IMG/VR virus record: IMGVR_UViG_3300009551_000060
Span: 1-48,121 of that record
Strand: one strand, 5' to 3'
DNA from: a virus
DNA: 48,121 nt
Each line of letters opens with the position of its first letter. Positions within the stretch are counted from its first letter, which is position 1. The notes under the pieces are model-generated. The model ran no database searches. It saw nothing but the letters and a program-made list of their open reading frames with translations, and was not told where the DNA came from. A program made the position numbers and the translations under genes. This document shows, in pieces, positions 1 through 48,121 of the stretch.

Positions 1-584
1 AACGCGTCCTGGTTCTCGGCAGAGACGCCGAGCCAGACGTTCGGCAGCGGCCAGCTGCCGGAACGCATCGTCGCTTCGGCGATCGGTGGATGCTTGATCC
101 ATGCGTCGCCCAGAGCCCTACGGACGAAGTAATGAAGCACGTCGCGCGGTCGATAGTCGTCCTCGGTTGAGCAGTTGTTGTACAGCCACTGAAACCACTC
201 CGGCAATCGCTCTGCGCGCTTCGTCAGCGTCAGGAACGTGTGCTGCGAGCACGCCGCCTTCACGCCGAAGACCGCGGCGATCTCCTCGTTCGTGAATCCC
301 GCGTGGAACAGATCGCTCATGCTGTTCGTGAACACCGTCGACGGATCGCGCCACGACAGCGGCTCCGCGAGCTTGTGAGCCGCCAGACGGACGGTGCCGT
401 TCCACTTGCGCGTCTTGAGGTTGATGAGGCCCTTCGACCAGCCAGACTCCGCGAAACGGGCCGCCATCCGCTCGGCATAGCAGTTCTCGCACCCGGTGCT
501 CTTGCGCGAGCATCCCTGCGCGACGTTCCAGGTGCGGCCGATCGTGCCCGGCCGATGAGTCCACTCGATTGCGGTCTTACCCAT
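1..584 (-). CDS. Phage Gp37/Gp68 (DUF5131) family protein, truncated by the window edge
   Basis: The ATG at 584 opens a frame that stays open to base 1, so about 194 N-terminal residues are visible and the C-terminus lies outside. The start MGKTAIEWTHRPGTIGRTWN and the cluster C-x6-C-x2-C (CSRKSTGCENCYAERMA, about residues 25-40) match the phage Gp37/Gp68 (DUF5131) family, whose cysteine motif resembles radical-SAM iron-sulfur sites. A later stretch HTFLTLTKRAERL is also typical. The reaction is not established for this family. The start overlaps the end of the upstream gene by 8 bases. It is the most distal visible gene of the leftward operon. Confidence 0.85.
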   Translation of the reverse strand, partial: MGKTAIEWTHRPGTIGRTWNVAQGCSRKSTGCENCYAERMAARFAESGWSKGLINLKTRKWNGTVRLAAHKLAEPLSWRDPSTVFTNSMSDLFHAGFTNEEIAAVFGVKAACSQHTFLTLTKRAERLPEWFQWLYNNCSTEDDYRPRDVLHYFVRRALGDAWIKHPPIAEATMRSGSWPLPNVWLGVSAENQDA

Positions 585-909
585 CTCCCTGCTCCTCGCC
601 ATGATGGACGATCGCGTGCGCGAGCCAGCCGGACTCCTCGTTGCCGAAAAGCAAACGCTTGGTCATCGGGCCAACTCGATCGAGCCAGCCGTAATACTCG
701 GCAATCGACAGCACTGACATGTGTTGTCCGCGTCGCCCGGCGATGTACTCCGCCAGCGTTGCCGCTCTCAACTCCAATTGCGCGGCCGGCGTGTCGTTGG
801 CTTTGCCGAGGCTCAGCCATTCGCCACAGCGCGTGCAGACTCGGTACTGCATGCCGACGCGGCGGCTCACGTAAGACCGACTGTCCTTGGGATGCCTGCA
901 CTTGCTCAT
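577..909 (-). CDS. Small Cys-containing protein, unknown function
   Basis: A 110-residue protein beginning MSKCRHPKDSRSYVS. The N-terminal third carries a C-H pair and C-x2-C (CTRCGEWL), which look like a degenerate zinc ribbon; the rest is helical with no recognised domain. The ATG overlaps the stop of the upstream gene as ATGA, and its own TAA lies 5 bases inside the next gene, so it is translationally coupled on both sides. The family is not recognised; the metal-binding role is inferred only from the cysteines. Confidence 0.75.
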   Translation of the reverse strand: MSKCRHPKDSRSYVSRRVGMQYRVCTRCGEWLSLGKANDTPAAQLELRAATLAEYIAGRRGQHMSVLSIAEYYGWLDRVGPMTKRLLFGNEESGWLAHAIVHHGEEQGDG

Positions 910-1085
910 CGTCCGGCCGTCCTTGCCGCCCGAATCACTTCGAGCAACGTCCTGTCCAGGCTCGTCTCCAATGCGTTCAGTTCCGCTTCGAGCCGGTACA
1001 CCTTGGCCTTTAGCTCGTCACGTTCGGTAACGAGCTCGGCGATGACCTTCTCGGAGCTGCGCTTATCATGCTCGGCGTCGGTCAT
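906..1085 (-). CDS. Short coiled-coil protein
   Basis: A 59-residue, strongly charged protein beginning MTDAEHDKRSSEKVIAELV and continuing as a heptad-like helix (ERDELKAKVYRLEAELNALE). The chosen ATG forms ATGA overlaps with the gene on each side; the longer frame starting at 1109 would intrude further into its neighbour. Probably a small oligomerising protein; function unknown. Confidence 0.7.
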   Translation of the reverse strand: MTDAEHDKRSSEKVIAELVTERDELKAKVYRLEAELNALETSLDRTLLEVIRAARTAGR

Positions 1086-1468
1086 CGTCCGGCCTTTCGC
1101 TCTCGCCACAGCTGTTCACGGAGCGCGCTGGCGAGTTTCTTCCAATCCTGATCGGCGCGGCTGCAGTCGCACCCCATCGGCACGAATCCGTGCGAGTCGT
1201 CCCAGCGATGACTCGCTGGCGCATCTCCGCACCAGCAGCACTCGGGGTCGATCGCGTTCCCGCAGCCGCTGCAGTGCGGTCCGGTCGCGTCTTCGATCTG
1301 CTGACGAAGCTCGACGTTCTCGGCCTTCAGTCGATTGTAGGCCGCTTGCGAGACGCCGACGATCACACGACTGCGGCTGGCGCTGCCATCGGTCAGCGAG
1401 CGCAGGATCTCGCACTCGCGCTCGGTGGCGCGAAGCTGCTCGCGAAGCTGGGCGATCTCGTCGGTCAT
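1082..1468 (-). CDS. Coiled-coil protein with a Cys-rich C-terminal half
   Basis: A 128-residue protein. Residues 1-60 are a predicted coiled coil (MTDEIAQLREQLRATERE...), followed by closely spaced cysteines (CSGCGNAIDPECCWCGD and later CDC) that look like a zinc-binding module, then a basic helical tail. The ATG at 1468 forms an ATGA overlap with the upstream gene; an in-frame earlier ATG at 1531 would add an arginine-rich, non-protein-like segment and was not used. Function unknown. Confidence 0.75.
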   Translation of the reverse strand: MTDEIAQLREQLRATERECEILRSLTDGSASRSRVIVGVSQAAYNRLKAENVELRQQIEDATGPHCSGCGNAIDPECCWCGDAPASHRWDDSHGFVPMGCDCSRADQDWKKLASALREQLWRERKAGR

Positions 1469-1878
1469 CGTCCGTCCACCTTCCAAGCGGCCTCGGCGCG
1501 CACGAACGCGTCGACCACCTGCTCGTTGCATAGGTCGTTGAGCACGCCGCCGTCCTGGCGGATCGTTGCCCAGTCCCAGTTACGTAAGACGTTGACGATC
1601 GGCGCGAGCGCCTCGAACTCGGCCCGCATCGCCGCGTTCGCGGCGTGCAACGCGTCGATCGCCACGCGCGAGCCGTCGCGTGCGGTCAGCAGCTCCTCGA
1701 CCAGCGTCGGCGCGGCAGCGATGAACGCCGCATCCGCCGGCGCCTCGCCGACGTCCGCGACCCAACAGCCGTTCGCGTCGAGCACGACACAGCGGCCGTG
1801 ATCGTACTCGTTGACGGTCCACGGCGCGGGCTGCGTCAGGCCGTCGAGAAGGGTCTTCGCGTCGGGCGGCATCGACAT
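1465..1878 (-). CDS. Small phage protein, unknown function
   Basis: A 137-residue protein from ATG 1878 (MSMPPDAKTLLDGL). A second Met lies two codons in. It has a conserved-looking pattern: WTVNEYDHGRCVVLDANG, then DVGEAPADAAFIAAAPTLVEELL, then a helical C-terminus. The arrangement resembles short phage proteins of unknown role that carry an AxFIAAAP segment. It sits between the SSB-like gene (4-base gap) and the downstream coiled-coil gene (ATGA overlap). Confidence 0.75.
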   Translation of the reverse strand: MSMPPDAKTLLDGLTQPAPWTVNEYDHGRCVVLDANGCWVADVGEAPADAAFIAAAPTLVEELLTARDGSRVAIDALHAANAAMRAEFEALAPIVNVLRNWDWATIRQDGGVLNDLCNEQVVDAFVRAEAAWKVDGR

Positions 1879-1882
1879 GGCG

Positions 1883-2470
1883 CTACCGCAGCACCTTGGC
1901 GATCGCGCTCGGCTCCGCGGCGAGGGCGCAGCTGGCGAACGGCAGATCGTCGTCCTTCGGGCTGGGCGCGTTTGGGTGCCGTGCCTGCGTCGAGCCGCCA
2001 TTCGGCTTCCGCTGCGGCGGCGCCGAGCGCGCATTGCGGAGCGCGCCCTTCATCTGCGCAGCGAACGCCTTGAGGTCATTGCCGACGAGCGGCTGCTTGG
2101 CCTTGAAGCGGCCGGCGCCGACGCGGTTCACCCACTTCACCTTGAGCTGCCACTCGCCTTTGTACTCCTCGACGTCGCACACGATATCGACCTCGGCCGG
2201 CAGGTGCTGCGCGCAGCCGTCGCGATCGAGATCCTCGAGCACGGCGAGGTCGTCGCTGTTGAACCCCATGTGCTGCAGCGACTCGATCGTCCGCGCCGTC
2301 GTCTTGTCGGTGAAGTAGAGCAGCGCGGTGATCGTCTCGCCCGCGAAACCCTCGTCGAGAACCTCGAAGCCAACGGCGATGTACTTTGTCGCGTTCTCGT
2401 TGTCGGACACGCCGAATCCGGTGTTGACGGCCTTGGCGCGATACGTGGCTTTCTCCTGAGGAAGCGACAT
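1883..2470 (-). CDS. Putative single-stranded DNA-binding (DUF669-like) protein
   Basis: 195 residues. The first about 135 residues look like a beta-rich phage DNA-binding module (YRAKAVNTGFGVSDNENATKY, then EVDIVCDVEEYKGEWQLKVKW), as in DUF669/SSB-like phage proteins. A basic, Pro-rich linker and an acidic PKDDDLPF motif follow, reminiscent of the DDDIPF tip of bacterial SSB, but here followed by about 18 more residues. It lies next to a RecA-fold ATPase and a Cas4-like nuclease, a combination typical of phage recombination modules. The role is inferred from this context and the motif; direct family membership needs a profile search. Confidence 0.65.
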   Translation of the reverse strand: MSLPQEKATYRAKAVNTGFGVSDNENATKYIAVGFEVLDEGFAGETITALLYFTDKTTARTIESLQHMGFNSDDLAVLEDLDRDGCAQHLPAEVDIVCDVEEYKGEWQLKVKWVNRVGAGRFKAKQPLVGNDLKAFAAQMKGALRNARSAPPQRKPNGGSTQARHPNAPSPKDDDLPFASCALAAEPSAIAKVLR

Positions 2471-2472
2471 GT

Positions 2473-3576
2473 TCAGATCTCCTTGCTCTGCGCCTGCGTC
2501 GCCGCGAGGCCGGTGTAGATGCGGTTGAGGGTGTCGGTGTCAGCGGTCGACAGCATGTCGAGCACCGCATGGCGCGTGGTTTGTTTGCCGGCGGCGGTCG
2601 TGAACTCGTCCGCGCCGATGCGGTTCAGCTCGGTGCGGATCTGGTCCGCGATCGACGGCTGGCCCGCGACGCCGCGCTCGCGCGCGATCGCGTCGGCGAT
2701 CTGCGCCCACGGCCGCTCCGCCGGGATCTCGATCTGCGCGGGCATGGGCGTGACGAGCCGCCACTTGGCGTCCCACACCGCGTCGCGCGCGAGCTCGAGG
2801 ATGCGGCGGTTCGTCGTCCAGCCCCGCGCGCGCTTGTCCTGTGAGGCGTCGTCCTCGAGCTTCTTCGCTCCGCCCTCGAAGTGGAGGAAACCGACGATGT
2901 CGCACCACTCGATGAGCGCGCCAGCGAAGCTCTTGTCGTTCGACGCGTGAACCTTGAGCGTCCAGCGGTGGTAGTTCTCGCCCTCGGGATTCTTGAACTC
3001 GATCGCCTGCGCGTGGCAGACGATGATCACGGTGACGCCGATCGCGCGGAGCAAGTCGAGCTTGGCCTGGAAGCGGCGCAGCTCCTCGATCGCGGCGCGA
3101 TAGCCCTTGCCGTATCCGCCGCCGACCTTCTCGATCGAGTCGACCTTGTGCTTCGTGCACAGGTGTCGGTGGATCAGCGCCTCGATCGCGTCGCCGGTGT
3201 CGAGGCCGAACGCGCCGTAGCCGTAGCAGCGGTGCGCGATCGCGTTGTCGACGCCTTCGCACAGCTGATCGTAGTTGCGCGGCCGGAACTCGTCGGGCTC
3301 TCCGGGGTTGAACGGGTAGCGCGCGACCTCGAGCTGGCCGCTACCGCCCTCGACGTCCGCGAAGAGCGCGTCGGCGTCGGCGGTGAGCGTCGTCTTGCCG
3401 ACGCCCGGCGGCCCGTAGATCAAGACGCGCGGCGGTAAGCCGAGCCGCTGCTTGACGATGAGCTTCGACAGGTCCCGCTGTGCGGGTCCGGACGGCTTCG
3501 TGGTTGCCGCGGCGGCCGGCCGCGGTGCGGGCGTCGATGTCGACGCGGGCGTCTTGCTGGGTGTCGGTGTTGCCAT
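2473..3576 (-). CDS. RecA-fold ATPase (AAA_24/Sak4-like), recombination
   Basis: 367 residues. A Thr/Pro/Ala-rich disordered leader (about 1-35) precedes a P-loop domain: Walker A GPPGVGKT at 55-62, a Walker B-like AFGLDTGD segment near residue 125, and a VTVIIVCHAQ strand. This is the pattern of phage nucleotide-binding AAA_24 proteins, some of which (Sak4) act as single-strand annealing recombinases. The C-terminal about 100 residues are helical. It lies between the SSB-like gene (2-base gap) and the Cas4-like nuclease. Assignment as a recombinase is inferred; ATP binding is well supported. Confidence 0.85.
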   Translation of the reverse strand: MATPTPSKTPASTSTPAPRPAAAATTKPSGPAQRDLSKLIVKQRLGLPPRVLIYGPPGVGKTTLTADADALFADVEGGSGQLEVARYPFNPGEPDEFRPRNYDQLCEGVDNAIAHRCYGYGAFGLDTGDAIEALIHRHLCTKHKVDSIEKVGGGYGKGYRAAIEELRRFQAKLDLLRAIGVTVIIVCHAQAIEFKNPEGENYHRWTLKVHASNDKSFAGALIEWCDIVGFLHFEGGAKKLEDDASQDKRARGWTTNRRILELARDAVWDAKWRLVTPMPAQIEIPAERPWAQIADAIARERGVAGQPSIADQIRTELNRIGADEFTTAAGKQTTRHAVLDMLSTADTDTLNRIYTGLAATQAQSKEI

Positions 3577-3609
3577 GCTGATGGCTCCTCGTGGTCCTGG
3601 CGGACCGGG

Positions 3610-4683
3610 TTAAGCCGCGCTCGCGATCTCGGGATGAGCCTCGCCACGCGGAAACAGGGATTCGTCGTTGATGGATGCGCGGCCAGTGCAGGCCGCGAAG
3701 TAGCTGCAGGCCTCGCGACCGCGCACGCACGCGTCGTAGGACGGTGGCGCCAGGCGCCTCTCGTCGAGCGCGCGCATCGACTCGACGGTGTCGATCAGGT
3801 CCTGGCGCATGCGCGGAAACTCGTTGTCGAGTCGAACCACGATGCTGCGAGCCAGGAAGTCGTCGCTGCGTTCCGCGACCTCGTCGGCGACTCGGTCGAT
3901 GAACTCCTCGATCGTCTCGTCGGTGTCGCGCTGGTTCGCGTGGAGCCGGGGCGCCTCGGGCTTGCCGTCGGCGTCGAGCCGCCATCCGCCGCCCTTGCAG
4001 ATCGAGCATGGGTGGTCGCCGACGACGCCGCTGCCTTGCTTGCCCTGCAGGTTGCCGCCGCAGATCTTGCAGCCCTTGTTCTGGGTGTACTTGCGGATCT
4101 CGATCGGCGTCGCGAGCTTGGGATCGTGCATCGGTCGCTTGAGCACGTCGTAGACGCAGCCCGCGACCTCGACATCGAGACCGAACGCTGCGCCGTCGAC
4201 GTAGATGCTGACCTGCGTGTCGATCGCGAGGCGGTCCCAGTACAGGGCGCCCGCGCTGGTGTCGGCGGTGCTCGTCTTGTGCTCGACGACGTAGCACTTG
4301 CCGTCGCGACGATCGCGGATGAGCGCGTCGATCTTGCCGCCGATCTCGATGTCGCCCAGGAAGTACCGGAACTCGACCTCGACGGCCAAGATCTCCCAGT
4401 CCTCGGATCCCCAGCGCGCGTCGTACGCGACGACGAGCACGCGCATGCGGGCGCGGTCGACCTCCGACACGTCGAGCTCGTCGATCGTGGCGAGAGCTGC
4501 GCCGACCCGATCTTCGCCAGCCTTCCATGCCAGGTACCACTGCTCGAGCGCCTTGTGGATGCCGGTGCCGAAGGCCATCGCTGCGGTGGCGTGCGTCATG
4601 ATGCGCAGCGCGTAGCGGTAGAAGTGGGCCCGCTTGCACTGGTTCCAGACGCGCAGCCGGGACGCGGTGTAGAGCTCGCTCAC
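3610..4683 (-). CDS. Cas4/AddB-like PD-(D/E)XK exonuclease with Fe-S cysteines
   Basis: 357 residues. Nuclease core: H43, D119 (GGKIDA) and E134-x-K136 (VVEHKTS). Cys16 near the N-terminus plus C319-x6-C326-x5-C332 near the C-terminus match the four-cysteine [4Fe-4S] arrangement of Cas4 and AddB nucleases. An insertion at about 203-232 contains C205-x2-C208 and C226-x2-C229, an extra zinc-ribbon-like knuckle. It probably resects DNA ends for recombination together with the adjacent ATPase and SSB-like protein. There are no cas genes or repeats nearby, so a CRISPR role is not indicated. Confidence 0.88.
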   Translation of the reverse strand: MSELYTASRLRVWNQCKRAHFYRYALRIMTHATAAMAFGTGIHKALEQWYLAWKAGEDRVGAALATIDELDVSEVDRARMRVLVVAYDARWGSEDWEILAVEVEFRYFLGDIEIGGKIDALIRDRRDGKCYVVEHKTSTADTSAGALYWDRLAIDTQVSIYVDGAAFGLDVEVAGCVYDVLKRPMHDPKLATPIEIRKYTQNKGCKICGGNLQGKQGSGVVGDHPCSICKGGGWRLDADGKPEAPRLHANQRDTDETIEEFIDRVADEVAERSDDFLARSIVVRLDNEFPRMRQDLIDTVESMRALDERRLAPPSYDACVRGREACSYFAACTGRASINDESLFPRGEAHPEIASAA

Positions 4684-4735
4684 GCAGCCCTCCTCGACGC
4701 GAAGGTGCGGCCGGTGAGGTTTTCGCGCTGGGTCT

Positions 4736-4936
4736 TCACGACGATCGCCTCTCGTTGTCGCGGACGATGCGGAGGTGCGGCGCGTTGCGGGCGAGGCGGC
4801 GGCGCGTATCGCGATCGAGCGTCGAGCGCGGCAACCGCGGATCGCGCCGCATCGACTGAAAGCCGAGCGTCAGCACCACGCCGAACACGATCGCGACGGC
4901 GTAGGAGAGGAGGTTGAAGGGCCAGAGGAGGGTCAT
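4736..4936 (-). CDS. Small single-span membrane protein
   Basis: 66 residues: an N-terminal hydrophobic segment (LLWPFNLLSYAVAIVFGVVLTLGF, about 3-26) followed by an Arg-rich, presumably cytoplasmic tail. The ATG forms an ATGA overlap with the upstream gene. The 52 bases to the next gene (4684-4735) contain nothing I recognise. Function unknown. Confidence 0.7.
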   Translation of the reverse strand: MTLLWPFNLLSYAVAIVFGVVLTLGFQSMRRDPRLPRSTLDRDTRRRLARNAPHLRIVRDNERRSS

Positions 4937-5256
4937 GGCTTGAGCGCTTTCTGTGTCGCCAGCACCTTCTCGACGGCGTTCATGCCGATATGCGCGACCT
5001 TCATCAAGTCGACAGGAAGGCCAGATTGCTCCAGGTGCGCTTCCTCCATGAAGATGCGCACGTATTCGAGTGCGCTGATTTCCTCGTCGGACAAACGGAG
5101 CGACTCAAGCTGGCCTACGACTGAGGCATTCTCGCGCAGCAGCTCGCAGTAATCGGAGTCGCACTCCTGGCCCTTGAACAAGTTCACAGACACGATAAAG
5201 CTGCCGCACACTTGGCAGTTGACCGCGCCGTTGCAGACGACGATCGCCGAGTTCAC
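4933..5256 (-). CDS. Small protein with N-terminal Cys pairs
   Basis: 107 residues from GTG 5256, chosen because it makes a GTGA overlap with the upstream stop; the longer frame from 5403 is arginine-rich and overlaps the neighbour deeply. Residues 8-40 contain C-x5-C-x2-C and two further Cys (NCQVCGSF, ECDSDYCEL), a possible zinc site. The remainder is acidic and helical. Function unknown. Confidence 0.7.
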   Translation of the reverse strand: MNSAIVVCNGAVNCQVCGSFIVSVNLFKGQECDSDYCELLRENASVVGQLESLRLSDEEISALEYVRIFMEEAHLEQSGLPVDLMKVAHIGMNAVEKVLATQKALKP

Positions 5257-5573
5257 TGAGCGCCTTCCTTGCTGCACTCGTAGCAGTTGCCGCCTTGACA
5301 GTCGTGGCGACACCGACACGGCACGAGCGGAGCTTCGCAATCGAGGCAGTAGCACTGCGGCGACGTCTCTGACGTGCACGTCGTTGTCTTGCACCAGCGA
5401 CACACAGGTCTCTCCTGTCCTCTCGCCAACATGGCGATCTCGATGTTGATGCCGACCATCTCGGCGTAGATCTGTTTCGCTCGGTCACTGTCGCCAGCGT
5501 CGAGCGCGGCGTTATGGCTAGCCTGGAGCTGGTGCCAGCGGTGTTGCAGAGCGAGGGCGATGGAGGCGGTCAT
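5253..5573 (-). CDS. Cys-rich putative zinc-binding protein
   Basis: 106 residues. The N-terminal half is helical (ALQHRWHQLQASHNAALDAG). The C-terminal half holds about ten cysteines (CRWCKTTTC, CYCLDC, CRCRHDC, CYEC), enough for two zinc sites. ATGA overlap upstream and GTGA overlap downstream. Not recognised beyond that. Confidence 0.7.
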   Translation of the reverse strand: MTASIALALQHRWHQLQASHNAALDAGDSDRAKQIYAEMVGINIEIAMLARGQERPVCRWCKTTTCTSETSPQCYCLDCEAPLVPCRCRHDCQGGNCYECSKEGAQ

Positions 5574-5755
5574 GATTCCTCGTCTGCGGCGTTTGGCCCG
5601 AAACGGATCAGCCGCTGCGTTGCGACGCGCCTGGCCTGCTGAAACCCTGGCAACGAACTACACTCGCAGTCGTTTGGGCAACTGCACTTGCATGTACCTG
5701 CCTCAGATCCGCCAAGGCAGGTCAGCTTGCAGTATTCTAGGAATACGCCTTTCAC
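5570..5755 (-). CDS. Small Cys-rich protein
   Basis: 61 residues from GTG 5755 (MKGVFLEYCKLTCLGG). Six cysteines lie within residues 9-32 (TCKCSCPNDCEC), followed by a basic tail. It is coupled by GTGA upstream and ATGA downstream. It could bind zinc or be disulfide-bonded; no homologous family recognised. Confidence 0.6.
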   Translation of the reverse strand: MKGVFLEYCKLTCLGGSEAGTCKCSCPNDCECSSLPGFQQARRVATQRLIRFGPNAADEES

Positions 5756-5937
5756 TTCGACCTCTGGTCGTGAATCGCTCCGCAGTTACACGTCCACAAC
5801 ATGTGCTCAATGCGGCGCATGCGAATCAGTCCTGGACACCGCATGCAGTACGGCCGGTAGTTCGGATCGCGTTCGACGTTGCGTGCGATTTGCGCGAACC
5901 GTTCGTCGTCGACGATGATTTCGTTCCAGTCGTTCAC
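5752..5937 (-). CDS. Small zinc-ribbon-like protein
   Basis: 61 residues starting at GTG 5937 (VNDWNEIIVDDERFAQIA), chosen for its GTGA overlap with the upstream stop; the in-frame ATG at 5958 would add a glycine run. C-x2-C (CMRC) and C-x-C (CNCG) about 18 residues apart suggest a zinc ribbon. Function unknown. Confidence 0.65.
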   Translation of the reverse strand: MNDWNEIIVDDERFAQIARNVERDPNYRPYCMRCPGLIRMRRIEHMLWTCNCGAIHDQRSK

Positions 5938-6170
5938 GCCGCCCCCCCCACTTTCCACGTGTTGAAGCAGTCAGCCAGTTCCCACGCGGCCTGCTCGATG
6001 GCACCCGGCTCGTCGCTGCAGCCACCCCAGCGTTCGCCGTGCGGCGTGACGACGTTATAGCGGTAGAGCTGCATGTGCGCGTCAAAGCGGACCGTGACCG
6101 TGCACGCGAGCACGTCGGACTCGGTGATGGTGGGAGGGAGATGCGGAAACAGACTCTTGATGACGCTCAC
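5934..6170 (-). CDS. Small phage protein, unknown function
   Basis: 78 residues from GTG 6170. The pattern of aromatic strands followed by GAIEQAAWELADCFNTWKVGGAA looks like a compact alpha-beta protein. GTGA overlaps on both sides. No family recognised. Confidence 0.65.
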   Translation of the reverse strand: MSVIKSLFPHLPPTITESDVLACTVTVRFDAHMQLYRYNVVTPHGERWGGCSDEPGAIEQAAWELADCFNTWKVGGAA

Positions 6171-6379
6171 TTCTTCCTCCCCAACAGCCGCTTGATCTCC
6201 ACCAGCCTCGACTCGTACGTGATGCGATTGAGCGGCTCGCGCGGCAGCCGATCGACGATGTGCTGACGTTCGGCGATGAGATCTTCGTCGCTGGTCGTCT
6301 CGTCCGGTTCGTCCTCGAGCGGGCCGAGGGCGGCGAGGCGATGGGTGTAGTTGGGGAGGTCATAGGAGGGGCGGGTCAT
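6167..6379 (-). CDS. Small charged helical protein
   Basis: 70 residues (MTRPSYDLPNYTHRLAAL...), acidic in the middle (EDEPDETTSDEDL) and basic at the C-terminus (RLLGRKK). It overlaps both neighbours by four bases. Function unknown. Confidence 0.65.
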   Translation of the reverse strand: MTRPSYDLPNYTHRLAALGPLEDEPDETTSDEDLIAERQHIVDRLPREPLNRITYESRLVEIKRLLGRKK

Positions 6380-6777
6380 GGCTGCTCGCTTTCCGACTGC
6401 TCGCCAAGCATGCGATTCGCTTCGGCAAGGTCGCCCTGCAGCCGGCGCACTTCGGCGCGCAGGAATTCGTGCTCGTCGAGCAACAGGTCCCAGTTGTTGA
6501 ACGCGCAGACGATGAACCTGGCGTTCGCCTCACTCTGCGGACCATTGCCGGTGACGGCGACATAGATCGACTCGGCGCCCGTAACGTCACAGCATTCCGG
6601 CGCGTCGAAGTGCACGACGTAGATGCCGGTGTTAGGTCCGCGCTTGAGAGCGGTCTCGAATTTGACGAGCGCAGATTCGTGGTCCTTGCCTGCAATACCG
6701 AACTTTAATTTGGTAGACGACTTCGCCGTCGCATTGGCACGCATCGCATGAAGCATTTGCATCTCGGAATCGGTCAT
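6376..6777 (-). CDS. Phage protein, unknown function
   Basis: 133 residues from ATG 6777; a GTG one codon upstream (6780) is an equally good start because of the overlapping TGATG junction with the upstream gene. A beta-rich middle (NTGIYVVHFDAPECCDVTG, SIYVAVTGNGPQSEANARF) leads to a coiled-coil C-terminus (HEFLRAEVRRLQGDLAEANR). Function unknown. Confidence 0.7.
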   Translation of the reverse strand: MTDSEMQMLHAMRANATAKSSTKLKFGIAGKDHESALVKFETALKRGPNTGIYVVHFDAPECCDVTGAESIYVAVTGNGPQSEANARFIVCAFNNWDLLLDEHEFLRAEVRRLQGDLAEANRMLGEQSESEQP

Positions 6778-6932
6778 CACAGCACCTCGTAGGTTCGGCC
6801 GTTGATAGAAGCGAACGTTGCAATCACAGCGTGGCAGCGCTCGCCGCTGTACTCGACGAGGAGACGGACGTCGCGAGCGCGGCCGGCTTGGGTGTAGCGG
6901 CGGAGGAGACCGGAGGCGTTAGCGGCGGTCAT
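6777..6932 (-). CDS. 51-residue protein, unknown function
   Basis: ATG 6932 opens a 51-codon frame (MTAANASGLLRRYTQAGRAR...) ending TGA at 6777-6779, overlapping the next start. The product alternates strand-like segments (DVRLLVEYSGERCHAVIA, INGRTYEVL). It fills what would otherwise be a hole in an unbroken operon and carries the same coupled junctions, which is the main support for it. Confidence 0.6.
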   Translation of the reverse strand: MTAANASGLLRRYTQAGRARDVRLLVEYSGERCHAVIATFASINGRTYEVL

Positions 6933-7098
6933 GGCTGTACCTCGCGTCGATGCCGAAGACCTCGTCGATTCGAGCCTGCGTGTTCTCGGACGTCACCGTC
7001 CGATGGAACACGTCAGTGCAGATTTGGACTTCGCCTCCGACCTGCATTGCGGGATGCAGGTGCGGCTTGGGCGAGTTGCAACGCGGGCAGCGGCTCAC
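6919..7098 (-). CDS. 59-residue protein with CxxC, unknown function
   Basis: GTG 7098 forms a GTGA overlap with the preceding stop and opens a 59-codon frame (VSRCPRCNSPKPHLH...). The N-terminal C-x2-C with nearby His residues looks like half a zinc knuckle. It ends TAA at 6919, inside the next gene. Supported by operon continuity rather than family recognition. Confidence 0.6.
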   Translation of the reverse strand: MSRCPRCNSPKPHLHPAMQVGGEVQICTDVFHRTVTSENTQARIDEVFGIDARYSHDRR

Positions 7099-7265
7099 CT
7101 CCCGCCTCCCACCGGCTTGATCAGCAGCCCGTACGCCCTCACGTCATCGCGCCGCGCCTTGCAGACGGAGCAGAGGCACGACCGGGGACGCTCCTGCTCG
7201 GCGCGGATGGCGGAGGAGCGGTAGGAGTCCATGGCGGATTGTTCGTAGTTGGACCAGTCGCTCAT
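7095..7265 (-). CDS. 56-residue protein with Cys motif
   Basis: ATG 7265 (MSDWSNYEQSAMDSYRSSA) to TGA 7095, with ATGA and GTGA overlaps at its ends. Residues 30-35 read CLCSVC, a short cysteine cluster resembling other Cys-motif proteins of this phage. Function unknown. Confidence 0.6.
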   Translation of the reverse strand: MSDWSNYEQSAMDSYRSSAIRAEQERPRSCLCSVCKARRDDVRAYGLLIKPVGGGR

Positions 7266-7498
7266 GGCGTCAGCACCTTCCCAATCAGGTCATTGAGCGC
7301 ATCAACATTCAGAGTCGACACCTTTCGACCTGACTCGTACTTCGGCAGCTTCACGCCAGCCTTGCGCAATTTGCACGACCGGATGCGGCAGTAGTCGATG
7401 CTCTGCCCAGTCTTCTGGGCGACCTGAGCAACGCTGGTGGAGCTGACCCACGCGCGCACGAATTCTTCGTTGGAGACGAACCTCTTCAATTGCTTCAC
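7262..7498 (-). CDS. Small putative HTH DNA-binding protein
   Basis: 78 residues from GTG 7498 (VKQLKRFVSNEEFVRAW), overlapping the upstream stop as GTGA. The segment SVAQVAQKTGQSIDYCRIRSCKL (about 20-42) has the spacing of a helix-turn-helix, and the flanks are basic. It could be an early regulator of the left operon. Motif-based inference only. Confidence 0.6.
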   Translation of the reverse strand: MKQLKRFVSNEEFVRAWVSSTSVAQVAQKTGQSIDYCRIRSCKLRKAGVKLPKYESGRKVSTLNVDALNDLIGKVLTP

Positions 7499-7698
7499 GA
7501 CGCCACCTCCGCCACGACGAAGCCGATCTGACTGCGGTGCCACTCGTCGACACGGTCCTCGCCTTCGAGGTGCACGCCGTACGTGTCGGCGGCGGTCCCG
7601 TAGAGCAGCAGGCCTGGACGACCCTCGACCGTGACCGCGAGCGGCTGGACGAGGTAGGCGCGACGGTTGTCAGCAGAGAGGAGCGTGGTGTCGAGCAT
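7495..7698 (-). CDS. First gene of the early-left operon, unknown function
   Basis: 67 residues from ATG 7698 (MLDTTLLSADNRRAYLVQPL), beta-rich (LAVTVEGRPGLLLYG). This ATG lies exactly 7 bases after the -10 hexamer of the predicted leftward promoter, so the mRNA would begin at or next to the start codon (leaderless). An alternative ATG at 7725 would fall inside the promoter and operator and was rejected on that basis. Confidence 0.6.
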   Translation of the reverse strand: MLDTTLLSADNRRAYLVQPLAVTVEGRPGLLLYGTAADTYGVHLEGEDRVDEWHRSQIGFVVAEVAS

Positions 7699-7703
7699 GT
7701 ATA

Positions 7704-7718
7704 CTCGGATAACCCGAG
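7704..7718. promoter_or_regulatory. Operator site, left 1
   Basis: Perfect inverted repeat CTCGG-ATAAC-CCGAG overlapping the -10 of the leftward promoter. Confidence 0.75.
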
Positions 7719-7734
7719 CATTCATTCCCGTCAA
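7706..7734 (-). promoter_or_regulatory. Predicted early-left promoter
   Basis: On the minus strand, TTGACG (7734-7729), a 17-base spacer and TATCCG (7711-7706); the ATG of the first left gene follows 7 bases later. The operator 7704-7718 covers the -10, and a second operator (7744-7758) lies just upstream of the -35, so repressor binding would block the polymerase. The -35 matches the sigma-70-type consensus at five of six positions; the -10 is weaker. Confidence 0.65.
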
Positions 7735-7904
7735 GACATTTCGCTCGGAAAATCTGAGCGTGCAGAATTCTCGACGACGAATCGCCACATCTGCGCGCGC
7801 AACGCCCTGTAGGCCTCGCGGTTGGTCGCGCCCAAGATCGACATCTTGGTCACCCACTCAGCCATCGTTGCCGACGGCTCCTTCGCTCGCTTCTCGTCGC
7901 TCAT
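7731..7904 (-). CDS. Small helical protein downstream of the repressor
   Basis: 57 residues from ATG 7904 (MSDEKRAKEPSATMAEWV), with a helical middle (GATNREAYRALRAQMWRFVV). Its stop overlaps the -35 of the leftward promoter, and one operator (7744-7758) lies within its last codons. A GAGG stretch 9 bases upstream of the ATG could act as ribosome binding site. It probably shares a transcript with the repressor-like gene. Function unknown. Confidence 0.6.
   Translation of the reverse strand: MSDEKRAKEPSATMAEWVTKMSILGATNREAYRALRAQMWRFVVENSARSDFPSEMS
7744..7758. promoter_or_regulatory. Operator site, left 2
   Basis: CTCGG-AAAAT-CTGAG, one mismatch from the palindromic consensus, centred 40 bases from left operator 1 and upstream of the leftward -35. 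Confidence 0.6.
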
Positions 7905-7999
7905 CGGTATCGCCTCAGGCGGCTACGCCGTTGTTATGAGACGACCCTATCAGCCCGATCTGACGGCCGAATCAGACGTTCCGGATTTTAGCGGATCGC

Positions 8000-8413
8000 T
8001 TATGTTTTCGGCTTAGACGTGACCGTGCGCACCATCTGGGCGATGAGTTTCTCGGCCTCGGGGCCCGACTTGCCTTCGATGATTTCGGCCGCGCGCTCCA
8101 GGAGATCTCGCTGCTCCTTCGTCATGCGCGCGAATCCGTGCACGAGCTCGCCAGCATCGCGCGACGTCGTTGGAGGCATCGGCGGATCCCAGCCAAGAAA
8201 CTCGTGTACGGGCTCCACGATCTCGCTGGTCTGATACTCCTTGCCGTTTAGGATCGTCGATAGCTCGCCCGACGAGTATTTGAGCCCGCGTTCCTTCATG
8301 AACTCGAGAAGCCTCGCCTGAGAGCCGCGCCCCTTCTTCTCGAGCGCAGCCCGGACCTCTACGCACCAATCCTTGGTGATCGGATAGGCCAAGTATTCCT
8401 TGTGCTTCGCCAC
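8000..8413 (-). CDS. Putative CI-type repressor (HTH DNA-binding)
   Basis: 137 residues from GTG 8413 (VAKHKEYLAYPITKDW). The segment GRGSQARLLEFMKERGLKYS followed by GELSTILNGKEYQ, about residues 28-62, has the layout of a repressor helix-turn-helix that ends in a wing and EFLGW. The C-terminal half is helical (MTKEQRDLLERAAEIIEG), probably for dimerisation; there is no LexA/CI autocleavage domain. The gene is divergent from the Cro-like gene, and an operator overlaps its start codon, suggesting autoregulation. The frame is open further upstream to 8620, but that would read through the operators and into the divergent gene. The exact start is uncertain. Confidence 0.7.
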   Translation of the reverse strand: MAKHKEYLAYPITKDWCVEVRAALEKKGRGSQARLLEFMKERGLKYSSGELSTILNGKEYQTSEIVEPVHEFLGWDPPMPPTTSRDAGELVHGFARMTKEQRDLLERAAEIIEGKSGPEAEKLIAQMVRTVTSKPKT

Positions 8414-8427
8414 TCTGGAAATCAGAG
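8413..8427. promoter_or_regulatory. Operator-like site at the repressor start
   Basis: CTCTG-GAAAT-CAGAG, a perfect inverted repeat of the same 5-5-5 design but with two changed bases per arm. It touches the GTG start of the repressor-like gene. Confidence 0.5.
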
Positions 8428-8438
8428 CAGCGAAATCG

Positions 8439-8453
8439 CTCGGGTTGTCCGAG
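8439..8453. promoter_or_regulatory. Operator site, right 2
   Basis: Perfect inverted repeat CTCGG-GTTGT-CCGAG between the divergent repressor-like and Cro-like genes; its centre is 33 bases (about three helical turns) from right operator 1. Confidence 0.75.
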
Positions 8454-8460
8454 AAGTTCC

Positions 8461-8492
8461 TTGACAACTTGCTCGGGTTACCCGAGTAATGT
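8461..8492 (+). promoter_or_regulatory. Predicted early-right promoter
   Basis: Consensus -35 TTGACA at 8461-8466; the -10 is less clear (GAGTAA, AGTAAT or TAATGT between 8484 and 8492). The ATG at 8499 lies 38 bases from the first -35 base, versus 36 at two other predicted promoters here, so this transcript too may lack a leader. An operator occupies the spacer. Confidence 0.6.
8472..8486. promoter_or_regulatory. Operator site, right 1
   Basis: Perfect inverted repeat CTCGG-GTTAC-CCGAG placed between the -35 and start codon of the Cro-like gene. Confidence 0.8.
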
Positions 8493-8498
8493 GTGGGT

Positions 8499-8720
8499 AT
8501 GAATTTCGGCAAGGCGATCGTGTCCGCGCGAAAGAAGGCGGGCCTAAGCCAGGTCGATCTGGCGAAGAAGCTCGATGTGGCAACCGGAACCGTGGCCGGA
8601 TGGGAACTGGGGCCGGGCAAGGAAAACGGTCACGGGTTCCCGCTTCATCGTCTCGACGACATCGCCAACGCACTCGGCCTCTCGGTCGACGCCCTCATCA
8701 AAGCAGCGAAGGTCCCGTGA
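8499..8720 (+). CDS. Cro-like XRE-family regulator
   Basis: 73 residues, essentially one HTH_XRE domain: GKAIVSARKKAGLSQVDLAKKLDVATGTVAGWE (about 4-36) then HRLDDIANALGLSVDALIKA. ATG 8499 is preferred; a GTG two codons upstream is possible. No Shine-Dalgarno sequence is visible, which fits leaderless initiation. Divergent from the repressor-like gene, with operators between them, it should be the Cro-type antagonist of the switch. Confidence 0.85.
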   Translation: MNFGKAIVSARKKAGLSQVDLAKKLDVATGTVAGWELGPGKENGHGFPLHRLDDIANALGLSVDALIKAAKVP

Positions 8721-8722
8721 CC

Positions 8723-9073
8723 TCAATCGTACGTTCCGTCCGGGTGCTGGCACCCGTTCTGCGGCTCCGTGATGTCACCTGGATGGCTATGGCGGAACGC
8801 CAAGCAGATGTCCATGCGCGGGAAGCACGAGAGCGAGCCATCCTTGCTTTCCGAGCACCACGGACGATCGGTGAGGTAGCAACCGATCACGTCACCGACG
8901 CCAGCGCTGCATTCCTTGCTCGTCCTGTAGCACTTGAGATCCATGTCGGGCGTCGGCCTTACCTCGTCGGGATGGTCCCGGTAGTCGACGTGGACAGGCA
9001 GCACGCAAGCCCAGGCGTCGGGCTTCTTGGCGCAGCCTGCGAGCAAGACGGCGGCGAGGATGACTCTGGTCAT
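8723..9073 (-). CDS. Cys-rich lipoprotein (possible lysogenic-conversion gene)
   Basis: 116 residues from ATG 9073. Signal peptide MTRVILAAVLLAGC ends in a canonical lipobox (LAGC, Cys14), so the product should be lipid-anchored on the periplasmic side. The mature part has eight further cysteines, suggesting up to four disulfides. It is antisense to its surroundings, convergent with the Cro-like gene and divergent from the right operon, the position of a moron. Superinfection exclusion or surface modification is an inference. An in-frame GTG at 9127 would put 18 residues before the signal peptide and is less likely. Confidence 0.75.
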   Translation of the reverse strand: MTRVILAAVLLAGCAKKPDAWACVLPVHVDYRDHPDEVRPTPDMDLKCYRTSKECSAGVGDVIGCYLTDRPWCSESKDGSLSCFPRMDICLAFRHSHPGDITEPQNGCQHPDGTYD

Positions 9074-9177
9074 TTGGGCCAAGCGTCTCACAAATTCAGC
9101 GTAGGGATTTCGCCGTCGGTTCGCCACGTGAGCGCCGGTTGCGAATCCACACCCCGTTACACCCCTGGAGTTTCGCT

Positions 9178-9594
9178 GTGCTAGCTCAGCCCGAACTTCC
9201 GTACCGCGCCCGCCACATTGGGTGCGAAGCCTGGGCCCGCAAGCTCGAGGTTATCCGCGCCGCGGTGAACTTGCTCACCGCGAAGAACGTCGCCGACGAG
9301 CTCGACATCAGCGGCTCGGCACTCGCCGACGCGCTCAACGAGCGCGACAACAAGCGATGGGCCGCGCGGTGGTGCTCGGTCCTGATCGTGATGCTCGGCC
9401 AGCGCGGCGACGAGGTCGCGCTCAAGCTACAAGGCGCGCTGCTCGAGTCGGACGCCGAGTTGACGCCGTATCGCGTCGAGGAGCGCCAGCCGCTGACGCC
9501 GAAGGAGCTGGCAGCGGCGTACGAGCGCGAGTTGTCGCGGCTCGGTGATGTCGGACGTGAAGCGATGGCGCGAGCTCGGCGAGGTGGCAAGTGA
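9178..9594 (+). CDS. HTH-containing early-right protein (possibly CII-like)
   Basis: 138 residues from GTG 9178, preceded by GGAG at a suitable distance; the longer frame from 9139 lacks support. VIRAAVNLLTAKNVADELDISGSALADAL (about 25-52) resembles a helix-turn-helix with LDISGSAL as turn and recognition helix. The C-terminus is helical and Arg-rich. First gene of the rightward regulatory and replication operon; a CII-like activator role is only a positional guess. Confidence 0.65.
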   Translation: MLAQPELPYRARHIGCEAWARKLEVIRAAVNLLTAKNVADELDISGSALADALNERDNKRWAARWCSVLIVMLGQRGDEVALKLQGALLESDAELTPYRVEERQPLTPKELAAAYERELSRLGDVGREAMARARRGGK

Positions 9595-9809
9595 CCTCCC
9601 TCTGGACCCGCCATCCCGCCGCGACCTCCTGGTGTCTGGTCGTCGCCGTCCACTCCTCGGTCGTCTCGGCCTGTCGTGGGCGGTTCAGCATCTTCGACCA
9701 TGCCGAGTGGTCCGAACGTCCGCCGCATGCGGAGCGTTGTGATTTCTGCCAAGGGGTTGCGATCGACAAGCGGTTGCGCGGGTTGGCGGAGCTGGAGGCG
9801 ATGGCGTGA
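9591..9809 (+). CDS. Small CxxC protein, unknown function
   Basis: 72 residues from GTG 9591 (GTGA overlap). A C-x2-C pair (ERCDFCQG) with an upstream His suggests a partial zinc site; the end is helical. Function unknown. Confidence 0.6.
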   Translation: MTSLWTRHPAATSWCLVVAVHSSVVSACRGRFSIFDHAEWSERPPHAERCDFCQGVAIDKRLRGLAELEAMA

Positions 9810-10123
9810 TTCGACCGTTTCATCGTCAATCTCCAACATCTCGCCGCGGGACAGCTGCGCAGACGCCTAGTCTGCCTCGCCCTGCGCGCGGACGCTCCAA
9901 GCTGTGGTCGCCGGGTAAGCCGCTCGACCCGAAGGCGCTCGGCGCCGCAATGCGTGAGCAACGCGTCCTGGCCGATATGTCGATCTTCGACGTCGCACGC
10001 CAGAGCGGATACAGCGCGATGGCGATTGCCGGTTGGGAGCGTGGCCACACGACACCGTCTGTGGCTGGGCTCTATGCGTACGCCAGAGCCGTGGGCGTCA
10101 CGGTTCGCGAGGTGCTGCCGTGA
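9806..10123 (+). CDS. XRE-family HTH regulator
   Basis: 105 residues from GTG 9806 (GTGA overlap). A basic, disordered N-terminus (about 1-38) precedes an HTH_XRE domain: GAAMREQRVLADMSIFDVARQSGYSAMAIAGWERGHTTPS then LYAYARAVGVTVREVL. A second Cro-like domain a short distance from the switch; it may tune right-arm or replication transcription. Confidence 0.8.
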   Translation: MIRPFHRQSPTSRRGTAAQTPSLPRPARGRSKLWSPGKPLDPKALGAAMREQRVLADMSIFDVARQSGYSAMAIAGWERGHTTPSVAGLYAYARAVGVTVREVLP

Positions 10124-10245
10124 CCTCCTGCCCTCTCTGCCGCTGCCCCTGCGCTGTGCTGCTGACGCATACGCTGCGGATTGGGAAGCGGACGCTGCAG
10201 TGGCAGGAGTGCGTTAGCTGTCATTTGAAGGCGGAGGCGCGATGA
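10120..10245 (+). CDS. 41-residue zinc-ribbon-like protein
   Basis: GTG 10120 to TGA 10245 (VTSCPLCRCPCAVLLTH...), with C-x2-C-x-C-x-C at the start and C-x2-C (CVSCHLK) 23 residues later, a compact zinc-ribbon pattern. Four-base overlaps on both sides support it as a real gene despite its size. Confidence 0.6.
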   Translation: MTSCPLCRCPCAVLLTHTLRIGKRTLQWQECVSCHLKAEAR

Positions 10246-10619
10246 GGAGCGTCGAACAAGCGCGCGTCGCTCGTCCCCGTCTCGGCACGCGCCGCACCTT
10301 CACCGGCACGCTGCGCGCGGGATGGCTCCGCGTGCATCGCGGCTGCTGGGTGGTCGTCGTCGACGAGAACGGCGATCGCGTCGAGCACAAACGCGACGCG
10401 TCGGCGCGTCTTCGCGCAAGCCACTACCAAGTCCTGATCTCTTCAACCGACGTCGTTGCGAACCCGCTCTGCGTCGCACTCACAGAGATCCTCGACGTCA
10501 AACTCGCGGGCTGGGACGAGGACTGGCGCGTCGTGCAGCGCAGCTCGGACGGCGTCGTCGTTCCCGATGGATCCGTCTTCGTCAACGAACTACCGCGGTG
10601 GGCGCGGAGGGCAGCATGA
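10242..10619 (+). CDS. Phage protein, unknown function
   Basis: 125 residues (MRSVEQARVARPRLGTRRTF). A basic beta-rich first half (TFTGTLRAGWLRVHRGCWVVVVDENGD) and a mixed second half. ATGA overlap upstream and overlap with the nuclease start downstream. Family not recognised. Confidence 0.7.
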   Translation: MRSVEQARVARPRLGTRRTFTGTLRAGWLRVHRGCWVVVVDENGDRVEHKRDASARLRASHYQVLISSTDVVANPLCVALTEILDVKLAGWDEDWRVVQRSSDGVVVPDGSVFVNELPRWARRAA

Positions 10620-11182
10620 GTTTTCGAGCGAAAGCGATTCCGACCGTCTACAACGACGTGCAGTTCCGTTCGCGTCTCGAGGCGCGATGGGCTGCGTTCT
10701 TCGACATCGTCGGTTGGGGCTGGGACTACGAGCCCTTCGATCTCGACGGCTACATCCCGGACTTCGTCTTGAAGTTTTACAAGCCGCTCATCGTCGAGGT
10801 GAAGCCCATCTACAAGTGGCCATGTCTGGTCGCTGACTGTCGCGATCCGCACTGTCGTCACGACTGGGAACTCGCCGCCGACATCAAGAAGATCCGAAGC
10901 TCGGGTTGGGACGGCGAGGCAATCATCGTCGGTTCGGCATGGTGGCATGGCGACGCGGGCTCGCCACTCCTCGGCAAGTTCGTCCAGAGCGACATCTTCC
11001 CCGACGACGCCGTCGGTTTCGTGTGCAACCAGTGCAATCAGGCTTCGATTCACGCCGGCTACGGCCTCTTCGAGTGTCGCTTTGCTGGCTGCGGCGATGG
11101 CGACCACCACATCGGCGATGAGATCGACCCGTCGCTCTGGCGGATGGCTGGCAACCGCGTGCAGTGGAAGGCGCCGAAGTGA
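10616..11182 (+). CDS. PD-(D/E)XK (TnsA-N-like) endonuclease with Cys-rich tail
   Basis: 188 residues from ATG 10616. Residues 17-63 give the nuclease core: E22 (FRSRLEARWAAFF), D49 (YIPDFVL) and E61-x-K63 (LIVEVKP), the arrangement of TnsA N-terminal-like and related phage endonucleases. The C-terminal half adds two cysteine groups (C138-x2-C141 and C154-x4-C159 with nearby His), probably zinc binding. Just upstream of the primase gene; it may process replication or recombination intermediates. Confidence 0.8.
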   Translation: MSFRAKAIPTVYNDVQFRSRLEARWAAFFDIVGWGWDYEPFDLDGYIPDFVLKFYKPLIVEVKPIYKWPCLVADCRDPHCRHDWELAADIKKIRSSGWDGEAIIVGSAWWHGDAGSPLLGKFVQSDIFPDDAVGFVCNQCNQASIHAGYGLFECRFAGCGDGDHHIGDEIDPSLWRMAGNRVQWKAPK

Positions 11183-12153
11183 GCCTCGAGACGCTCAAAG
11201 CGAAGGTCGACAAGTACACGCCGGGCTTCTACCGGATGATTGACGATCCCGAAGCGACCGACCGCGCCGCAGTCCGCATCTCGCGCGACGAGGCCGCTCG
11301 GTGGAACACGCCCGAGCTCGGCTACGGCATCTTCATGACCGTCAACGCCTTCGACGGACCGCGCAGGAAGGAGTACCTGACTCGCATCTGCGCGTGGGCG
11401 ATCGATATGGACGCGGGGACGAAGATGGAGCAGCGCCGACGTCTCCTCGCATCCCCGCTGGTCCCCTCTCTCATCGTCGATACCAAGGCGGGATATCACG
11501 CGTGGTGGCTCGCGCAGGCCGGCGCCAAGCCGGAGCATTGGAATGCGATCGTGCTCGAGCGGCTCGTGCCGTGGTTCGGCAGCGACAAGAACGCGCGCGA
11601 CCTCTGTCGCATCCTGCGCGCGCCTGGCTACCTCCACCTGAAGGATCCCGCCAATCCTTTCAAATGCCGAATCGCATGGCGCCACGACGTTTCGTACAGC
11701 GAACGCCAGATGGCCGATGCGTTCCCATGGGTCCCCGACAAGAAAGCGGCCGAAGAAGAGAAGAGGCGCGAAGCGGAGCGCGTTCGCCGCTCCTCGGCGA
11801 CCTATGCCATCGTCGATACCTTCTGGGATGCGGTCTACAACCTCGACTGCGAAGAGGGGCTTCGCCGCCTCTCTGGCCACTGGGCATGCCGCGGCGAACA
11901 CTTCACGTTCTCGCGGACCGGCCGCGGCAACCTAAACATCTTCGCCGACAAGAAGTCGACGCCCTGTTTTGTCGACGAAAATAGGCGCATCGGATCGCCG
12001 AGCGGAGGTGGACCTACGCTCGCGCAGTGGCTCCGCTGGTATGGCCACGACTGGAAGACGGTCGTTGCTGTGCTCAAGGAAGTATTTCCGCAGCTCGACG
12101 AGATCGACCGCGCAGAGAAAGCGGCCAAGCACCCCCACGCGAGGGCAGCATGA
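11179..12153 (+). CDS. Archaeo-eukaryotic-type primase (RepB-like/PrimPol)
   Basis: 324 residues from GTG 11179 (GTGA overlap). The AEP signature is visible: D76-x-D78 (WAIDMDAG), then LIVDTKAGYHAWW with H107, and RDLCRILRAPGYLHLKD, as in RepB-like phage and plasmid primases. The C-terminal domain (about 225-310) contains CRGEHFTFSR, CFVDENRR and GGGPTLAQWLRWYG, which looks like a degraded zinc-finger or PriCT-like module. With the adjacent helicase it should prime phage replication. Confidence 0.85.
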   Translation: MSLETLKAKVDKYTPGFYRMIDDPEATDRAAVRISRDEAARWNTPELGYGIFMTVNAFDGPRRKEYLTRICAWAIDMDAGTKMEQRRRLLASPLVPSLIVDTKAGYHAWWLAQAGAKPEHWNAIVLERLVPWFGSDKNARDLCRILRAPGYLHLKDPANPFKCRIAWRHDVSYSERQMADAFPWVPDKKAAEEEKRREAERVRRSSATYAIVDTFWDAVYNLDCEEGLRRLSGHWACRGEHFTFSRTGRGNLNIFADKKSTPCFVDENRRIGSPSGGGPTLAQWLRWYGHDWKTVVAVLKEVFPQLDEIDRAEKAAKHPHARAA

Positions 12154-12611
12154 TCGACCGCGAGCAATTCACCATGCGCAAGCCGTGCAAGTGCGGCTCG
12201 ATGCTCGGTCGCATCCGCGAGGTCAACGGCCAAGATACGGTGCGCTGCATCGCGTGCGAGACGTACTGCTATTGCGCTCCGCGAACCGAGACGGGCAGAG
12301 CACAGCGCTCAGTAACAACCGTCCACAACGGGATCAAGCCGAAGCTACGCTCGCGCATCATCGAGCGCGACGGCAATCGCTGCCAGTGGTGCAAGGCCGA
12401 CGACCGGCCGCTGCACGTCGGACACATCGTTAGCGTTGACGCCGGCTTTGCAGCTGGACTAACCGACGACGAAATCAACGACGAGGAAAATCTCGTCGCG
12501 CAGTGCGAAGAGTGCAACCTCGGACAGGGTGCGCTTCCGATGCCGCTGCGCAACGCAATCGTGATTCTTCGGGCGCGCATCTCGTGGCGCCAGAAGCAGG
12601 AGCGCTCGTGA
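12150..12611 (+). CDS. HNH endonuclease with N-terminal zinc ribbon
   Basis: 153 residues from ATG 12150. Residues 13-40 carry C13-x-C15 and C33-x2-C36. The HNH domain follows: RDGNRCQWC (C78-x2-C81), HVGHIVSVDAG (H89, H92), then NLVAQCEECN with the second C-x2-C. It lies between primase and helicase, in register with ATGA/GTGA overlaps, so it looks like an integral gene rather than a recent homing insertion. It could be a nicking or genome-processing enzyme. Confidence 0.85.
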   Translation: MIDREQFTMRKPCKCGSMLGRIREVNGQDTVRCIACETYCYCAPRTETGRAQRSVTTVHNGIKPKLRSRIIERDGNRCQWCKADDRPLHVGHIVSVDAGFAAGLTDDEINDEENLVAQCEECNLGQGALPMPLRNAIVILRARISWRQKQERS

Positions 12612-13678
12612 GCGCAGAACCGACCGACCCACTCGCGTTCGATTACAATCTCGGCTTCCGCCCGAGCGCGGATCGCTCCAAGTCGGAGCGTGCAGACCGG
12701 CTTGCGAACGCCGACAAAGCGATGCCGTTCCACATCGGTTTTCTCGACGACTGCCTTCGCGCTCTCCTCCCTCACGATCTCATCCTCCTCGGCGCCGCGA
12801 CCGGAGTCGGAAAGACCGAGCTCGCGCGGCTGATCGCGACGGCGAACGCCGCCAAAGGCAAGCGCGTGCACTACTTCGCGCTCGAGGCCGAGCCGAACGA
12901 GATCGAGCGTCGCATCAAGTTTTCGATCCTCGTCGACCTCATGGCGGCGAATGACTTCCGCGTGCGCGGCGTCTTCAACTATCTCGACTGGTACCTCGGC
13001 AAGTTCGAGGGTCAGCTCAGCGAGATCGGACTCGATGCCGAGGCCGATGCCGTATTCGCGTCGACATTCGGGAATCGCCTTCACACGATGTATCGCGGGC
13101 GGCAGTTCAACGCATCGCACATTCAGAAGCTGTTCCTCGCAATCCAGGACCAGACCGATCTCATCGTGCTCGATCACCTCCACTACGTGGACGTCGACGA
13201 CGACAACGAGAATCGCGGCCTCAAGAAGACGATCCAACTCATCCGCGACACGTCGCTCAGCGTTGGTAAGCCCGTCATTCTCGTCGCGCACCTTCGCAAG
13301 CGCGACAACCGCATCAAGTCGATTGTGCCGTCGCTCGACGATTTCCACGGCTCGAGTGACGTCGTGAAGATCGCGACGCGCGCGATACTCCTAGCCCCCG
13401 CCTTCTGCGAGCGGTCGCCGCAGAAGCACATCGCGCGCACGTTCATGACGTGCGACAAAGACCGCCACGGTGGCGCGACGCACATGATCGCGTGCGTCGA
13501 CTTCGACCGGCGATCGAGGAAGTACGCCAGCAACTACACGCTTGGACGTCAAACGAAGTCCGGCGACAAGTTCGAGCCGCTCAACATGGGCGAGATCCCA
13601 TTCTGGGCGACGCGACATCAACCCCTGTCCACGCCGATGGACCCGACGCGGTTCGCGGCAGGCAAGGAGTGGGACTGA
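12608..13678 (+). CDS. DnaB-like replicative helicase
   Basis: 356 residues from GTG 12608 (GTGA overlap). Only the RecA-like C-terminal domain of DnaB is present: Walker A GAATGVGKT at 62-70, Walker B TDLIVLDHLHYVD, an acidic DDDNENRGLKKTIQLIRD segment and the sensor strand PVILVAHLRKRD. The N-terminal primase-interaction domain of bacterial DnaB is missing, as in many phage helicases. It probably works with the AEP primase and the winged-helix protein encoded next. Confidence 0.88.
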   Translation: MSAEPTDPLAFDYNLGFRPSADRSKSERADRLANADKAMPFHIGFLDDCLRALLPHDLILLGAATGVGKTELARLIATANAAKGKRVHYFALEAEPNEIERRIKFSILVDLMAANDFRVRGVFNYLDWYLGKFEGQLSEIGLDAEADAVFASTFGNRLHTMYRGRQFNASHIQKLFLAIQDQTDLIVLDHLHYVDVDDDNENRGLKKTIQLIRDTSLSVGKPVILVAHLRKRDNRIKSIVPSLDDFHGSSDVVKIATRAILLAPAFCERSPQKHIARTFMTCDKDRHGGATHMIACVDFDRRSRKYASNYTLGRQTKSGDKFEPLNMGEIPFWATRHQPLSTPMDPTRFAAGKEWD

Positions 13679-14313
13679 TGGACTGGAGCAACGAGCTGTA
13701 CGTGAAGCTGTACCGGCGAGAGACGGATGACGATCTGTTGCTCAGCTGGGACGCTCGCGCGCTGTGGCACGAGATGTTGAAGCGGTTCGATCGCAGCGGA
13801 CTTCTCACGACGCGCCGAGGTGTCCTCGGACTTGCGGCGCTTGTGAGGGGTGACGTCGCGGTGATCGAGCATGCGATCGCGGAGCTTGAGCAAGACGGCC
13901 GGGTGCGTCGTGTCGATGCTGGCTGGCTTGCGCCAAACTTCGTGCCAGCTCAGGATGCACGGAAGAACGACCGACTGCGTCAACAGGAGGCGAGAGAGAA
14001 GCGAAGGCGAGAGGCAATAAATAGTATCGAACCACACAATGACGTCACAGGACGTGACGAATCGTCACACGACGTCACACGTGGTCACGAGCCGTCACAC
14101 GATGTCACGCCGTGTCACTCTGAGATCAGATCAGAAGAGAAGAGACGATCCGAGACGAGCGCGCCTACGCGCGCGATCCCTTCAGATCTTTCCGAGATGC
14201 GACTCGAGCCGCTGACCTGGAATCCGAATCGGTTCCTCGGGTTTGTCGGCGAAACGAAGGTCGGGCTTTTCGAGAGAAACACGCTCGGCGAGCTCGTCGA
14301 GGTGAAGCCGTGA
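13678..14313 (+). CDS. Winged-helix replication protein (putative origin-binding/helicase loader)
   Basis: 211 residues from ATG 13678. N-terminal about 80 residues (ELYVKLYRRETDDDLLLSW, then LTTRRGVLGLAALVRGD) look like a phage replisome-organiser winged helix. A basic linker and a repeat segment follow (HNDVTGRDESSHDVTRGHEP, then SHDVTPCH), encoded by the phased GTCAC array. The C-terminus contains PLTWNPNRFLGFVGE. An initiator gene that carries its own binding sites would parallel lambda O; that role is inferred from position and repeats. Confidence 0.65.
   Translation: MDWSNELYVKLYRRETDDDLLLSWDARALWHEMLKRFDRSGLLTTRRGVLGLAALVRGDVAVIEHAIAELEQDGRVRRVDAGWLAPNFVPAQDARKNDRLRQQEAREKRRREAINSIEPHNDVTGRDESSHDVTRGHEPSHDVTPCHSEIRSEEKRRSETSAPTRAIPSDLSEMRLEPLTWNPNRFLGFVGETKVGLFERNTLGELVEVKP
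14041..14120. repeat. Eight-fold 10-bp phased GTCAC array (candidate origin/iterons)
   Basis: The pentamer GTCAC (once as its reverse complement GTGAC) occurs at 14044, 14054, 14064, 14074, 14084, 14094, 14104 and 14114, exactly every 10 bp, so all copies face the same side of the helix. The first copy forms the palindrome TGACGTCA (14040-14047). The array is preceded by an AT-richer stretch (about 14011-14040) in an otherwise GC-rich genome. It lies inside the putative replication-initiator gene. Spacing and copy number are read directly; origin function is inferred. Confidence 0.8.
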
Positions 14314-14837
14314 TTCTCCTCGCTATCGATCCCGGCAACGAACAGAGCGCGTGGGTGCGGTACAGCACGAAGGAACGGCGGCTCTTGAACTTCGGCAAGC
14401 AACCCAACGCCGAGGTACTTGAGGTCGTCGAGAGTCATGCCGCAGACAGCCCGTCGTACACGCCGCAATCTCCGCTCGCAATCGAGATGATCGCTAGCTA
14501 CGGCATGCCTGTCGGTGCCGAGGTATTCGACACATGCCGCTGGATCGGTCGTCTCGAACAGGTGTGGATGACCAACTACTATGGTCTCGGGGCGCAGCTC
14601 GTCTACCGCCGCGACGTGAAGCTCCACCTGTGCGGTCAGGCACGCGCGAAGGACGCGAATATCAGGGCTGCCCTCATGGACCTGTTCGGGCCAGGGAAGG
14701 AGCGCGCGATCGGCACGAAGAAGACACCAGGGCCGCTCTACGGCGTGACTGCCGACGTCTGGTCTGCCCTCGCCGTGGCAGTCACGGTGAGCACCAACTC
14801 ACAACAGCCGGCCATCAGCGCAGGAGTACAGCCATGA
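14310..14837 (+). CDS. RuvC-like Holliday junction resolvase
   Basis: 175 residues from GTG 14310 (GTGA overlap). RNase H-fold motifs: an N-terminal LLAIDPGNEQSAWV (catalytic Asp), a central LAIEMIASYGM (second acid) and a C-terminal YGVTADVWSALAVAV (third acid). This is the pattern of phage RuvC-like resolvases that cut branched DNA before packaging. It closes the replication block. Confidence 0.8.
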   Translation: MILLAIDPGNEQSAWVRYSTKERRLLNFGKQPNAEVLEVVESHAADSPSYTPQSPLAIEMIASYGMPVGAEVFDTCRWIGRLEQVWMTNYYGLGAQLVYRRDVKLHLCGQARAKDANIRAALMDLFGPGKERAIGTKKTPGPLYGVTADVWSALAVAVTVSTNSQQPAISAGVQP

Positions 14838-14977
14838 TCTGGACCATCGTCGATCCCACCCCAGTCAACCGCCGCATCCTGTGCCGTTGCGCACGCGTTT
14901 GCATTTCACGTCAGGCGGAGCGAAGCGACACGACCACCGCCGAAGAGATCGCCAAACGGATTCGTGATTCCCAATGA
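14834..14977 (+). CDS. 47-residue protein, unknown function
   Basis: ATG 14834 to TGA 14977 (MIWTIVDPTPVNRRILCRCA), with three cysteines (CRCARVC) and a helical acidic tail (TTTAEEIAKRIRDSQ). ATGA overlaps at both ends fit operon membership. Function unknown. Confidence 0.6.
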   Translation: MIWTIVDPTPVNRRILCRCARVCISRQAERSDTTTAEEIAKRIRDSQ

Positions 14978-15270
14978 CCACCGCCATCGACATCCTCACC
15001 CGCTACGTCCCCGGAGCCTCCGAGCTGGCCCATAAGCTCGCGGAGGCCGAGTCCCGCATCGAAGCCCTCGCCTCTGACCGACGCGCCCTCGCGGCTCGTG
15101 TGCAGCGTCTCGAGCTCGGCCAGTACGAGCAGACCGTGCACTGCTCGGGCCGCTGTGGCGCGTCGCTGTGCGTCACGCCGGCTGTGGACGAGGCGGACTT
15201 GCCCGGGGTGCTTCGGGCGGCGAAGTGGGTGGTTGGTGCGGATGGAGCGTGGTGCAGGGGGTGTAGGTGA
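14974..15270 (+). CDS. Coiled-coil protein with C-terminal zinc-ribbon cysteines
   Basis: 98 residues. A heptad-like helix (HKLAEAESRIEALASDRRAL) is followed by CSGRCGASLC and a terminal CRGCR, giving five cysteines that could complete a zinc ribbon. Its stop overlaps the GTG of the methyltransferase. Function unknown. Confidence 0.7.
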   Translation: MTTAIDILTRYVPGASELAHKLAEAESRIEALASDRRALAARVQRLELGQYEQTVHCSGRCGASLCVTPAVDEADLPGVLRAAKWVVGADGAWCRGCR

Positions 15271-16250
15271 ATGCGATCTACAACGAAATCGAGCCGTATG
15301 CGTGCGAGTGGCTCGATGCGCTCGTCAACGCCGGCCATATCGCACCCGGCCGAGTCGAGCGACGAAGCATCGCCGACCTCACCGCCGATGATGTCGCTGG
15401 TTCCGGACAGCGACACTTTTTCGCTGGTATCGGCGGCTGGTCCGCCGCACTTAGACTCGCAGGCGTCCCTGACGACGCCGACGTCTGGACCGGTTCGTGC
15501 CCCTGTCAGCCGTTCAGCTCCGCGGGCAAGAGGAGCGGAACACGCGACCCTCGACATCTTTGGCCAGCATGGTTCGCACTCATCGAGCAGTGTCGCCCTC
15601 CAGTCATCTTTGGAGAGCAGGTTGCGAGCCGAGACGGACTCGCGTGGCTCGACGCTGTTTACGCTGACCTGGAACGATGCGGTTACGCCGTCGGGGCGGC
15701 GGATCTGTGCGCTGCGAGCGTCGGCGCGCCGCATATTCGACAGCGACTCTTCTTCGTGGCCTACTCCGACGAGACAAGACGCAGCGAGCTCGGGCAGCGC
15801 TGGGTACGCGGAGACCAAGACGCATCACGTCGGAGTGACACTGACGGACGCAGCGCGGATGGCGTCGGCCACGACGCCAAGAGCAGAGGATGGATCGAAG
15901 GGAACGCGATCGGATGCCGGAGCGGAGATCGAGCGTCGACGAACACAAGCAGGGATCGACCTGCCGACGACAGCGAAGCTCAGTGGCTGGCGAACGCCGA
16001 CATCGCTGACGCCAAGCACCGAAACAAATCGCGAGGCCGGCGACAGTTGCAACCTACGAGCTATGCGCCTGCTGGTGTCTGGTCTGACTGTGAATGGATC
16101 AACTGCACCGACGGAGTCTCGCGGTCAGTTGAACCCGGCACATTCCCGCTGGCTCATGGGGTATCCGGTCGAGTGGGACGTCTGCGCGGATACGGCAACG
16201 CAATCGTCCCGCAAGTCGCGGCGGCGTTCATCAGGGCAGCGTTAACATGA
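15267..16250 (+). CDS. DNA C5-cytosine methyltransferase (Dcm-type)
   Basis: 327 residues from GTG 15267. C5-methyltransferase motifs in order: FAGIGG (52-57, SAM binding), PCQPFS (79-84, catalytic Cys80), GEQVA in place of the usual ENV (116-120), IRQRLFFVA (157-165) and RGYGNAIVPQVAAAF near the C-terminus. The 170-270 region, where the target-recognition domain should be, is low-complexity and rich in Asp, Arg and Ala. An Asn-to-Gln change in motif VI is notable because that Glu-Asn-Val is usually well kept. It probably protects phage DNA from host restriction. No partner endonuclease gene is adjacent. The gene is overlapped almost entirely by another frame. Confidence 0.9.
   Translation: MNAIYNEIEPYACEWLDALVNAGHIAPGRVERRSIADLTADDVAGSGQRHFFAGIGGWSAALRLAGVPDDADVWTGSCPCQPFSSAGKRSGTRDPRHLWPAWFALIEQCRPPVIFGEQVASRDGLAWLDAVYADLERCGYAVGAADLCAASVGAPHIRQRLFFVAYSDETRRSELGQRWVRGDQDASRRSDTDGRSADGVGHDAKSRGWIEGNAIGCRSGDRASTNTSRDRPADDSEAQWLANADIADAKHRNKSRGRRQLQPTSYAPAGVWSDCEWINCTDGVSRSVEPGTFPLAHGVSGRVGRLRGYGNAIVPQVAAAFIRAALT
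15271..16245 (+). CDS. Overlapping-frame ORF within the methyltransferase gene
   Basis: A 324-codon frame from ATG 15271, four bases after the methyltransferase start and in another frame, ending TAA 16245. From about residue 110 it reads like a real protein: RGSTLFTLTWNDAVTPSGRR, CALRASARRIFDSDSSSWPT and, near the end, LNPAHSRWLMGYPVEWD. I recall similar WPTP and WLMGYP-EWD strings from proteins annotated next to or within phage Dcm genes, which suggests conserved dual coding. Both starts share one ribosome binding region. The first about 80 residues look like shadow sequence. Expression is unproven. Confidence 0.4.
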   Translation: MRSTTKSSRMRASGSMRSSTPAISHPAESSDEASPTSPPMMSLVPDSDTFSLVSAAGPPHLDSQASLTTPTSGPVRAPVSRSAPRARGAEHATLDIFGQHGSHSSSSVALQSSLESRLRAETDSRGSTLFTLTWNDAVTPSGRRICALRASARRIFDSDSSSWPTPTRQDAASSGSAGYAETKTHHVGVTLTDAARMASATTPRAEDGSKGTRSDAGAEIERRRTQAGIDLPTTAKLSGWRTPTSLTPSTETNREAGDSCNLRAMRLLVSGLTVNGSTAPTESRGQLNPAHSRWLMGYPVEWDVCADTATQSSRKSRRRSSGQR

Positions 16251-16393
16251 AATCCTGCGCCATCTGCACCCGCCTCACCGCCCGCGGCGCCATGGAGCGT
16301 CTCGACGGCGAGGGTCCATTCTGGATCTGCCACGCGTGCTCGACAGAAGCTGCGACAGAGCGGCGCGGAGCTCGCCGAGGATCTCAATGGTGA
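16247..16393 (+). CDS. 48-residue zinc-ribbon-like protein, possibly frameshifted
   Basis: ATG 16247 (MKSCAICTRLTARGAMERLD) to TGA 16393, with C-x2-C (CAIC) and C-x2-C (CHAC) 22 residues apart. After the second pair the +1 frame is strikingly more protein-like: RQKLRQSGAELAEDLNGDNG, then DYEMLTEIAARIAELRKRST, ending TGA 16463, but it has no ATG, GTG or TTG start. The natural protein may be about 71 residues, with either a sequence error or a +1 frameshift near 16345-16355. Confidence 0.5.
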   Translation: MKSCAICTRLTARGAMERLDGEGPFWICHACSTEAATERRGARRGSQW

Positions 16394-16484
16394 CAACGGC
16401 GATTACGAGATGTTGACTGAGATTGCCGCCCGCATCGCCGAGCTGAGAAAGCGTTCCACGTGAAAGCATCCTATCGAGTAAGCA

Positions 16485-16513
16485 TTGACGTTACTTACGT
16501 GATGCGGTAACCA
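16485..16513 (+). promoter_or_regulatory. Weak candidate promoter
   Basis: TTGACG (16485-16490), 17-base spacer, TAACCA (16508-16513); the next gene begins at 16533 with AGGG ahead of it. The -10 match is poor. The stretch 16464-16532 is one of the few gaps in this operon and holds otherwise only a possible 16-codon frame from GTG 16460. Confidence 0.25.
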
Positions 16514-16532
16514 TCGAATAACCAGGGCATCA

Positions 16533-16985
16533 GTGAAATCGTCAACTAACCTCGGTGCAGTGCAGTCGCCGACTATCAACGGCGTCAAGCTGTCGCGTCA
16601 TGCACTGACGATCGAGGCCGGCCGACTCAACGCGATCGCGCGCCAGGTCGGCTTTCGACTGCGCCAGTGGTTTCGCGTCAACGTGTCCGAGACGCAGTTA
16701 CCTGATGCCGCCGAGGTGTTGCCGTATTTCAAGTGGTACAGCGATGTCGTGCTCGGCTTGCTCAAGGAGCATCGCGCCCGCGCTGGTCTCAAGCCCGAGA
16801 AGGGCGGGATGCCGTTGACCGACGAGGAATTCGAGCGGGCGCTACTCGCCGAGCTCGCGGAGCTGCAGGCAAAGAGAGAGAAGAGTGGGGCGGTAGATGT
16901 GCCGTCTAGCTCCGGTACGCATGCGGAGGCCGCTGCTACGCCCGAAGCTGGGATGTTCGACTTCGGCGAGGGAGGCGAGGAGTGA
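16533..16985 (+). CDS. Phage protein, unknown function (small terminase candidate)
   Basis: 150 residues from GTG 16533. Helical, with RLNAIARQVGFRLRQWFRVN near the middle of the N-terminal half, FKWYSDVVLGLLKEHRARAG, and an acidic C-terminus ending GMFDFGEGGEE. No recognised domain. Its size, helical character and position upstream of the terminase large subunit would fit a small terminase subunit, but 3.6 kb separates them and nothing else supports that. Confidence 0.6.
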   Translation: MKSSTNLGAVQSPTINGVKLSRHALTIEAGRLNAIARQVGFRLRQWFRVNVSETQLPDAAEVLPYFKWYSDVVLGLLKEHRARAGLKPEKGGMPLTDEEFERALLAELAELQAKREKSGAVDVPSSSGTHAEAAATPEAGMFDFGEGGEE

Positions 16986-17185
16986 GGATCGACTGCCCGG
17001 CCTGCAGCCTGCCGTTTACGCTTCATCACGCGAGCGTGTGCGGCTACTGGCACGCGAGTCCGCCGCTCACCAACGCCGAGAAAGTAATCGTGCGCGCTGG
17101 CGGTAAGATTCGTGAGGCCGCAGCAGCCGAAGCGCACGAACGCGCCTACGGCCAGGGCTGGCGTCGTCGAGCGAGGTGCGTGTGA
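16982..17185 (+). CDS. Small zinc-ribbon-like protein
   Basis: 67 residues from GTG 16982 (GTGA overlap): VRIDCPACSLPFTLHHASVC begins with C-x2-C and adds H-H and C-x3-H (CGYWH), a plausible zinc site. The tail is basic and helical. Function unknown. Confidence 0.65.
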   Translation: MRIDCPACSLPFTLHHASVCGYWHASPPLTNAEKVIVRAGGKIREAAAAEAHERAYGQGWRRRARCV

Positions 17186-17454
17186 GCGCTCGCCTAGGCT
17201 TCTCGCTTCGCGCGCTACGCCGCCTGCATCCTGCCGCCTGTGATACCGATGCGCGTCTCGTCTGGAAGGACGGAGACCGACTGAACATCGGCATCGTGCA
17301 GCCACGATACGAAGGCGAATCGTGGGATCGATACTTCGTCCAGGTTATCGCGATGTGCGGCCCGCGCGAGTTGCGTCTACTCGGCCTGCAGATGATTCGT
17401 CACGCCGAGAACCTCGAGCACGATGATGATGACATCGAGGTGGTGTTGCCATGA
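17182..17454 (+). CDS. Small phage protein, unknown function
   Basis: 90 residues from GTG 17182 (GTGA overlap; an ATG at 17176 would overlap further). Mixed alpha-beta (ARLVWKDGDRLNIGIVQPRY) with an acidic C-terminus (NLEHDDDDIEVVLP). Function unknown. Confidence 0.65.
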   Translation: MSARLGFSLRALRRLHPAACDTDARLVWKDGDRLNIGIVQPRYEGESWDRYFVQVIAMCGPRELRLLGLQMIRHAENLEHDDDDIEVVLP

Positions 17455-17702
17455 GCGCTCTCCGCTGCTCCTCCTGTGGAATGAACTTCTACGATACGCC
17501 CGAGGAACACGCCGAGCTGTGCTCCGACATCTCGAGCGGCATCGTCTCGCTCCGCTATCCGCGTCTACCGCTGGCCGACCTGTTCGGCTACGCCCACGAC
17601 CATATGATCGTTGTCGGCTGGCAGCTCGTTCGCGCCGTGATGCAGGACGTCCAGCAGCGCAAAGAGGGCGACCGGCGAACGATGATGAGGGTGACGCTGT
17701 GA
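17451..17702 (+). CDS. Small zinc-finger-like protein
   Basis: 83 residues beginning MSALRCSSCGMNFYDTPEEH. C-x2-C followed by H and C (EEHAELC) gives a C2HC-type zinc-finger pattern within 24 residues; the C-terminus is helical and basic. Possible DNA- or protein-binding adaptor. Confidence 0.7.
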   Translation: MSALRCSSCGMNFYDTPEEHAELCSDISSGIVSLRYPRLPLADLFGYAHDHMIVVGWQLVRAVMQDVQQRKEGDRRTMMRVTL

Positions 17703-17959
17703 CCGGCAGGCAGATAAGAGGCATCGCAAGATATGTCACCGAGCTAGCCTCTATCGCAGGTGATTGCGTCGGAGAGTTCAGACTTGCCGAGGACTTCGAC
17801 GGCTTCGAGCTAGTGCTATTCGATACGCGCGTACAGCGGACGCCTGTGGTCGTGGAGCAAATCGAGGCCCTCGCAATCGAGGGCGTGACATCTGATTGCC
17901 TGCCCGATTTGATCACAACTGTATTTGACCGCGCACACGCAAGGATGCTGGGTCAATGA
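17699..17959 (+). CDS. Small phage protein, unknown function
   Basis: 86 residues from GTG 17699 (VTGRQIRGIARYVTELASIA). Alpha-beta pattern (GEFRLAEDFDGFELVLFDTR) with no recognised motif. GTGA and ATGA overlaps at its ends. Confidence 0.6.
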   Translation: MTGRQIRGIARYVTELASIAGDCVGEFRLAEDFDGFELVLFDTRVQRTPVVVEQIEALAIEGVTSDCLPDLITTVFDRAHARMLGQ

Positions 17960-18405
17960 CCTTCACCATCCGTCCGCCTCGCGTCACCGATCAGGGCTTC
18001 GTCGCCAAAACCTGGGCGACCTCGCTCGTCTCGATGCAGACGGACCGATCGACGCCGTCGCATGTCTGGCGCGAGCTGTTCGCACCGGTCAACAAGACGA
18101 TCGACGGCATTCTCGACGACACGGCGCGGACTCGGCTCAAGATCGCATGCGACGCGCAGCGGACCGATGACGTCTTCGGCTGGCTGTGCTACGCGCCGAT
18201 GAAGGCAGCGCGGCTTCTTCACTACGTTTACGTGAGGAAGCGCCGTCGCGGTCAGGGCATCGCCCGCGCGCTGATGGCCGCCGCTGGCATGGCCGACGAT
18301 CGCCCGCTGTGGTGGACGATGAAGGGGCCGAGCGGGGATGAGTTGATTGCGAAGATGCGGACGACGTGCATTCACGTCCCGGTGAAGGAGTATCTTGCCG
18401 CATGA
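17956..18405 (+). CDS. GNAT-family N-acetyltransferase
   Basis: 149 residues. The acetyl-CoA motif A is clear: LHYVYVRKRRRGQGIARALM, with R/Q-x-x-G-x-G/A as RRGQGIA near residue 97. The N-terminal region (FTIRPPRVTDQGFVAKTWAT) matches the start of the GNAT fold, and the C-terminal strand is WWTMKGPSG. The substrate is unknown; host protein or small-molecule modification is possible. Confidence 0.8.
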   Translation: MTFTIRPPRVTDQGFVAKTWATSLVSMQTDRSTPSHVWRELFAPVNKTIDGILDDTARTRLKIACDAQRTDDVFGWLCYAPMKAARLLHYVYVRKRRRGQGIARALMAAAGMADDRPLWWTMKGPSGDELIAKMRTTCIHVPVKEYLAA

Positions 18406-18590
18406 GTCGCGGGCTATCGAAACAGCAGCGCGCCATCATCGACATGTTGCGCGACAATCCCCGCGGGATGACTATTCAAGCCTTGTATCGAGCCGAGGTG
18501 ATGAATAGCAAACAATCGATCCATCGCGCGCTGCTGTCGCTTGGGCGACGCGGCATTGTCGCTCGTCGAATCCGTTACCAGGGAGACTGA
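18402..18590 (+). CDS. Small winged-helix DNA-binding protein
   Basis: 62 residues, one winged helix: QQRAIIDMLRDNPRGMTIQALYR, recognition-helix-like NSKQSIHRALLSLGRRGIVARR, then a short wing. ATG 18402 (ATGA overlap). Probably a regulator of middle or late genes, by inference. Confidence 0.7.
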   Translation: MSRGLSKQQRAIIDMLRDNPRGMTIQALYRAEVMNSKQSIHRALLSLGRRGIVARRIRYQGD

Positions 18591-18593
18591 CCT

Positions 18594-19064
18594 ATGCGCT
18601 ACGAACCCCTCGCCGCGAGAATCATCTGCGAGCCCTTCGAGGAGGGTCGCGTCACCAAGGGCGGCCTCATCATTCCCGACGCCGTCAAGGAGCACAAGCA
18701 TCTCGCGTTCGCCAAGGTGATCGCAGTCGGCTCCGGTCGCGTCAACGCCGAAGGAAAGACCGTGCCGCTCACAGTCAAGGCTGGCGATGTCGTCGCGTAT
18801 CCGCGTCGGCTCGCGGCAGTCCTGCCGCTACTCGACGAGCATGGCGAGGAGCAGACGACGTTGATGCTCGAGGAGTCGCAGTGCGTGGCTATCGTACACG
18901 ACTTACCCCACGACACCGGCCTGACCGACGTCGCCGGCAAGACGCTGCTCGCGATGCGGCCGGTGTCGATGGCCAAGGCTGACTCGAGCTACCGCAATAT
19001 CGATGAGCTCGACCGCGCGAAAGCGGAGGGGTGGGACGACGATGGGGCGGTGGACGAGTCGTGA
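18594..19064 (+). CDS. GroES-like co-chaperonin with C-terminal extension
   Basis: 156 residues, preceded by GGGAG at a good distance. Residues 1-100 follow GroES: YEPLAARIICEPFEEGRVTK, a mobile loop with the GroEL-contacting hydrophobic triplet (KGGLIIPDA), VIAVGSGRVNAEGKTVPL, VKAGDVVAYP and ESQCVAIV. The last about 55 residues (LLAMRPVSMAKADSSYRNID...) are absent from bacterial GroES of about 97 residues. No groEL is present, so it would have to cap the host GroEL, like T4 gp31, probably to fold the capsid protein. Confidence 0.88.
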   Translation: MRYEPLAARIICEPFEEGRVTKGGLIIPDAVKEHKHLAFAKVIAVGSGRVNAEGKTVPLTVKAGDVVAYPRRLAAVLPLLDEHGEEQTTLMLEESQCVAIVHDLPHDTGLTDVAGKTLLAMRPVSMAKADSSYRNIDELDRAKAEGWDDDGAVDES

Positions 19065-19339
19065 GCGAGCGAGTCAAACACGTTGAGATGTACGACGGTC
19101 GGACGTTCTGCTCCGCGCTGACCGGCGAGCATGTCGCCTATGACTACGCAGGTGTTAATCAGCGAACATGGCATGACGACGTGACATCACTCGTCGGTTC
19201 TGATTGCGAAGACTGCCTTTCGCAAATCTACACGCTTGCGATGTGGGCCGAAAACGGTTTGTACGCCATGAGGAAGGCTGGGAAGCTTCGCCAAATCGGG
19301 GGAGCATCGTGGAATCCGCCCATCCCGAGCAGGCCATGA
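19061..19339 (+). CDS. Small phage protein, unknown function
   Basis: 92 residues from GTG 19061 (GTGA overlap). Contains TFCSALTGEHVAYDY and CEDCLSQIYTLAMWAEN; the cysteines could form a minimal metal site. Function unknown. Confidence 0.65.
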   Translation: MSERVKHVEMYDGRTFCSALTGEHVAYDYAGVNQRTWHDDVTSLVGSDCEDCLSQIYTLAMWAENGLYAMRKAGKLRQIGGASWNPPIPSRP

Positions 19340-19500
19340 CCGCCGCCCTCCCTCTCGCCCTACAACCCTGCTCCTGGTGCCTGATCGCACCGGCCACGAC
19401 TTCCGTACTCGCCACACCATCCTGCGCCTCGTGCGCGACAACTGACCGCAAGACCCGCGTCGGCCGATGGCTGAAGGCGGTGGGAGGTAACCGAAAATGA
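19336..19500 (+). CDS. 54-residue zinc-ribbon-like protein
   Basis: ATG 19336 (MTAALPLALQPCSWCLIAPA), with CSWC and CASC 17 residues apart and a basic C-terminus. ATGA overlaps on both sides; a GTG at 19309 is an alternative start. Function unknown. Confidence 0.6.
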   Translation: MTAALPLALQPCSWCLIAPATTSVLATPSCASCATTDRKTRVGRWLKAVGGNRK

Positions 19501-19724
19501 TCGACCGCATCGCATTCGTCACGCCCATCAACGTCAACGGTGAGGACCTACGTAGCTACGTCCGCACCCGCGACAGCCACAAGATCGAGGTTGTCGACAA
19601 GGGCAACACGTTCCACTTCTGGAAGAAGTCGGAGCCAGGGAAGAGGACGCGCGTCCCTATCACGAACATCGTCGACATCGCTGAGGTGGTCGACGAGGCG
19701 CCGGTGAAGGAGCAGAAGAAGTGA
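19497..19724 (+). CDS. Small phage protein, unknown function
   Basis: 75 residues (MIDRIAFVTPINVNGEDLRS), a beta-rich body with a short acidic/basic tail (VDEAPVKEQKK). ATGA and GTGA overlaps. Function unknown. Confidence 0.65.
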   Translation: MIDRIAFVTPINVNGEDLRSYVRTRDSHKIEVVDKGNTFHFWKKSEPGKRTRVPITNIVDIAEVVDEAPVKEQKK

Positions 19725-19957
19725 GCGACGATAACGCCGAGTCACCTTCGGTTCAGGACGTGCGCAGCGAACCAGGGAATATCCCATTCGTGCTGACTAC
19801 TCGTCCTGATGCGATGCCCATCGGCCAGGAGCTCGACGCGCTCGTCGACTTCCGTGCCGCCGCCCGCAACCTCAAGTCCTGCGAAGCCGCCTTCCGCGCC
19901 GCACAGCAGACGTACGCCGAGGCGGTGAAGAAGCTCAGCGAGGCGGCGGCGCCGTGA
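19721..19957 (+). CDS. Small helical protein
   Basis: 78 residues from GTG 19721. The C-terminal half is an Ala/Lys-rich helix (ARNLKSCEAAFRAAQQTYAE). Next-but-one upstream of the terminase; no motif identifies it. Confidence 0.6.
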   Translation: MSDDNAESPSVQDVRSEPGNIPFVLTTRPDAMPIGQELDALVDFRAAARNLKSCEAAFRAAQQTYAEAVKKLSEAAAP

Positions 19958-20145
19958 GTGCGGCAGATGAGACGGTCGCCGAGCTTGCTGCAGCTCGCAA
20001 GGCGCGCGACGAAGCGCAGGAAGAATGCATGCGTCTCGACCGCGAGCTCGCCGCGGCGCATGAAGTGGCCGGTCGCACCGAAGCCCGCGTGACCGCGGCT
20101 CGACGTGCCCTCCTCGCGCTGGCAGGCAACGACTCAGCGCCTTAA
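19954..20145 (+). CDS. Short coiled-coil protein upstream of terminase
   Basis: 63 residues from GTG 19954, almost entirely a charged helix (VAELAAARKARDEAQEECMR). Ends TAA four bases before the terminase ATG. It is too short for a typical small terminase subunit and lacks a DNA-binding motif. Confidence 0.6.
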   Translation: MSAADETVAELAAARKARDEAQEECMRLDRELAAAHEVAGRTEARVTAARRALLALAGNDSAP

Positions 20146-20149
20146 CGTC

Positions 20150-21733
20150 ATGTCCGACCGCCGCGACGAGTTCCTCGAGCGCCTGGCTGCGCGCCACAAG
20201 GCGAGGGAAGCGGCGAAGGGCTCGGAGAGCGTCAAGGATTTGTGCGCGCGAATTCGCGCTTGGTACTACCCGAAGCAGGCGGGGTTTCTGCGGTCTGAGG
20301 CGAAGCGACGAGCAACGCTGAAGACGCGGCGCAGCGGTGCCACTACGGGCGGTTGCCGCGAACTGTTGGCGCGTGCCCTGGAACAGCCAGGGTTTCGCGC
20401 GACGTATTGCAACGAGACGCGTGACGAAGCGCGCAAGCTGGCGTGGAAGTCCGATACCAAGGGCGGACTCGTCGACTTGATCGAGAGTCACGGCAAGAAG
20501 CAAGAGCGCAAGATCGGAGTTCCGCACTTTGAACTCGGTGGCGTCATCGTCGAGGTTCGCGAACAGGATTTAACGCTCAATTTCGCGAACGGGTCCACGA
20601 TCGACTTCTTTTGCGCCGACGACGAGCACGCGCTCGAGAAGATGCGCGGGCGCGCCAAGCACGTCGTGTGGGTAGACGAAGCGCAGAAGTTCCGCAATCT
20701 GGATACGTTCGTCCTCGCCATCATCGCCGCGAGCATGACGGATTTCGACGGCGAGACCTGGCTAACCGGAACGCCGAGCAAAGATACGTCGGGATACTTC
20801 TACAGAGTCACCGGCGACGATCGCGCACCCGGATGGGAGGTCCACGAGATCGCCGTCACGGATAACCCATGGTTCGGCGACACGGCAGAGGAGCGCTGGG
20901 CGCGAACCGCCGCCAAGGCACTGACGGACAACGCGTGGACCGTCGAGGAGCCAGACTTTCAGCGCGAGTGGATGGGCAAATGGGTCCATACCGACGCACT
21001 CTATGTCTACCCGATCCACTCGGTGCCTAGCCATTCGCTGTTCTACGCGCCGATGCGGCTCGATTCGAGCGGCTTCCCGGACATCCTGCGCGCGATGGAG
21101 GACCTGCCGCGGCTCAAGGGTCGCGCCGAGTATTTCCTGGGCATGGGGGCGGACCTTGGAACCACGCGGCCGTTCGGGCTGACCGTAGTCGCGTGGTCGC
21201 TGCACGATCCCTGGCTTTACGAGCTCGCGAGCTGGAAGCGCGCAGGCCTGGACTACGACGAGATGGCCGCGTACCTGCACGCCATCCAGCGTCAGCGGTT
21301 CTGCGGTCTGGTCGTGGCGGACGCGGGCGGCGGTGGTAAGCCAGCGGTTAAGGGTTGGTCGAAGAAATGGGTCGAGCGCTACGGTCTGCCCATCATCGAG
21401 GCGGACAAATCGAACAACGAGCTTGCCATCAAGCAGATCGGTAACGACATCAGACACGACCACCTGCGGATGCGCGAAGGGTCGCCGCTGGTCGAGGAGT
21501 GGAAGAAGCACCGCTGGCTCAAGACTCGTTCGGCAACGGGACTGCTTGTCGAGGACCCGACGACGCCGCACGATCTGTCCGACGCATACCGCTACATCCA
21601 CCGCGAATCCTACCACCACCGCTTCCGTCCCGTCGACCCACCGCCCAAGCCGGGCACCTCAGCTTACGCATTGCGCGAAGAAGCGCAGATCGAGGAGGAT
21701 TCGTACAGTGCCGAAGAAAACAGCTATCACTGA
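20150..21733 (+). CDS. Terminase large subunit (TerL)
   Basis: 527 residues from ATG 20150. The ATPase half has a deviant Walker A (TRRSGATTGG, 59-68, no GKT), a Walker B HVVWVDEAQKF (D176, E177) and the coupling-motif-like WLTGTPS. The nuclease half is RNase H-like: MGADLGTTRPFGLTVVAW (D335), LVVADAGGGGKPAV (D391) and PHDLSDAYRYIHR (D478). It packages the genome by ATP-driven translocation and cuts the concatemer. The next gene begins inside its last codons. Confidence 0.9.
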   Translation: MSDRRDEFLERLAARHKAREAAKGSESVKDLCARIRAWYYPKQAGFLRSEAKRRATLKTRRSGATTGGCRELLARALEQPGFRATYCNETRDEARKLAWKSDTKGGLVDLIESHGKKQERKIGVPHFELGGVIVEVREQDLTLNFANGSTIDFFCADDEHALEKMRGRAKHVVWVDEAQKFRNLDTFVLAIIAASMTDFDGETWLTGTPSKDTSGYFYRVTGDDRAPGWEVHEIAVTDNPWFGDTAEERWARTAAKALTDNAWTVEEPDFQREWMGKWVHTDALYVYPIHSVPSHSLFYAPMRLDSSGFPDILRAMEDLPRLKGRAEYFLGMGADLGTTRPFGLTVVAWSLHDPWLYELASWKRAGLDYDEMAAYLHAIQRQRFCGLVVADAGGGGKPAVKGWSKKWVERYGLPIIEADKSNNELAIKQIGNDIRHDHLRMREGSPLVEEWKKHRWLKTRSATGLLVEDPTTPHDLSDAYRYIHRESYHHRFRPVDPPPKPGTSAYALREEAQIEEDSYSAEENSYH

Positions 21734-21974
21734 CGACAGCCGCATCCGCGACCTGCTCATGTGGGCGCGCAAGCAGCGCATCGTTGTGTCGACAATTAGC
21801 GTCGGTGACGTTCACATGACCGTCGCCGACCTCGGCATGGCCGGCGAGAAGAAGACCGCCAAGACCGACGAGGAGCGCAAGGCGAACCTGTACGAGCAGT
21901 ACGGCGGGAAGCCGCTGCAGGATGCGGCGGCGATCGAAGAGGCGAATAGCACGTACGATGAGGATGGGGAATGA
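21708..21974 (+). CDS. Small protein downstream of TerL
   Basis: 88 residues from GTG 21708, preceded by GAGGAGG and overlapping the end of TerL by 26 bases. SRIRDLLMWARKQRIVVSTI plus VGDVHMTVADLG, then a charged stretch and a linker. Function unknown. The gap to the next (convergent) gene, 21975-22029, shows no clear terminator. Confidence 0.7.
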   Translation: MPKKTAITDDSRIRDLLMWARKQRIVVSTISVGDVHMTVADLGMAGEKKTAKTDEERKANLYEQYGGKPLQDAAAIEEANSTYDEDGE

Positions 21975-22029
21975 GCAAGCCTAGCCGTTCAGTCGGCGCG
22001 GTCCGCTTCCATGCATCGTCGGCTCGTAG

Positions 22030-22206
22030 CTACTTCGAGTGCATCTTCCCGCGCTTGATCGGCGCCGGCGCTGCGTAGTGCGCTCCTGCCTTGCGCTGGA
22101 CGCTGTAGCCAATCGCGACGGCTTGCGCGGGCGGTTTGCCAGCGGCGATCTCGGTCTTGATGTTGGTCTGTCGAGCGGTTTTGGATTTGGAGCGGATGAG
22201 GGGCAT
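22030..22206 (-). CDS. Conserved small phage protein (KAGKP-AVAI-YS type)
   Basis: 58 residues from ATG 22206 ([20 protein letters not shown]). The pattern N[25 protein letters not shown] is a motif I recognise from short basic proteins common in phages, whose function is not known. Last gene of the inverted cassette, ending TAG. Confidence 0.75.
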
Positions 22207-22215
22207 GGGCGTAGT

Positions 22216-22482
22216 CTACCGCTTCTCCCACACGCGATACGAGATGAGACCGTCTGGACCTCTTACGAAGTCCGCAACCAACTGTCGTTCGTCAGCCTCG
22301 AGCCGTTCAACGACGCTTGGCTGGTCCTGCGTCTTGCCGCGTTCGACCTCGGGCCAGCCGTCGAGCTGCGCAGCGAACCTGTCGTGATGCTCATCAGGGT
22401 TGTCGCTCGAGAACGTGCTGCGATACATCCGCTTGATGTTGGCAACGAAGTTCTCGATGCCGGTGACGGTTACGAGGCTCAT
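22216..22482 (-). CDS. Small phage protein, unknown function
   Basis: 88 residues from ATG 22482 (ATGA overlap with the upstream gene; an upstream ATG at 22500 is less likely). Contains ENFVANIKRMYRSTFSSDNP and an acidic helix. Function unknown. Confidence 0.65.
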   Translation of the reverse strand: MSLVTVTGIENFVANIKRMYRSTFSSDNPDEHHDRFAAQLDGWPEVERGKTQDQPSVVERLEADERQLVADFVRGPDGLISYRVWEKR

Positions 22483-22856
22483 CGCGTCGCAGCCTTCCAT
22501 CCGACCTTAGCGACCTTCAGCGCATGAGCGTGCACCGCCCCGAGCCCGTCGTCTCCGCTCGGAATGCGATCGAACGTGTGAAACAAGCTCGCCAGCTCTT
22601 TCGCGGTCTCGCCGACCGATTCGATTTGCGCCTTGAACGCGTCGAGTTTCGTCTTGAGAACATCGAGTCCGCACGAAATCAATTCATGCTCCTGCGCCGT
22701 GGGCTTGCGGTATTCGCCGCCGAAGAACCACTCTTCGTCGCGGTGGTTCATCGCGTCGTCGAGGATCTGCATGGCCAGGTCGAGATAGCGACGTACCTTG
22801 TCGACCTCGCCGTTCTCCATGTCCCAATCACAGTTGTCGAGACTGCCGCCACTCAT
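22479..22856 (-). CDS. Phage protein of the MSGGS-start type, unknown function
   Basis: 125 residues starting MSGGSLDNCDWDMENGEVDK, helical throughout. The MSGGS start followed by a helical bundle and the HRDEEWFFGGEYR segment resembles a group of phage proteins of unknown function. ATGA overlaps on both sides. Confidence 0.7.
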   Translation of the reverse strand: MSGGSLDNCDWDMENGEVDKVRRYLDLAMQILDDAMNHRDEEWFFGGEYRKPTAQEHELISCGLDVLKTKLDAFKAQIESVGETAKELASLFHTFDRIPSGDDGLGAVHAHALKVAKVGWKAATR

Positions 22857-23008
22857 GGACGCCTACGCGGCTTGATAACGCCGTTGACAGTTTGGCGAAC
22901 GTACTCGGACAGCGTGAGTTCAAGCGCGTCGGCGCACGACTGAAACCAGCGCTTGTCGGCGTAGCTGAGACGAAAATTGACCAGACGAGTCTTGTTCTCG
23001 CGCTTCAC
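22853..23008 (-). CDS. Putative ribbon-helix-helix DNA-binding protein
   Basis: 51 residues from GTG 23008 (GTGA overlap with the gene before it). Pattern: VNFRLSYADKRWFQSCADALELTLSEYVRQTVNGVIK, an RHH layout with strand, helix A, then LTLSEYVR as helix B. The longer in-frame start at 23044 is not needed. It may autoregulate the cassette together with the upstream gene. Confidence 0.65.
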   Translation of the reverse strand: MKRENKTRLVNFRLSYADKRWFQSCADALELTLSEYVRQTVNGVIKPRRRP

Positions 23009-23145
23009 CTCGCCACCGCCTTCCCGCACTGCATCCGTATCCACGCCGCGAGACTGCGCCCATCGGCTGTCGCTGCAGCTCGCCAGGACTGCAAGTCTTC
23101 GTCACTCAACAGTAGCTTGAACATCCGCGTCAGCTTCGGAGCCAT
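23005..23145 (-). CDS. 46-residue RHH/CopG-like protein, first gene of the inverted cassette
   Basis: ATG 23145 to TGA 23005. MFKLLLSDEDLQSWRAAATA followed by DGRSLAAWIRMQ follows the ribbon-helix-helix plan (strand, helix, turn, helix). Its ATG lies 7 bases after the -10 of a strong predicted promoter with no room for a Shine-Dalgarno sequence, so translation should be leaderless. Confidence 0.65.
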   Translation of the reverse strand: MAPKLTRMFKLLLSDEDLQSWRAAATADGRSLAAWIRMQCGKAVAR

Positions 23146-23152
23146 GGTGTCG

Positions 23153-23181
23153 ATTATGGGTAGATCATGCCCATACGTCAA
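23153..23181 (-). promoter_or_regulatory. Promoter of the inverted cassette
   Basis: Minus-strand TTGACG (23181-23176), 17-base spacer, CATAAT (23158-23153), then exactly 7 bases to the ATG at 23145. Each hexamer differs from the sigma-70 consensus at one position. Spacer and promoter-to-ATG distance equal those of the early-left promoter. The rest of the divergent gap (23182-23232) shows no convincing promoter or ribosome binding site for the portal gene. Confidence 0.7.
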
Positions 23182-23232
23182 TGGATCTTAGCATTTGGAG
23201 CGCATTCCCGTCCCGTGTACTCCTATCCATAG

Positions 23233-25251
23233 GTGGCCCGCGGTAAACCCATCCGTGCCAGACGCCGTCGCGACACTGACGACGACGGACCGCAGCGTTA
23301 CGTGCGCTGGTGGAAGGCATCGGGCGACGAGGACGCGGCCGGCGCGCTGTGGACCTGGATCGACCGACTCCGTACCCGCTGGGCCGCGGACAACTGGATC
23401 GACCTGGTTCACGAAGCGATCTACGAGGGTCGCCCGCTCGGCACATCCGGCGACTATCCGGCGCTGCAACACCTGCGGATGCGCCGCGCTGCACCTGCGA
23501 ACCTGAACGTAACGCAAGGCCTCGTCGACACCGCAACGGCTCGGCTCACCAAGCGCCGTCCGATGCCGTGCGTGTCCGCCGACGACGCGGGCTGGACCGA
23601 GAAGCTGTTTGCCAAGCGGACGTCGCGAATCCTGCGCCGCAAGATGGGCGGCTCGAAGATCGAGAAGATCAAGCCCGACATCATCCGCGACATGATCATC
23701 CGCGGCACGGGCTGCGCGAAGGTGGTCCGGTACGGCGGCGACGTCGCAGTCGAGCGGATTCCTATTTACGAGCTCGTCGTCGACCCACGAGAGGCCCGCT
23801 ACGGCGAGCCCCGCAGCCTGGCGCATATCAAGCCGATTCCGCGCGAGGTGCTGATCGAAGAGTTCCCCGAGCACGCCGAGGCGCTCGAGCAGGTGTCCGA
23901 GTTCACGCGCATGGACCCGTGGACGCAGTACGCCTACGACGGGCCGACGTTCAGCGATCACATCGAAGTCGGCGAGGCGTGGCACCTGCCGTCGGGGCCC
24001 AACGCGATTGACGGTCAGCACATCATCACGTGTCGCGGCGTCGTGCTCCTGCGCGAGCCGTGGAAGCGCCCGCGGTTCCCGATTGCGCGCTGCCACTGGT
24101 CCAACCCGCTGCGTGGATTCCGTGGTCGTGGTCTCGTCGAGCTGCTGTCCGGCCCGCAGGCGAAGCTCAACGACCTCATCCACGACATTCAGGAGGCCGT
24201 GTACTGGGCCGGCATGCTGCACGTGTTCCTGCCCCGCGGCGCGAACATCAACAAGCATCACCTGCGCGCGCGGCATCCTAACGTCGTCGAGACCGACGGG
24301 CCCGCGCCGACGTTCGTCCCGCCCAACGCGATCTCCCCGTCGACGATGCAGCTCGTGCACTTCGTCATCCAGGAGATGCACGACCTGTCCGGCATCGACC
24401 AGGGCAGCGCGACATCGCAGTCGAGCCTGGGTCCCGACGCGTCCGGCAAGGCGCTCGAGACGATGGAGGACATCAAGTCTGACCGCTTCGCGCATGTCGA
24501 GTCGGGTTGGATGCAGTTCAACGTCGAGCTTGGCCAGCTCCAGATCGACGAGGCCCGCGCGCTGTACGACGAGGCCCACGGCAATCCGCTCAAGGTCGAC
24601 GACCCGATCACGAAGAAAGAACTCGCCGCGTGGATCGCCGAGCACGACTGGAGCAAGGTCAAGATCGACGAGGGCGACTACCACCTCACGATCGAGCCGA
24701 TCAACTTCCTGCCCGATAGCCGCGCTGGAAAGCTTTCGTTCGTCAAGGAACTATCCGGCGCCGGCCTGATCCCCGATCCGACGATGACCGCGGCTCTCTT
24801 CGATGAGCCCGACATCGCGCGCGCGAATCGCAGTGTCCTCGGCGCCTACCACGCGCTCGAGTACATCATGGAGAAGCTCGCCGATCCGACCGTCCCGATG
24901 TTCGACATCGCGCCGGATCAGTCGATGAACCTGCCGCTTGGCGTGCTGATGGCCAAGGCGGAGCTCAACGAAGCCTTCTCGCTCGAAGCTCCCGACGAGG
25001 TACTCCAGCGCTATCGCGACTGGATCGAAGCCGCCAAAGGCGAGATCGACAAGGCCGCGAACGCGCCGAGCCTCGCCGGGATGCAGGCGAACAACATGGG
25101 CGCCTCGCCAAACGCCGCGACGCTACAGCCGGGCCTGGGCGGTGCGCCGCCTCCGATGGGACCGCCAGGCGCGGGACCGATGCCGATGCCGCCGGGTCCG
25201 GGTGGACCAGGTGTGCCGCAGGGATTGCCACAACAGGGAATGGCAGCATGA
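23233..25251 (+). CDS. Portal protein (podovirus-type)
   Basis: 672 residues from GTG 23233. Size, position after TerL and before scaffold and capsid, and the segment NPLRGFRGRGLVELLSGPQA followed by KLNDLIHDIQEAVYWAG (about 295-330) match the head-tail connector of T7-like phages. The C-terminus is a flexible Gly/Pro/Met tail (about 640-672). It should form the dodecameric ring at one vertex through which DNA enters and leaves. The GTG lacks an obvious ribosome binding site. Confidence 0.85.
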   Translation: MARGKPIRARRRRDTDDDGPQRYVRWWKASGDEDAAGALWTWIDRLRTRWAADNWIDLVHEAIYEGRPLGTSGDYPALQHLRMRRAAPANLNVTQGLVDTATARLTKRRPMPCVSADDAGWTEKLFAKRTSRILRRKMGGSKIEKIKPDIIRDMIIRGTGCAKVVRYGGDVAVERIPIYELVVDPREARYGEPRSLAHIKPIPREVLIEEFPEHAEALEQVSEFTRMDPWTQYAYDGPTFSDHIEVGEAWHLPSGPNAIDGQHIITCRGVVLLREPWKRPRFPIARCHWSNPLRGFRGRGLVELLSGPQAKLNDLIHDIQEAVYWAGMLHVFLPRGANINKHHLRARHPNVVETDGPAPTFVPPNAISPSTMQLVHFVIQEMHDLSGIDQGSATSQSSLGPDASGKALETMEDIKSDRFAHVESGWMQFNVELGQLQIDEARALYDEAHGNPLKVDDPITKKELAAWIAEHDWSKVKIDEGDYHLTIEPINFLPDSRAGKLSFVKELSGAGLIPDPTMTAALFDEPDIARANRSVLGAYHALEYIMEKLADPTVPMFDIAPDQSMNLPLGVLMAKAELNEAFSLEAPDEVLQRYRDWIEAAKGEIDKAANAPSLAGMQANNMGASPNAATLQPGLGGAPPPMGPPGAGPMPMPPGPGGPGVPQGLPQQGMAA

Positions 25252-25406
25252 GCAACGAACTCAAGACCGGTGACGACTACGACTCCAAGGCTGACTCGGA
25301 CGTCTGCAAAGACGCCGAGGCCAAGCCGGCGACGCCCAAGGGCGGACGTCTGGTCACGCCGGATAATCAGAAACTGATCGACGAGGCGCGGAGGATGCCC
25401 AAGTGA
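25248..25406 (+). CDS. 52-residue charged protein
   Basis: ATG 25248 (MSNELKTGDDYDSKADSDVC) to TGA 25406, ATGA overlap with the portal gene and GTGA overlap with the next. Highly hydrophilic, probably disordered. Function unknown. Confidence 0.65.
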   Translation: MSNELKTGDDYDSKADSDVCKDAEAKPATPKGGRLVTPDNQKLIDEARRMPK

Positions 25407-25567
25407 TCCGCGACGGCCACGACGGCTGGCAGCTCGAGACCTACTCCTGGTCAGAGCGCACCGGTATCGCGACACTCGTCTACGAGCATGCTGCGACTCG
25501 CAAGCACGTCGAGGTGCAGCGCGAGCAGCGGACGTACTTCACCTTCGGTAGCGAGGTGCAGTCGTGA
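25403..25567 (+). CDS. 54-residue protein, unknown function
   Basis: GTG 25403 to TGA 25567 (VIRDGHDGWQLETYSWSERT), a beta-rich sequence (GIATLVYEHAATRKHVEVQR). Four-base overlaps on both sides place it in the portal-scaffold operon. Confidence 0.65.
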   Translation: MIRDGHDGWQLETYSWSERTGIATLVYEHAATRKHVEVQREQRTYFTFGSEVQS

Positions 25568-26781
25568 GCGCCGACGACGATGACGACGACGCGCCGGCTA
25601 TCACGACCGGCATGGAAGCGCCTGACGCGCCCGACGGAACGCCGAACACCGAGATCATCGGAGGTCACGGCGGAGCATCGGAGGTGATCGCGCCGCCCAA
25701 GGGTCAACAGCGCGTTATCAGCGCGAAGGCCCGCGAGCTGTTCGCGAAGGCCGCGAAGTCGATGAAGGAGCAGCTCGCCGCGGACGACGACGAGTTCACC
25801 AACGGTCTTGCGACTGACGAGCCCGAGCCGGTCAAGCCCGAGGAGACTGCTGCGGTCGCCGCCGCGATCGTCGAGCCTGCCGCCGCTCCGCCGTCGGCGC
25901 CACCGCCTGCCGCAGCGCTCGACCCCTCGATCGAGCAGCACCGCCAGCGCCTCGACATGCGCCAGGCGGACCTCGACGCGCGCGAGAAGGCCATCGCCGA
26001 CCGCGAGAAGGTCGCGACGTCGAGCCTCGAGGACTACCAGAGCCGCTACTACGAGGACCCCGAAGGGACGCTCGTGGCGCTCATCCGTCGCATGACCGGC
26101 GCGGGCGACACCGACGACATCACCGAGGAAGTGGCGGACCTCATCACGGGTCTATCCGGCGCCGTGCTCAAGGTACCGCTCACGCCCGAGGTGAAGAACA
26201 ACCTACAGAGCAAGCGCGCGCTCAAGACCGTCAAGGCGCACAAGGCGCAGCTCAGCAAGATCGACGAAGCCCGCGAGGCCAAGCGCGTCGCGGCGCAGCA
26301 AGAAGAGGAGCGCGGCCGGGCCGTCACGACCCTGTCGCAACTCATCACCAAGGAGGAACACGCGAAGCAGTTTCCGTATCTGGCAGCAGAGGACAACGCG
26401 GGTGCGCTGATTTTCGACGTCATCGAGACTCAGCACAAACGCGACGGAACGATGCTGCAGTGGACGGAAGCCGCCAAGCGGGCCAACGACTACTTGAACC
26501 AGCAATGGCAGCGCCATTACGACAAGCGCCGCCACCTGCTTAGCGCAGCGCCCGACAAGGCGCCGCCGAAGCCAGCCGAAGCGATCGTGCCTCAGGGAGA
26601 CCCGTCAGGGATTCGCAGGTCACACACGATCACCAACGCAGCATCGGCAGCGACTGCCACTCCCAAGCCAAAGCAGCCGGATTCTCCGACTGTCGACGCG
26701 AACGGCAAGTGGGATCGGAGCGCTCACCGTGCTCGGACCGTCGCGAAGTATCGCGCCGCGTTCAAGCCGTCCGAGGAGTAG
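25564..26781 (+). CDS. Putative capsid scaffold protein
   Basis: 405 residues from GTG 25564. Acidic N-terminus, Pro/Ala-rich linker (about 95-115), a long coiled-coil middle (HRQRLDMRQADLDAREKAIA), then helices and a basic C-terminus. Its position directly before the major capsid gene and its helical, charged composition are those of podovirus scaffold proteins. It ends TAG. No protease domain seen. Confidence 0.7.
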   Translation: MSADDDDDDAPAITTGMEAPDAPDGTPNTEIIGGHGGASEVIAPPKGQQRVISAKARELFAKAAKSMKEQLAADDDEFTNGLATDEPEPVKPEETAAVAAAIVEPAAAPPSAPPPAAALDPSIEQHRQRLDMRQADLDAREKAIADREKVATSSLEDYQSRYYEDPEGTLVALIRRMTGAGDTDDITEEVADLITGLSGAVLKVPLTPEVKNNLQSKRALKTVKAHKAQLSKIDEAREAKRVAAQQEEERGRAVTTLSQLITKEEHAKQFPYLAAEDNAGALIFDVIETQHKRDGTMLQWTEAAKRANDYLNQQWQRHYDKRRHLLSAAPDKAPPKPAEAIVPQGDPSGIRRSHTITNAASAATATPKPKQPDSPTVDANGKWDRSAHRARTVAKYRAAFKPSEE

Positions 26782-26802
26782 CGGACGATTCACGGGCGCC
26801 GA

Positions 26803-26837
26803 GCAGGTCAACACACGTCGATGAAAGTGTGACCTGC
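26803..26837 (+). promoter_or_regulatory. RNA hairpin just upstream of the capsid gene
   Basis: Arms GCAGGTCA-a-CAC (26803-26814) and GTGTGACCTGC (26827-26837) pair over 11 bp with a single-base bulge around a 12-base loop. The stem ends one base before the ATG at 26839, in the 57-base gap after the scaffold gene. It could stabilise or process the capsid mRNA or control initiation; there is no T-tract, so it is not a typical terminator. Confidence 0.65.
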
Positions 26838-26838
26838 G

Positions 26839-28089
26839 ATGAGTGGTTTGAACCTTACGAATTACGATCCAATGCTCAAGGAGCACTACGCTCCTGGCAT
26901 CGTGGCCAATCTGGCCATGCAGAAGAACAAGGCCATCGGCATGATGGCCAAGAAGAACAAGAAGCCCGGCGGCGGTCGCGAGTGGGTGCAGCCGATTCAG
27001 TTCGGCATGCCCGGCGGCGGTTCGACGGACTTCCCGACCGCGCTCGCTGCGAGCAACAACAACTCGCAATACGGCGTGTTCCAGGTCAAGCGGGCCAAGC
27101 ACTACCGCTTCGCGAAAGTCGACAACGAGACGATCGAGGCGACGGCCGACGGCGACATGGACGCCTTCGAGCCGGCGTTCGACGAGTTCGATCGCGCGAT
27201 CGAGGCCGAGGGCAATTACCTCAACTTCCGCTTCTTCCGTTCGGGCGGCGGCTCGATCGGCAAGATGACCAACACCGCGTTCAACACCGCGGTGATGACG
27301 CTCGACGACGCCGCGGGCGTCTGGGGCGTGGTCAAGGGTGACGTCCTCAACCTGTCGACGGCGAACGGCAAGAGCGGCGCGCTCAAGGCCGGCTCGCTGA
27401 CGGTGGCGAGCGTGCAGCGTCGCGCCGGCACGATCACGTTCACGGGCAACATCTCCGCGGGTGTCGCGACGGCGGCGACGAACGATTTCGTGTTCCTCGC
27501 CGGCGACTTCCTCGGCTCGGGCAACGGCGGCTCGATGGCCGGTCTCATCGACTGGATTCCGGATACGGATCCGTCGGACACGTTCTTCAACGTCGACCGC
27601 TCGCAGGATCCCGACATGTTGGGCGGCCTGCGCGTCGATGGTACGGACGGTCGACCGGTCCACGAGCTCCTGATCGACATGGTCGTCGAGGCGGACAACA
27701 TGGGCGCGGAGCCCGACGTCGTGCTCGCGAACCCGCGCACGCTCGGCAACCTGTCCAAGCAGCTCGAGGGCAAGTGGATCATCCAGAAGGGCTCGGGCTA
27801 CTCGGGCTCGAACCCGGACATCGGCTACAAGGGCTGGCAGGTCGAGCTCGAGGGGCACTCGGTGACGGTCTTCTCGGACCGCTGCTGCCAGGTCGACCAC
27901 CTCTGGATGCTCCAGATGGACACGTGGACGATGTTCTCGGCCGGGCCGGCGCTGAACTTCCTGCAGAAGCGGGCGGGTTCGATCATCAAGGTCAGCGAGA
28001 ACGCCGACGCGTACGAGGCCCGCATCGGCGAGTACGCCAACTTCGCGTGCAAGGCGCCGGGTTGGAACGTCCAGGGTCGCCGCGCCTAA
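26839..28089 (+). CDS. Major capsid protein (HK97-like fold)
   Basis: 416 residues (MSGLNLTNYDPMLKEHYAPG). Position after the scaffold, length, and the C-terminal pattern DVVLANPRTLGNLSKQL, VTVFSDRCCQVDHLWMLQMD and AYEARIGEYANFACKAPGWN are those of podovirus-type capsid proteins. No N-terminal delta domain is apparent, in keeping with a separate scaffold. No Shine-Dalgarno sequence lies directly upstream; a hairpin occupies that place. Confidence 0.88.
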   Translation: MSGLNLTNYDPMLKEHYAPGIVANLAMQKNKAIGMMAKKNKKPGGGREWVQPIQFGMPGGGSTDFPTALAASNNNSQYGVFQVKRAKHYRFAKVDNETIEATADGDMDAFEPAFDEFDRAIEAEGNYLNFRFFRSGGGSIGKMTNTAFNTAVMTLDDAAGVWGVVKGDVLNLSTANGKSGALKAGSLTVASVQRRAGTITFTGNISAGVATAATNDFVFLAGDFLGSGNGGSMAGLIDWIPDTDPSDTFFNVDRSQDPDMLGGLRVDGTDGRPVHELLIDMVVEADNMGAEPDVVLANPRTLGNLSKQLEGKWIIQKGSGYSGSNPDIGYKGWQVELEGHSVTVFSDRCCQVDHLWMLQMDTWTMFSAGPALNFLQKRAGSIIKVSENADAYEARIGEYANFACKAPGWNVQGRRA

Positions 28090-28110
28090 CCGAAGGAAAG
28101 GAGAAATACA

Positions 28111-28887
28111 ATGAGCAACGCAAAGACCTACTTCATCGACCCGGCGATCCTCAGCCAGCAGTCGATTTCCGGTAAGGCCTCGCTGACGTCCGATCCGACC
28201 GCCGCTTTCTGGGGCACCGGCGCGGGTAACGGCATCCTCAACGGCCTCAACTACAACCACGGCTTCGAGGTTCTCGACACGACCGCCACGGCGATCGCGC
28301 TCGACGTGTACCGTACCGATCTCGTCGTCAGTAGCACGATGGCGTTCACGCTCGCCGCGCCGCTGTTCGACGGTCAGCGCAAGTACATCGTCTGCAAGTC
28401 GGCGGCTTCGACGCCGGCCGCGACGTTGACGATCACGAACCCCGAGACGGCTTCGGGATTCGCCTGCGCGTCCACGTTCTTCTTCGACACCGCAGGTCAG
28501 GCCATCCTGCTCCGCGGCGTCGGCGGACTGTGGCGCGCCGAGCGCGTCGATCGCGCTGGCGGCACGGCGAACAACGTCGTGGTCGGCACCACGGTGCTCA
28601 CGGGTCTCAACCTGTGGGCGTCGTACTTCTGCTCGGTCACCGGCACGGTGTCGAGCACGACGACCAAGGGCATCCCGAACGGGTCGGCGATCGGCGAGCT
28701 GATGGCGGTGCGTGTCTCGACGGCTGCGTCGATTCCGTCCGGCACGATCGCGATCACGGCGCTGACCTCGGCGGGTGCTGCGGCGACGACGCTCGGCACG
28801 ATGGCCGCGGTCGCGAACTACGCGACGTGTCGATGGAACGGCACGGCATGGGAAGTCATCGGCAACAGCACGCTGGTGACCTCGTAA
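28111..28887 (+). CDS. Putative capsid decoration or head-associated protein
   Basis: 258 residues, preceded by a strong AAAGGAG. Ala/Thr/Gly-rich beta sequence (GFEVLDTTATAIALDVYRTD, TAWEVIGNSTLVTS). It directly follows the capsid gene and has its own strong ribosome binding site, consistent with high expression. A decoration or head-fibre role is inferred from position. Confidence 0.65.
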   Translation: MSNAKTYFIDPAILSQQSISGKASLTSDPTAAFWGTGAGNGILNGLNYNHGFEVLDTTATAIALDVYRTDLVVSSTMAFTLAAPLFDGQRKYIVCKSAASTPAATLTITNPETASGFACASTFFFDTAGQAILLRGVGGLWRAERVDRAGGTANNVVVGTTVLTGLNLWASYFCSVTGTVSSTTTKGIPNGSAIGELMAVRVSTAASIPSGTIAITALTSAGAAATTLGTMAAVANYATCRWNGTAWEVIGNSTLVTS

Positions 28888-28897
28888 GGAGGACGTC

Positions 28898-29326
28898 ATG
28901 AACAGGGGCAAAGACCACAAGTTCAGCATTCCGCACTCCACCGTCGACTTCGTTGTCGCCGCGATGGGCGCGGGTGCTGCGGCTCCGACGGTGCCGCTCA
29001 ACGGCAAGCTGACGCCAACGACCGCGACGTATCCGATTCGCGCAAATGGCATCAGCAAGCTGTCGACGGAAATCCCGACCCGGACTTCCGCAGGGCTCTA
29101 CGTCATTACGTACAGCCACCTCCTGCCGACGATGTTGTTCGCGACCGGCTCGGTCGTGAGCGCCGGCAACTCGCCTACGGCGGCGCTCGTGGCCGACGTG
29201 ACGATCATCGATCAGGTCAATCGCAAGCTGACGGTTCTCGTCTCGACACCCGCGGGTGTCGCGACGGACCTCGGCACGAGCGACATGCTGATCGTGCTCT
29301 GCCAGGCGCAGGACAGCTCGGTGTAA
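28898..29326 (+). CDS. Putative head decoration protein
   Basis: 142 residues with AAGGAGG upstream. Mostly beta (SAGLYVITYSHLLPTMLFAT, KLTVLVSTPAGVAT), compact, without cysteine pairs. Small beta proteins with strong ribosome binding sites right after the capsid gene are usually capsid cement; direct evidence is lacking. Confidence 0.6.
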   Translation: MNRGKDHKFSIPHSTVDFVVAAMGAGAAAPTVPLNGKLTPTTATYPIRANGISKLSTEIPTRTSAGLYVITYSHLLPTMLFATGSVVSAGNSPTAALVADVTIIDQVNRKLTVLVSTPAGVATDLGTSDMLIVLCQAQDSSV

Positions 29327-29329
29327 CGA

Positions 29330-29800
29330 ATGCGGCTGGTTGTCACAGGTTCATGCTTGAGTGCCATTGCGCTGCAATGGGAGTCGGCGCTCGTTCCGAT
29401 GGTGATTCGTCACCCGGATCCAGCGCCGACGGTCGAGCTCGAGTTGGCCTATGGCAACCCGCCACAGCTGTCTTTTCGACTGGACTCGCACCGCGACACG
29501 GTCGAGCCCTGTCGAAAGCACAGCCCATTCAATGTTTCGACGACCACGCTGACGTACTTCCCCGGCCAGCGACTCGCGCGCGCGTGGGTTGCAGCGGCAT
29601 GGGCTGGCTACGTCATGCACGAAGCACTCGAACTCGTCACGGTTGACGGCGTCCGGCCGATCGATCCGCACGCGAGCCCGAGCCTTGATGTCTGTCTTCG
29701 CGTCGGCATTCCGCCACTGCTTACCCCCGATACGCTGCGGGCCTCGCTGGGCGTTGTGATGACGTCCGAGGCAGTCAGCGCGCTCATGGAGGCCGCATGA
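29330..29800 (+). CDS. Virion-region protein, unknown function
   Basis: 156 residues. An N-terminal beta half (VELELAYGNPPQLSFRLDSH) and a helical middle (QRLARAWVAAAWAGYVMHEA). ATGA overlap with the adaptor gene. It could be a head-completion protein by position only. Confidence 0.55.
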   Translation: MRLVVTGSCLSAIALQWESALVPMVIRHPDPAPTVELELAYGNPPQLSFRLDSHRDTVEPCRKHSPFNVSTTTLTYFPGQRLARAWVAAAWAGYVMHEALELVTVDGVRPIDPHASPSLDVCLRVGIPPLLTPDTLRASLGVVMTSEAVSALMEAA

Positions 29801-30471
29801 GCTACACGCGCACGCTGCTGCAGTTGCGGACCGCTGTGCAAATCAACGGTCAGTACGAAAACAGCACGGACATCACGACGACGGTCCTGAACGACTACAT
29901 CAACCGGTCGATCCTGGAAGGCTATCAGCTCATCGTCGCGAAGTGGGAGGACTACTACACGATCTTGGGCACGACGATCTCGGTTGTCGCGAACACGGAC
30001 AGCTATGCGTTGCCGACGGACTTCTACAAGCTTCGCAAGCTCGAGATTCAGACGACGAACGGTCGTTGGACGAAGCTTCTGCCGCACGATCTCGACTCGT
30101 CGCACACGTTCCGTACGATCATCAACCGCCGCTACCGCTATCGCCTGCAGGCCGGCAATATCGTGCTCGTTCCGACGCCGACGGGTCCCGAGACGATTCG
30201 GCCCTACTATATCCCGACGGCGCCTCAGCTCGCAGCCGACGGAGACACGATCACGTTCGACGTCCCGCAGGAAGAGACGTTGATCATCGACCTAGCGTTG
30301 CGTCGCTGTTTCCGTCGCGAAGACCTGCCGACGAATGACATCAACGCGCAGATTGCCGAGGACGTCGCGAACCTACGATCGGCGGCGGATGCGCGAGATG
30401 CGGGCGAGCCGTTCTACCTGAATCCGCGAGGCCCGGATCGCGACGTCGACGACTGGGAGGACGACTACTAA
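29797..30471 (+). CDS. Tail adaptor (tail tubular protein A/gp11-like)
   Basis: 224 residues. The sequence runs as gp11-like adaptors do: an N-terminal helix pair (LNDYINRSILEGYQLIVAKW), VANTDSYALPTDFYKLRKLE, then NIVLVPTPTGPETIRPYYIP and a C-terminal helical part. It should bind under the portal ring and connect the nozzle. Family inferred from this pattern and gene order. Confidence 0.75.
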   Translation: MSYTRTLLQLRTAVQINGQYENSTDITTTVLNDYINRSILEGYQLIVAKWEDYYTILGTTISVVANTDSYALPTDFYKLRKLEIQTTNGRWTKLLPHDLDSSHTFRTIINRRYRYRLQAGNIVLVPTPTGPETIRPYYIPTAPQLAADGDTITFDVPQEETLIIDLALRRCFRREDLPTNDINAQIAEDVANLRSAADARDAGEPFYLNPRGPDRDVDDWEDDY

Positions 30472-30815
30472 TGCCGGCTCGTCGCATCCGTCGTCCTGGT
30501 CCGCGTAGCCAGCTACTGACTGGCACGCAGCTGACCACCGATCCCGACGCTGGTGCGCGACTGCTCAGCGATCTCTCGTCGGCGCACCAGGAGCTCGAGC
30601 GTCGTGTCGAGCCACGTGCCATCTTCGCGGTCGACCTCCCCGTCGGTGCGACGCGCATCAATCACAAGCTCGGCCGCAAGGCTCGGCATGTCGCGATCGG
30701 GCCGACGACCGCCGATGCCACCTGGGCGTGGGCGTGGGCGAACGACGGCGACGCCACGGTGGTGATCACGACGGTTGGTGTCCCGCAGACCGCAGCAAGT
30801 GTGGAGGTGACATGA
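30471..30815 (+). CDS. Small virion-region protein
   Basis: 114 residues. A basic N-terminus, then DLSSAHQELERRVEPRAIFAVD and a beta-rich second half (GATRINHKLGRKARHVAIGP). It starts on the last base of the adaptor stop codon. Possibly a small tail or fibre-attachment protein. Confidence 0.6.
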   Translation: MPARRIRRPGPRSQLLTGTQLTTDPDAGARLLSDLSSAHQELERRVEPRAIFAVDLPVGATRINHKLGRKARHVAIGPTTADATWAWAWANDGDATVVITTVGVPQTAASVEVT

Positions 30816-31861
30816 CCACGCCGATGAATCTCAACTACCCGATCGACCACGGGGACGTGGATATCTGGGGGCCGTTGGTCAACACGGCACTGTCGACGGT
30901 GGAGGTGCACAACCACACGACGGGACAGGGCAATCCGATCCCGGCGGCGGCTCTGCAGATCAACGCCGACGTCTCGTGGTCGTTTGCCGGCACGAACTAC
31001 GCGATCAAAGACCTGCGCGCGATCGACCTGACGCCAGTGGCGGCCTCGACGGTCGTTGGTCTCGCCGATGCGTTCTTTGCAAACAGCGACGACAGCAACG
31101 AGCTGTACTACCGGAGCCACACCGGCACGAACATCAAGATCACGAACAGCGGGGCGCTCAATGTCTCGATCGTCGGCGGTATCGGTGGCGACTACTCCAG
31201 CGTCGGCGCGCTGCTGTCCTACGACGACGCGACACGCCGGTATCTACTCCAGCAGGAGGGCTCGCCACGACCGTGGGCGGGGCTAGCGACGGCGGACATC
31301 GACCTGTATCAGAAGGCTGCGAGCATCGTTAACAAGGTGACGCTCAAGAGCCCGGCAGCGCTAGCGGCGAGCTACGCGGTGACGTGGCCCGCGGCCCTGC
31401 CGGCAACGACGGCGACACTACGGATGGACGTTGCGGGCGCGCTAAGTGTTAGTCCGACGACATTCACCCTACTTATCCCCGCGTCGGCCGCAAACGCGGT
31501 CAACGGTAGTACGAGCACGCGCGGTTCGTTTGGCTGGACGATTCTCGACGCTGTATCTATTGTGTATCCGATTGCACTGGACGCAGGATGCAAGATTACG
31601 GGATGGAAGTTCTTTGCCGGTAAGACAACGAACAACACCAAGACGCTGACCGCGACATTGTTGGAGCTTGTTGAGCCGTCGACGTCAAACACGATCGATA
31701 CGCTCACGAATAGCGCAAATGCACCGGGGGCGATCACGCTCAGCAATACGGGCTTAGCCAAGACGCTCGCAGTCGGTGCGCAGTATTACGCGACGTTTCA
31801 GGGGACCACCACCGCAGGCGACACGGTCGCCCATCTCGAGGTCACGTACACGCGACCGTAG
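30812..31861 (+). CDS. Putative tail fibre protein
   Basis: 349 residues from ATG 30812. The N-terminus (MTTPMNLNYPIDHGDVDIWG) and the VEVHNHTTGQGNPIPAAALQ segment are typical of fibre proteins that begin with an attachment domain and an HxHxxGxGxxI-like turn. The rest is repetitive Thr/Ala/Ser-rich beta sequence. A receptor-binding role is probable but not shown. It ends TAG two bases before the nozzle gene. Confidence 0.65.
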   Translation: MTTPMNLNYPIDHGDVDIWGPLVNTALSTVEVHNHTTGQGNPIPAAALQINADVSWSFAGTNYAIKDLRAIDLTPVAASTVVGLADAFFANSDDSNELYYRSHTGTNIKITNSGALNVSIVGGIGGDYSSVGALLSYDDATRRYLLQQEGSPRPWAGLATADIDLYQKAASIVNKVTLKSPAALAASYAVTWPAALPATTATLRMDVAGALSVSPTTFTLLIPASAANAVNGSTSTRGSFGWTILDAVSIVYPIALDAGCKITGWKFFAGKTTNNTKTLTATLLELVEPSTSNTIDTLTNSANAPGAITLSNTGLAKTLAVGAQYYATFQGTTTAGDTVAHLEVTYTRP

Positions 31862-31863
31862 CC

Positions 31864-34800
31864 ATGCCGATTCAGAAGCAAGCCATAGCGATTACGTTTT
31901 CGGGGGGCCTGGAAACGAAACAAGATTCAAAGCAAGTCCCGACGACTAAGCTTCTCGATCTTCAAAACGCGACCTTCATCAAAGCCACGACCCTCGCGAA
32001 GCGCAACGGCTATCGCGCGCTCGGTCGTCAGCGCGACACGAATGCAGCCGTCATCACCGGCACGCGTGGCCTCGGTAAGCGTGACTCCGAGCTACTCCTC
32101 TTCAGCGACGACGCCTGTTTCTCGTATCGTCCGTCCTTCGACAACTGGTCGCTCGTCGGCGAGGTAGCGTCTGTGGTCGCGACTGACGACCCGATCGCGC
32201 GTACCGGCACCGCGCAGACGATTCCGGACATCGCCGACAACGGGGGCGCTCGCGTCGTCGCGTGGGAGGACAGCCGCGGCGGGGTTTGGTGCTCGGTCGT
32301 CGAGGCGACTACGGGGCGCATCCTGCTTGCACAACGCCAGCTCGACGCGAGCGGCATCAGTCCGCGTTGCGTCGCCGCAGGGACGACCCTGCTCGTCTTG
32401 TGGCTGAACGTATCCCAGGGACGCATCTGGGCGGCGATCGTCAACCCGGTCAATCCCGAGGCGATTCCGCCCAGCGTCATCGTCACTGAAGACCTGAGCA
32501 AAACGAACCCTGTTTACGACGCCGAGCCGACGACGCTCTTTCCGACGCAGGCACCCGCCATCCTCGTCTGGGCGCAGAGCGGCGGCGGCTATCGACTCGG
32601 CTACCTGACCGGGGCTGGTGTCCTCGGTTCGCCCACGAACGGTCTGCCGAGTGTCGCGACCGAAGACCCGACAAACGCATTCGACGGCCCGGTCTGCGTC
32701 TCGTCGTCCGCGTCGACGATCGCGGTCGGTTACTGCGATGCCGGCGACGGCACGACGATGAACTTTCACACGCCGAGCTCGCTGGTGCGCTTTGGCACCG
32801 CGGTCGTCAGTGCGACGCTTCCTGGATCGACCTGGGCGCGCATCACGTGCGGCCTCGATGGCGCGGGCGTTTGCTGGTGGGCCAACGAGTCGCAGGAGGT
32901 CGACGACTCGGCGCGCAACCTCATCATCTCAGGGCAAACGACGGCAGCGGCGAGTCCGGTCACGAGCGGCATCACGACGCTTCGCGGACATGGGCTTATC
33001 TCGCGAGCGTTTGTCGACAACGGCCAGGTCTACGCCGCTGTCGCGCACGGTGTCGTCTTCTTCCCGTATGTCGCGATCGTCAAACTGTCGGCGACGAACG
33101 GCATCGCTGGCGGTAATACGGTCGCGGTCGGGCGCCTGCTCGCTGGCGAATCGACCGGCCTCGGTATTCGCCGCCTTGGCGTGGGCAGCTACCAGCTCAC
33201 GCGCCACGTCTCGAGCGTGTTGTCGTCGGGACGTCAGCACCTCGTAGCGCTCTGCAACCGCATCCAGCTCGAATCCGCCAGCGGCGATCAGTTCGGCGAG
33301 TCGGGCATTCGTATCGCAACGCTCGACTTCGACCACGACGGTGCCTACCAGACGTCGCAGCTCGGTCGGAATCTCTACCTCGGCGGTGCGATTCCGCAGT
33401 GCTATGATGGAGACAAGTGGACTGAAGCGGACTTTCACTGCGCGCCGGATGTCGGCGTCAGCCAGAGCACCGGGGCTGTGCAGACGATTGCGACGACGGC
33501 GCTCGCCAGTGGTGGTCTCGCGGCGGGCACGTACGGCTACAAGTTCATCTACGAGGACGTCGACTCCCAGGGCGAGATCCATCCCGGTGCGGTCAGCGTC
33601 GAGGTCAACATCGTCGTCGACTCCGATGGCGGACCCGTGTCGATCGCGATTCCGACGTGCCGACTCAGCAACCGCCGCGCGATTCGCATCGGCGTTTTCC
33701 GCTCGCCCAAGAACCAGACGGGTGATCCAGAATCGATTCCGTTCTATCGCGTGTCGGGTCTCGATCCGAACGTGCAGACCGGCAACAACCGGTTCGTCGC
33801 TAACGATCCGACAGTCGATACGGTCACGTTTATCGACAACCTTGACGACTCGCTGTTGATCGAGCGTGAGCCGCTCTACACCAACGGCGGCATCCTCAGC
33901 AACGATCCGCCTCCGATGGCTGGCGATATCCTCGTCGGCGGCAAATCGCGGCTGTACTGGACCGATCAGGGCGACCGCAACAAGGTCTTCTTCAGTCAAG
34001 AACTGCGCGACGACACCGCCGCGGAGATGCCCGAAGGCAACTCGATCCGTATCGATCCGTTCGGTGGCGACATCACCGGCATCGGCACGATCGACGGAAC
34101 CACGATCGTCTTCAAGGAAGCGTGCATCTTCATGTTCGGTGGACCCGGACCGGATGCCGACGGCGGACTTACATCGCAGAACGCGTTCTCGCCGCCCCAG
34201 CTCCTGACCTCTGACGTTGGCTGCGTCGCGCCCGCGAGCATCACCTCGACGCCGCTCGGCGTGACGTTTCAGTCCGCTAAGGGACTCAAGCTGATCGGCC
34301 GCGACCTCCAGGTGACCGACATCGGCTCGTCGGTCTATGCGTACAAGGACCAGACGATCACGCGCGCGACGCTCCTGCCCGATCGTCATCAAGTCGTGTT
34401 CCTGACCGACGCAGGGCGGACGCTGCTGTTCGACTACGAGCATCAGCAGTGGTCGACGTATACCAACCACGAAGGTCTCGATGCAGTCGTGGTCGACAAC
34501 GTCTACTACTACCTGCGTACCGATGGCCGCGTGTTCCAGGAAACGCCCGGCATCTACAAAGACGACAACAGTCACATCAAGATGGTGATCGAAACGGCCT
34601 GGATCAAGATGCTGGGCTACCTGCAGGGCTGGCAGAAGATTCTCCGCGCGAAGTTCATCGGCGCGTACAAGTCTGAGCACGTGCTGCGCGTGCGCATGCG
34701 GCTCGATTATCAGGACGGTTACTCGACGCCCGTTGACAATCCTGTCGACGACAACTACGACCCGCATCTGTACGGAGCGGAAACGTACGGCACCGGGCCG

Positions 34801-35376
34801 TACGGCGGCGCGTTGGACTCGGGAACCGTCTATCAGCGGTCGATTCACATCAACCGCCGCTGCCAGTCGATCTCGTTCCTGATCGAGGACGTCGAGGGCA
34901 CAACGACGACGAGCGTTGCCGCAGTGGCCGCATCAGCGACGTTGCCGATCGCCGGCAGCGGGACGGTCGTGCAGTGGAACACGCCTGGCGTCGTCGGCAA
35001 CTCGCAGTCGATTCAGTGCTTCGGCGATCAGGTCGGGGGCGTTACATCCTTCGACGTCCTCGGTGGAGTGCAGACCTTGCGATACACGCCGACGCCGGAC
35101 GCGCGCGCAAATACATCGGCGTCTATCGAGAGCAACATTGCCAGCGTGCAACCGCCTTTTGGACCAGTGCAGTTCTCGGTCAAGACGCATGACCCGAATG
35201 CATCGCAAACGTTCTCTTCGACGGCTCCTACCGGAGTCGTGTTCTTCAGTGGTGGCGCCGAGGCATACGCCTACACAACTGACAATTTCGGTGCCGCTTT
35301 CGAATTAAGTGAGTTATTGCTTACAGGCGGTCCACTCTTGCCGGATGCCCCTCTGGGGGCGGATAGGAATCAGTAG
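31864..35376 (+). CDS. Large tail nozzle protein (tail tubular protein B/gp12-like)
   Basis: 1170 residues, the longest gene here. It starts MPIQKQAIAITFSGGLETKQ, continues as repeated beta-strand blades (for example NGYRALGRQRDTNAAVITGT, KGLKLIGRDLQVTDIGSSVY, DRHQVVFLTDAGRTLLFDYE) and includes a central segment SRLYWTDQGDRNKVFFSQ. This is the build of beta-propeller nozzle proteins that close the podovirus tail. Its order after the adaptor agrees. Confidence 0.75.
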   Translation: MPIQKQAIAITFSGGLETKQDSKQVPTTKLLDLQNATFIKATTLAKRNGYRALGRQRDTNAAVITGTRGLGKRDSELLLFSDDACFSYRPSFDNWSLVGEVASVVATDDPIARTGTAQTIPDIADNGGARVVAWEDSRGGVWCSVVEATTGRILLAQRQLDASGISPRCVAAGTTLLVLWLNVSQGRIWAAIVNPVNPEAIPPSVIVTEDLSKTNPVYDAEPTTLFPTQAPAILVWAQSGGGYRLGYLTGAGVLGSPTNGLPSVATEDPTNAFDGPVCVSSSASTIAVGYCDAGDGTTMNFHTPSSLVRFGTAVVSATLPGSTWARITCGLDGAGVCWWANESQEVDDSARNLIISGQTTAAASPVTSGITTLRGHGLISRAFVDNGQVYAAVAHGVVFFPYVAIVKLSATNGIAGGNTVAVGRLLAGESTGLGIRRLGVGSYQLTRHVSSVLSSGRQHLVALCNRIQLESASGDQFGESGIRIATLDFDHDGAYQTSQLGRNLYLGGAIPQCYDGDKWTEADFHCAPDVGVSQSTGAVQTIATTALASGGLAAGTYGYKFIYEDVDSQGEIHPGAVSVEVNIVVDSDGGPVSIAIPTCRLSNRRAIRIGVFRSPKNQTGDPESIPFYRVSGLDPNVQTGNNRFVANDPTVDTVTFIDNLDDSLLIEREPLYTNGGILSNDPPPMAGDILVGGKSRLYWTDQGDRNKVFFSQELRDDTAAEMPEGNSIRIDPFGGDITGIGTIDGTTIVFKEACIFMFGGPGPDADGGLTSQNAFSPPQLLTSDVGCVAPASITSTPLGVTFQSAKGLKLIGRDLQVTDIGSSVYAYKDQTITRATLLPDRHQVVFLTDAGRTLLFDYEHQQWSTYTNHEGLDAVVVDNVYYYLRTDGRVFQETPGIYKDDNSHIKMVIETAWIKMLGYLQGWQKILRAKFIGAYKSEHVLRVRMRLDYQDGYSTPVDNPVDDNYDPHLYGAETYGTGPYGGALDSGTVYQRSIHINRRCQSISFLIEDVEGTTTTSVAAVAASATLPIAGSGTVVQWNTPGVVGNSQSIQCFGDQVGGVTSFDVLGGVQTLRYTPTPDARANTSASIESNIASVQPPFGPVQFSVKTHDPNASQTFSSTAPTGVVFFSGGAEAYAYTTDNFGAAFELSELLLTGGPLLPDAPLGADRNQ

Positions 35377-35378
35377 CC

Positions 35379-36344
35379 ATGGACTTCAACTGGTATGACG
35401 CGATTCCAGGTGTCGGCCCTGTCGATATGGCCTGGCAGGGCGGAAAGCAACTGTTCGATTCGACCGGACTGCCGACGCAGTATCCGGACCGCAATCAGAT
35501 CATGCAGCAGATCAACGCGGGACTCGGCCGTCAGGCTCCGACCGTTGACACGTCGCAGTCTGACTACTGGCGCAGTCTGCAGCAGCAGAACGCACAGAAC
35601 CTGATGGGCATCGCGTCGGGCCAGAAGCAGGGCGCAGGAGAGCTCGCGGCGCAACGTCAGGTTCAGAACGCCATCGCAGGTCAGCAAGGAATGGCCAACA
35701 TGGCTCGAGGTGGCGCGAACGCCGGTATGGCGTTCCGTCAGGCTGCGCGCAACCAAGCCGGCATCGGCCTCGCGGGCGCCGGCCAAGCCCAGCAGGCTGC
35801 GCTCGGCGATCAGCAGATGGCGTATGGCCAGCTCAACGGACTCATGCAGGGCGCGCGCGGTCAGGACCAGGCCAACGCGTTCGCGAACCAGAACGCTCAG
35901 ATGGGCCAGCAGCAGGCGTGGCTCCAGTATCTGTCGCAACTGACCGGCATGGATGCGAATCAGCTCGCGGCACAGGTCGCAGCGAAGCAGTCGCAGAATC
36001 AGTTGCTCGGCGGGCTCGTCGGGCAAGCTGGACAGATCGGCGCGACCGCGGCGATGGCCTCCGACGAACGTCTCAAGACGGACATCTCCGATGCCGGCGA
36101 CGAGACGGACGAGATGCTTCGCTCGATCATGCCCAAGCGCTACACGTACAAGGACCAGAATAAGCACGGCGTCGGATCGCGCGTCGGGATTATGGCGCAG
36201 GACCTGGAGCGCTCGAAGGCCGGTCGCGACGTCGTGCGCAACACGGCCGGCGGCAAGATGCTCGACGTCAACGCTGCGATCAGCGCGGCTCTGGCTGGCG
36301 TCGGTCGTCTCGACGAGCGACTCCGCAAGGTGGAAGGCAAGTAG
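35379..36344 (+). CDS. Helical virion protein with C-terminal S74 autoprocessing chaperone domain
   Basis: 321 residues. Residues 35-225 are rich in Gln, Ala and Gly and probably helical, like injected internal proteins. From 228 the sequence is SDERLKTDISD ... KRYTYKD ... SRVGIMAQDLE ... MLDVNAAISAALAGV, an intramolecular chaperone (Peptidase S74) domain. S228 and K233 occupy the places of the Ser/Lys dyad that cleaves this domain off in endosialidases. The domain would trimerise, then be released. Confidence 0.75.
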   Translation: MDFNWYDAIPGVGPVDMAWQGGKQLFDSTGLPTQYPDRNQIMQQINAGLGRQAPTVDTSQSDYWRSLQQQNAQNLMGIASGQKQGAGELAAQRQVQNAIAGQQGMANMARGGANAGMAFRQAARNQAGIGLAGAGQAQQAALGDQQMAYGQLNGLMQGARGQDQANAFANQNAQMGQQQAWLQYLSQLTGMDANQLAAQVAAKQSQNQLLGGLVGQAGQIGATAAMASDERLKTDISDAGDETDEMLRSIMPKRYTYKDQNKHGVGSRVGIMAQDLERSKAGRDVVRNTAGGKMLDVNAAISAALAGVGRLDERLRKVEGK

Positions 36345-36889
36345 TGTCCTCCGCGGCGGAATACGGCGGCATTCCGGTCGGCAATGCGCCGATCGCTCCG
36401 GTCACAGTCGCGCCGGTCGTGACCCCGGCTGGTCCGGCGATTGTCGTTCCGCCCGCGGTCGCCGCCGGATTCTCGCCCAAGCCTGCCGTGACGAATCCTG
36501 TCGTCGCGTCCAAGTCGGTCATCCCGTATCAGACCGCGCTGACTCCTGCCGAAGATATGGCGTTTCAGCACTGGGTCGCCATGAACAAGATCCCATTCGA
36601 TCCGTCGCCTGCAGCCGACTACGACATGCGCGGCTACTGGAAGGCGCAGCAGATGGGCGACCCGCGCGCGAAGCAGGCCGACAACAAGCACTTCCCGGAC
36701 ACGTGGAAGACGCCGTATCACGACACGTTCAGCAACGAGTCGATGTATGCGACGCCGCTCGCGCCGCACTGGGAAGGCGATCGGTTGGTTGACTGGCGCG
36801 GAAACGTGCTCGTCGATGAGGGGCCGCCTGCGGCACCGCCGTCGCACAACGACGTCTACCTGCAGTCCCCGAAGGGAGCGGATCGCTAA
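36344..36889 (+). CDS. Virion-associated protein (DYDMRGYW type)
   Basis: 181 residues from GTG 36344, which shares one base with the previous TAG. A Pro/Val/Ala-rich N-terminus (1-65) precedes SPAADYDMRGYWKAQQMGD, HFPDTWKTPYHDTFSNESMY and a WEGDRLVDWRGNVLVDE end. This DYD(M/L)RG ... FPDTWK-P-H-TFS-ES(I/M)Y pattern recurs in phage structural clusters; its function is not known. Confidence 0.75.
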   Translation: MSSAAEYGGIPVGNAPIAPVTVAPVVTPAGPAIVVPPAVAAGFSPKPAVTNPVVASKSVIPYQTALTPAEDMAFQHWVAMNKIPFDPSPAADYDMRGYWKAQQMGDPRAKQADNKHFPDTWKTPYHDTFSNESMYATPLAPHWEGDRLVDWRGNVLVDEGPPAAPPSHNDVYLQSPKGADR

Positions 36890-39078
36890 TGGGCTGGTAC
36901 CAAGGTCCGACGGGTTACGGCGCGATGCTGCCCGACTCGGTCTATCCGGGCGCGTCACAGGAGCCTCCGCCGCCGCAGGATTTTCAGTATGGGTTGCCGC
37001 CCGAGGTACTCGCGCAGATTCAAGGCGCGCAGCCGGCGAACGATGCAGCGCCGCCTGATGCTGCAGTCGGCGGCGGATCGATCCGTGGCCCCGCGCTCGC
37101 GGCTGGACTCGATCGCGCGCAACAGATCTCGATGGGGCAGTCGCCAAGCGACAAGCCGATCGAGTTCGAGCCGGACTACGCCGGTCAGGGCGCGAACCCG
37201 AACGGGTATCAAGCGCTGCCGCCTGAAGTGCTGGCGCGTGTGCAGGGGCAAGCGGCGCCGGCGCAGACCGCCGAGCAGCTCCCGATGCCTGTCGTCGATG
37301 CAATCAGCGGTGTCGACGGAGGCGCGATCCCGGCGGTCCGCAGAGATCCGACGCCGCCGATCGGCTCGGCCCAAGACGCGCTCGCGGCCATGGACCAGTC
37401 CGGTCAGGCGCAGCAGCGCGGATACCAAGTCGCGGAGGACGAAGCCGACACGACCTCGGGTATCAAGGACAAGGCGCTCGCCGAAGCAGAGCGCCAGCGC
37501 GCAGAGAACGCTAAGGCGGAGGCGGCTCATCAGGCCGAGATGCAGCGCAACTATCAGCAGCTCAGCACTGCGATCGACGCGCGCAATGCGATGACGATTG
37601 ATCCGAACCGCAAGTGGAACAACCTTGGCACCGGACAGAAGATCCTCGCCGGTATCGGCGTCGCGTTATCCGGAGTCGGCCAAGCGATCGGCGGCCACGG
37701 ACAGGATCCGAACCTCGGCATCAAGGTCATCCACGACGCGATCAAAGACGACGTCGACGATCAGTTGCGCCAGCGCGACCTCGCGACGCAGGGGATCGAG
37801 GGGCAGAAGCAGAAGATCGGCGCATATGACGACCTGATGAAGAACGACGCTGGGCAGCGCGCGGCGCTCATGGCCGACGGTCTCGAAAGCGCAGCACAGC
37901 AGATCGACGCGGCTGCGGCGAAGTACACGAGCCCGCAGCTCAAGGCGAAGGCACAGGATGCGGCGGCTCAGCTGCGGCTCGCGAAGAATCAGTACGTCGC
38001 GCAGGGTGCAGCGGCACAGGCCGGATACAACCTGAAGGTCGCGGAGGTGAATCAGAAGGCTCTCAAGGAGCAGCAAGAGGCCGACGACAAAGCGCAACAG
38101 CGAGCCGAGACCGCTCGTCACAACAAGGCGGACGAGGGGCTCGGCTGGGGTCGTCTCAGCATGGAAGACAAGTGGAAAGCATCCGAGGAGGCTGACAAGA
38201 AAGCCGACAAGGAAGGTGCGCGCGAGGTCGGGGGCGTCAATCCGCAGCCCGTCAAGGACGACAAGGGCAACGTGGTTGGCTACAAGGCCGACGTCGAGCG
38301 CAATCGCGACGGCACGCCGGTTCGCTTCGCGTCGGATGACGAAGCCAAGCAGGCACGCACGGTACGCAGCGCAACGATGCAGTTTGTTCACGCCGTGGAC
38401 TCGCTGCGTGCAATCCGTGGTGGCGCTGGCTGGACCAGCGACACGCTCAAGAGCAAGGCGTGGCAGGACAGCAAGGCCGAATATACGCAGAGCCTCTTGG
38501 CCCTGCAGAAATCTCACGGCCTGTCGCGACTGTCGGAAGAGGACGTAAAGATGCTGCACGGTCTCGAGGGCGATCTCGATGACCCGACGAGACTCCTCGA
38601 CATCCTTCCGGGTCTCGAGCGGGCACGTCTCGTCTCAGTCCGTAACCTCGAAGACGAGTACAACAGTCAGCCCGGCAACGACGTCAAGCTCAACATTCCT
38701 GATCAGGTCGGGGCGCAGGAAGCCAAGAGCACCAAAGAACAGCTCGCCCACGAGCGTTTGCTCAAGTGGCAGACCAACTCATACGGGTACGGTCAGCCGA
38801 TCGACAACGCGATGCAGTACTATCCGAACCTGCCGCACGAGCAGGCACTGGACCGCGCACGCCAGGACGTGCACGGATTCTCCGACGAGCAACAACAGTA
38901 CGTCGACACGCTAGCCGGCAAGGCGAAGACCGACGCCGATTCCCTGACTGCGCTGCGCACGATCGCGGAGACCGCCGACAGTCCCGGATTGCGTGAATAC
39001 GCGCAATCGAAGATGCCTGCGCCGACTCCTGCACCAACTCCGACTACGACGAGACCACCGACGACGAAGTTCAAGTAA
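36889..39078 (+). CDS. Putative internal virion (DNA ejection) protein
   Basis: 729 residues. Pro/Ala/Gln-rich N-terminus containing an internal repeat (YGLPPEVLAQIQGAQPA near 39 and ALPPEVLARVQGQAAPA near 108), then long coiled coils (about 180-420) around a glycine-rich membrane-like stretch ILAGIGVALSGVGQAIGG (about 248-265), and a helical C-terminus. Size and place fit the gp15/gp16-like proteins ejected into the host. The start ATG overlaps the preceding TAA. Confidence 0.65.
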   Translation: MGWYQGPTGYGAMLPDSVYPGASQEPPPPQDFQYGLPPEVLAQIQGAQPANDAAPPDAAVGGGSIRGPALAAGLDRAQQISMGQSPSDKPIEFEPDYAGQGANPNGYQALPPEVLARVQGQAAPAQTAEQLPMPVVDAISGVDGGAIPAVRRDPTPPIGSAQDALAAMDQSGQAQQRGYQVAEDEADTTSGIKDKALAEAERQRAENAKAEAAHQAEMQRNYQQLSTAIDARNAMTIDPNRKWNNLGTGQKILAGIGVALSGVGQAIGGHGQDPNLGIKVIHDAIKDDVDDQLRQRDLATQGIEGQKQKIGAYDDLMKNDAGQRAALMADGLESAAQQIDAAAAKYTSPQLKAKAQDAAAQLRLAKNQYVAQGAAAQAGYNLKVAEVNQKALKEQQEADDKAQQRAETARHNKADEGLGWGRLSMEDKWKASEEADKKADKEGAREVGGVNPQPVKDDKGNVVGYKADVERNRDGTPVRFASDDEAKQARTVRSATMQFVHAVDSLRAIRGGAGWTSDTLKSKAWQDSKAEYTQSLLALQKSHGLSRLSEEDVKMLHGLEGDLDDPTRLLDILPGLERARLVSVRNLEDEYNSQPGNDVKLNIPDQVGAQEAKSTKEQLAHERLLKWQTNSYGYGQPIDNAMQYYPNLPHEQALDRARQDVHGFSDEQQQYVDTLAGKAKTDADSLTALRTIAETADSPGLREYAQSKMPAPTPAPTPTTTRPPTTKFK

Positions 39079-42000
39079 TGCCTGACGACAAGACCACTAA
39101 CGTAGTGCTGGGAACCGGTGAGACGAAGGCACTCACCGACGCGGAGATTCCCTATGCGCTGCAGACCGGCGGCCACATCGAGGGAGCCGGCGAAGGTTAC
39201 GAGCGAGCCGCCCAAGAGCGTCAGGATGCTGCGACCAAGGGATGGAAGGGAACGGCGATCGCTGGAGGTATGGGCGTTGCCCGCGGAGTCTCGTTCGGAG
39301 TGTCCGATGTCATTGGCGCTGGAATGGGACTCGGCCCGCAAATGGAGGCGTACCGACAGGCGCATCCAGATGCGGCGCTTGGCGGCGAGGTTGTCGGGGC
39401 GCTGATCGATCCGGCCGGCATCTACGGAACGCTAGGCCGTGCCGGGGAGCGCTTCGGTGCGCGCGTCATCGGCGAAGGCATCGCTGGTCGCGTCGGTGGG
39501 CGCATCGTCGGCGGTGCACTCGAAGGCGCAGGCCAAGGCGCTGGCTCCTACGTCTCCGATGTCGCGCTCGGCGATCGTCCGCTCTCCGCCGATGCCTTCA
39601 TGGGCGCGATGGGCAAAGGTGCGCTCTGGGGCGGCGTCGGTGCTGGCGCGTTGTCGATCGGCTCCGAGGGCCTCGCGTCGGCACGGCGCATGTTCCCGGC
39701 TGGCGAGGTGACCGAGGCTGCTGTCGCGAAGGCCGAGCAGGAAGCCGCTCAGGAGATGGGCGACCATCTCAAAGACAGCGGCGATTTGCAGCAGGCGGGT
39801 GAGAAGCAGCTCGAGACGCGACGGACCCAACGCGCTGCGGCCGATCCCGAGTTCGCCGCGAAGCAGAACGCCATCAAGCTCGAGTATCAGAAGGCGGTTG
39901 CCGAGGAGCGCTTGTCGACGATCCGCGCCGCAGAGGAAGCGAAGCGAGCGAAGATCACGAGCAAGTCAGGCGACGACTTCCTCGACAACGCCATGCCCAA
40001 GGGCGCCAGGCGGCGCGCGTTCGTCAGCGACGAGACACTCGACAAGATCGACGCACAGGGCGTCGCGGGAAGCCCGGCCGAGCAAATTGCTAATGTGTTT
40101 GGAACCGCTAAGAATTCTGCCACTGATGGGTTCATCGATTCAATGTGGGATCGAGTGCAGAACAATCGGCCAATTCCGAGAATGGGTGCAGTTGAGAATG
40201 AGTTACGTGACTTGCAGAAGGCAGGAAAACTGGTCACACGCGATGACGTGGAGGCCATAGTCAATCGGGCGTCTAGCTCGCCCGCCTCCCAGCTCGAGCA
40301 GCAACTCCGCGCCACCAAGAACGCACTCGACGAAGGTACGCCGCTCGGCAAACTGTCCGGCTCGACCCGCGGCACCGTCGACGATGCTCTCAACGAGCAT
40401 CTCGCCTCGGTCGACAGCTCGGCCAAGGAGATTCTCGACAGCGTCAACAACCTCAAGGCATCTCGCTCCGAGCTCGGCGACTGGCTTGACAAGTACGGCC
40501 AGAACAACGTGGCCAAGTTCGAGCGCAGTCAGGCCGCTCGCGACTACGCCGAGGGGATGCGACCCAAGCAAGCCGGCTACTACACGAAGGTTCCGGCCGG
40601 TGAGGGCAACGTCATGGTGCCACGCGGTCGCTACTCGCAGTTCCGCGGCACGCCAGCCGAGCAGGACGCGATCGACGCGGAGTTCTACAACGGCGTGCTC
40701 AACAGCGATCGTGCACTGGCGAACGATCGAGCCGGCGAGTTCGCGCGCATCGATGAGATGCTCGACGGTCGCTCGCCGATCCAGGCCAGTGCGCGCGACA
40801 TCATCGAGGCACAGCCCGAACCGGGCGAAGCGCCGCCGATCGACGAGCACGTCAAGCAGGCGCTACGGGCCAAAGGCGAGGACTTCGGCGGCGATCTGAA
40901 CAAGTCCGCCGAGGCGATCGGCAAGTACGAGCAGGCCAACGCGGACCTCGCCGAGAAGCTCGGTGACGCTGCGCCTCCGAGCGCCAAAGCGCGGGGCGAA
41001 GGCTTCCGCGAAGCGCAGAAGACCGCCGCGGACAAGACCGCGCAGCAGGCGGTCAACGTCGCGCGGGACATGGCGAACGCCCAAGCGAAGGGACCCGCGG
41101 CGCTCGTCCGGCAGGTGACGCAGAGCAAGCCGGGGCAGACGCTCAAGCACATCGCGGGGGGCGTCGACAAGGCACTCCAAGGCGCCGAGCTGCTGCGGAT
41201 GCTCGGCGTGCCGATCCCGGACCCGCGCAACATCCCCGTCGTTGGTCCGCTGCTGTCGATGTACCTCAAGGCACGCGTTGCCTCGAAGATCATGCGTCGC
41301 ATCGGCGGCGGCGTGGAGCGGACTGCGGAGACCGTCATCGCGAGCAAGGCCGCGGTGACGCGGGCTGAGATGTACACGGCGATCGACACGATGCTCGCCG
41401 GCGCGAGCCGCAAGCTCGACGCTGCGGCGCCGTTCGCGGGCGCGCCGACGGCTGCGCTTGCCCATACGCTGTTCGACGACCGTCAGCCCGGCGAGCGCAA
41501 GCCGTACACGTCCAAGCCAAAGGCGGACGACCTGCCCGCGATGTACCTGGCGCGAACCGAGGAGCTCAATAAGGCCTCGCAGCCGGGCGCCGTCGAGCGA
41601 GCGGTCAAGGCGCGTATCCAGACGTCCGATCCGGAGATCCTCCAAGAGATCGTCGCGTCGTATCAGCGCAAGCTCGACTTCTACAACTCAAAGTGGCCGC
41701 GTCCCAATGAGCCGCCTGGACTGCTAGCGCCAGACAATCCATACATACCGCCACGTTCCGAGTTGGCCAAGGTGGGGCGCTACATCGAAGCTGGCGAGAA
41801 CCCGGTAGGCGTATTCCAGGCTGCCGCGGCCGGTCAGTTCGTGCCGTCCGAGCATATCGAGGCAGTTGCAGCGATTTATCCGCCGCTGTACGCAGACGCG
41901 CAGAAGCGTCTCGTATTGAAGATGTCCGAGCGAAAGGCTACTGTCCCGTATAAGCAGCGACAGCAGATGTCAAGGCTGTTCGGCGTTCCGCTCGACAGCA

Positions 42001-42140
42001 CTGCGAATCCAGACTACGGAGCGTTTCTCCAGCAGGGCTACAAGCCAACACCACCATCACCGCAGCCGAATCAGGGAGTCGGCGGGAATGTCACCCTCGG
42101 AACACGAGTGGGGACGTCGTTTGACTCTCGAGGAGGCTAG
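39078..42140 (+). CDS. Putative internal virion (DNA ejection) protein
   Basis: 1020 residues. The N-terminus contains glycine-rich hydrophobic helices (GWKGTAIAGGMGVARGVSFG, SDVIGAGMGLG, GRVGGRIVGGALEGAGQGAG), then very long charged helices (about 210-700), a second hydrophobic region (LLRMLGVPIPDPRNIPVVGP, about 710-730) and a helical C-terminus. This composition suits a protein that crosses membranes during genome ejection. No transglycosylase motif found. Confidence 0.65.
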   Translation: MPDDKTTNVVLGTGETKALTDAEIPYALQTGGHIEGAGEGYERAAQERQDAATKGWKGTAIAGGMGVARGVSFGVSDVIGAGMGLGPQMEAYRQAHPDAALGGEVVGALIDPAGIYGTLGRAGERFGARVIGEGIAGRVGGRIVGGALEGAGQGAGSYVSDVALGDRPLSADAFMGAMGKGALWGGVGAGALSIGSEGLASARRMFPAGEVTEAAVAKAEQEAAQEMGDHLKDSGDLQQAGEKQLETRRTQRAAADPEFAAKQNAIKLEYQKAVAEERLSTIRAAEEAKRAKITSKSGDDFLDNAMPKGARRRAFVSDETLDKIDAQGVAGSPAEQIANVFGTAKNSATDGFIDSMWDRVQNNRPIPRMGAVENELRDLQKAGKLVTRDDVEAIVNRASSSPASQLEQQLRATKNALDEGTPLGKLSGSTRGTVDDALNEHLASVDSSAKEILDSVNNLKASRSELGDWLDKYGQNNVAKFERSQAARDYAEGMRPKQAGYYTKVPAGEGNVMVPRGRYSQFRGTPAEQDAIDAEFYNGVLNSDRALANDRAGEFARIDEMLDGRSPIQASARDIIEAQPEPGEAPPIDEHVKQALRAKGEDFGGDLNKSAEAIGKYEQANADLAEKLGDAAPPSAKARGEGFREAQKTAADKTAQQAVNVARDMANAQAKGPAALVRQVTQSKPGQTLKHIAGGVDKALQGAELLRMLGVPIPDPRNIPVVGPLLSMYLKARVASKIMRRIGGGVERTAETVIASKAAVTRAEMYTAIDTMLAGASRKLDAAAPFAGAPTAALAHTLFDDRQPGERKPYTSKPKADDLPAMYLARTEELNKASQPGAVERAVKARIQTSDPEILQEIVASYQRKLDFYNSKWPRPNEPPGLLAPDNPYIPPRSELAKVGRYIEAGENPVGVFQAAAAGQFVPSEHIEAVAAIYPPLYADAQKRLVLKMSERKATVPYKQRQQMSRLFGVPLDSTANPDYGAFLQQGYKPTPPSPQPNQGVGGNVTLGTRVGTSFDSRGG

Positions 42141-42142
42141 CA

Positions 42143-42619
42143 ATGGCGCAAGTAAGGCGCGGCGACGTACAGGCGATCAGCAGCAGCGGTGCAGTCGTCA
42201 AAGTCGAGCCCGGCAAGGGGACAACGCTCACCAACGGTACCTGGTACTTCCTGGTCAACGCTGGCGACTCCCCGACCGAGTCGATCCAGATCCGGTGGGA
42301 CGGTGTCATTGCTGGCGTGTTCACGTTCGAGACCTGTAACTACGACACGGTCCTGAATGGCAACGGCTCGACGATCGACGTCGCGAACAACGACGACTCG
42401 GCGAACTGCAACTGGGTCAAGCAGGACCCGAGCACGGCCTCGATCCCGTTCGTGGGCAGCGGCGGATCGGCCGTCAACATGACGGTCACGGTCGTGGCCG
42501 GTGCGGTCGGCGCGTGCGTGCTCGAACTTGGCAACCTCGGTTCGCGACGCGGTCGCGAGAAGGCAGTCATCACGACGCCCGGCACGGTTCGCATCGCGAC
42601 GCACGGGAAGTCGGGATAA
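42143..42619 (+). CDS. Small beta-rich virion protein, unknown function
   Basis: 158 residues with GAGGAGG upstream. An all-beta pattern (GTTLTNGTWYFLVNAGDSPT, SAVNMTVTVVAGAVGACVLE). Located between the internal proteins and the esterase; possibly a tail or fibre accessory protein. Confidence 0.6.
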   Translation: MAQVRRGDVQAISSSGAVVKVEPGKGTTLTNGTWYFLVNAGDSPTESIQIRWDGVIAGVFTFETCNYDTVLNGNGSTIDVANNDDSANCNWVKQDPSTASIPFVGSGGSAVNMTVTVVAGAVGACVLELGNLGSRRGREKAVITTPGTVRIATHGKSG

Positions 42620-44470
42620 GTGATCGGATTGCGTGTAGGCCTCCGGGCAGGGATCAGCACTGGCACCGCCGTCGGTCTCGGTGCCGATCAGCTTGGGGGC
42701 GGTCGCACGCTGATCGTGCTGCTCGGTCAGAGCAACGCACAGGACGGTGGCATCACGACCGACCTGACGACCGCGAATACCACGTTCGGCACGAGCTACT
42801 CGAACGTGTCGTTTATCTCGCGCCAGGACGGCAATACCGATCCGCCCGTCTTCTCGGACAACGGCCCTGAGATTCTCCAGGCCACGAACTGGCAGTCCGC
42901 ATCGAACAACAAGATGGGCCTGCAGATGTCGATGATGCGCGACCTCGATCGCGCACGACCCAGCCAGTTCGCGCTCGTCCGCTTCGCGCTCGGCGACACG
43001 AGCTCGGCGAACTGGTCGCCGTCGAGTAACTACCCGGCATCGATCACGGGGGCCGGCGGGCCGAACCTGTTCAACCAGGCCATCAACTACATCAACGCGG
43101 CGCTCGGCACTCTGGGGTGCGGAAGCGTCGGCTGCATCGTCTGGGAGCAGGGTGGCTCGGACGCGCTTTCCGACCCGCCGGCGAGCAACTACGCCGCGTT
43201 CCTGACGAGCTTCCTCACCGCGATCCGCGCGCATTACCCCAACGTGCCATTCGTCTTCGGTCAGCTCAACGCGCAGTTCAACGCGGGGGCGTTCGGTGCA
43301 ACGGTCGTCGCGCAGCAGCAGGCCTTCCAAGGCACGATGCCGAAGACGACGCTCATCGTCGAGGACTCGATCACGATCGGATCGGGCGAGTACGACGGCG
43401 TTCACTACAACGCCAACGGCATGGTGGACCTCGGCCATCTCTACGCGGTCGGCGTCGGAGCGCAGCTCGGGTTCAATATCCCGCCGCTGGCGTCGTTTAC
43501 CGACGTCCCCACCGGGCTGTCGGTCGCCTTCACGGATACATCGCAGGCGTTCGGCGGGGCCACCATCACCGGGTGGGCGTGGGACTTCGGAGACGGCAAT
43601 ACCAGCAGCTCCCAGAGCCCCACGCACGTATACGCGGGCGCTGGCACCTACAACGTCAAGCTCACGGCCACCGACTCGTCTGGTAGCAAGAACACGAGCG
43701 CGGTCGTATCGATCACGGTCAGCGCATCGATCCCCGGCGTGACGCGAGACGCGACGAGCGGCATCTACACGCCTGCCAATGCCACCGAGTGGACGACGTT
43801 CATGACGGCCGTTGGCCTCTCGGCGCTCGGCAACCCGAACTCGCTATACAACTGCCAGGAGGCGAGCGGAAACCTCGCCGATTCGATCGGCGCGCTCGCA
43901 CTGACCGCCGCGGGCACACCGGCACAGGGCTATCAGCAGGCAGTAACCGGGTGGTCGCGTAAGGGCGTCACGATCGGAGCAGGCGGCACCGCACGGTTTG
44001 CAGCCGCGTCGGGCACCGGTCCGAACATGTCGACCACGAGCGCGCTGTGGGTGTTCTTCATGGCCGTCACGACGGTGCCGCCGAACAACCGCACGTGGGG
44101 CGCCGCGAGTGCGAACGGCGCCGTCATCTGTACCGGCCTCGTCAACGCGACGCCGGTCCCTAACATCAACATCAACAGCGTCGACACGGTCGGCTCGATT
44201 AGCCCCGTGGGCTCGACGATCGGACCGTGGTCGATCCAGCTCGACCGCGGCAACAGTCGAGCGGAGGTCACGACGCCGAAGGAGCGTGTGCAGGGCACGT
44301 TTAGCGCTGCCGTGACCGACGGCCTCAAGGGCTTCGGAGCGTGCGGTGGCACCAGCCTCGATCAGACGGTCGTGTACGCGTTCATGTACTCGGGCACCAA
44401 CGGTCAGATGTCGGCCGCGAACCTCAAGGCCTTGCTCACCGCGATGGGCTTCTCGATCCCCTGGAGCTGA
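42620..44470 (+). CDS. SGNH-type esterase with PKD domain (virion enzyme/spike)
   Basis: 616 residues from GTG 42620. TLIVLLGQSNAQDGG (about 30-44, Ser38) matches the GQSN block of sialate O-acetylesterase/SGNH hydrolases; the paired Asp and His lie in EYDGVHYNANGMVDLGHL (about 255-272). A PKD domain follows (ITGWAWDFGDGNTSSSQSPT, then YNVKLTATDSSG, about 290-370), then a Gly/Thr-rich beta region that may be a carbohydrate-binding jelly roll. It probably deacetylates surface polysaccharide during adsorption; substrate unknown. Confidence 0.75.
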   Translation: MIGLRVGLRAGISTGTAVGLGADQLGGGRTLIVLLGQSNAQDGGITTDLTTANTTFGTSYSNVSFISRQDGNTDPPVFSDNGPEILQATNWQSASNNKMGLQMSMMRDLDRARPSQFALVRFALGDTSSANWSPSSNYPASITGAGGPNLFNQAINYINAALGTLGCGSVGCIVWEQGGSDALSDPPASNYAAFLTSFLTAIRAHYPNVPFVFGQLNAQFNAGAFGATVVAQQQAFQGTMPKTTLIVEDSITIGSGEYDGVHYNANGMVDLGHLYAVGVGAQLGFNIPPLASFTDVPTGLSVAFTDTSQAFGGATITGWAWDFGDGNTSSSQSPTHVYAGAGTYNVKLTATDSSGSKNTSAVVSITVSASIPGVTRDATSGIYTPANATEWTTFMTAVGLSALGNPNSLYNCQEASGNLADSIGALALTAAGTPAQGYQQAVTGWSRKGVTIGAGGTARFAAASGTGPNMSTTSALWVFFMAVTTVPPNNRTWGAASANGAVICTGLVNATPVPNININSVDTVGSISPVGSTIGPWSIQLDRGNSRAEVTTPKERVQGTFSAAVTDGLKGFGACGGTSLDQTVVYAFMYSGTNGQMSAANLKALLTAMGFSIPWS

Positions 44471-44473
44471 CGT

Positions 44474-44872
44474 ATGGCCAAGAACCGCGACCAACGAGAC
44501 CCGCTGACGCCGCCGCCAGGCGTGGCCGTGCAGATTGCGGCACCACAGCCCGCATTCGACGACTACACCGGCCAGCACGCAATCGGTGCCATCGACGCGG
44601 AGACGCTCAAACAGAGCCGCGCGAAGCGTCCCACCGAGGAGCGTTTTGAGCACCTTGAGGCGAAGAACGACGAGCAGGACAAGACGCTCGGCAAGATCTC
44701 GGCGGCAGTCGCGAAGATCGAGGGGCGACTCGAGATCCTGCCGACGCTAATCGCCGACGCGCTCGACGCGAAAAAGGCCAGTCGCAAGGTGCTGACGCGG
44801 GCCGCTACCGGCGCCGCGGCCGTGATCGGTGCCTACCTCGCGCATCGCTTCCTCGGGTGGCTGGGCGTATGA
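44474..44872 (+). CDS. Coiled-coil protein with C-terminal membrane segment
   Basis: 132 residues. A Pro-rich N-terminus, a coiled coil (RFEHLEAKNDEQDKTLGKIS, about 57-90) and a hydrophobic end (ATGAAAVIGAYLAHRFLGWL, about 110-130). It may be an accessory lysis protein (holin or antiholin) by position. Confidence 0.6.
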   Translation: MAKNRDQRDPLTPPPGVAVQIAAPQPAFDDYTGQHAIGAIDAETLKQSRAKRPTEERFEHLEAKNDEQDKTLGKISAAVAKIEGRLEILPTLIADALDAKKASRKVLTRAATGAAAVIGAYLAHRFLGWLGV

Positions 44873-45117
44873 GCGTCGACGACAAATTCGACGCTGCTCG
44901 CCCCGGGGATCTGACCGGCGAAGCATCACTGCTCGGCGAAGTCCGGGCACTACGCCAGGAGTTTCACGAGTGGAAAGACGTCATGAAATCATTGGCTGAC
45001 ACGCAGCGTCGTATCGCCGACGCGATTTTGGACGCTACTACCCAACGAGACGAGGCATTCCAGCGCATCTATCGACTGGAAGAGCGCGTAGACGAGCTGG
45101 AGAAACGAACTGCCTAG
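44869..45117 (+). CDS. Small coiled-coil protein
   Basis: 82 residues from ATG 44869 (ATGA overlap): MSVDDKFDAARPGDLTGEAS then a continuous charged helix (EVRALRQEFHEWKDVMKSLA ... RIYRLEERVDELEKR). Function unknown. The 44 bases to the next gene hold only its ribosome binding site. Confidence 0.6.
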   Translation: MSVDDKFDAARPGDLTGEASLLGEVRALRQEFHEWKDVMKSLADTQRRIADAILDATTQRDEAFQRIYRLEERVDELEKRTA

Positions 45118-45161
45118 GACGTCATAGCGGCGTGCTAGACACAACCACGAGAGGGAATGAC

Positions 45162-45611
45162 ATGAGCAAGTCGATTCGGATTCTGATTCTCACGTTCGGC
45201 ATCCTCGCCGGCTACACCGTTGCCTCGCACGCCGATTCGGGCAGCGCGGTCGCACTCGATGCGGGCGTCGCGGCAACAGGCAGCGCAGTCGCCGCACCTC
45301 CGACTCTACCCGATCCGACCGTCGACCCGGGCGCGGCGCTCAGCACGGCCCGCTCCGACCTCGCCACCTACGGCTACGTGTGGGGCGGCGCGGCCATCCT
45401 GCTCGGCCTGCTCGCGGCGTTCAAGAAGGGCAACGACGCGTCGCACTGGATCTCGAATCAGTATGCTGTCGCGGCGCTGACTGCGATCCCGACGATCATC
45501 ACGGCGCTGCTCTTGTGGAAGTTCGGCGGCGGCTCGACGGGCGGCATGCTCGGGACGGTCGTTGCCGCACTGGCGCTGCTCTACCCGACCGGGGCGAAGG
45601 CGGCGGCGTGA
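45162..45611 (+). CDS. Holin-like membrane protein
   Basis: 149 residues from ATG 45162 (GAGGG upstream; the in-frame ATG at 45132 lacks one). A signal-peptide-like start (MSKSIRILILTFGILAGYTV, possible cleavage after ASHA) is followed by an Ala/Pro-rich stretch and three membrane segments (about 70-87, 101-120, 126-145). Position next to the spanins and lysozyme suggests a holin. The soluble stretch and signal peptide are unusual, so a structural or transport role remains possible. Confidence 0.6.
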   Translation: MSKSIRILILTFGILAGYTVASHADSGSAVALDAGVAATGSAVAAPPTLPDPTVDPGAALSTARSDLATYGYVWGGAAILLGLLAAFKKGNDASHWISNQYAVAALTAIPTIITALLLWKFGGGSTGGMLGTVVAALALLYPTGAKAAA

Positions 45612-45757
45612 GTGAGCACGACCGAGATGACTGGGCGACGCTCTGCGAGTCGCTCGGCATACCACCTCCTAGCTATGCAACCGCAGGCCCGTACTCGTTG
45701 ATCGGCTACGACCCGCGCTTCGACAACGGCATCCGCCACGACGAGGGCGAGGGCTGA
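45608..45757 (+). CDS. 49-residue protein, unknown function
   Basis: GTG 45608 to TGA 45757 (VSEHDRDDWATLCESLGIPP), ending YDPRFDNGIRHDEGEG. The acidic end resembles the tail VRYDEGED of the small protein at 47298-47456. GTGA overlap upstream; the next ATG begins on its stop codon. Confidence 0.6.
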   Translation: MSEHDRDDWATLCESLGIPPPSYATAGPYSLIGYDPRFDNGIRHDEGEG

Positions 45758-46149
45758 TGCGCTTTGGCGCACGCATACGCGAGGCGCGAGTCGCAAAGAA
45801 GATGACGCTGCGCGGTCTCGCCGCGACCGTAGGCGTCTCGGCGCCGTTCATGTCCGACGTCGAGCGCGATCGGAGCGGAATCTCGCGCGAGAAACTGGAA
45901 AAGGTATGTGCGGTTCTCGGCATCGAGATGCCCGCACCGAGGTCCAAGGAGGAGTCAATGTCGCCGCTGGAACGCGCTGAACGTCTCGTCGCAATCGTAA
46001 AGCTACTCGAAGGCATGACGCCGGAGGATGCTCGGTGTTGTCTTGAAGCGGCCGAATCGATGCTGCCTGCGAAGGCAAAGCCACCCAGCAGCAAGCCCAT
46101 GTGGGAGGGAATGCAGACCGGCCCCATCGGCGGGATGACGGCACGCTGA
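45757..46149 (+). CDS. XRE-family regulator in the lysis region
   Basis: 130 residues from ATG 45757. An N-terminal HTH_XRE domain: FGARIREARVAKKMTLRGLA, then ATVGVSAPFMSDVERDRSGI and LEKVCAVLGI (1-57). A C-terminal helical part with LLEGMTPEDARCCLEAAESM (about 82-101) follows. Its place among lysis genes suggests late-gene or lysis timing control, or a second switch protein. Confidence 0.8.
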   Translation: MRFGARIREARVAKKMTLRGLAATVGVSAPFMSDVERDRSGISREKLEKVCAVLGIEMPAPRSKEESMSPLERAERLVAIVKLLEGMTPEDARCCLEAAESMLPAKAKPPSSKPMWEGMQTGPIGGMTAR

Positions 46150-46211
46150 TGCGCTGGCTCCGCTTCGTCTGGCGCTTCGAGCTCGCGGCGTGGGAGAGGA
46201 ACTGCGCGTGA
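46149..46211 (+). CDS. 20-residue peptide ORF
   Basis: ATG 46149 to TGA 46211 (MRWLRFVWRFELAAWERNCA), amphipathic and Trp/Arg-rich. It is coupled to the regulator (TGATG) and to the next frame (GTGA). Too short for certainty; it may be a translational relay or a membrane-active peptide. Confidence 0.35.
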   Translation: MRWLRFVWRFELAAWERNCA

Positions 46212-46306
46212 GTCGCATGCGTTTGTTCGCGTGGACTATCGGCGTCGCGGCGTGGCTGCCCGAACACGAGCCCGTATTCCTGCGTCCGCTGCGGAGATAC
46301 GCATGA
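46208..46306 (+). CDS. 32-residue peptide ORF
   Basis: GTG 46208 to TGA 46306 (MSRMRLFAWTIGVAAWLPEH), with a short hydrophobic segment then an Arg-rich end. Part of a chain of overlapping small frames; weak evidence on its own. Confidence 0.35.
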   Translation: MSRMRLFAWTIGVAAWLPEHEPVFLRPLRRYA

Positions 46307-46386
46307 TCTGGCTCGTCCTCTTCATCGGCGCGCTCGGCATCTCCGCGCTGTCGTTCGCTGCGGGGTACGCGTGGAGGAAGCCATGA
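46303..46386 (+). CDS. 27-residue transmembrane peptide
   Basis: ATG 46303 to TGA 46386: a single hydrophobic helix (MIWLVLFIGALGISALSFAA) with a basic end (YAWRKP), typical of tiny phage membrane peptides. ATGA overlaps at both ends. Could assist or inhibit the holin. Confidence 0.5.
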   Translation: MIWLVLFIGALGISALSFAAGYAWRKP

Positions 46387-46466
46387 CCGCCCGTCTCGCC
46401 CACATCCTCTACAGCGCTTGGTTTCGCAAGCGCGTCGGCAAGATGAAAGCGTTGAGGTGGAACTGA
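46383..46466 (+). CDS. 27-residue basic peptide
   Basis: ATG 46383 to TGA 46466 (MTARLAHILYSAWFRKRVGK), amphipathic and basic; overlaps neighbours by ATGA and TGATG. Function unknown. Confidence 0.4.
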   Translation: MTARLAHILYSAWFRKRVGKMKALRWN

Positions 46467-46729
46467 TGGCGTCCATCGGATTCTATTGCGGGCCGTGGTA
46501 TCTGCGCGTGTGGTGGTGGCTTCGTCGTCGCTTCGGTAAGCGATGCCCGGGCCCGCTATATCTTGCCGACCAAGGCATCGAAGTCTGCTCGGCGTGCGGA
46601 GGCTGCACGTGCTGCGAGCACCCGCACGTTGACCATTCCAAGGCGCCACATGAGTGTCAGCGCGGCCTAGACGGCGACTGTCTGTATGACGGAATGCGCG
46701 GCCATGTCTGCGAGGTGCCCAGTGTCTGA
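46466..46729 (+). CDS. Cys-rich small protein
   Basis: 87 residues from ATG 46466. A basic Trp-rich N-terminus (WYLRVWWWLRRRFGKR), then nine cysteines with His (CSACGGCTCCEHPHVDHSKA, CQRGLDGDC), a likely zinc or disulfide domain. Its stop overlaps the start of the spanin gene. Confidence 0.65.
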   Translation: MASIGFYCGPWYLRVWWWLRRRFGKRCPGPLYLADQGIEVCSACGGCTCCEHPHVDHSKAPHECQRGLDGDCLYDGMRGHVCEVPSV

Positions 46730-47189
46730 CGCCGCCATCATCGCCATCTGCGTATTCGGCGTCGTCGCGCTCGCGGTCATCTGTTACGCGCTGTACTCGT
46801 CCAACAAATAGACGGCCCGCGGCGACGCTGCTCAAGCCGTCGAGGAGCAAGCCGTCCGCGCGCAGGAAGTCGCCGAGCAGACGCGAGACCAGGAGCATGT
46901 GGCGAGGGTTGCGGCGGAGACAGCGCTGGAGGACATGCGAACTCAGTACACGTCCATGCAACTCGCGTGGACGAACATCAACCAGGAGCACCTCGATGCG
47001 ATCGGCAAAGCAATCAGTTCTGGTGATAGCGATGCTGCTATCGCCGCTATCAGGCGCGTGTGGTCCCAAGCCGCTTCCACCGGAGCCGCCCACGCCGCCA
47101 CCGGTGGTCAAGCTGCAGCCGCTGCCGCCGTGCAACCCACCTCCGGTGTCGCCAGCGCCGACGTGGCCAAGCCTGATCCCAGACCCTGA
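46722..47189 (+). pseudogene. Inner-membrane spanin (Rz-like) with an in-frame amber codon
   Basis: GTG 46722 encodes VSDAAIIAICVFGVVALAVI and a short tail ending SSNK, then TAG at 46809-46811. The same frame continues for 125 codons as a charged helix (DAAQAVEEQAVRAQEVAEQT, MARVAAETALEDMRTQY...) to TGA 47189. Membrane anchor plus periplasmic coiled coil, with a lipoprotein gene nested in the +1 frame, is the Rz/Rz1 design. The amber separates anchor from coiled coil, so the gene is interrupted, read through, or a low-frequency variant. The downstream part alone has a possible GTG start at 46899. Confidence 0.65.
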
Positions 47190-47301
47190 TGGAGTTCATC
47201 TGCGCGCCAAGAACGCCGACTTTGCGGACGCAACGGTCTACGTGGCCTCGCTCCAGGCGCGGCTGCGCGTTGTCGAGGCGTGCGCGGGGGTGAAGCCGTG
47301 A
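46996..47301 (+). CDS. Outer-membrane spanin lipoprotein (Rz1-like), nested
   Basis: 101 residues from ATG 46996 with AGGAG upstream. Signal peptide MRSAKQSVLVIAMLLSPLSG ends at a lipobox-like SGAC (Cys22), followed by a very Pro-rich stretch (PKPLPPEPPTPPPVVKLQPL), as in Rz1-type outer spanins. It overlaps the inner-spanin frame for 194 bases in the +1 frame and runs past it. It should bridge to the inner spanin to fuse the membranes at lysis. Confidence 0.82.
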   Translation: MRSAKQSVLVIAMLLSPLSGACGPKPLPPEPPTPPPVVKLQPLPPCNPPPVSPAPTWPSLIPDPDGVHLRAKNADFADATVYVASLQARLRVVEACAGVKP

Positions 47302-47456
47302 CGGTCTGTCTGGTATGCGGCGGTGATTGTTATACGGAGCAGTCCGCGTTCGTCGGGACTGTCGAAGAATTCGCTGCGCTTCTCGATGAGGCGTACGGAG
47401 AACTTCGCCGCCTCATCTCGGACGATGGTGTTCGCTACGACGAAGGAGAGGACTGA
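47298..47456 (+). CDS. 52-residue protein, unknown function
   Basis: GTG 47298 to TGA 47456 (VTVCLVCGGDCYTEQSAFVG), with C-x2-C-x3-C then an acidic helix ending DDGVRYDEGED. GTGA overlap upstream; the lysozyme ATG starts on its stop codon. Confidence 0.6.
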   Translation: MTVCLVCGGDCYTEQSAFVGTVEEFAALLDEAYGELRRLISDDGVRYDEGED

Positions 47457-48121
47457 TGACCGCATTGCAGCCGTTGATATGCGACCGCTACGCCCCCGAT
47501 GGCCCGGTCGATCCGCACGTCCTCATGGACGACCCGCGCTTCGTCGGCCTGTGCTTGAAACTCGCCCAGGGCCGCAACCCGGCGTACGCGAGCGGCGCGT
47601 GGTGTCGCAACCTGTTCGCCGTCGCGCAGAAGCACAAGCGGTGGGCGCAGGACTTCTTTGGGCGCGTCTACTACTACTTCGACTTTGGGACGCCCGGCCG
47701 CATCCAGTGCGACTACGCGCTGTCCCTCGTCGAACAGTACGGCCTAGGCGGACCGGGGATGTTGCCAATGATGATCGACGTCGAGCGCGGCGGCGAGAAC
47801 CCGGCGACGCTGACCAAGGACAACGTGATCGACGTGACGCAGACGTTCGCCGAGCGCTACTACGAGCGGACCGGGAAGCGGCCGACGCTCTACGCTGGCG
47901 AGCTGCCGCGGGCGCTTGGCATCACGAGCAAGATGGGGTGCGACCGGCTCGCGGTGGCCCGGTACACGCCGACGCTGCCGATGAGCTGCTACCAGAGCAT
48001 GGGGTGGGAGACCGTGAGCGAGTGGCAGTACTGCGGGACGGACCCGCAGAGCGACGAGCAGAGCCTGGCCGGGTACCCGCGGGTCGCGCCTGGTTGCTCG
48101 GGGCTGTCGGATATCAGCGTG
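47456..48121 (+). CDS. GH25-like lysozyme (endolysin), cut by the window edge
   Basis: 222 codons visible from ATG 47456, open to the edge. PLICDRYAPDGPVDPHVLMD then VGLCLKLAQG, VYYYFDFGTPGRIQCDYALS, PMMIDVERGG and SEWQYCG follow the strand order of GH25 muramidases, with the D-x-E pair in IDVE. No signal peptide is present, so release would depend on the holin. The C-terminus, and any cell-wall-binding domain, lies outside. Confidence 0.8.
   Translation, partial: MTALQPLICDRYAPDGPVDPHVLMDDPRFVGLCLKLAQGRNPAYASGAWCRNLFAVAQKHKRWAQDFFGRVYYYFDFGTPGRIQCDYALSLVEQYGLGGPGMLPMMIDVERGGENPATLTKDNVIDVTQTFAERYYERTGKRPTLYAGELPRALGITSKMGCDRLAVARYTPTLPMSCYQSMGWETVSEWQYCGTDPQSDEQSLAGYPRVAPGCSGLSDISV

Follow-up and report, generated by a model that had tools for sequence, protein, structure and literature searches.

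A probable bipartite replication origin of 10-bp-phased GTSAC sites and a 5-bp-periodic tract inside a phage initiator gene

Plasmid iterons are about 20 bp long and lie, together with AT-rich 13-mers, outside the rep gene, and in ParR-parC partition systems 10–11-bp direct repeats seed a protein filament. Among phages, the O-some of lambda has been described, and it is known in general that O-like genes contain repeats (PMC8508860); the lytic origin oriL of P1 is reported to lie within the coding sequence of the initiator gene repL, where it was dissected by synonymous substitutions (PMC9948254). Two further systems couple double-stranded sites to a repeated element on one strand. In TrfA/RK2 a winged-helix Rep protein binds iterons and repeated ssDNA motifs on one strand of the DUE together (PMC4081077), and DnaA-trios follow the consensus 3′-GAT-5′ (PMC10201434).

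We analysed a stretch of 48,121 nucleotides of viral DNA (IMG/VR record IMGVR_UViG_3300009551_000060; hereafter the window), in which genes for the terminase large subunit, portal and major head protein follow in order at 20105–28089, indicating a tailed-phage genome. Positions 14044–14162 of the window, where the phage's initiator gene codes for the linker of its product, probably constitute a bipartite replication origin. One part is an array for the initiator that faces one side of the helix, and the other is an element phased by half turns, for unwinding or loading.

The array and its gene in the window

The initiator gene lies in a replication module (Table 1), with an HNH endonuclease-like ORF (12027–12611; phrog_589, E 1.8e-8) between the primase-like and helicase genes, and a DNA methyltransferase gene (15267–16250; phrog_363, E 1.8e-74) a few hundred bases 3′ of the module. 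Its product weakly matches replication initiation PHROGs (phrog_1408, E 2e-4). It has no match in Pfam or NCBIfam, which places it outside the Phage_rep_org_N and DnaD-like profiles, though its fold weakly resembles that of a Phage_rep_org_N protein (E 4e-3). Profile searches of the PDB gave no relative and fold searches yielded generic winged helices only, the best PDB match being to winged-helix regulators (E 0.011); INPHARED contained no named relative, and a search with the repeat peptide returned nothing useful. AlphaFold models a confident winged helix (pLDDT 93–98 over residues 21–90), a helix at residues 98–117, a linker at about residues 121–180 with pLDDT of 53–60, and then a small beta domain. 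Much of the low-confidence linker is encoded by the array.

Table 1. Features of the replication module and the proposed origin (positions in the window)
Feature	Position	Strand	Basis
RepB-primase-like gene	11164–12153	+	PF16793 E 6.2e-8
DnaB-like helicase gene (start codon tentative), directly upstream of initiator	12575–13678	+	PF03796 E 8.5e-12; phrog_239, phrog_19
Initiator gene, 211 aa: winged helix, basic helix, disordered linker (array-encoded), small C-terminal beta domain	13678–14313	+	PHROG, AlphaFold, 69 homologous loci
Basic-helix codons, residues 95–112, RKNDRLRQQEAREKRRRE; proposed base-reading helix	13960–14013	+	Family alignment
Iteron array, eight GTSAC, period 10 bp	14044–14118	+	Sequence, codon resampling, homologue counts
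Inverted opening pair GTCAC-N5-GTGAC	14044–14058	.	Sequence; same opening in 34 family arrays
Border unit GTCACTCT: last iteron, then TCY, no purine	14114–14121	+	GTCACTCC/GTCACTCT ends 37/59 arrays
Pentamer tract AGATC AGATC AGAAG AGAAG AGACG ATCCG AGACG AGCGC, in phase with iterons	14123–14162	+	Sequence; family lag-5 test
RuvC-like Holliday junction resolvase gene, after initiator	14310–14837	+	phrog_1770 E 5.5e-21

The initial annotation had reported eight GTCAC or GTGAC (GTSAC) sites exactly 10 bp apart in this gene, and all eight are indeed present, starting at 14044, 14054, 14064, 14074, 14084, 14094, 14104 and 14114 without exception; the second is GTGAC and the other seven GTCAC. Translation of the ORF at 13678–14313 likewise bears out the HDVT peptide said to recur every 10 residues. 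Otherwise GTSAC is rarer in the window than expected, at 98 sites compared to 135, and no second run of four phased sites occurs elsewhere in it.

One competing account is that selection acts on an HDVT/SH linker peptide, with the DNA periodicity as a by-product, given that the peptide does recur every 10 residues in a linker predicted to be disordered. When codons for the fixed window peptide were drawn according to the codon usage of five window ORFs, however, none of 100,000 resamplings kept all eight sites, the mode being three. The array in the window is neither a by-product of the protein nor a product of chance.

Homologues and the reader of the sites

For the family to which the window gene belongs (family 1), an alignment of N-terminal domains was seeded from 16 array-bearing genes. 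These had been picked for their arrays, yet the query was the N-terminal domain alone, and it retrieved 69 loci. The proposed search for phased GTCAC in related genes proved fruitful, with at least one 10-bp-phased GTSAC pair in 54 of the 61 non-redundant homologues and a run of three or more in 37. Altogether the 61 genes hold 257 phased pairs, compared to 25.0±5.0 (maximum 41) over 200 within-gene synonymous codon shuffles. It had been argued that homologues keeping the protein repeats while losing the DNA phasing would speak against an origin; we find the opposite, phasing in the 61 homologues going far beyond what the protein demands. TCA makes up 51% of Ser codons within the arrays and 10% outside, and GTGAC is absent from the frame where TGA would arise, a frame in which GTCAC stands 109 times. 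Site-to-site distances peak at 10, 20/21 and 30/31 bp, which are whole helical turns, and 56% of site pairs are in helical phase where a uniform distribution would give 22%. Initiator genes contain 52 runs of at least three sites, whereas the 453,602 bp of DNA around them contain no such run.

These results also bear on the peptide account, since phasing is destroyed by synonymous shuffling as well as by codon resampling, and gaps of 20/21 and 30/31 bp hold helical phase. Further, in a second initiator family (family 2, below) the lattice is kept with other residues, because the iterons there are different. Shuffling and resampling rule out the protein repeat as sole cause, and we regard the peptide account as a whole as scarcely credible.

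The arrays have a regular internal structure. A purine follows GTCAC in 94% of direct units, making the site asymmetric, and since the purine rule also holds on the other strand (90%), GTGAC units are inverted copies of GTCACR. Like the window, 34 family 1 arrays open with an inverted pair. Arrays can reach 18 units (L027).

Recent tandem duplication of a microsatellite-like, functionless kind could also be proposed, as slippage can generate short phased repeats; indeed, the 84 matches to the same pattern in cellular genomes are mostly near-identical simple tandem repeats, which we judged irrelevant. Viral contigs differ in this respect. Among their six-unit GTSAC arrays, diverged spacers (mean spacer identity <0.5) are found in 22 of 38 at 10 bp, compared to one of 50 and one of 22 at the control spacings of 9 and 11 bp. 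This specificity for the 10-bp spacing also counts against a chance origin of the series. In addition, GTSAC is kept among homologues of roughly 30–55% identity. Slippage is thus rejected for the window family by the 257 compared to 25 phased pairs and for viral arrays by their diverged spacers, leaving it with negligible probability.

A centromere-like partition site of the ParR-parC style, organised by the same protein, is suggested by the spacing and the filament-like array, both of which resemble parC-type sites. Against this, the genes match replication-initiation PHROGs and sit in replication modules beside helicase, primase or DnaC-like loader genes, and an unsystematic look nearby noticed no partition ATPase. 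We consider partition very improbable.

Several loci depart from the common pattern. In other viral contigs (L007, L008, L012, L026, L034 and L036), 10-bp GTCAC arrays lie outside any long ORF and have more uniform spacers. Initiator-like genes in L098 and L101 carry GTSAC arrays spaced by 11 bp, followed in L098 by a 6-bp GCAGAN tract. In one initiator (L013 1735–3249) an additional segment, which matches PHROG families 4284 and 8130 (function unknown), separates the winged helix from the array and may be a domain insertion. Lastly, replication-type HTH proteins in L065 (13115–14416) and L079 (2514–3863) have GTGAC repeats at 9-bp spacing (GDAGDTGD) before a zinc-finger/HNH-like segment.

The identity of the protein reading the sites can be approached through family 2, the L031-like initiators (phrog_9474/3729), which were searched in the same way as family 1 and form the larger group, being encoded by at least 548 viral contig stretches. 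A profile comparison of the two families, repeats included, gives 94% probability and suggests that they are distantly related; they are thus not fully independent. Iterons in family 2 vary, being GTCAC, GTGAC, GCAAC, GAAAC or GTAAC. Across 51 family 2 genes, the alignment columns most informative on iteron class are positions 102, 103, 106 and 109 (numbering of L270), all in the basic helix after the winged helix, and position 106 carries 0.92 of a possible 0.98 bits. In an enlarged set of 53, where the same residue is numbered 105, the iteron is GTCAC for K (19/19), GTGAC for T (6/6), GCAAC for S (5/5) and GNAAC, that is GAAAC or GTAAC, for V (20/20). On a tree built from the winged helix only, iteron class changes at least 13 times, and in all of 12 independent pairs, once through Q, the residue follows the iteron, though the tree is poorly resolved and only two of the pairs lie on strongly supported branches. 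A similar picture emerges by eye for an epsilon15-like family, in which V occurs with GTAAC (CP2, Rac) and K with GTCCGC (epsilon15, phiPSA1). As helix and array are neighbours in the DNA, co-inheritance by linkage may add to the correlation.

Since one residue of the basic helix predicts the repeat in family 2, the encoded protein is the likely ligand of the iterons. In family 1 the basic helix is variable and the iteron nearly constant, so the residue–iteron rule rests on family 2; R101 and R106 of the helix are invariant across the window family, and by alignment and inference the window helix would have the same base-reading role. Two family 1 members whose basic helix reads KEKRERA (L208 and L215) have GACAC sites, possibly a further helix-linked change of iteron.

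The same data bear on host factors. The half-site of CRP is TGTGA/TCACA, which overlaps GTGAC/GTCAC in part, and the array might accordingly be taken for a set of sites for such a protein. Direct 10-bp repeats are, however, unlike CRP palindromes, the family 2 iteron co-varies with a phage protein, and other families use GTCCGC or GCAAC. The chance that host-factor sites explain the array appears very small.

The pentamer tract and a proposed mechanism

Directly 3′ of the last GTCAC lies a 5-bp-periodic tract (AGNNN/TAGCC), which the initial annotation had missed; in the window AG stands at 14123, 14128, 14133, 14138, 14143, 14153 and 14158. Lag-5 autocorrelation in family 1 is 0.487 compared to 0.369±0.009 after synonymous shuffling, and C is found at +6, +11, +16, +21, +26, +31 and +36 in 92 to 64% of genes. 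The effect is stronger in family 2 (lag 5, 0.756 compared to 0.413±0.011), where the iteron part has a lag-10 value of 0.519 compared to 0.371±0.008. Five consecutive AG pentamers occur in 55 of 63 non-redundant family 2 genes, the AG positions being part of the selection of this family and the adjoining bases and upstream iterons not. The A of the iteron is locked at −6, −16, −26 and −36 from the first pentamer. TAGAG makes up 60% of pentamer units in frame 2 and none in frame 0, where TAG is a stop, such that TAG is used where the frame permits and substituted where a stop would arise.

The arrangement recurs in annotated replication genes of named phages, with iterons followed by AGAGA-type pentamers in Cy-LDV1, epsilon15, phiPSA1 and CP2. 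A 6-bp version of the tract is found in Tritos, pAEv1818, some family 2 members (L340, L341 and L349) and the Rac prophage gene ydaU. In the last of these (L352 1528–1680), GTTAC/GTAAC sites precede a 6-bp AGAGGA tract. Rac is stated to carry an active origin, oriJ (PMC3945230), and the ydaU array is a candidate for its location; ydaU-like sequence is present in 1500 of 5426 complete E. coli genomes.

An AT-richer stretch upstream of the array had also been pointed out. It does exist in the window (45% GC at 14000–14043, compared to 64% for the genome) but fails as a family feature, mean upstream GC being 0.643 compared to 0.641 for the genes, and an upstream AT-rich unwinding element is rejected as not conserved. 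The likely unwinding element, by analogy with other origins, is instead the downstream pentamer tract, though this is not AT-rich, the 45 bp 3′ of the array having a mean GC of 58% in family 1 and 55% in the window. The GC-skew switch that was to be looked for near 14 kb is missing, the skew there being flat and uninformative.

The tract also helps to weigh an autoregulatory role, in which the initiator would bind the array to repress or time its own or downstream genes while the origin lies elsewhere. Evidence for binding, namely DNA-level constraint and helix–iteron co-variation, does not by itself separate operator from origin, and a filament bound to an intragenic array would block transcription. 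An operator leaves unexplained, however, both the phase-locked pentamer tract with its recurrence across families and the arrays of as many as 18 units, and we think it unlikely. The initial proposal was an origin, or a platform for cooperative binding, whose ligand is the encoded protein as it is in lambda O. This is the reading best supported by the phasing in homologues and the family 2 helix–iteron rule.

The computations show the two periodicities and their phase lock, constraint on the DNA itself, recurrence across several initiator families and co-variation of iteron and helix residue. From these we infer that the protein binds and forms a filament, that the strands open and helicase is loaded, and that the origin is used, as follows. 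The basic helix following the winged helix would read GTCACR sites in the major groove, and the 10-bp spacing would place successive protomers on one face of the duplex, one per turn, where they could line up as neighbours in a cooperative filament. The array opens with an inverted pair, and its last unit closes it at a fixed border. From this border, in phase with the 10-bp lattice, runs the 5-bp-periodic tract, with an ideal unit near TAGNN, as the putative site of duplex opening and of loading of the initiator or of the helicase machinery from the adjacent gene. Protomers may be handed over to the tract in the way that DnaA moves from its boxes to the DnaA-trios. The cost to the protein would be a repetitive disordered linker.

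If this is true, many origins of temperate and environmental phages could be located by sequence alone, by looking in initiator genes for iterons on a 10-bp lattice with a 5-bp tract locked to them. The iteron would be predictable from the helix residue, so that specificity, incompatibility and origin-borrowing phage satellites could be tested rationally. The pentamer tract would be a second, independent periodic loading element for origin opening, beside DnaA-trios. Finally, the odd VT/SH/SR-rich and EEKRREE-rich linkers of many phage replication proteins would be explained, with selection acting on the DNA and not on the peptide.

Comparison with described origins

In the open literature we found no description of GTCAC arrays, AGAGA tracts or phage origins within genes at 10-bp spacing, and the 10-bp lattice, the phase-locked tract of period 5 and the helix-to-iteron rule appear to be new. 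There is a close likeness to lambda, where the origin in O, like the array in the window, has its iterons midway through the initiator gene, flanked by the parts coding for DNA binding and for the C-terminus, with a purine-rich tract following on the coding strand and a helicase gene adjoining. Lambda, however, has four 18-bp iterons about 20–24 bp apart and an AT-rich tract, whereas the window has a 10-bp unit with a 5–6-bp core and a G+C-containing 5-bp-periodic tract locked to the iterons. The locus thus shares with lambda O-type origins the array in a replication initiator gene and lacks their iterons of about 18–20 bp.

Other systems resemble it in part. The 10-bp array differs from the iterons and 13-mers of iteron plasmids in length and in its intragenic position. 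In P1 an AT-rich region is the key element of oriL, unlike in the window, and the abstract reports no phased array (PMC9948254). ParR-parC has direct repeats of similar spacing but differs in its partition function, its protein fold and its intergenic location. TrfA/RK2 similarly combines a winged-helix protein with iterons and repeated motifs in the unwinding region, binding to which would be the counterpart proposed here. With DnaA boxes and DnaA-trios the window shares double-stranded sites that run straight into a short periodic element on one strand, whose preferred unit also contains 5′-TAG-3′, though the period is 3 there and 5 (or 6) here, and no AAA+ domain was found in the initiator.

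Since iteron length, the AT-rich tract and a period of 3 all differ, the locus would work like these known systems without being a member of any. By this analogy, the half-turn pentamer or hexamer tract might represent a new class of origin element, a conjecture we hold with somewhat more doubt than belief: a sequence-coded track along one strand by which the phage initiator or its helicase is loaded in steps of 5–6 nt, being a widespread phage counterpart of DnaA-trios that is hidden in coding DNA and accompanied by a readable helix-to-iteron code.

Follow-up and report, generated by a model that had tools for sequence, protein, structure and literature searches.

Spanin pairs whose two genes share sequence include the overlapped two-component spanins of the P2 type (Kongari et al., PMC6139136) and the embedded Rz/Rz1 pair of phage lambda. 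In both, the inner spanin begins with a membrane anchor at its N-terminus and continues as a helical domain; in the overlapped type, the outer spanin is a proline-rich lipobox lipoprotein, encoded in the +1 frame, which runs past the stop codon of the inner spanin close to the endolysin gene. Singletons make up over 40% of spanin families, and shaken lambda cultures lyse without spanins as long as the outer membrane is not stabilised by divalent cations (PMC6139136). Lambda Rz alleles with nonsense codons at sites along the periplasmic domain are lysis-defective (PMC5295617). The locus described here has the anatomy of the overlapped type and differs from the described P2-type and lambda spanins in that its inner frame is broken by a TAG codon, which we consider probably to be a nonsense allele.

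Gene content of the contig

The window analysed is a whole IMG/VR virus record of 48,121 bases with 64% GC, whose plus strand carries, in order, genes for a terminase, a portal, a major head protein, an internal virion protein, a protein with an endosialidase-chaperone domain and an esterase-PKD protein. An endolysin gene of glycosyl hydrolase family 25 (GH25; 47456..48121, plus strand; PF01183, E=6e-7, exceeding the curated cut-off) is cut by the contig end, so that the contig is open at that end and the genome perhaps incomplete. The lysis region also includes a plus-strand gene for a membrane protein with a signal peptide (45162..45611, coding score +83.5), a candidate holin that gave no family match in profile searches, and a Cro/C1-type helix-turn-helix regulator at 45757-46149. 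A chain of mini-ORFs of 20, 29, 27, 27 and 87 aa, most of them joined by stop/start overlaps (TGATG, ATGA), extends over 46149-46729; one of its members, at 46303-46386, encodes a 27-residue peptide with a single membrane span (coding score +13.9), and the product of the 87-aa mini-ORF has no homologue in the viral contigs.

A candidate overlapped spanin cassette near the endolysin gene

The inner spanin frame (46722-47189) starts at a GTG codon that shares bases with the TGA of the upstream gene (GTGTCTGA) and is preceded at 4 nt by a Shine-Dalgarno-like GAGGTG (46712..46717, plus strand); in-frame translation could also begin at ATG 46704 or ATG 46686. Its translation bears out the initial annotation, which described a frame open on both sides of a stop codon: a 29-residue peptide with one predicted transmembrane helix (VSDAAIIAICVFGVVALAVICYALYSSNK; 46722..46808, plus strand) is followed by TAG at 46809..46811 (plus strand, context AAA TAG ACG) and then by 125 open codons (46812..47189, plus strand) that end at TGA 47187-47189 and appear, from translation, codon score and an AlphaFold model, to encode a helical periplasmic-type domain. 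One uninterrupted inner spanin frame is thus not present, the break being TAG 46809-46811. Residues 6-24 are the most hydrophobic 19-residue stretch (mean Kyte-Doolittle 2.93) and would form the N-terminal transmembrane helix. With regard to an N-in/C-out topology, Lys/Arg residues follow the helix, whereas, if translation starts at GTG 46722, no basic residue precedes it, in contrast to P2-type and lambda inner spanins; a start at ATG 46704 adds an Arg.

AlphaFold, run on the single sequence of the read-through product with no alignment (mean pLDDT 80), predicts helices for residues 3-99, a segment that spans the stop, and 103-136. The helical periplasmic domain of the model supports the assignment as an inner spanin but is no proof of it, such helices being easily predicted; the domain would be present only if the TAG is decoded, and coiled-coil pairing is a separate matter from the predicted helices. 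A structure search gave zero matches at E<0.001.

The outer spanin candidate (46996..47301, plus strand) is a proline-rich protein of 101 aa; it has a signal peptide, and its lipobox, LSGAC (Cys 22), was assigned by inspection. It is encoded in the +1 frame relative to the inner spanin, runs 112 nt past the inner spanin end at 47189, and has an AGGAG Shine-Dalgarno sequence at 46984-46988. The open reading frame is uninterrupted, as had been claimed for the outer spanin nested in the other frame. Unlike described spanins, the pair shows no sequence similarity at a significant E-value: the best profile match of the outer spanin candidate was to phrog_456, an Rz-like spanin, at only E=0.63, and the inner spanin had no family match in the profile libraries. 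Because so many spanin families are singletons (PMC6139136), however, a missing profile match says little. Spanin identity is therefore inferred from anatomy, which supports well the reading of 46722-47301, together with the nearby GH25 endolysin gene, as an overlapped two-component spanin cassette; the anchor, the coil and the overlapping lipoprotein of the initial spanin assignment are well supported by anatomy, with no family match to join it. The locus adds an orphan overlapped pair to the known spanins.

Coding signal on both sides of the amber codon

Codon usage was modelled on 17 genes of the window. The resulting log-odds were +11.9 bits for the 29 codons 5' of the TAG and +22.4 bits for the 61 codons between the TAG and the outer-spanin overlap, against -23 to -44 for the two remaining forward frames, which supports coding in the same plus-strand frame on both sides of the stop. 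No further lesion occurs in this frame after the TAG. The 61 codons also favour the plus strand over the minus-strand mirror frame by +17.2 bits, and on this strand discrimination a minus-strand ORF at 47135-46236 (299 aa) was rejected as the gene here. A frameshift into the +1 frame, which would bypass the TAG, was likewise rejected, that frame scoring -43.6 bits at 46813-46995 and not being coding before the lipoprotein start.

The weakest stretch runs from the TAG over 29 codons to GTG 46899, the earliest ATG/GTG/TTG after the stop in this frame. Its score of +8.3 was matched by 11 of 1255 wrong-frame windows, and comparison with the mirror frame (-3.1 bits for the plus strand) does not separate the two. 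Since stops occur at only about 2% per codon in wrong frames, open length alone is not significant. A scan of the 48-kb window for internal stops flanked by coding signal, with no restart close by, yielded 46809 alone, whereas an internal-stop scan of 1.1 Mb of relatives gave six distinct weak candidates, in most of which another frame scores equal or higher. The codon-score method alone thus has a background, and the case for the stop in the spanin frame rests on the added anatomy.

TAG as an ordinary terminator

TAG terminates five of the 17 genes checked, at 26781, 31861, 35376 and 36344, all four cited in the initial annotation, and at 42140; the sequence beyond these genes is not coding. 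ARAGORN found no tRNA, including a suppressor with a CUA anticodon, in the 48-kb contig, where a tRNA past the open endolysin end could be missed; in the searched loci of relatives it found only two, both arginine tRNAs. Decoding of TAG as an amino acid throughout, by the phage or its host, would liken this contig to code-15 phages, in which the recoded genes include those for lysis and other late functions and with which it has in common an in-frame TAG in a lysis gene. In contrast to those phages, however, the in-frame TAG is single here, no second one flanked by coding sequence occurring in the window, and TAG is an ordinary terminator elsewhere. On the grounds of the TAG-ended genes and the absent tRNA we reject genome-wide or late-gene recoding as largely refuted and give it almost no weight, and the earlier judgement that recoding of the genome is unlikely is upheld.

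Homologue searches and variation between samples

Searches of viral contigs with the inner spanin, the outer spanin, the upstream gene and the endolysin gave no homologue, nor did searches of phage records with the same four queries. No inner spanin or endolysin homologue was found in GTDB genomes, and no inner spanin homologue in 50 related contigs. The exact DNA around the stop, with the stop codon left free, was absent from viral contigs. A record from another sample, IMGVR_UViG_3300025924_000372, matches positions 22065-32653 at 99.95% identity, with five substitutions in 10,589 bases, two of them non-synonymous. The match stops short of the spanin region; its five differences indicate that variants segregate between samples.

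Interpretation of the interrupted inner spanin frame

We think it probable that the locus is an otherwise intact overlapped spanin cassette carrying an amber allele of the inner spanin; on this view, either the sampled phage population acquired a real mutation recently, or the consensus of the metagenome shows a base that is wrong or in the minority. This reading follows from the coding character of both sides in one frame, the lack of a later lesion and the position of the TAG as the sole internal stop in 48 kb; it is favoured further because TAG is an ordinary terminator, no tRNA is found, the RNA folds like its shuffles (see below) and variants occur between samples. Under standard decoding, the outer spanin would be made, and the inner spanin would be made only as a 29-residue membrane stub, which presumably does nothing. 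The frame bears no other lesion, suggesting that the stop is recent. In view of the lysis-defective nonsense alleles of lambda Rz (PMC5295617), the interrupted inner spanin should not work normally without readthrough, and a gene that works by normal decoding would not be expected to retain the stop. A null allele is not necessarily lethal and may be tolerable, however, as the lambda spanins are dispensable in shaken culture (PMC6139136). The amber alleles of lambda Rz (PMC5295617) are similar in that one amber codon breaks the inner spanin frame and the outer spanin stays intact, but they are laboratory constructs with a lysis defect, whereas the present stop belongs to a metagenome contig and is known from the consensus alone.

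The three options offered in the initial annotation were programmed or suppressor-dependent readthrough, a real mutation, and an assembly or variant base; the last two stand, while readthrough is weakened by the absent tRNA, the shuffle-like folding and the lack of a homologue. Readthrough, whether programmed or due to a host amber suppressor, would meter out full-length inner spanin in small quantity, and the terminated membrane stub could then inhibit or serve as a dummy anchor. The coding signal that does not decay after the TAG is predicted by this explanation as well; the stop is placed between anchor and coil, and, with no start codon in the first 29 codons past the TAG, the full-length product needs UAG decoding. 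In a survey of bacterial genes, in-frame stops were reported to be widespread and to show signs of purifying selection (PMC7918605), which also speaks for readthrough. Against it, the folding 3' of the TAG is no stronger than that of shuffled sequences in three segments (z +0.6 to +1.4), and the segment that contains a hairpin around the stop (46759-46769 paired with 46819-46829) has z -0.46; a 3' structure is not required at every readthrough site, however. The initial annotation proposed a search for a host amber-suppressor tRNA; the tRNA search made here covered the window, which holds no tRNA. A suppressor could be encoded by the host, and the contig is open at its endolysin end. Moreover, no homologue was found that could show the stop to be conserved. 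With no positive sign of programmed readthrough, and with nothing found in support of programmed or suppressor-dependent decoding, we regard readthrough as unlikely. The more specific proposal of a regulatory amber stop, fixed in a phage of otherwise standard code, with rare readthrough metering the inner spanin, a functional 29-residue stub and outer-membrane disruption timed by termination, appears more doubtful still. Were readthrough real, it would represent a new mode of spanin control and a case of recoding in an otherwise standard-code phage; a single stop in a single metagenome contig is weak evidence for recoding.

It is also improbable, in our estimation, that the 29-residue membrane peptide constitutes a small protein in its own right, the coil being either unmade or translated separately from GTG 46899 (ORF 46899..47189, plus strand), the only early in-frame start 3' of the stop. 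Such a peptide would suit the chain of tiny ORFs upstream, with its overlapping or abutting stop-start junctions and the membrane peptide at 46303-46386, and the frame signal is weakest in just the 29 codons that directly follow the stop. Those codons nevertheless favour frame 0 (8.3 versus -5.8 and -29.8 in the other plus-strand frames), are predicted to be helical, and are unreachable from any start past the stop. The Shine-Dalgarno sequence of GTG 46899 (AGGAG, 46891-46895) is badly spaced, at 3 nt, and without its anchor a coil would be unable to serve as an inner spanin. The coding signal and the missing start in these 29 codons argue, though not decisively, against a standalone peptide.

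Lysis regions of related phages

Relatives were recognised by their major capsid protein, which shares up to 73% identity with that of the window. They are syntenic with the window to about 44.4 kb, past which those examined have different lysis genes. One related contig encodes an endolysin 38% identical to that of the window and is without the spanin pair. The syntenic relatives examined seem to lack the segment 45612-47456, from the membrane protein to the endolysin, or to have something else in its place; their lysis genes and lipoproteins are different ones, and the replacement appears to represent a swap of the lysis module within this phage group.
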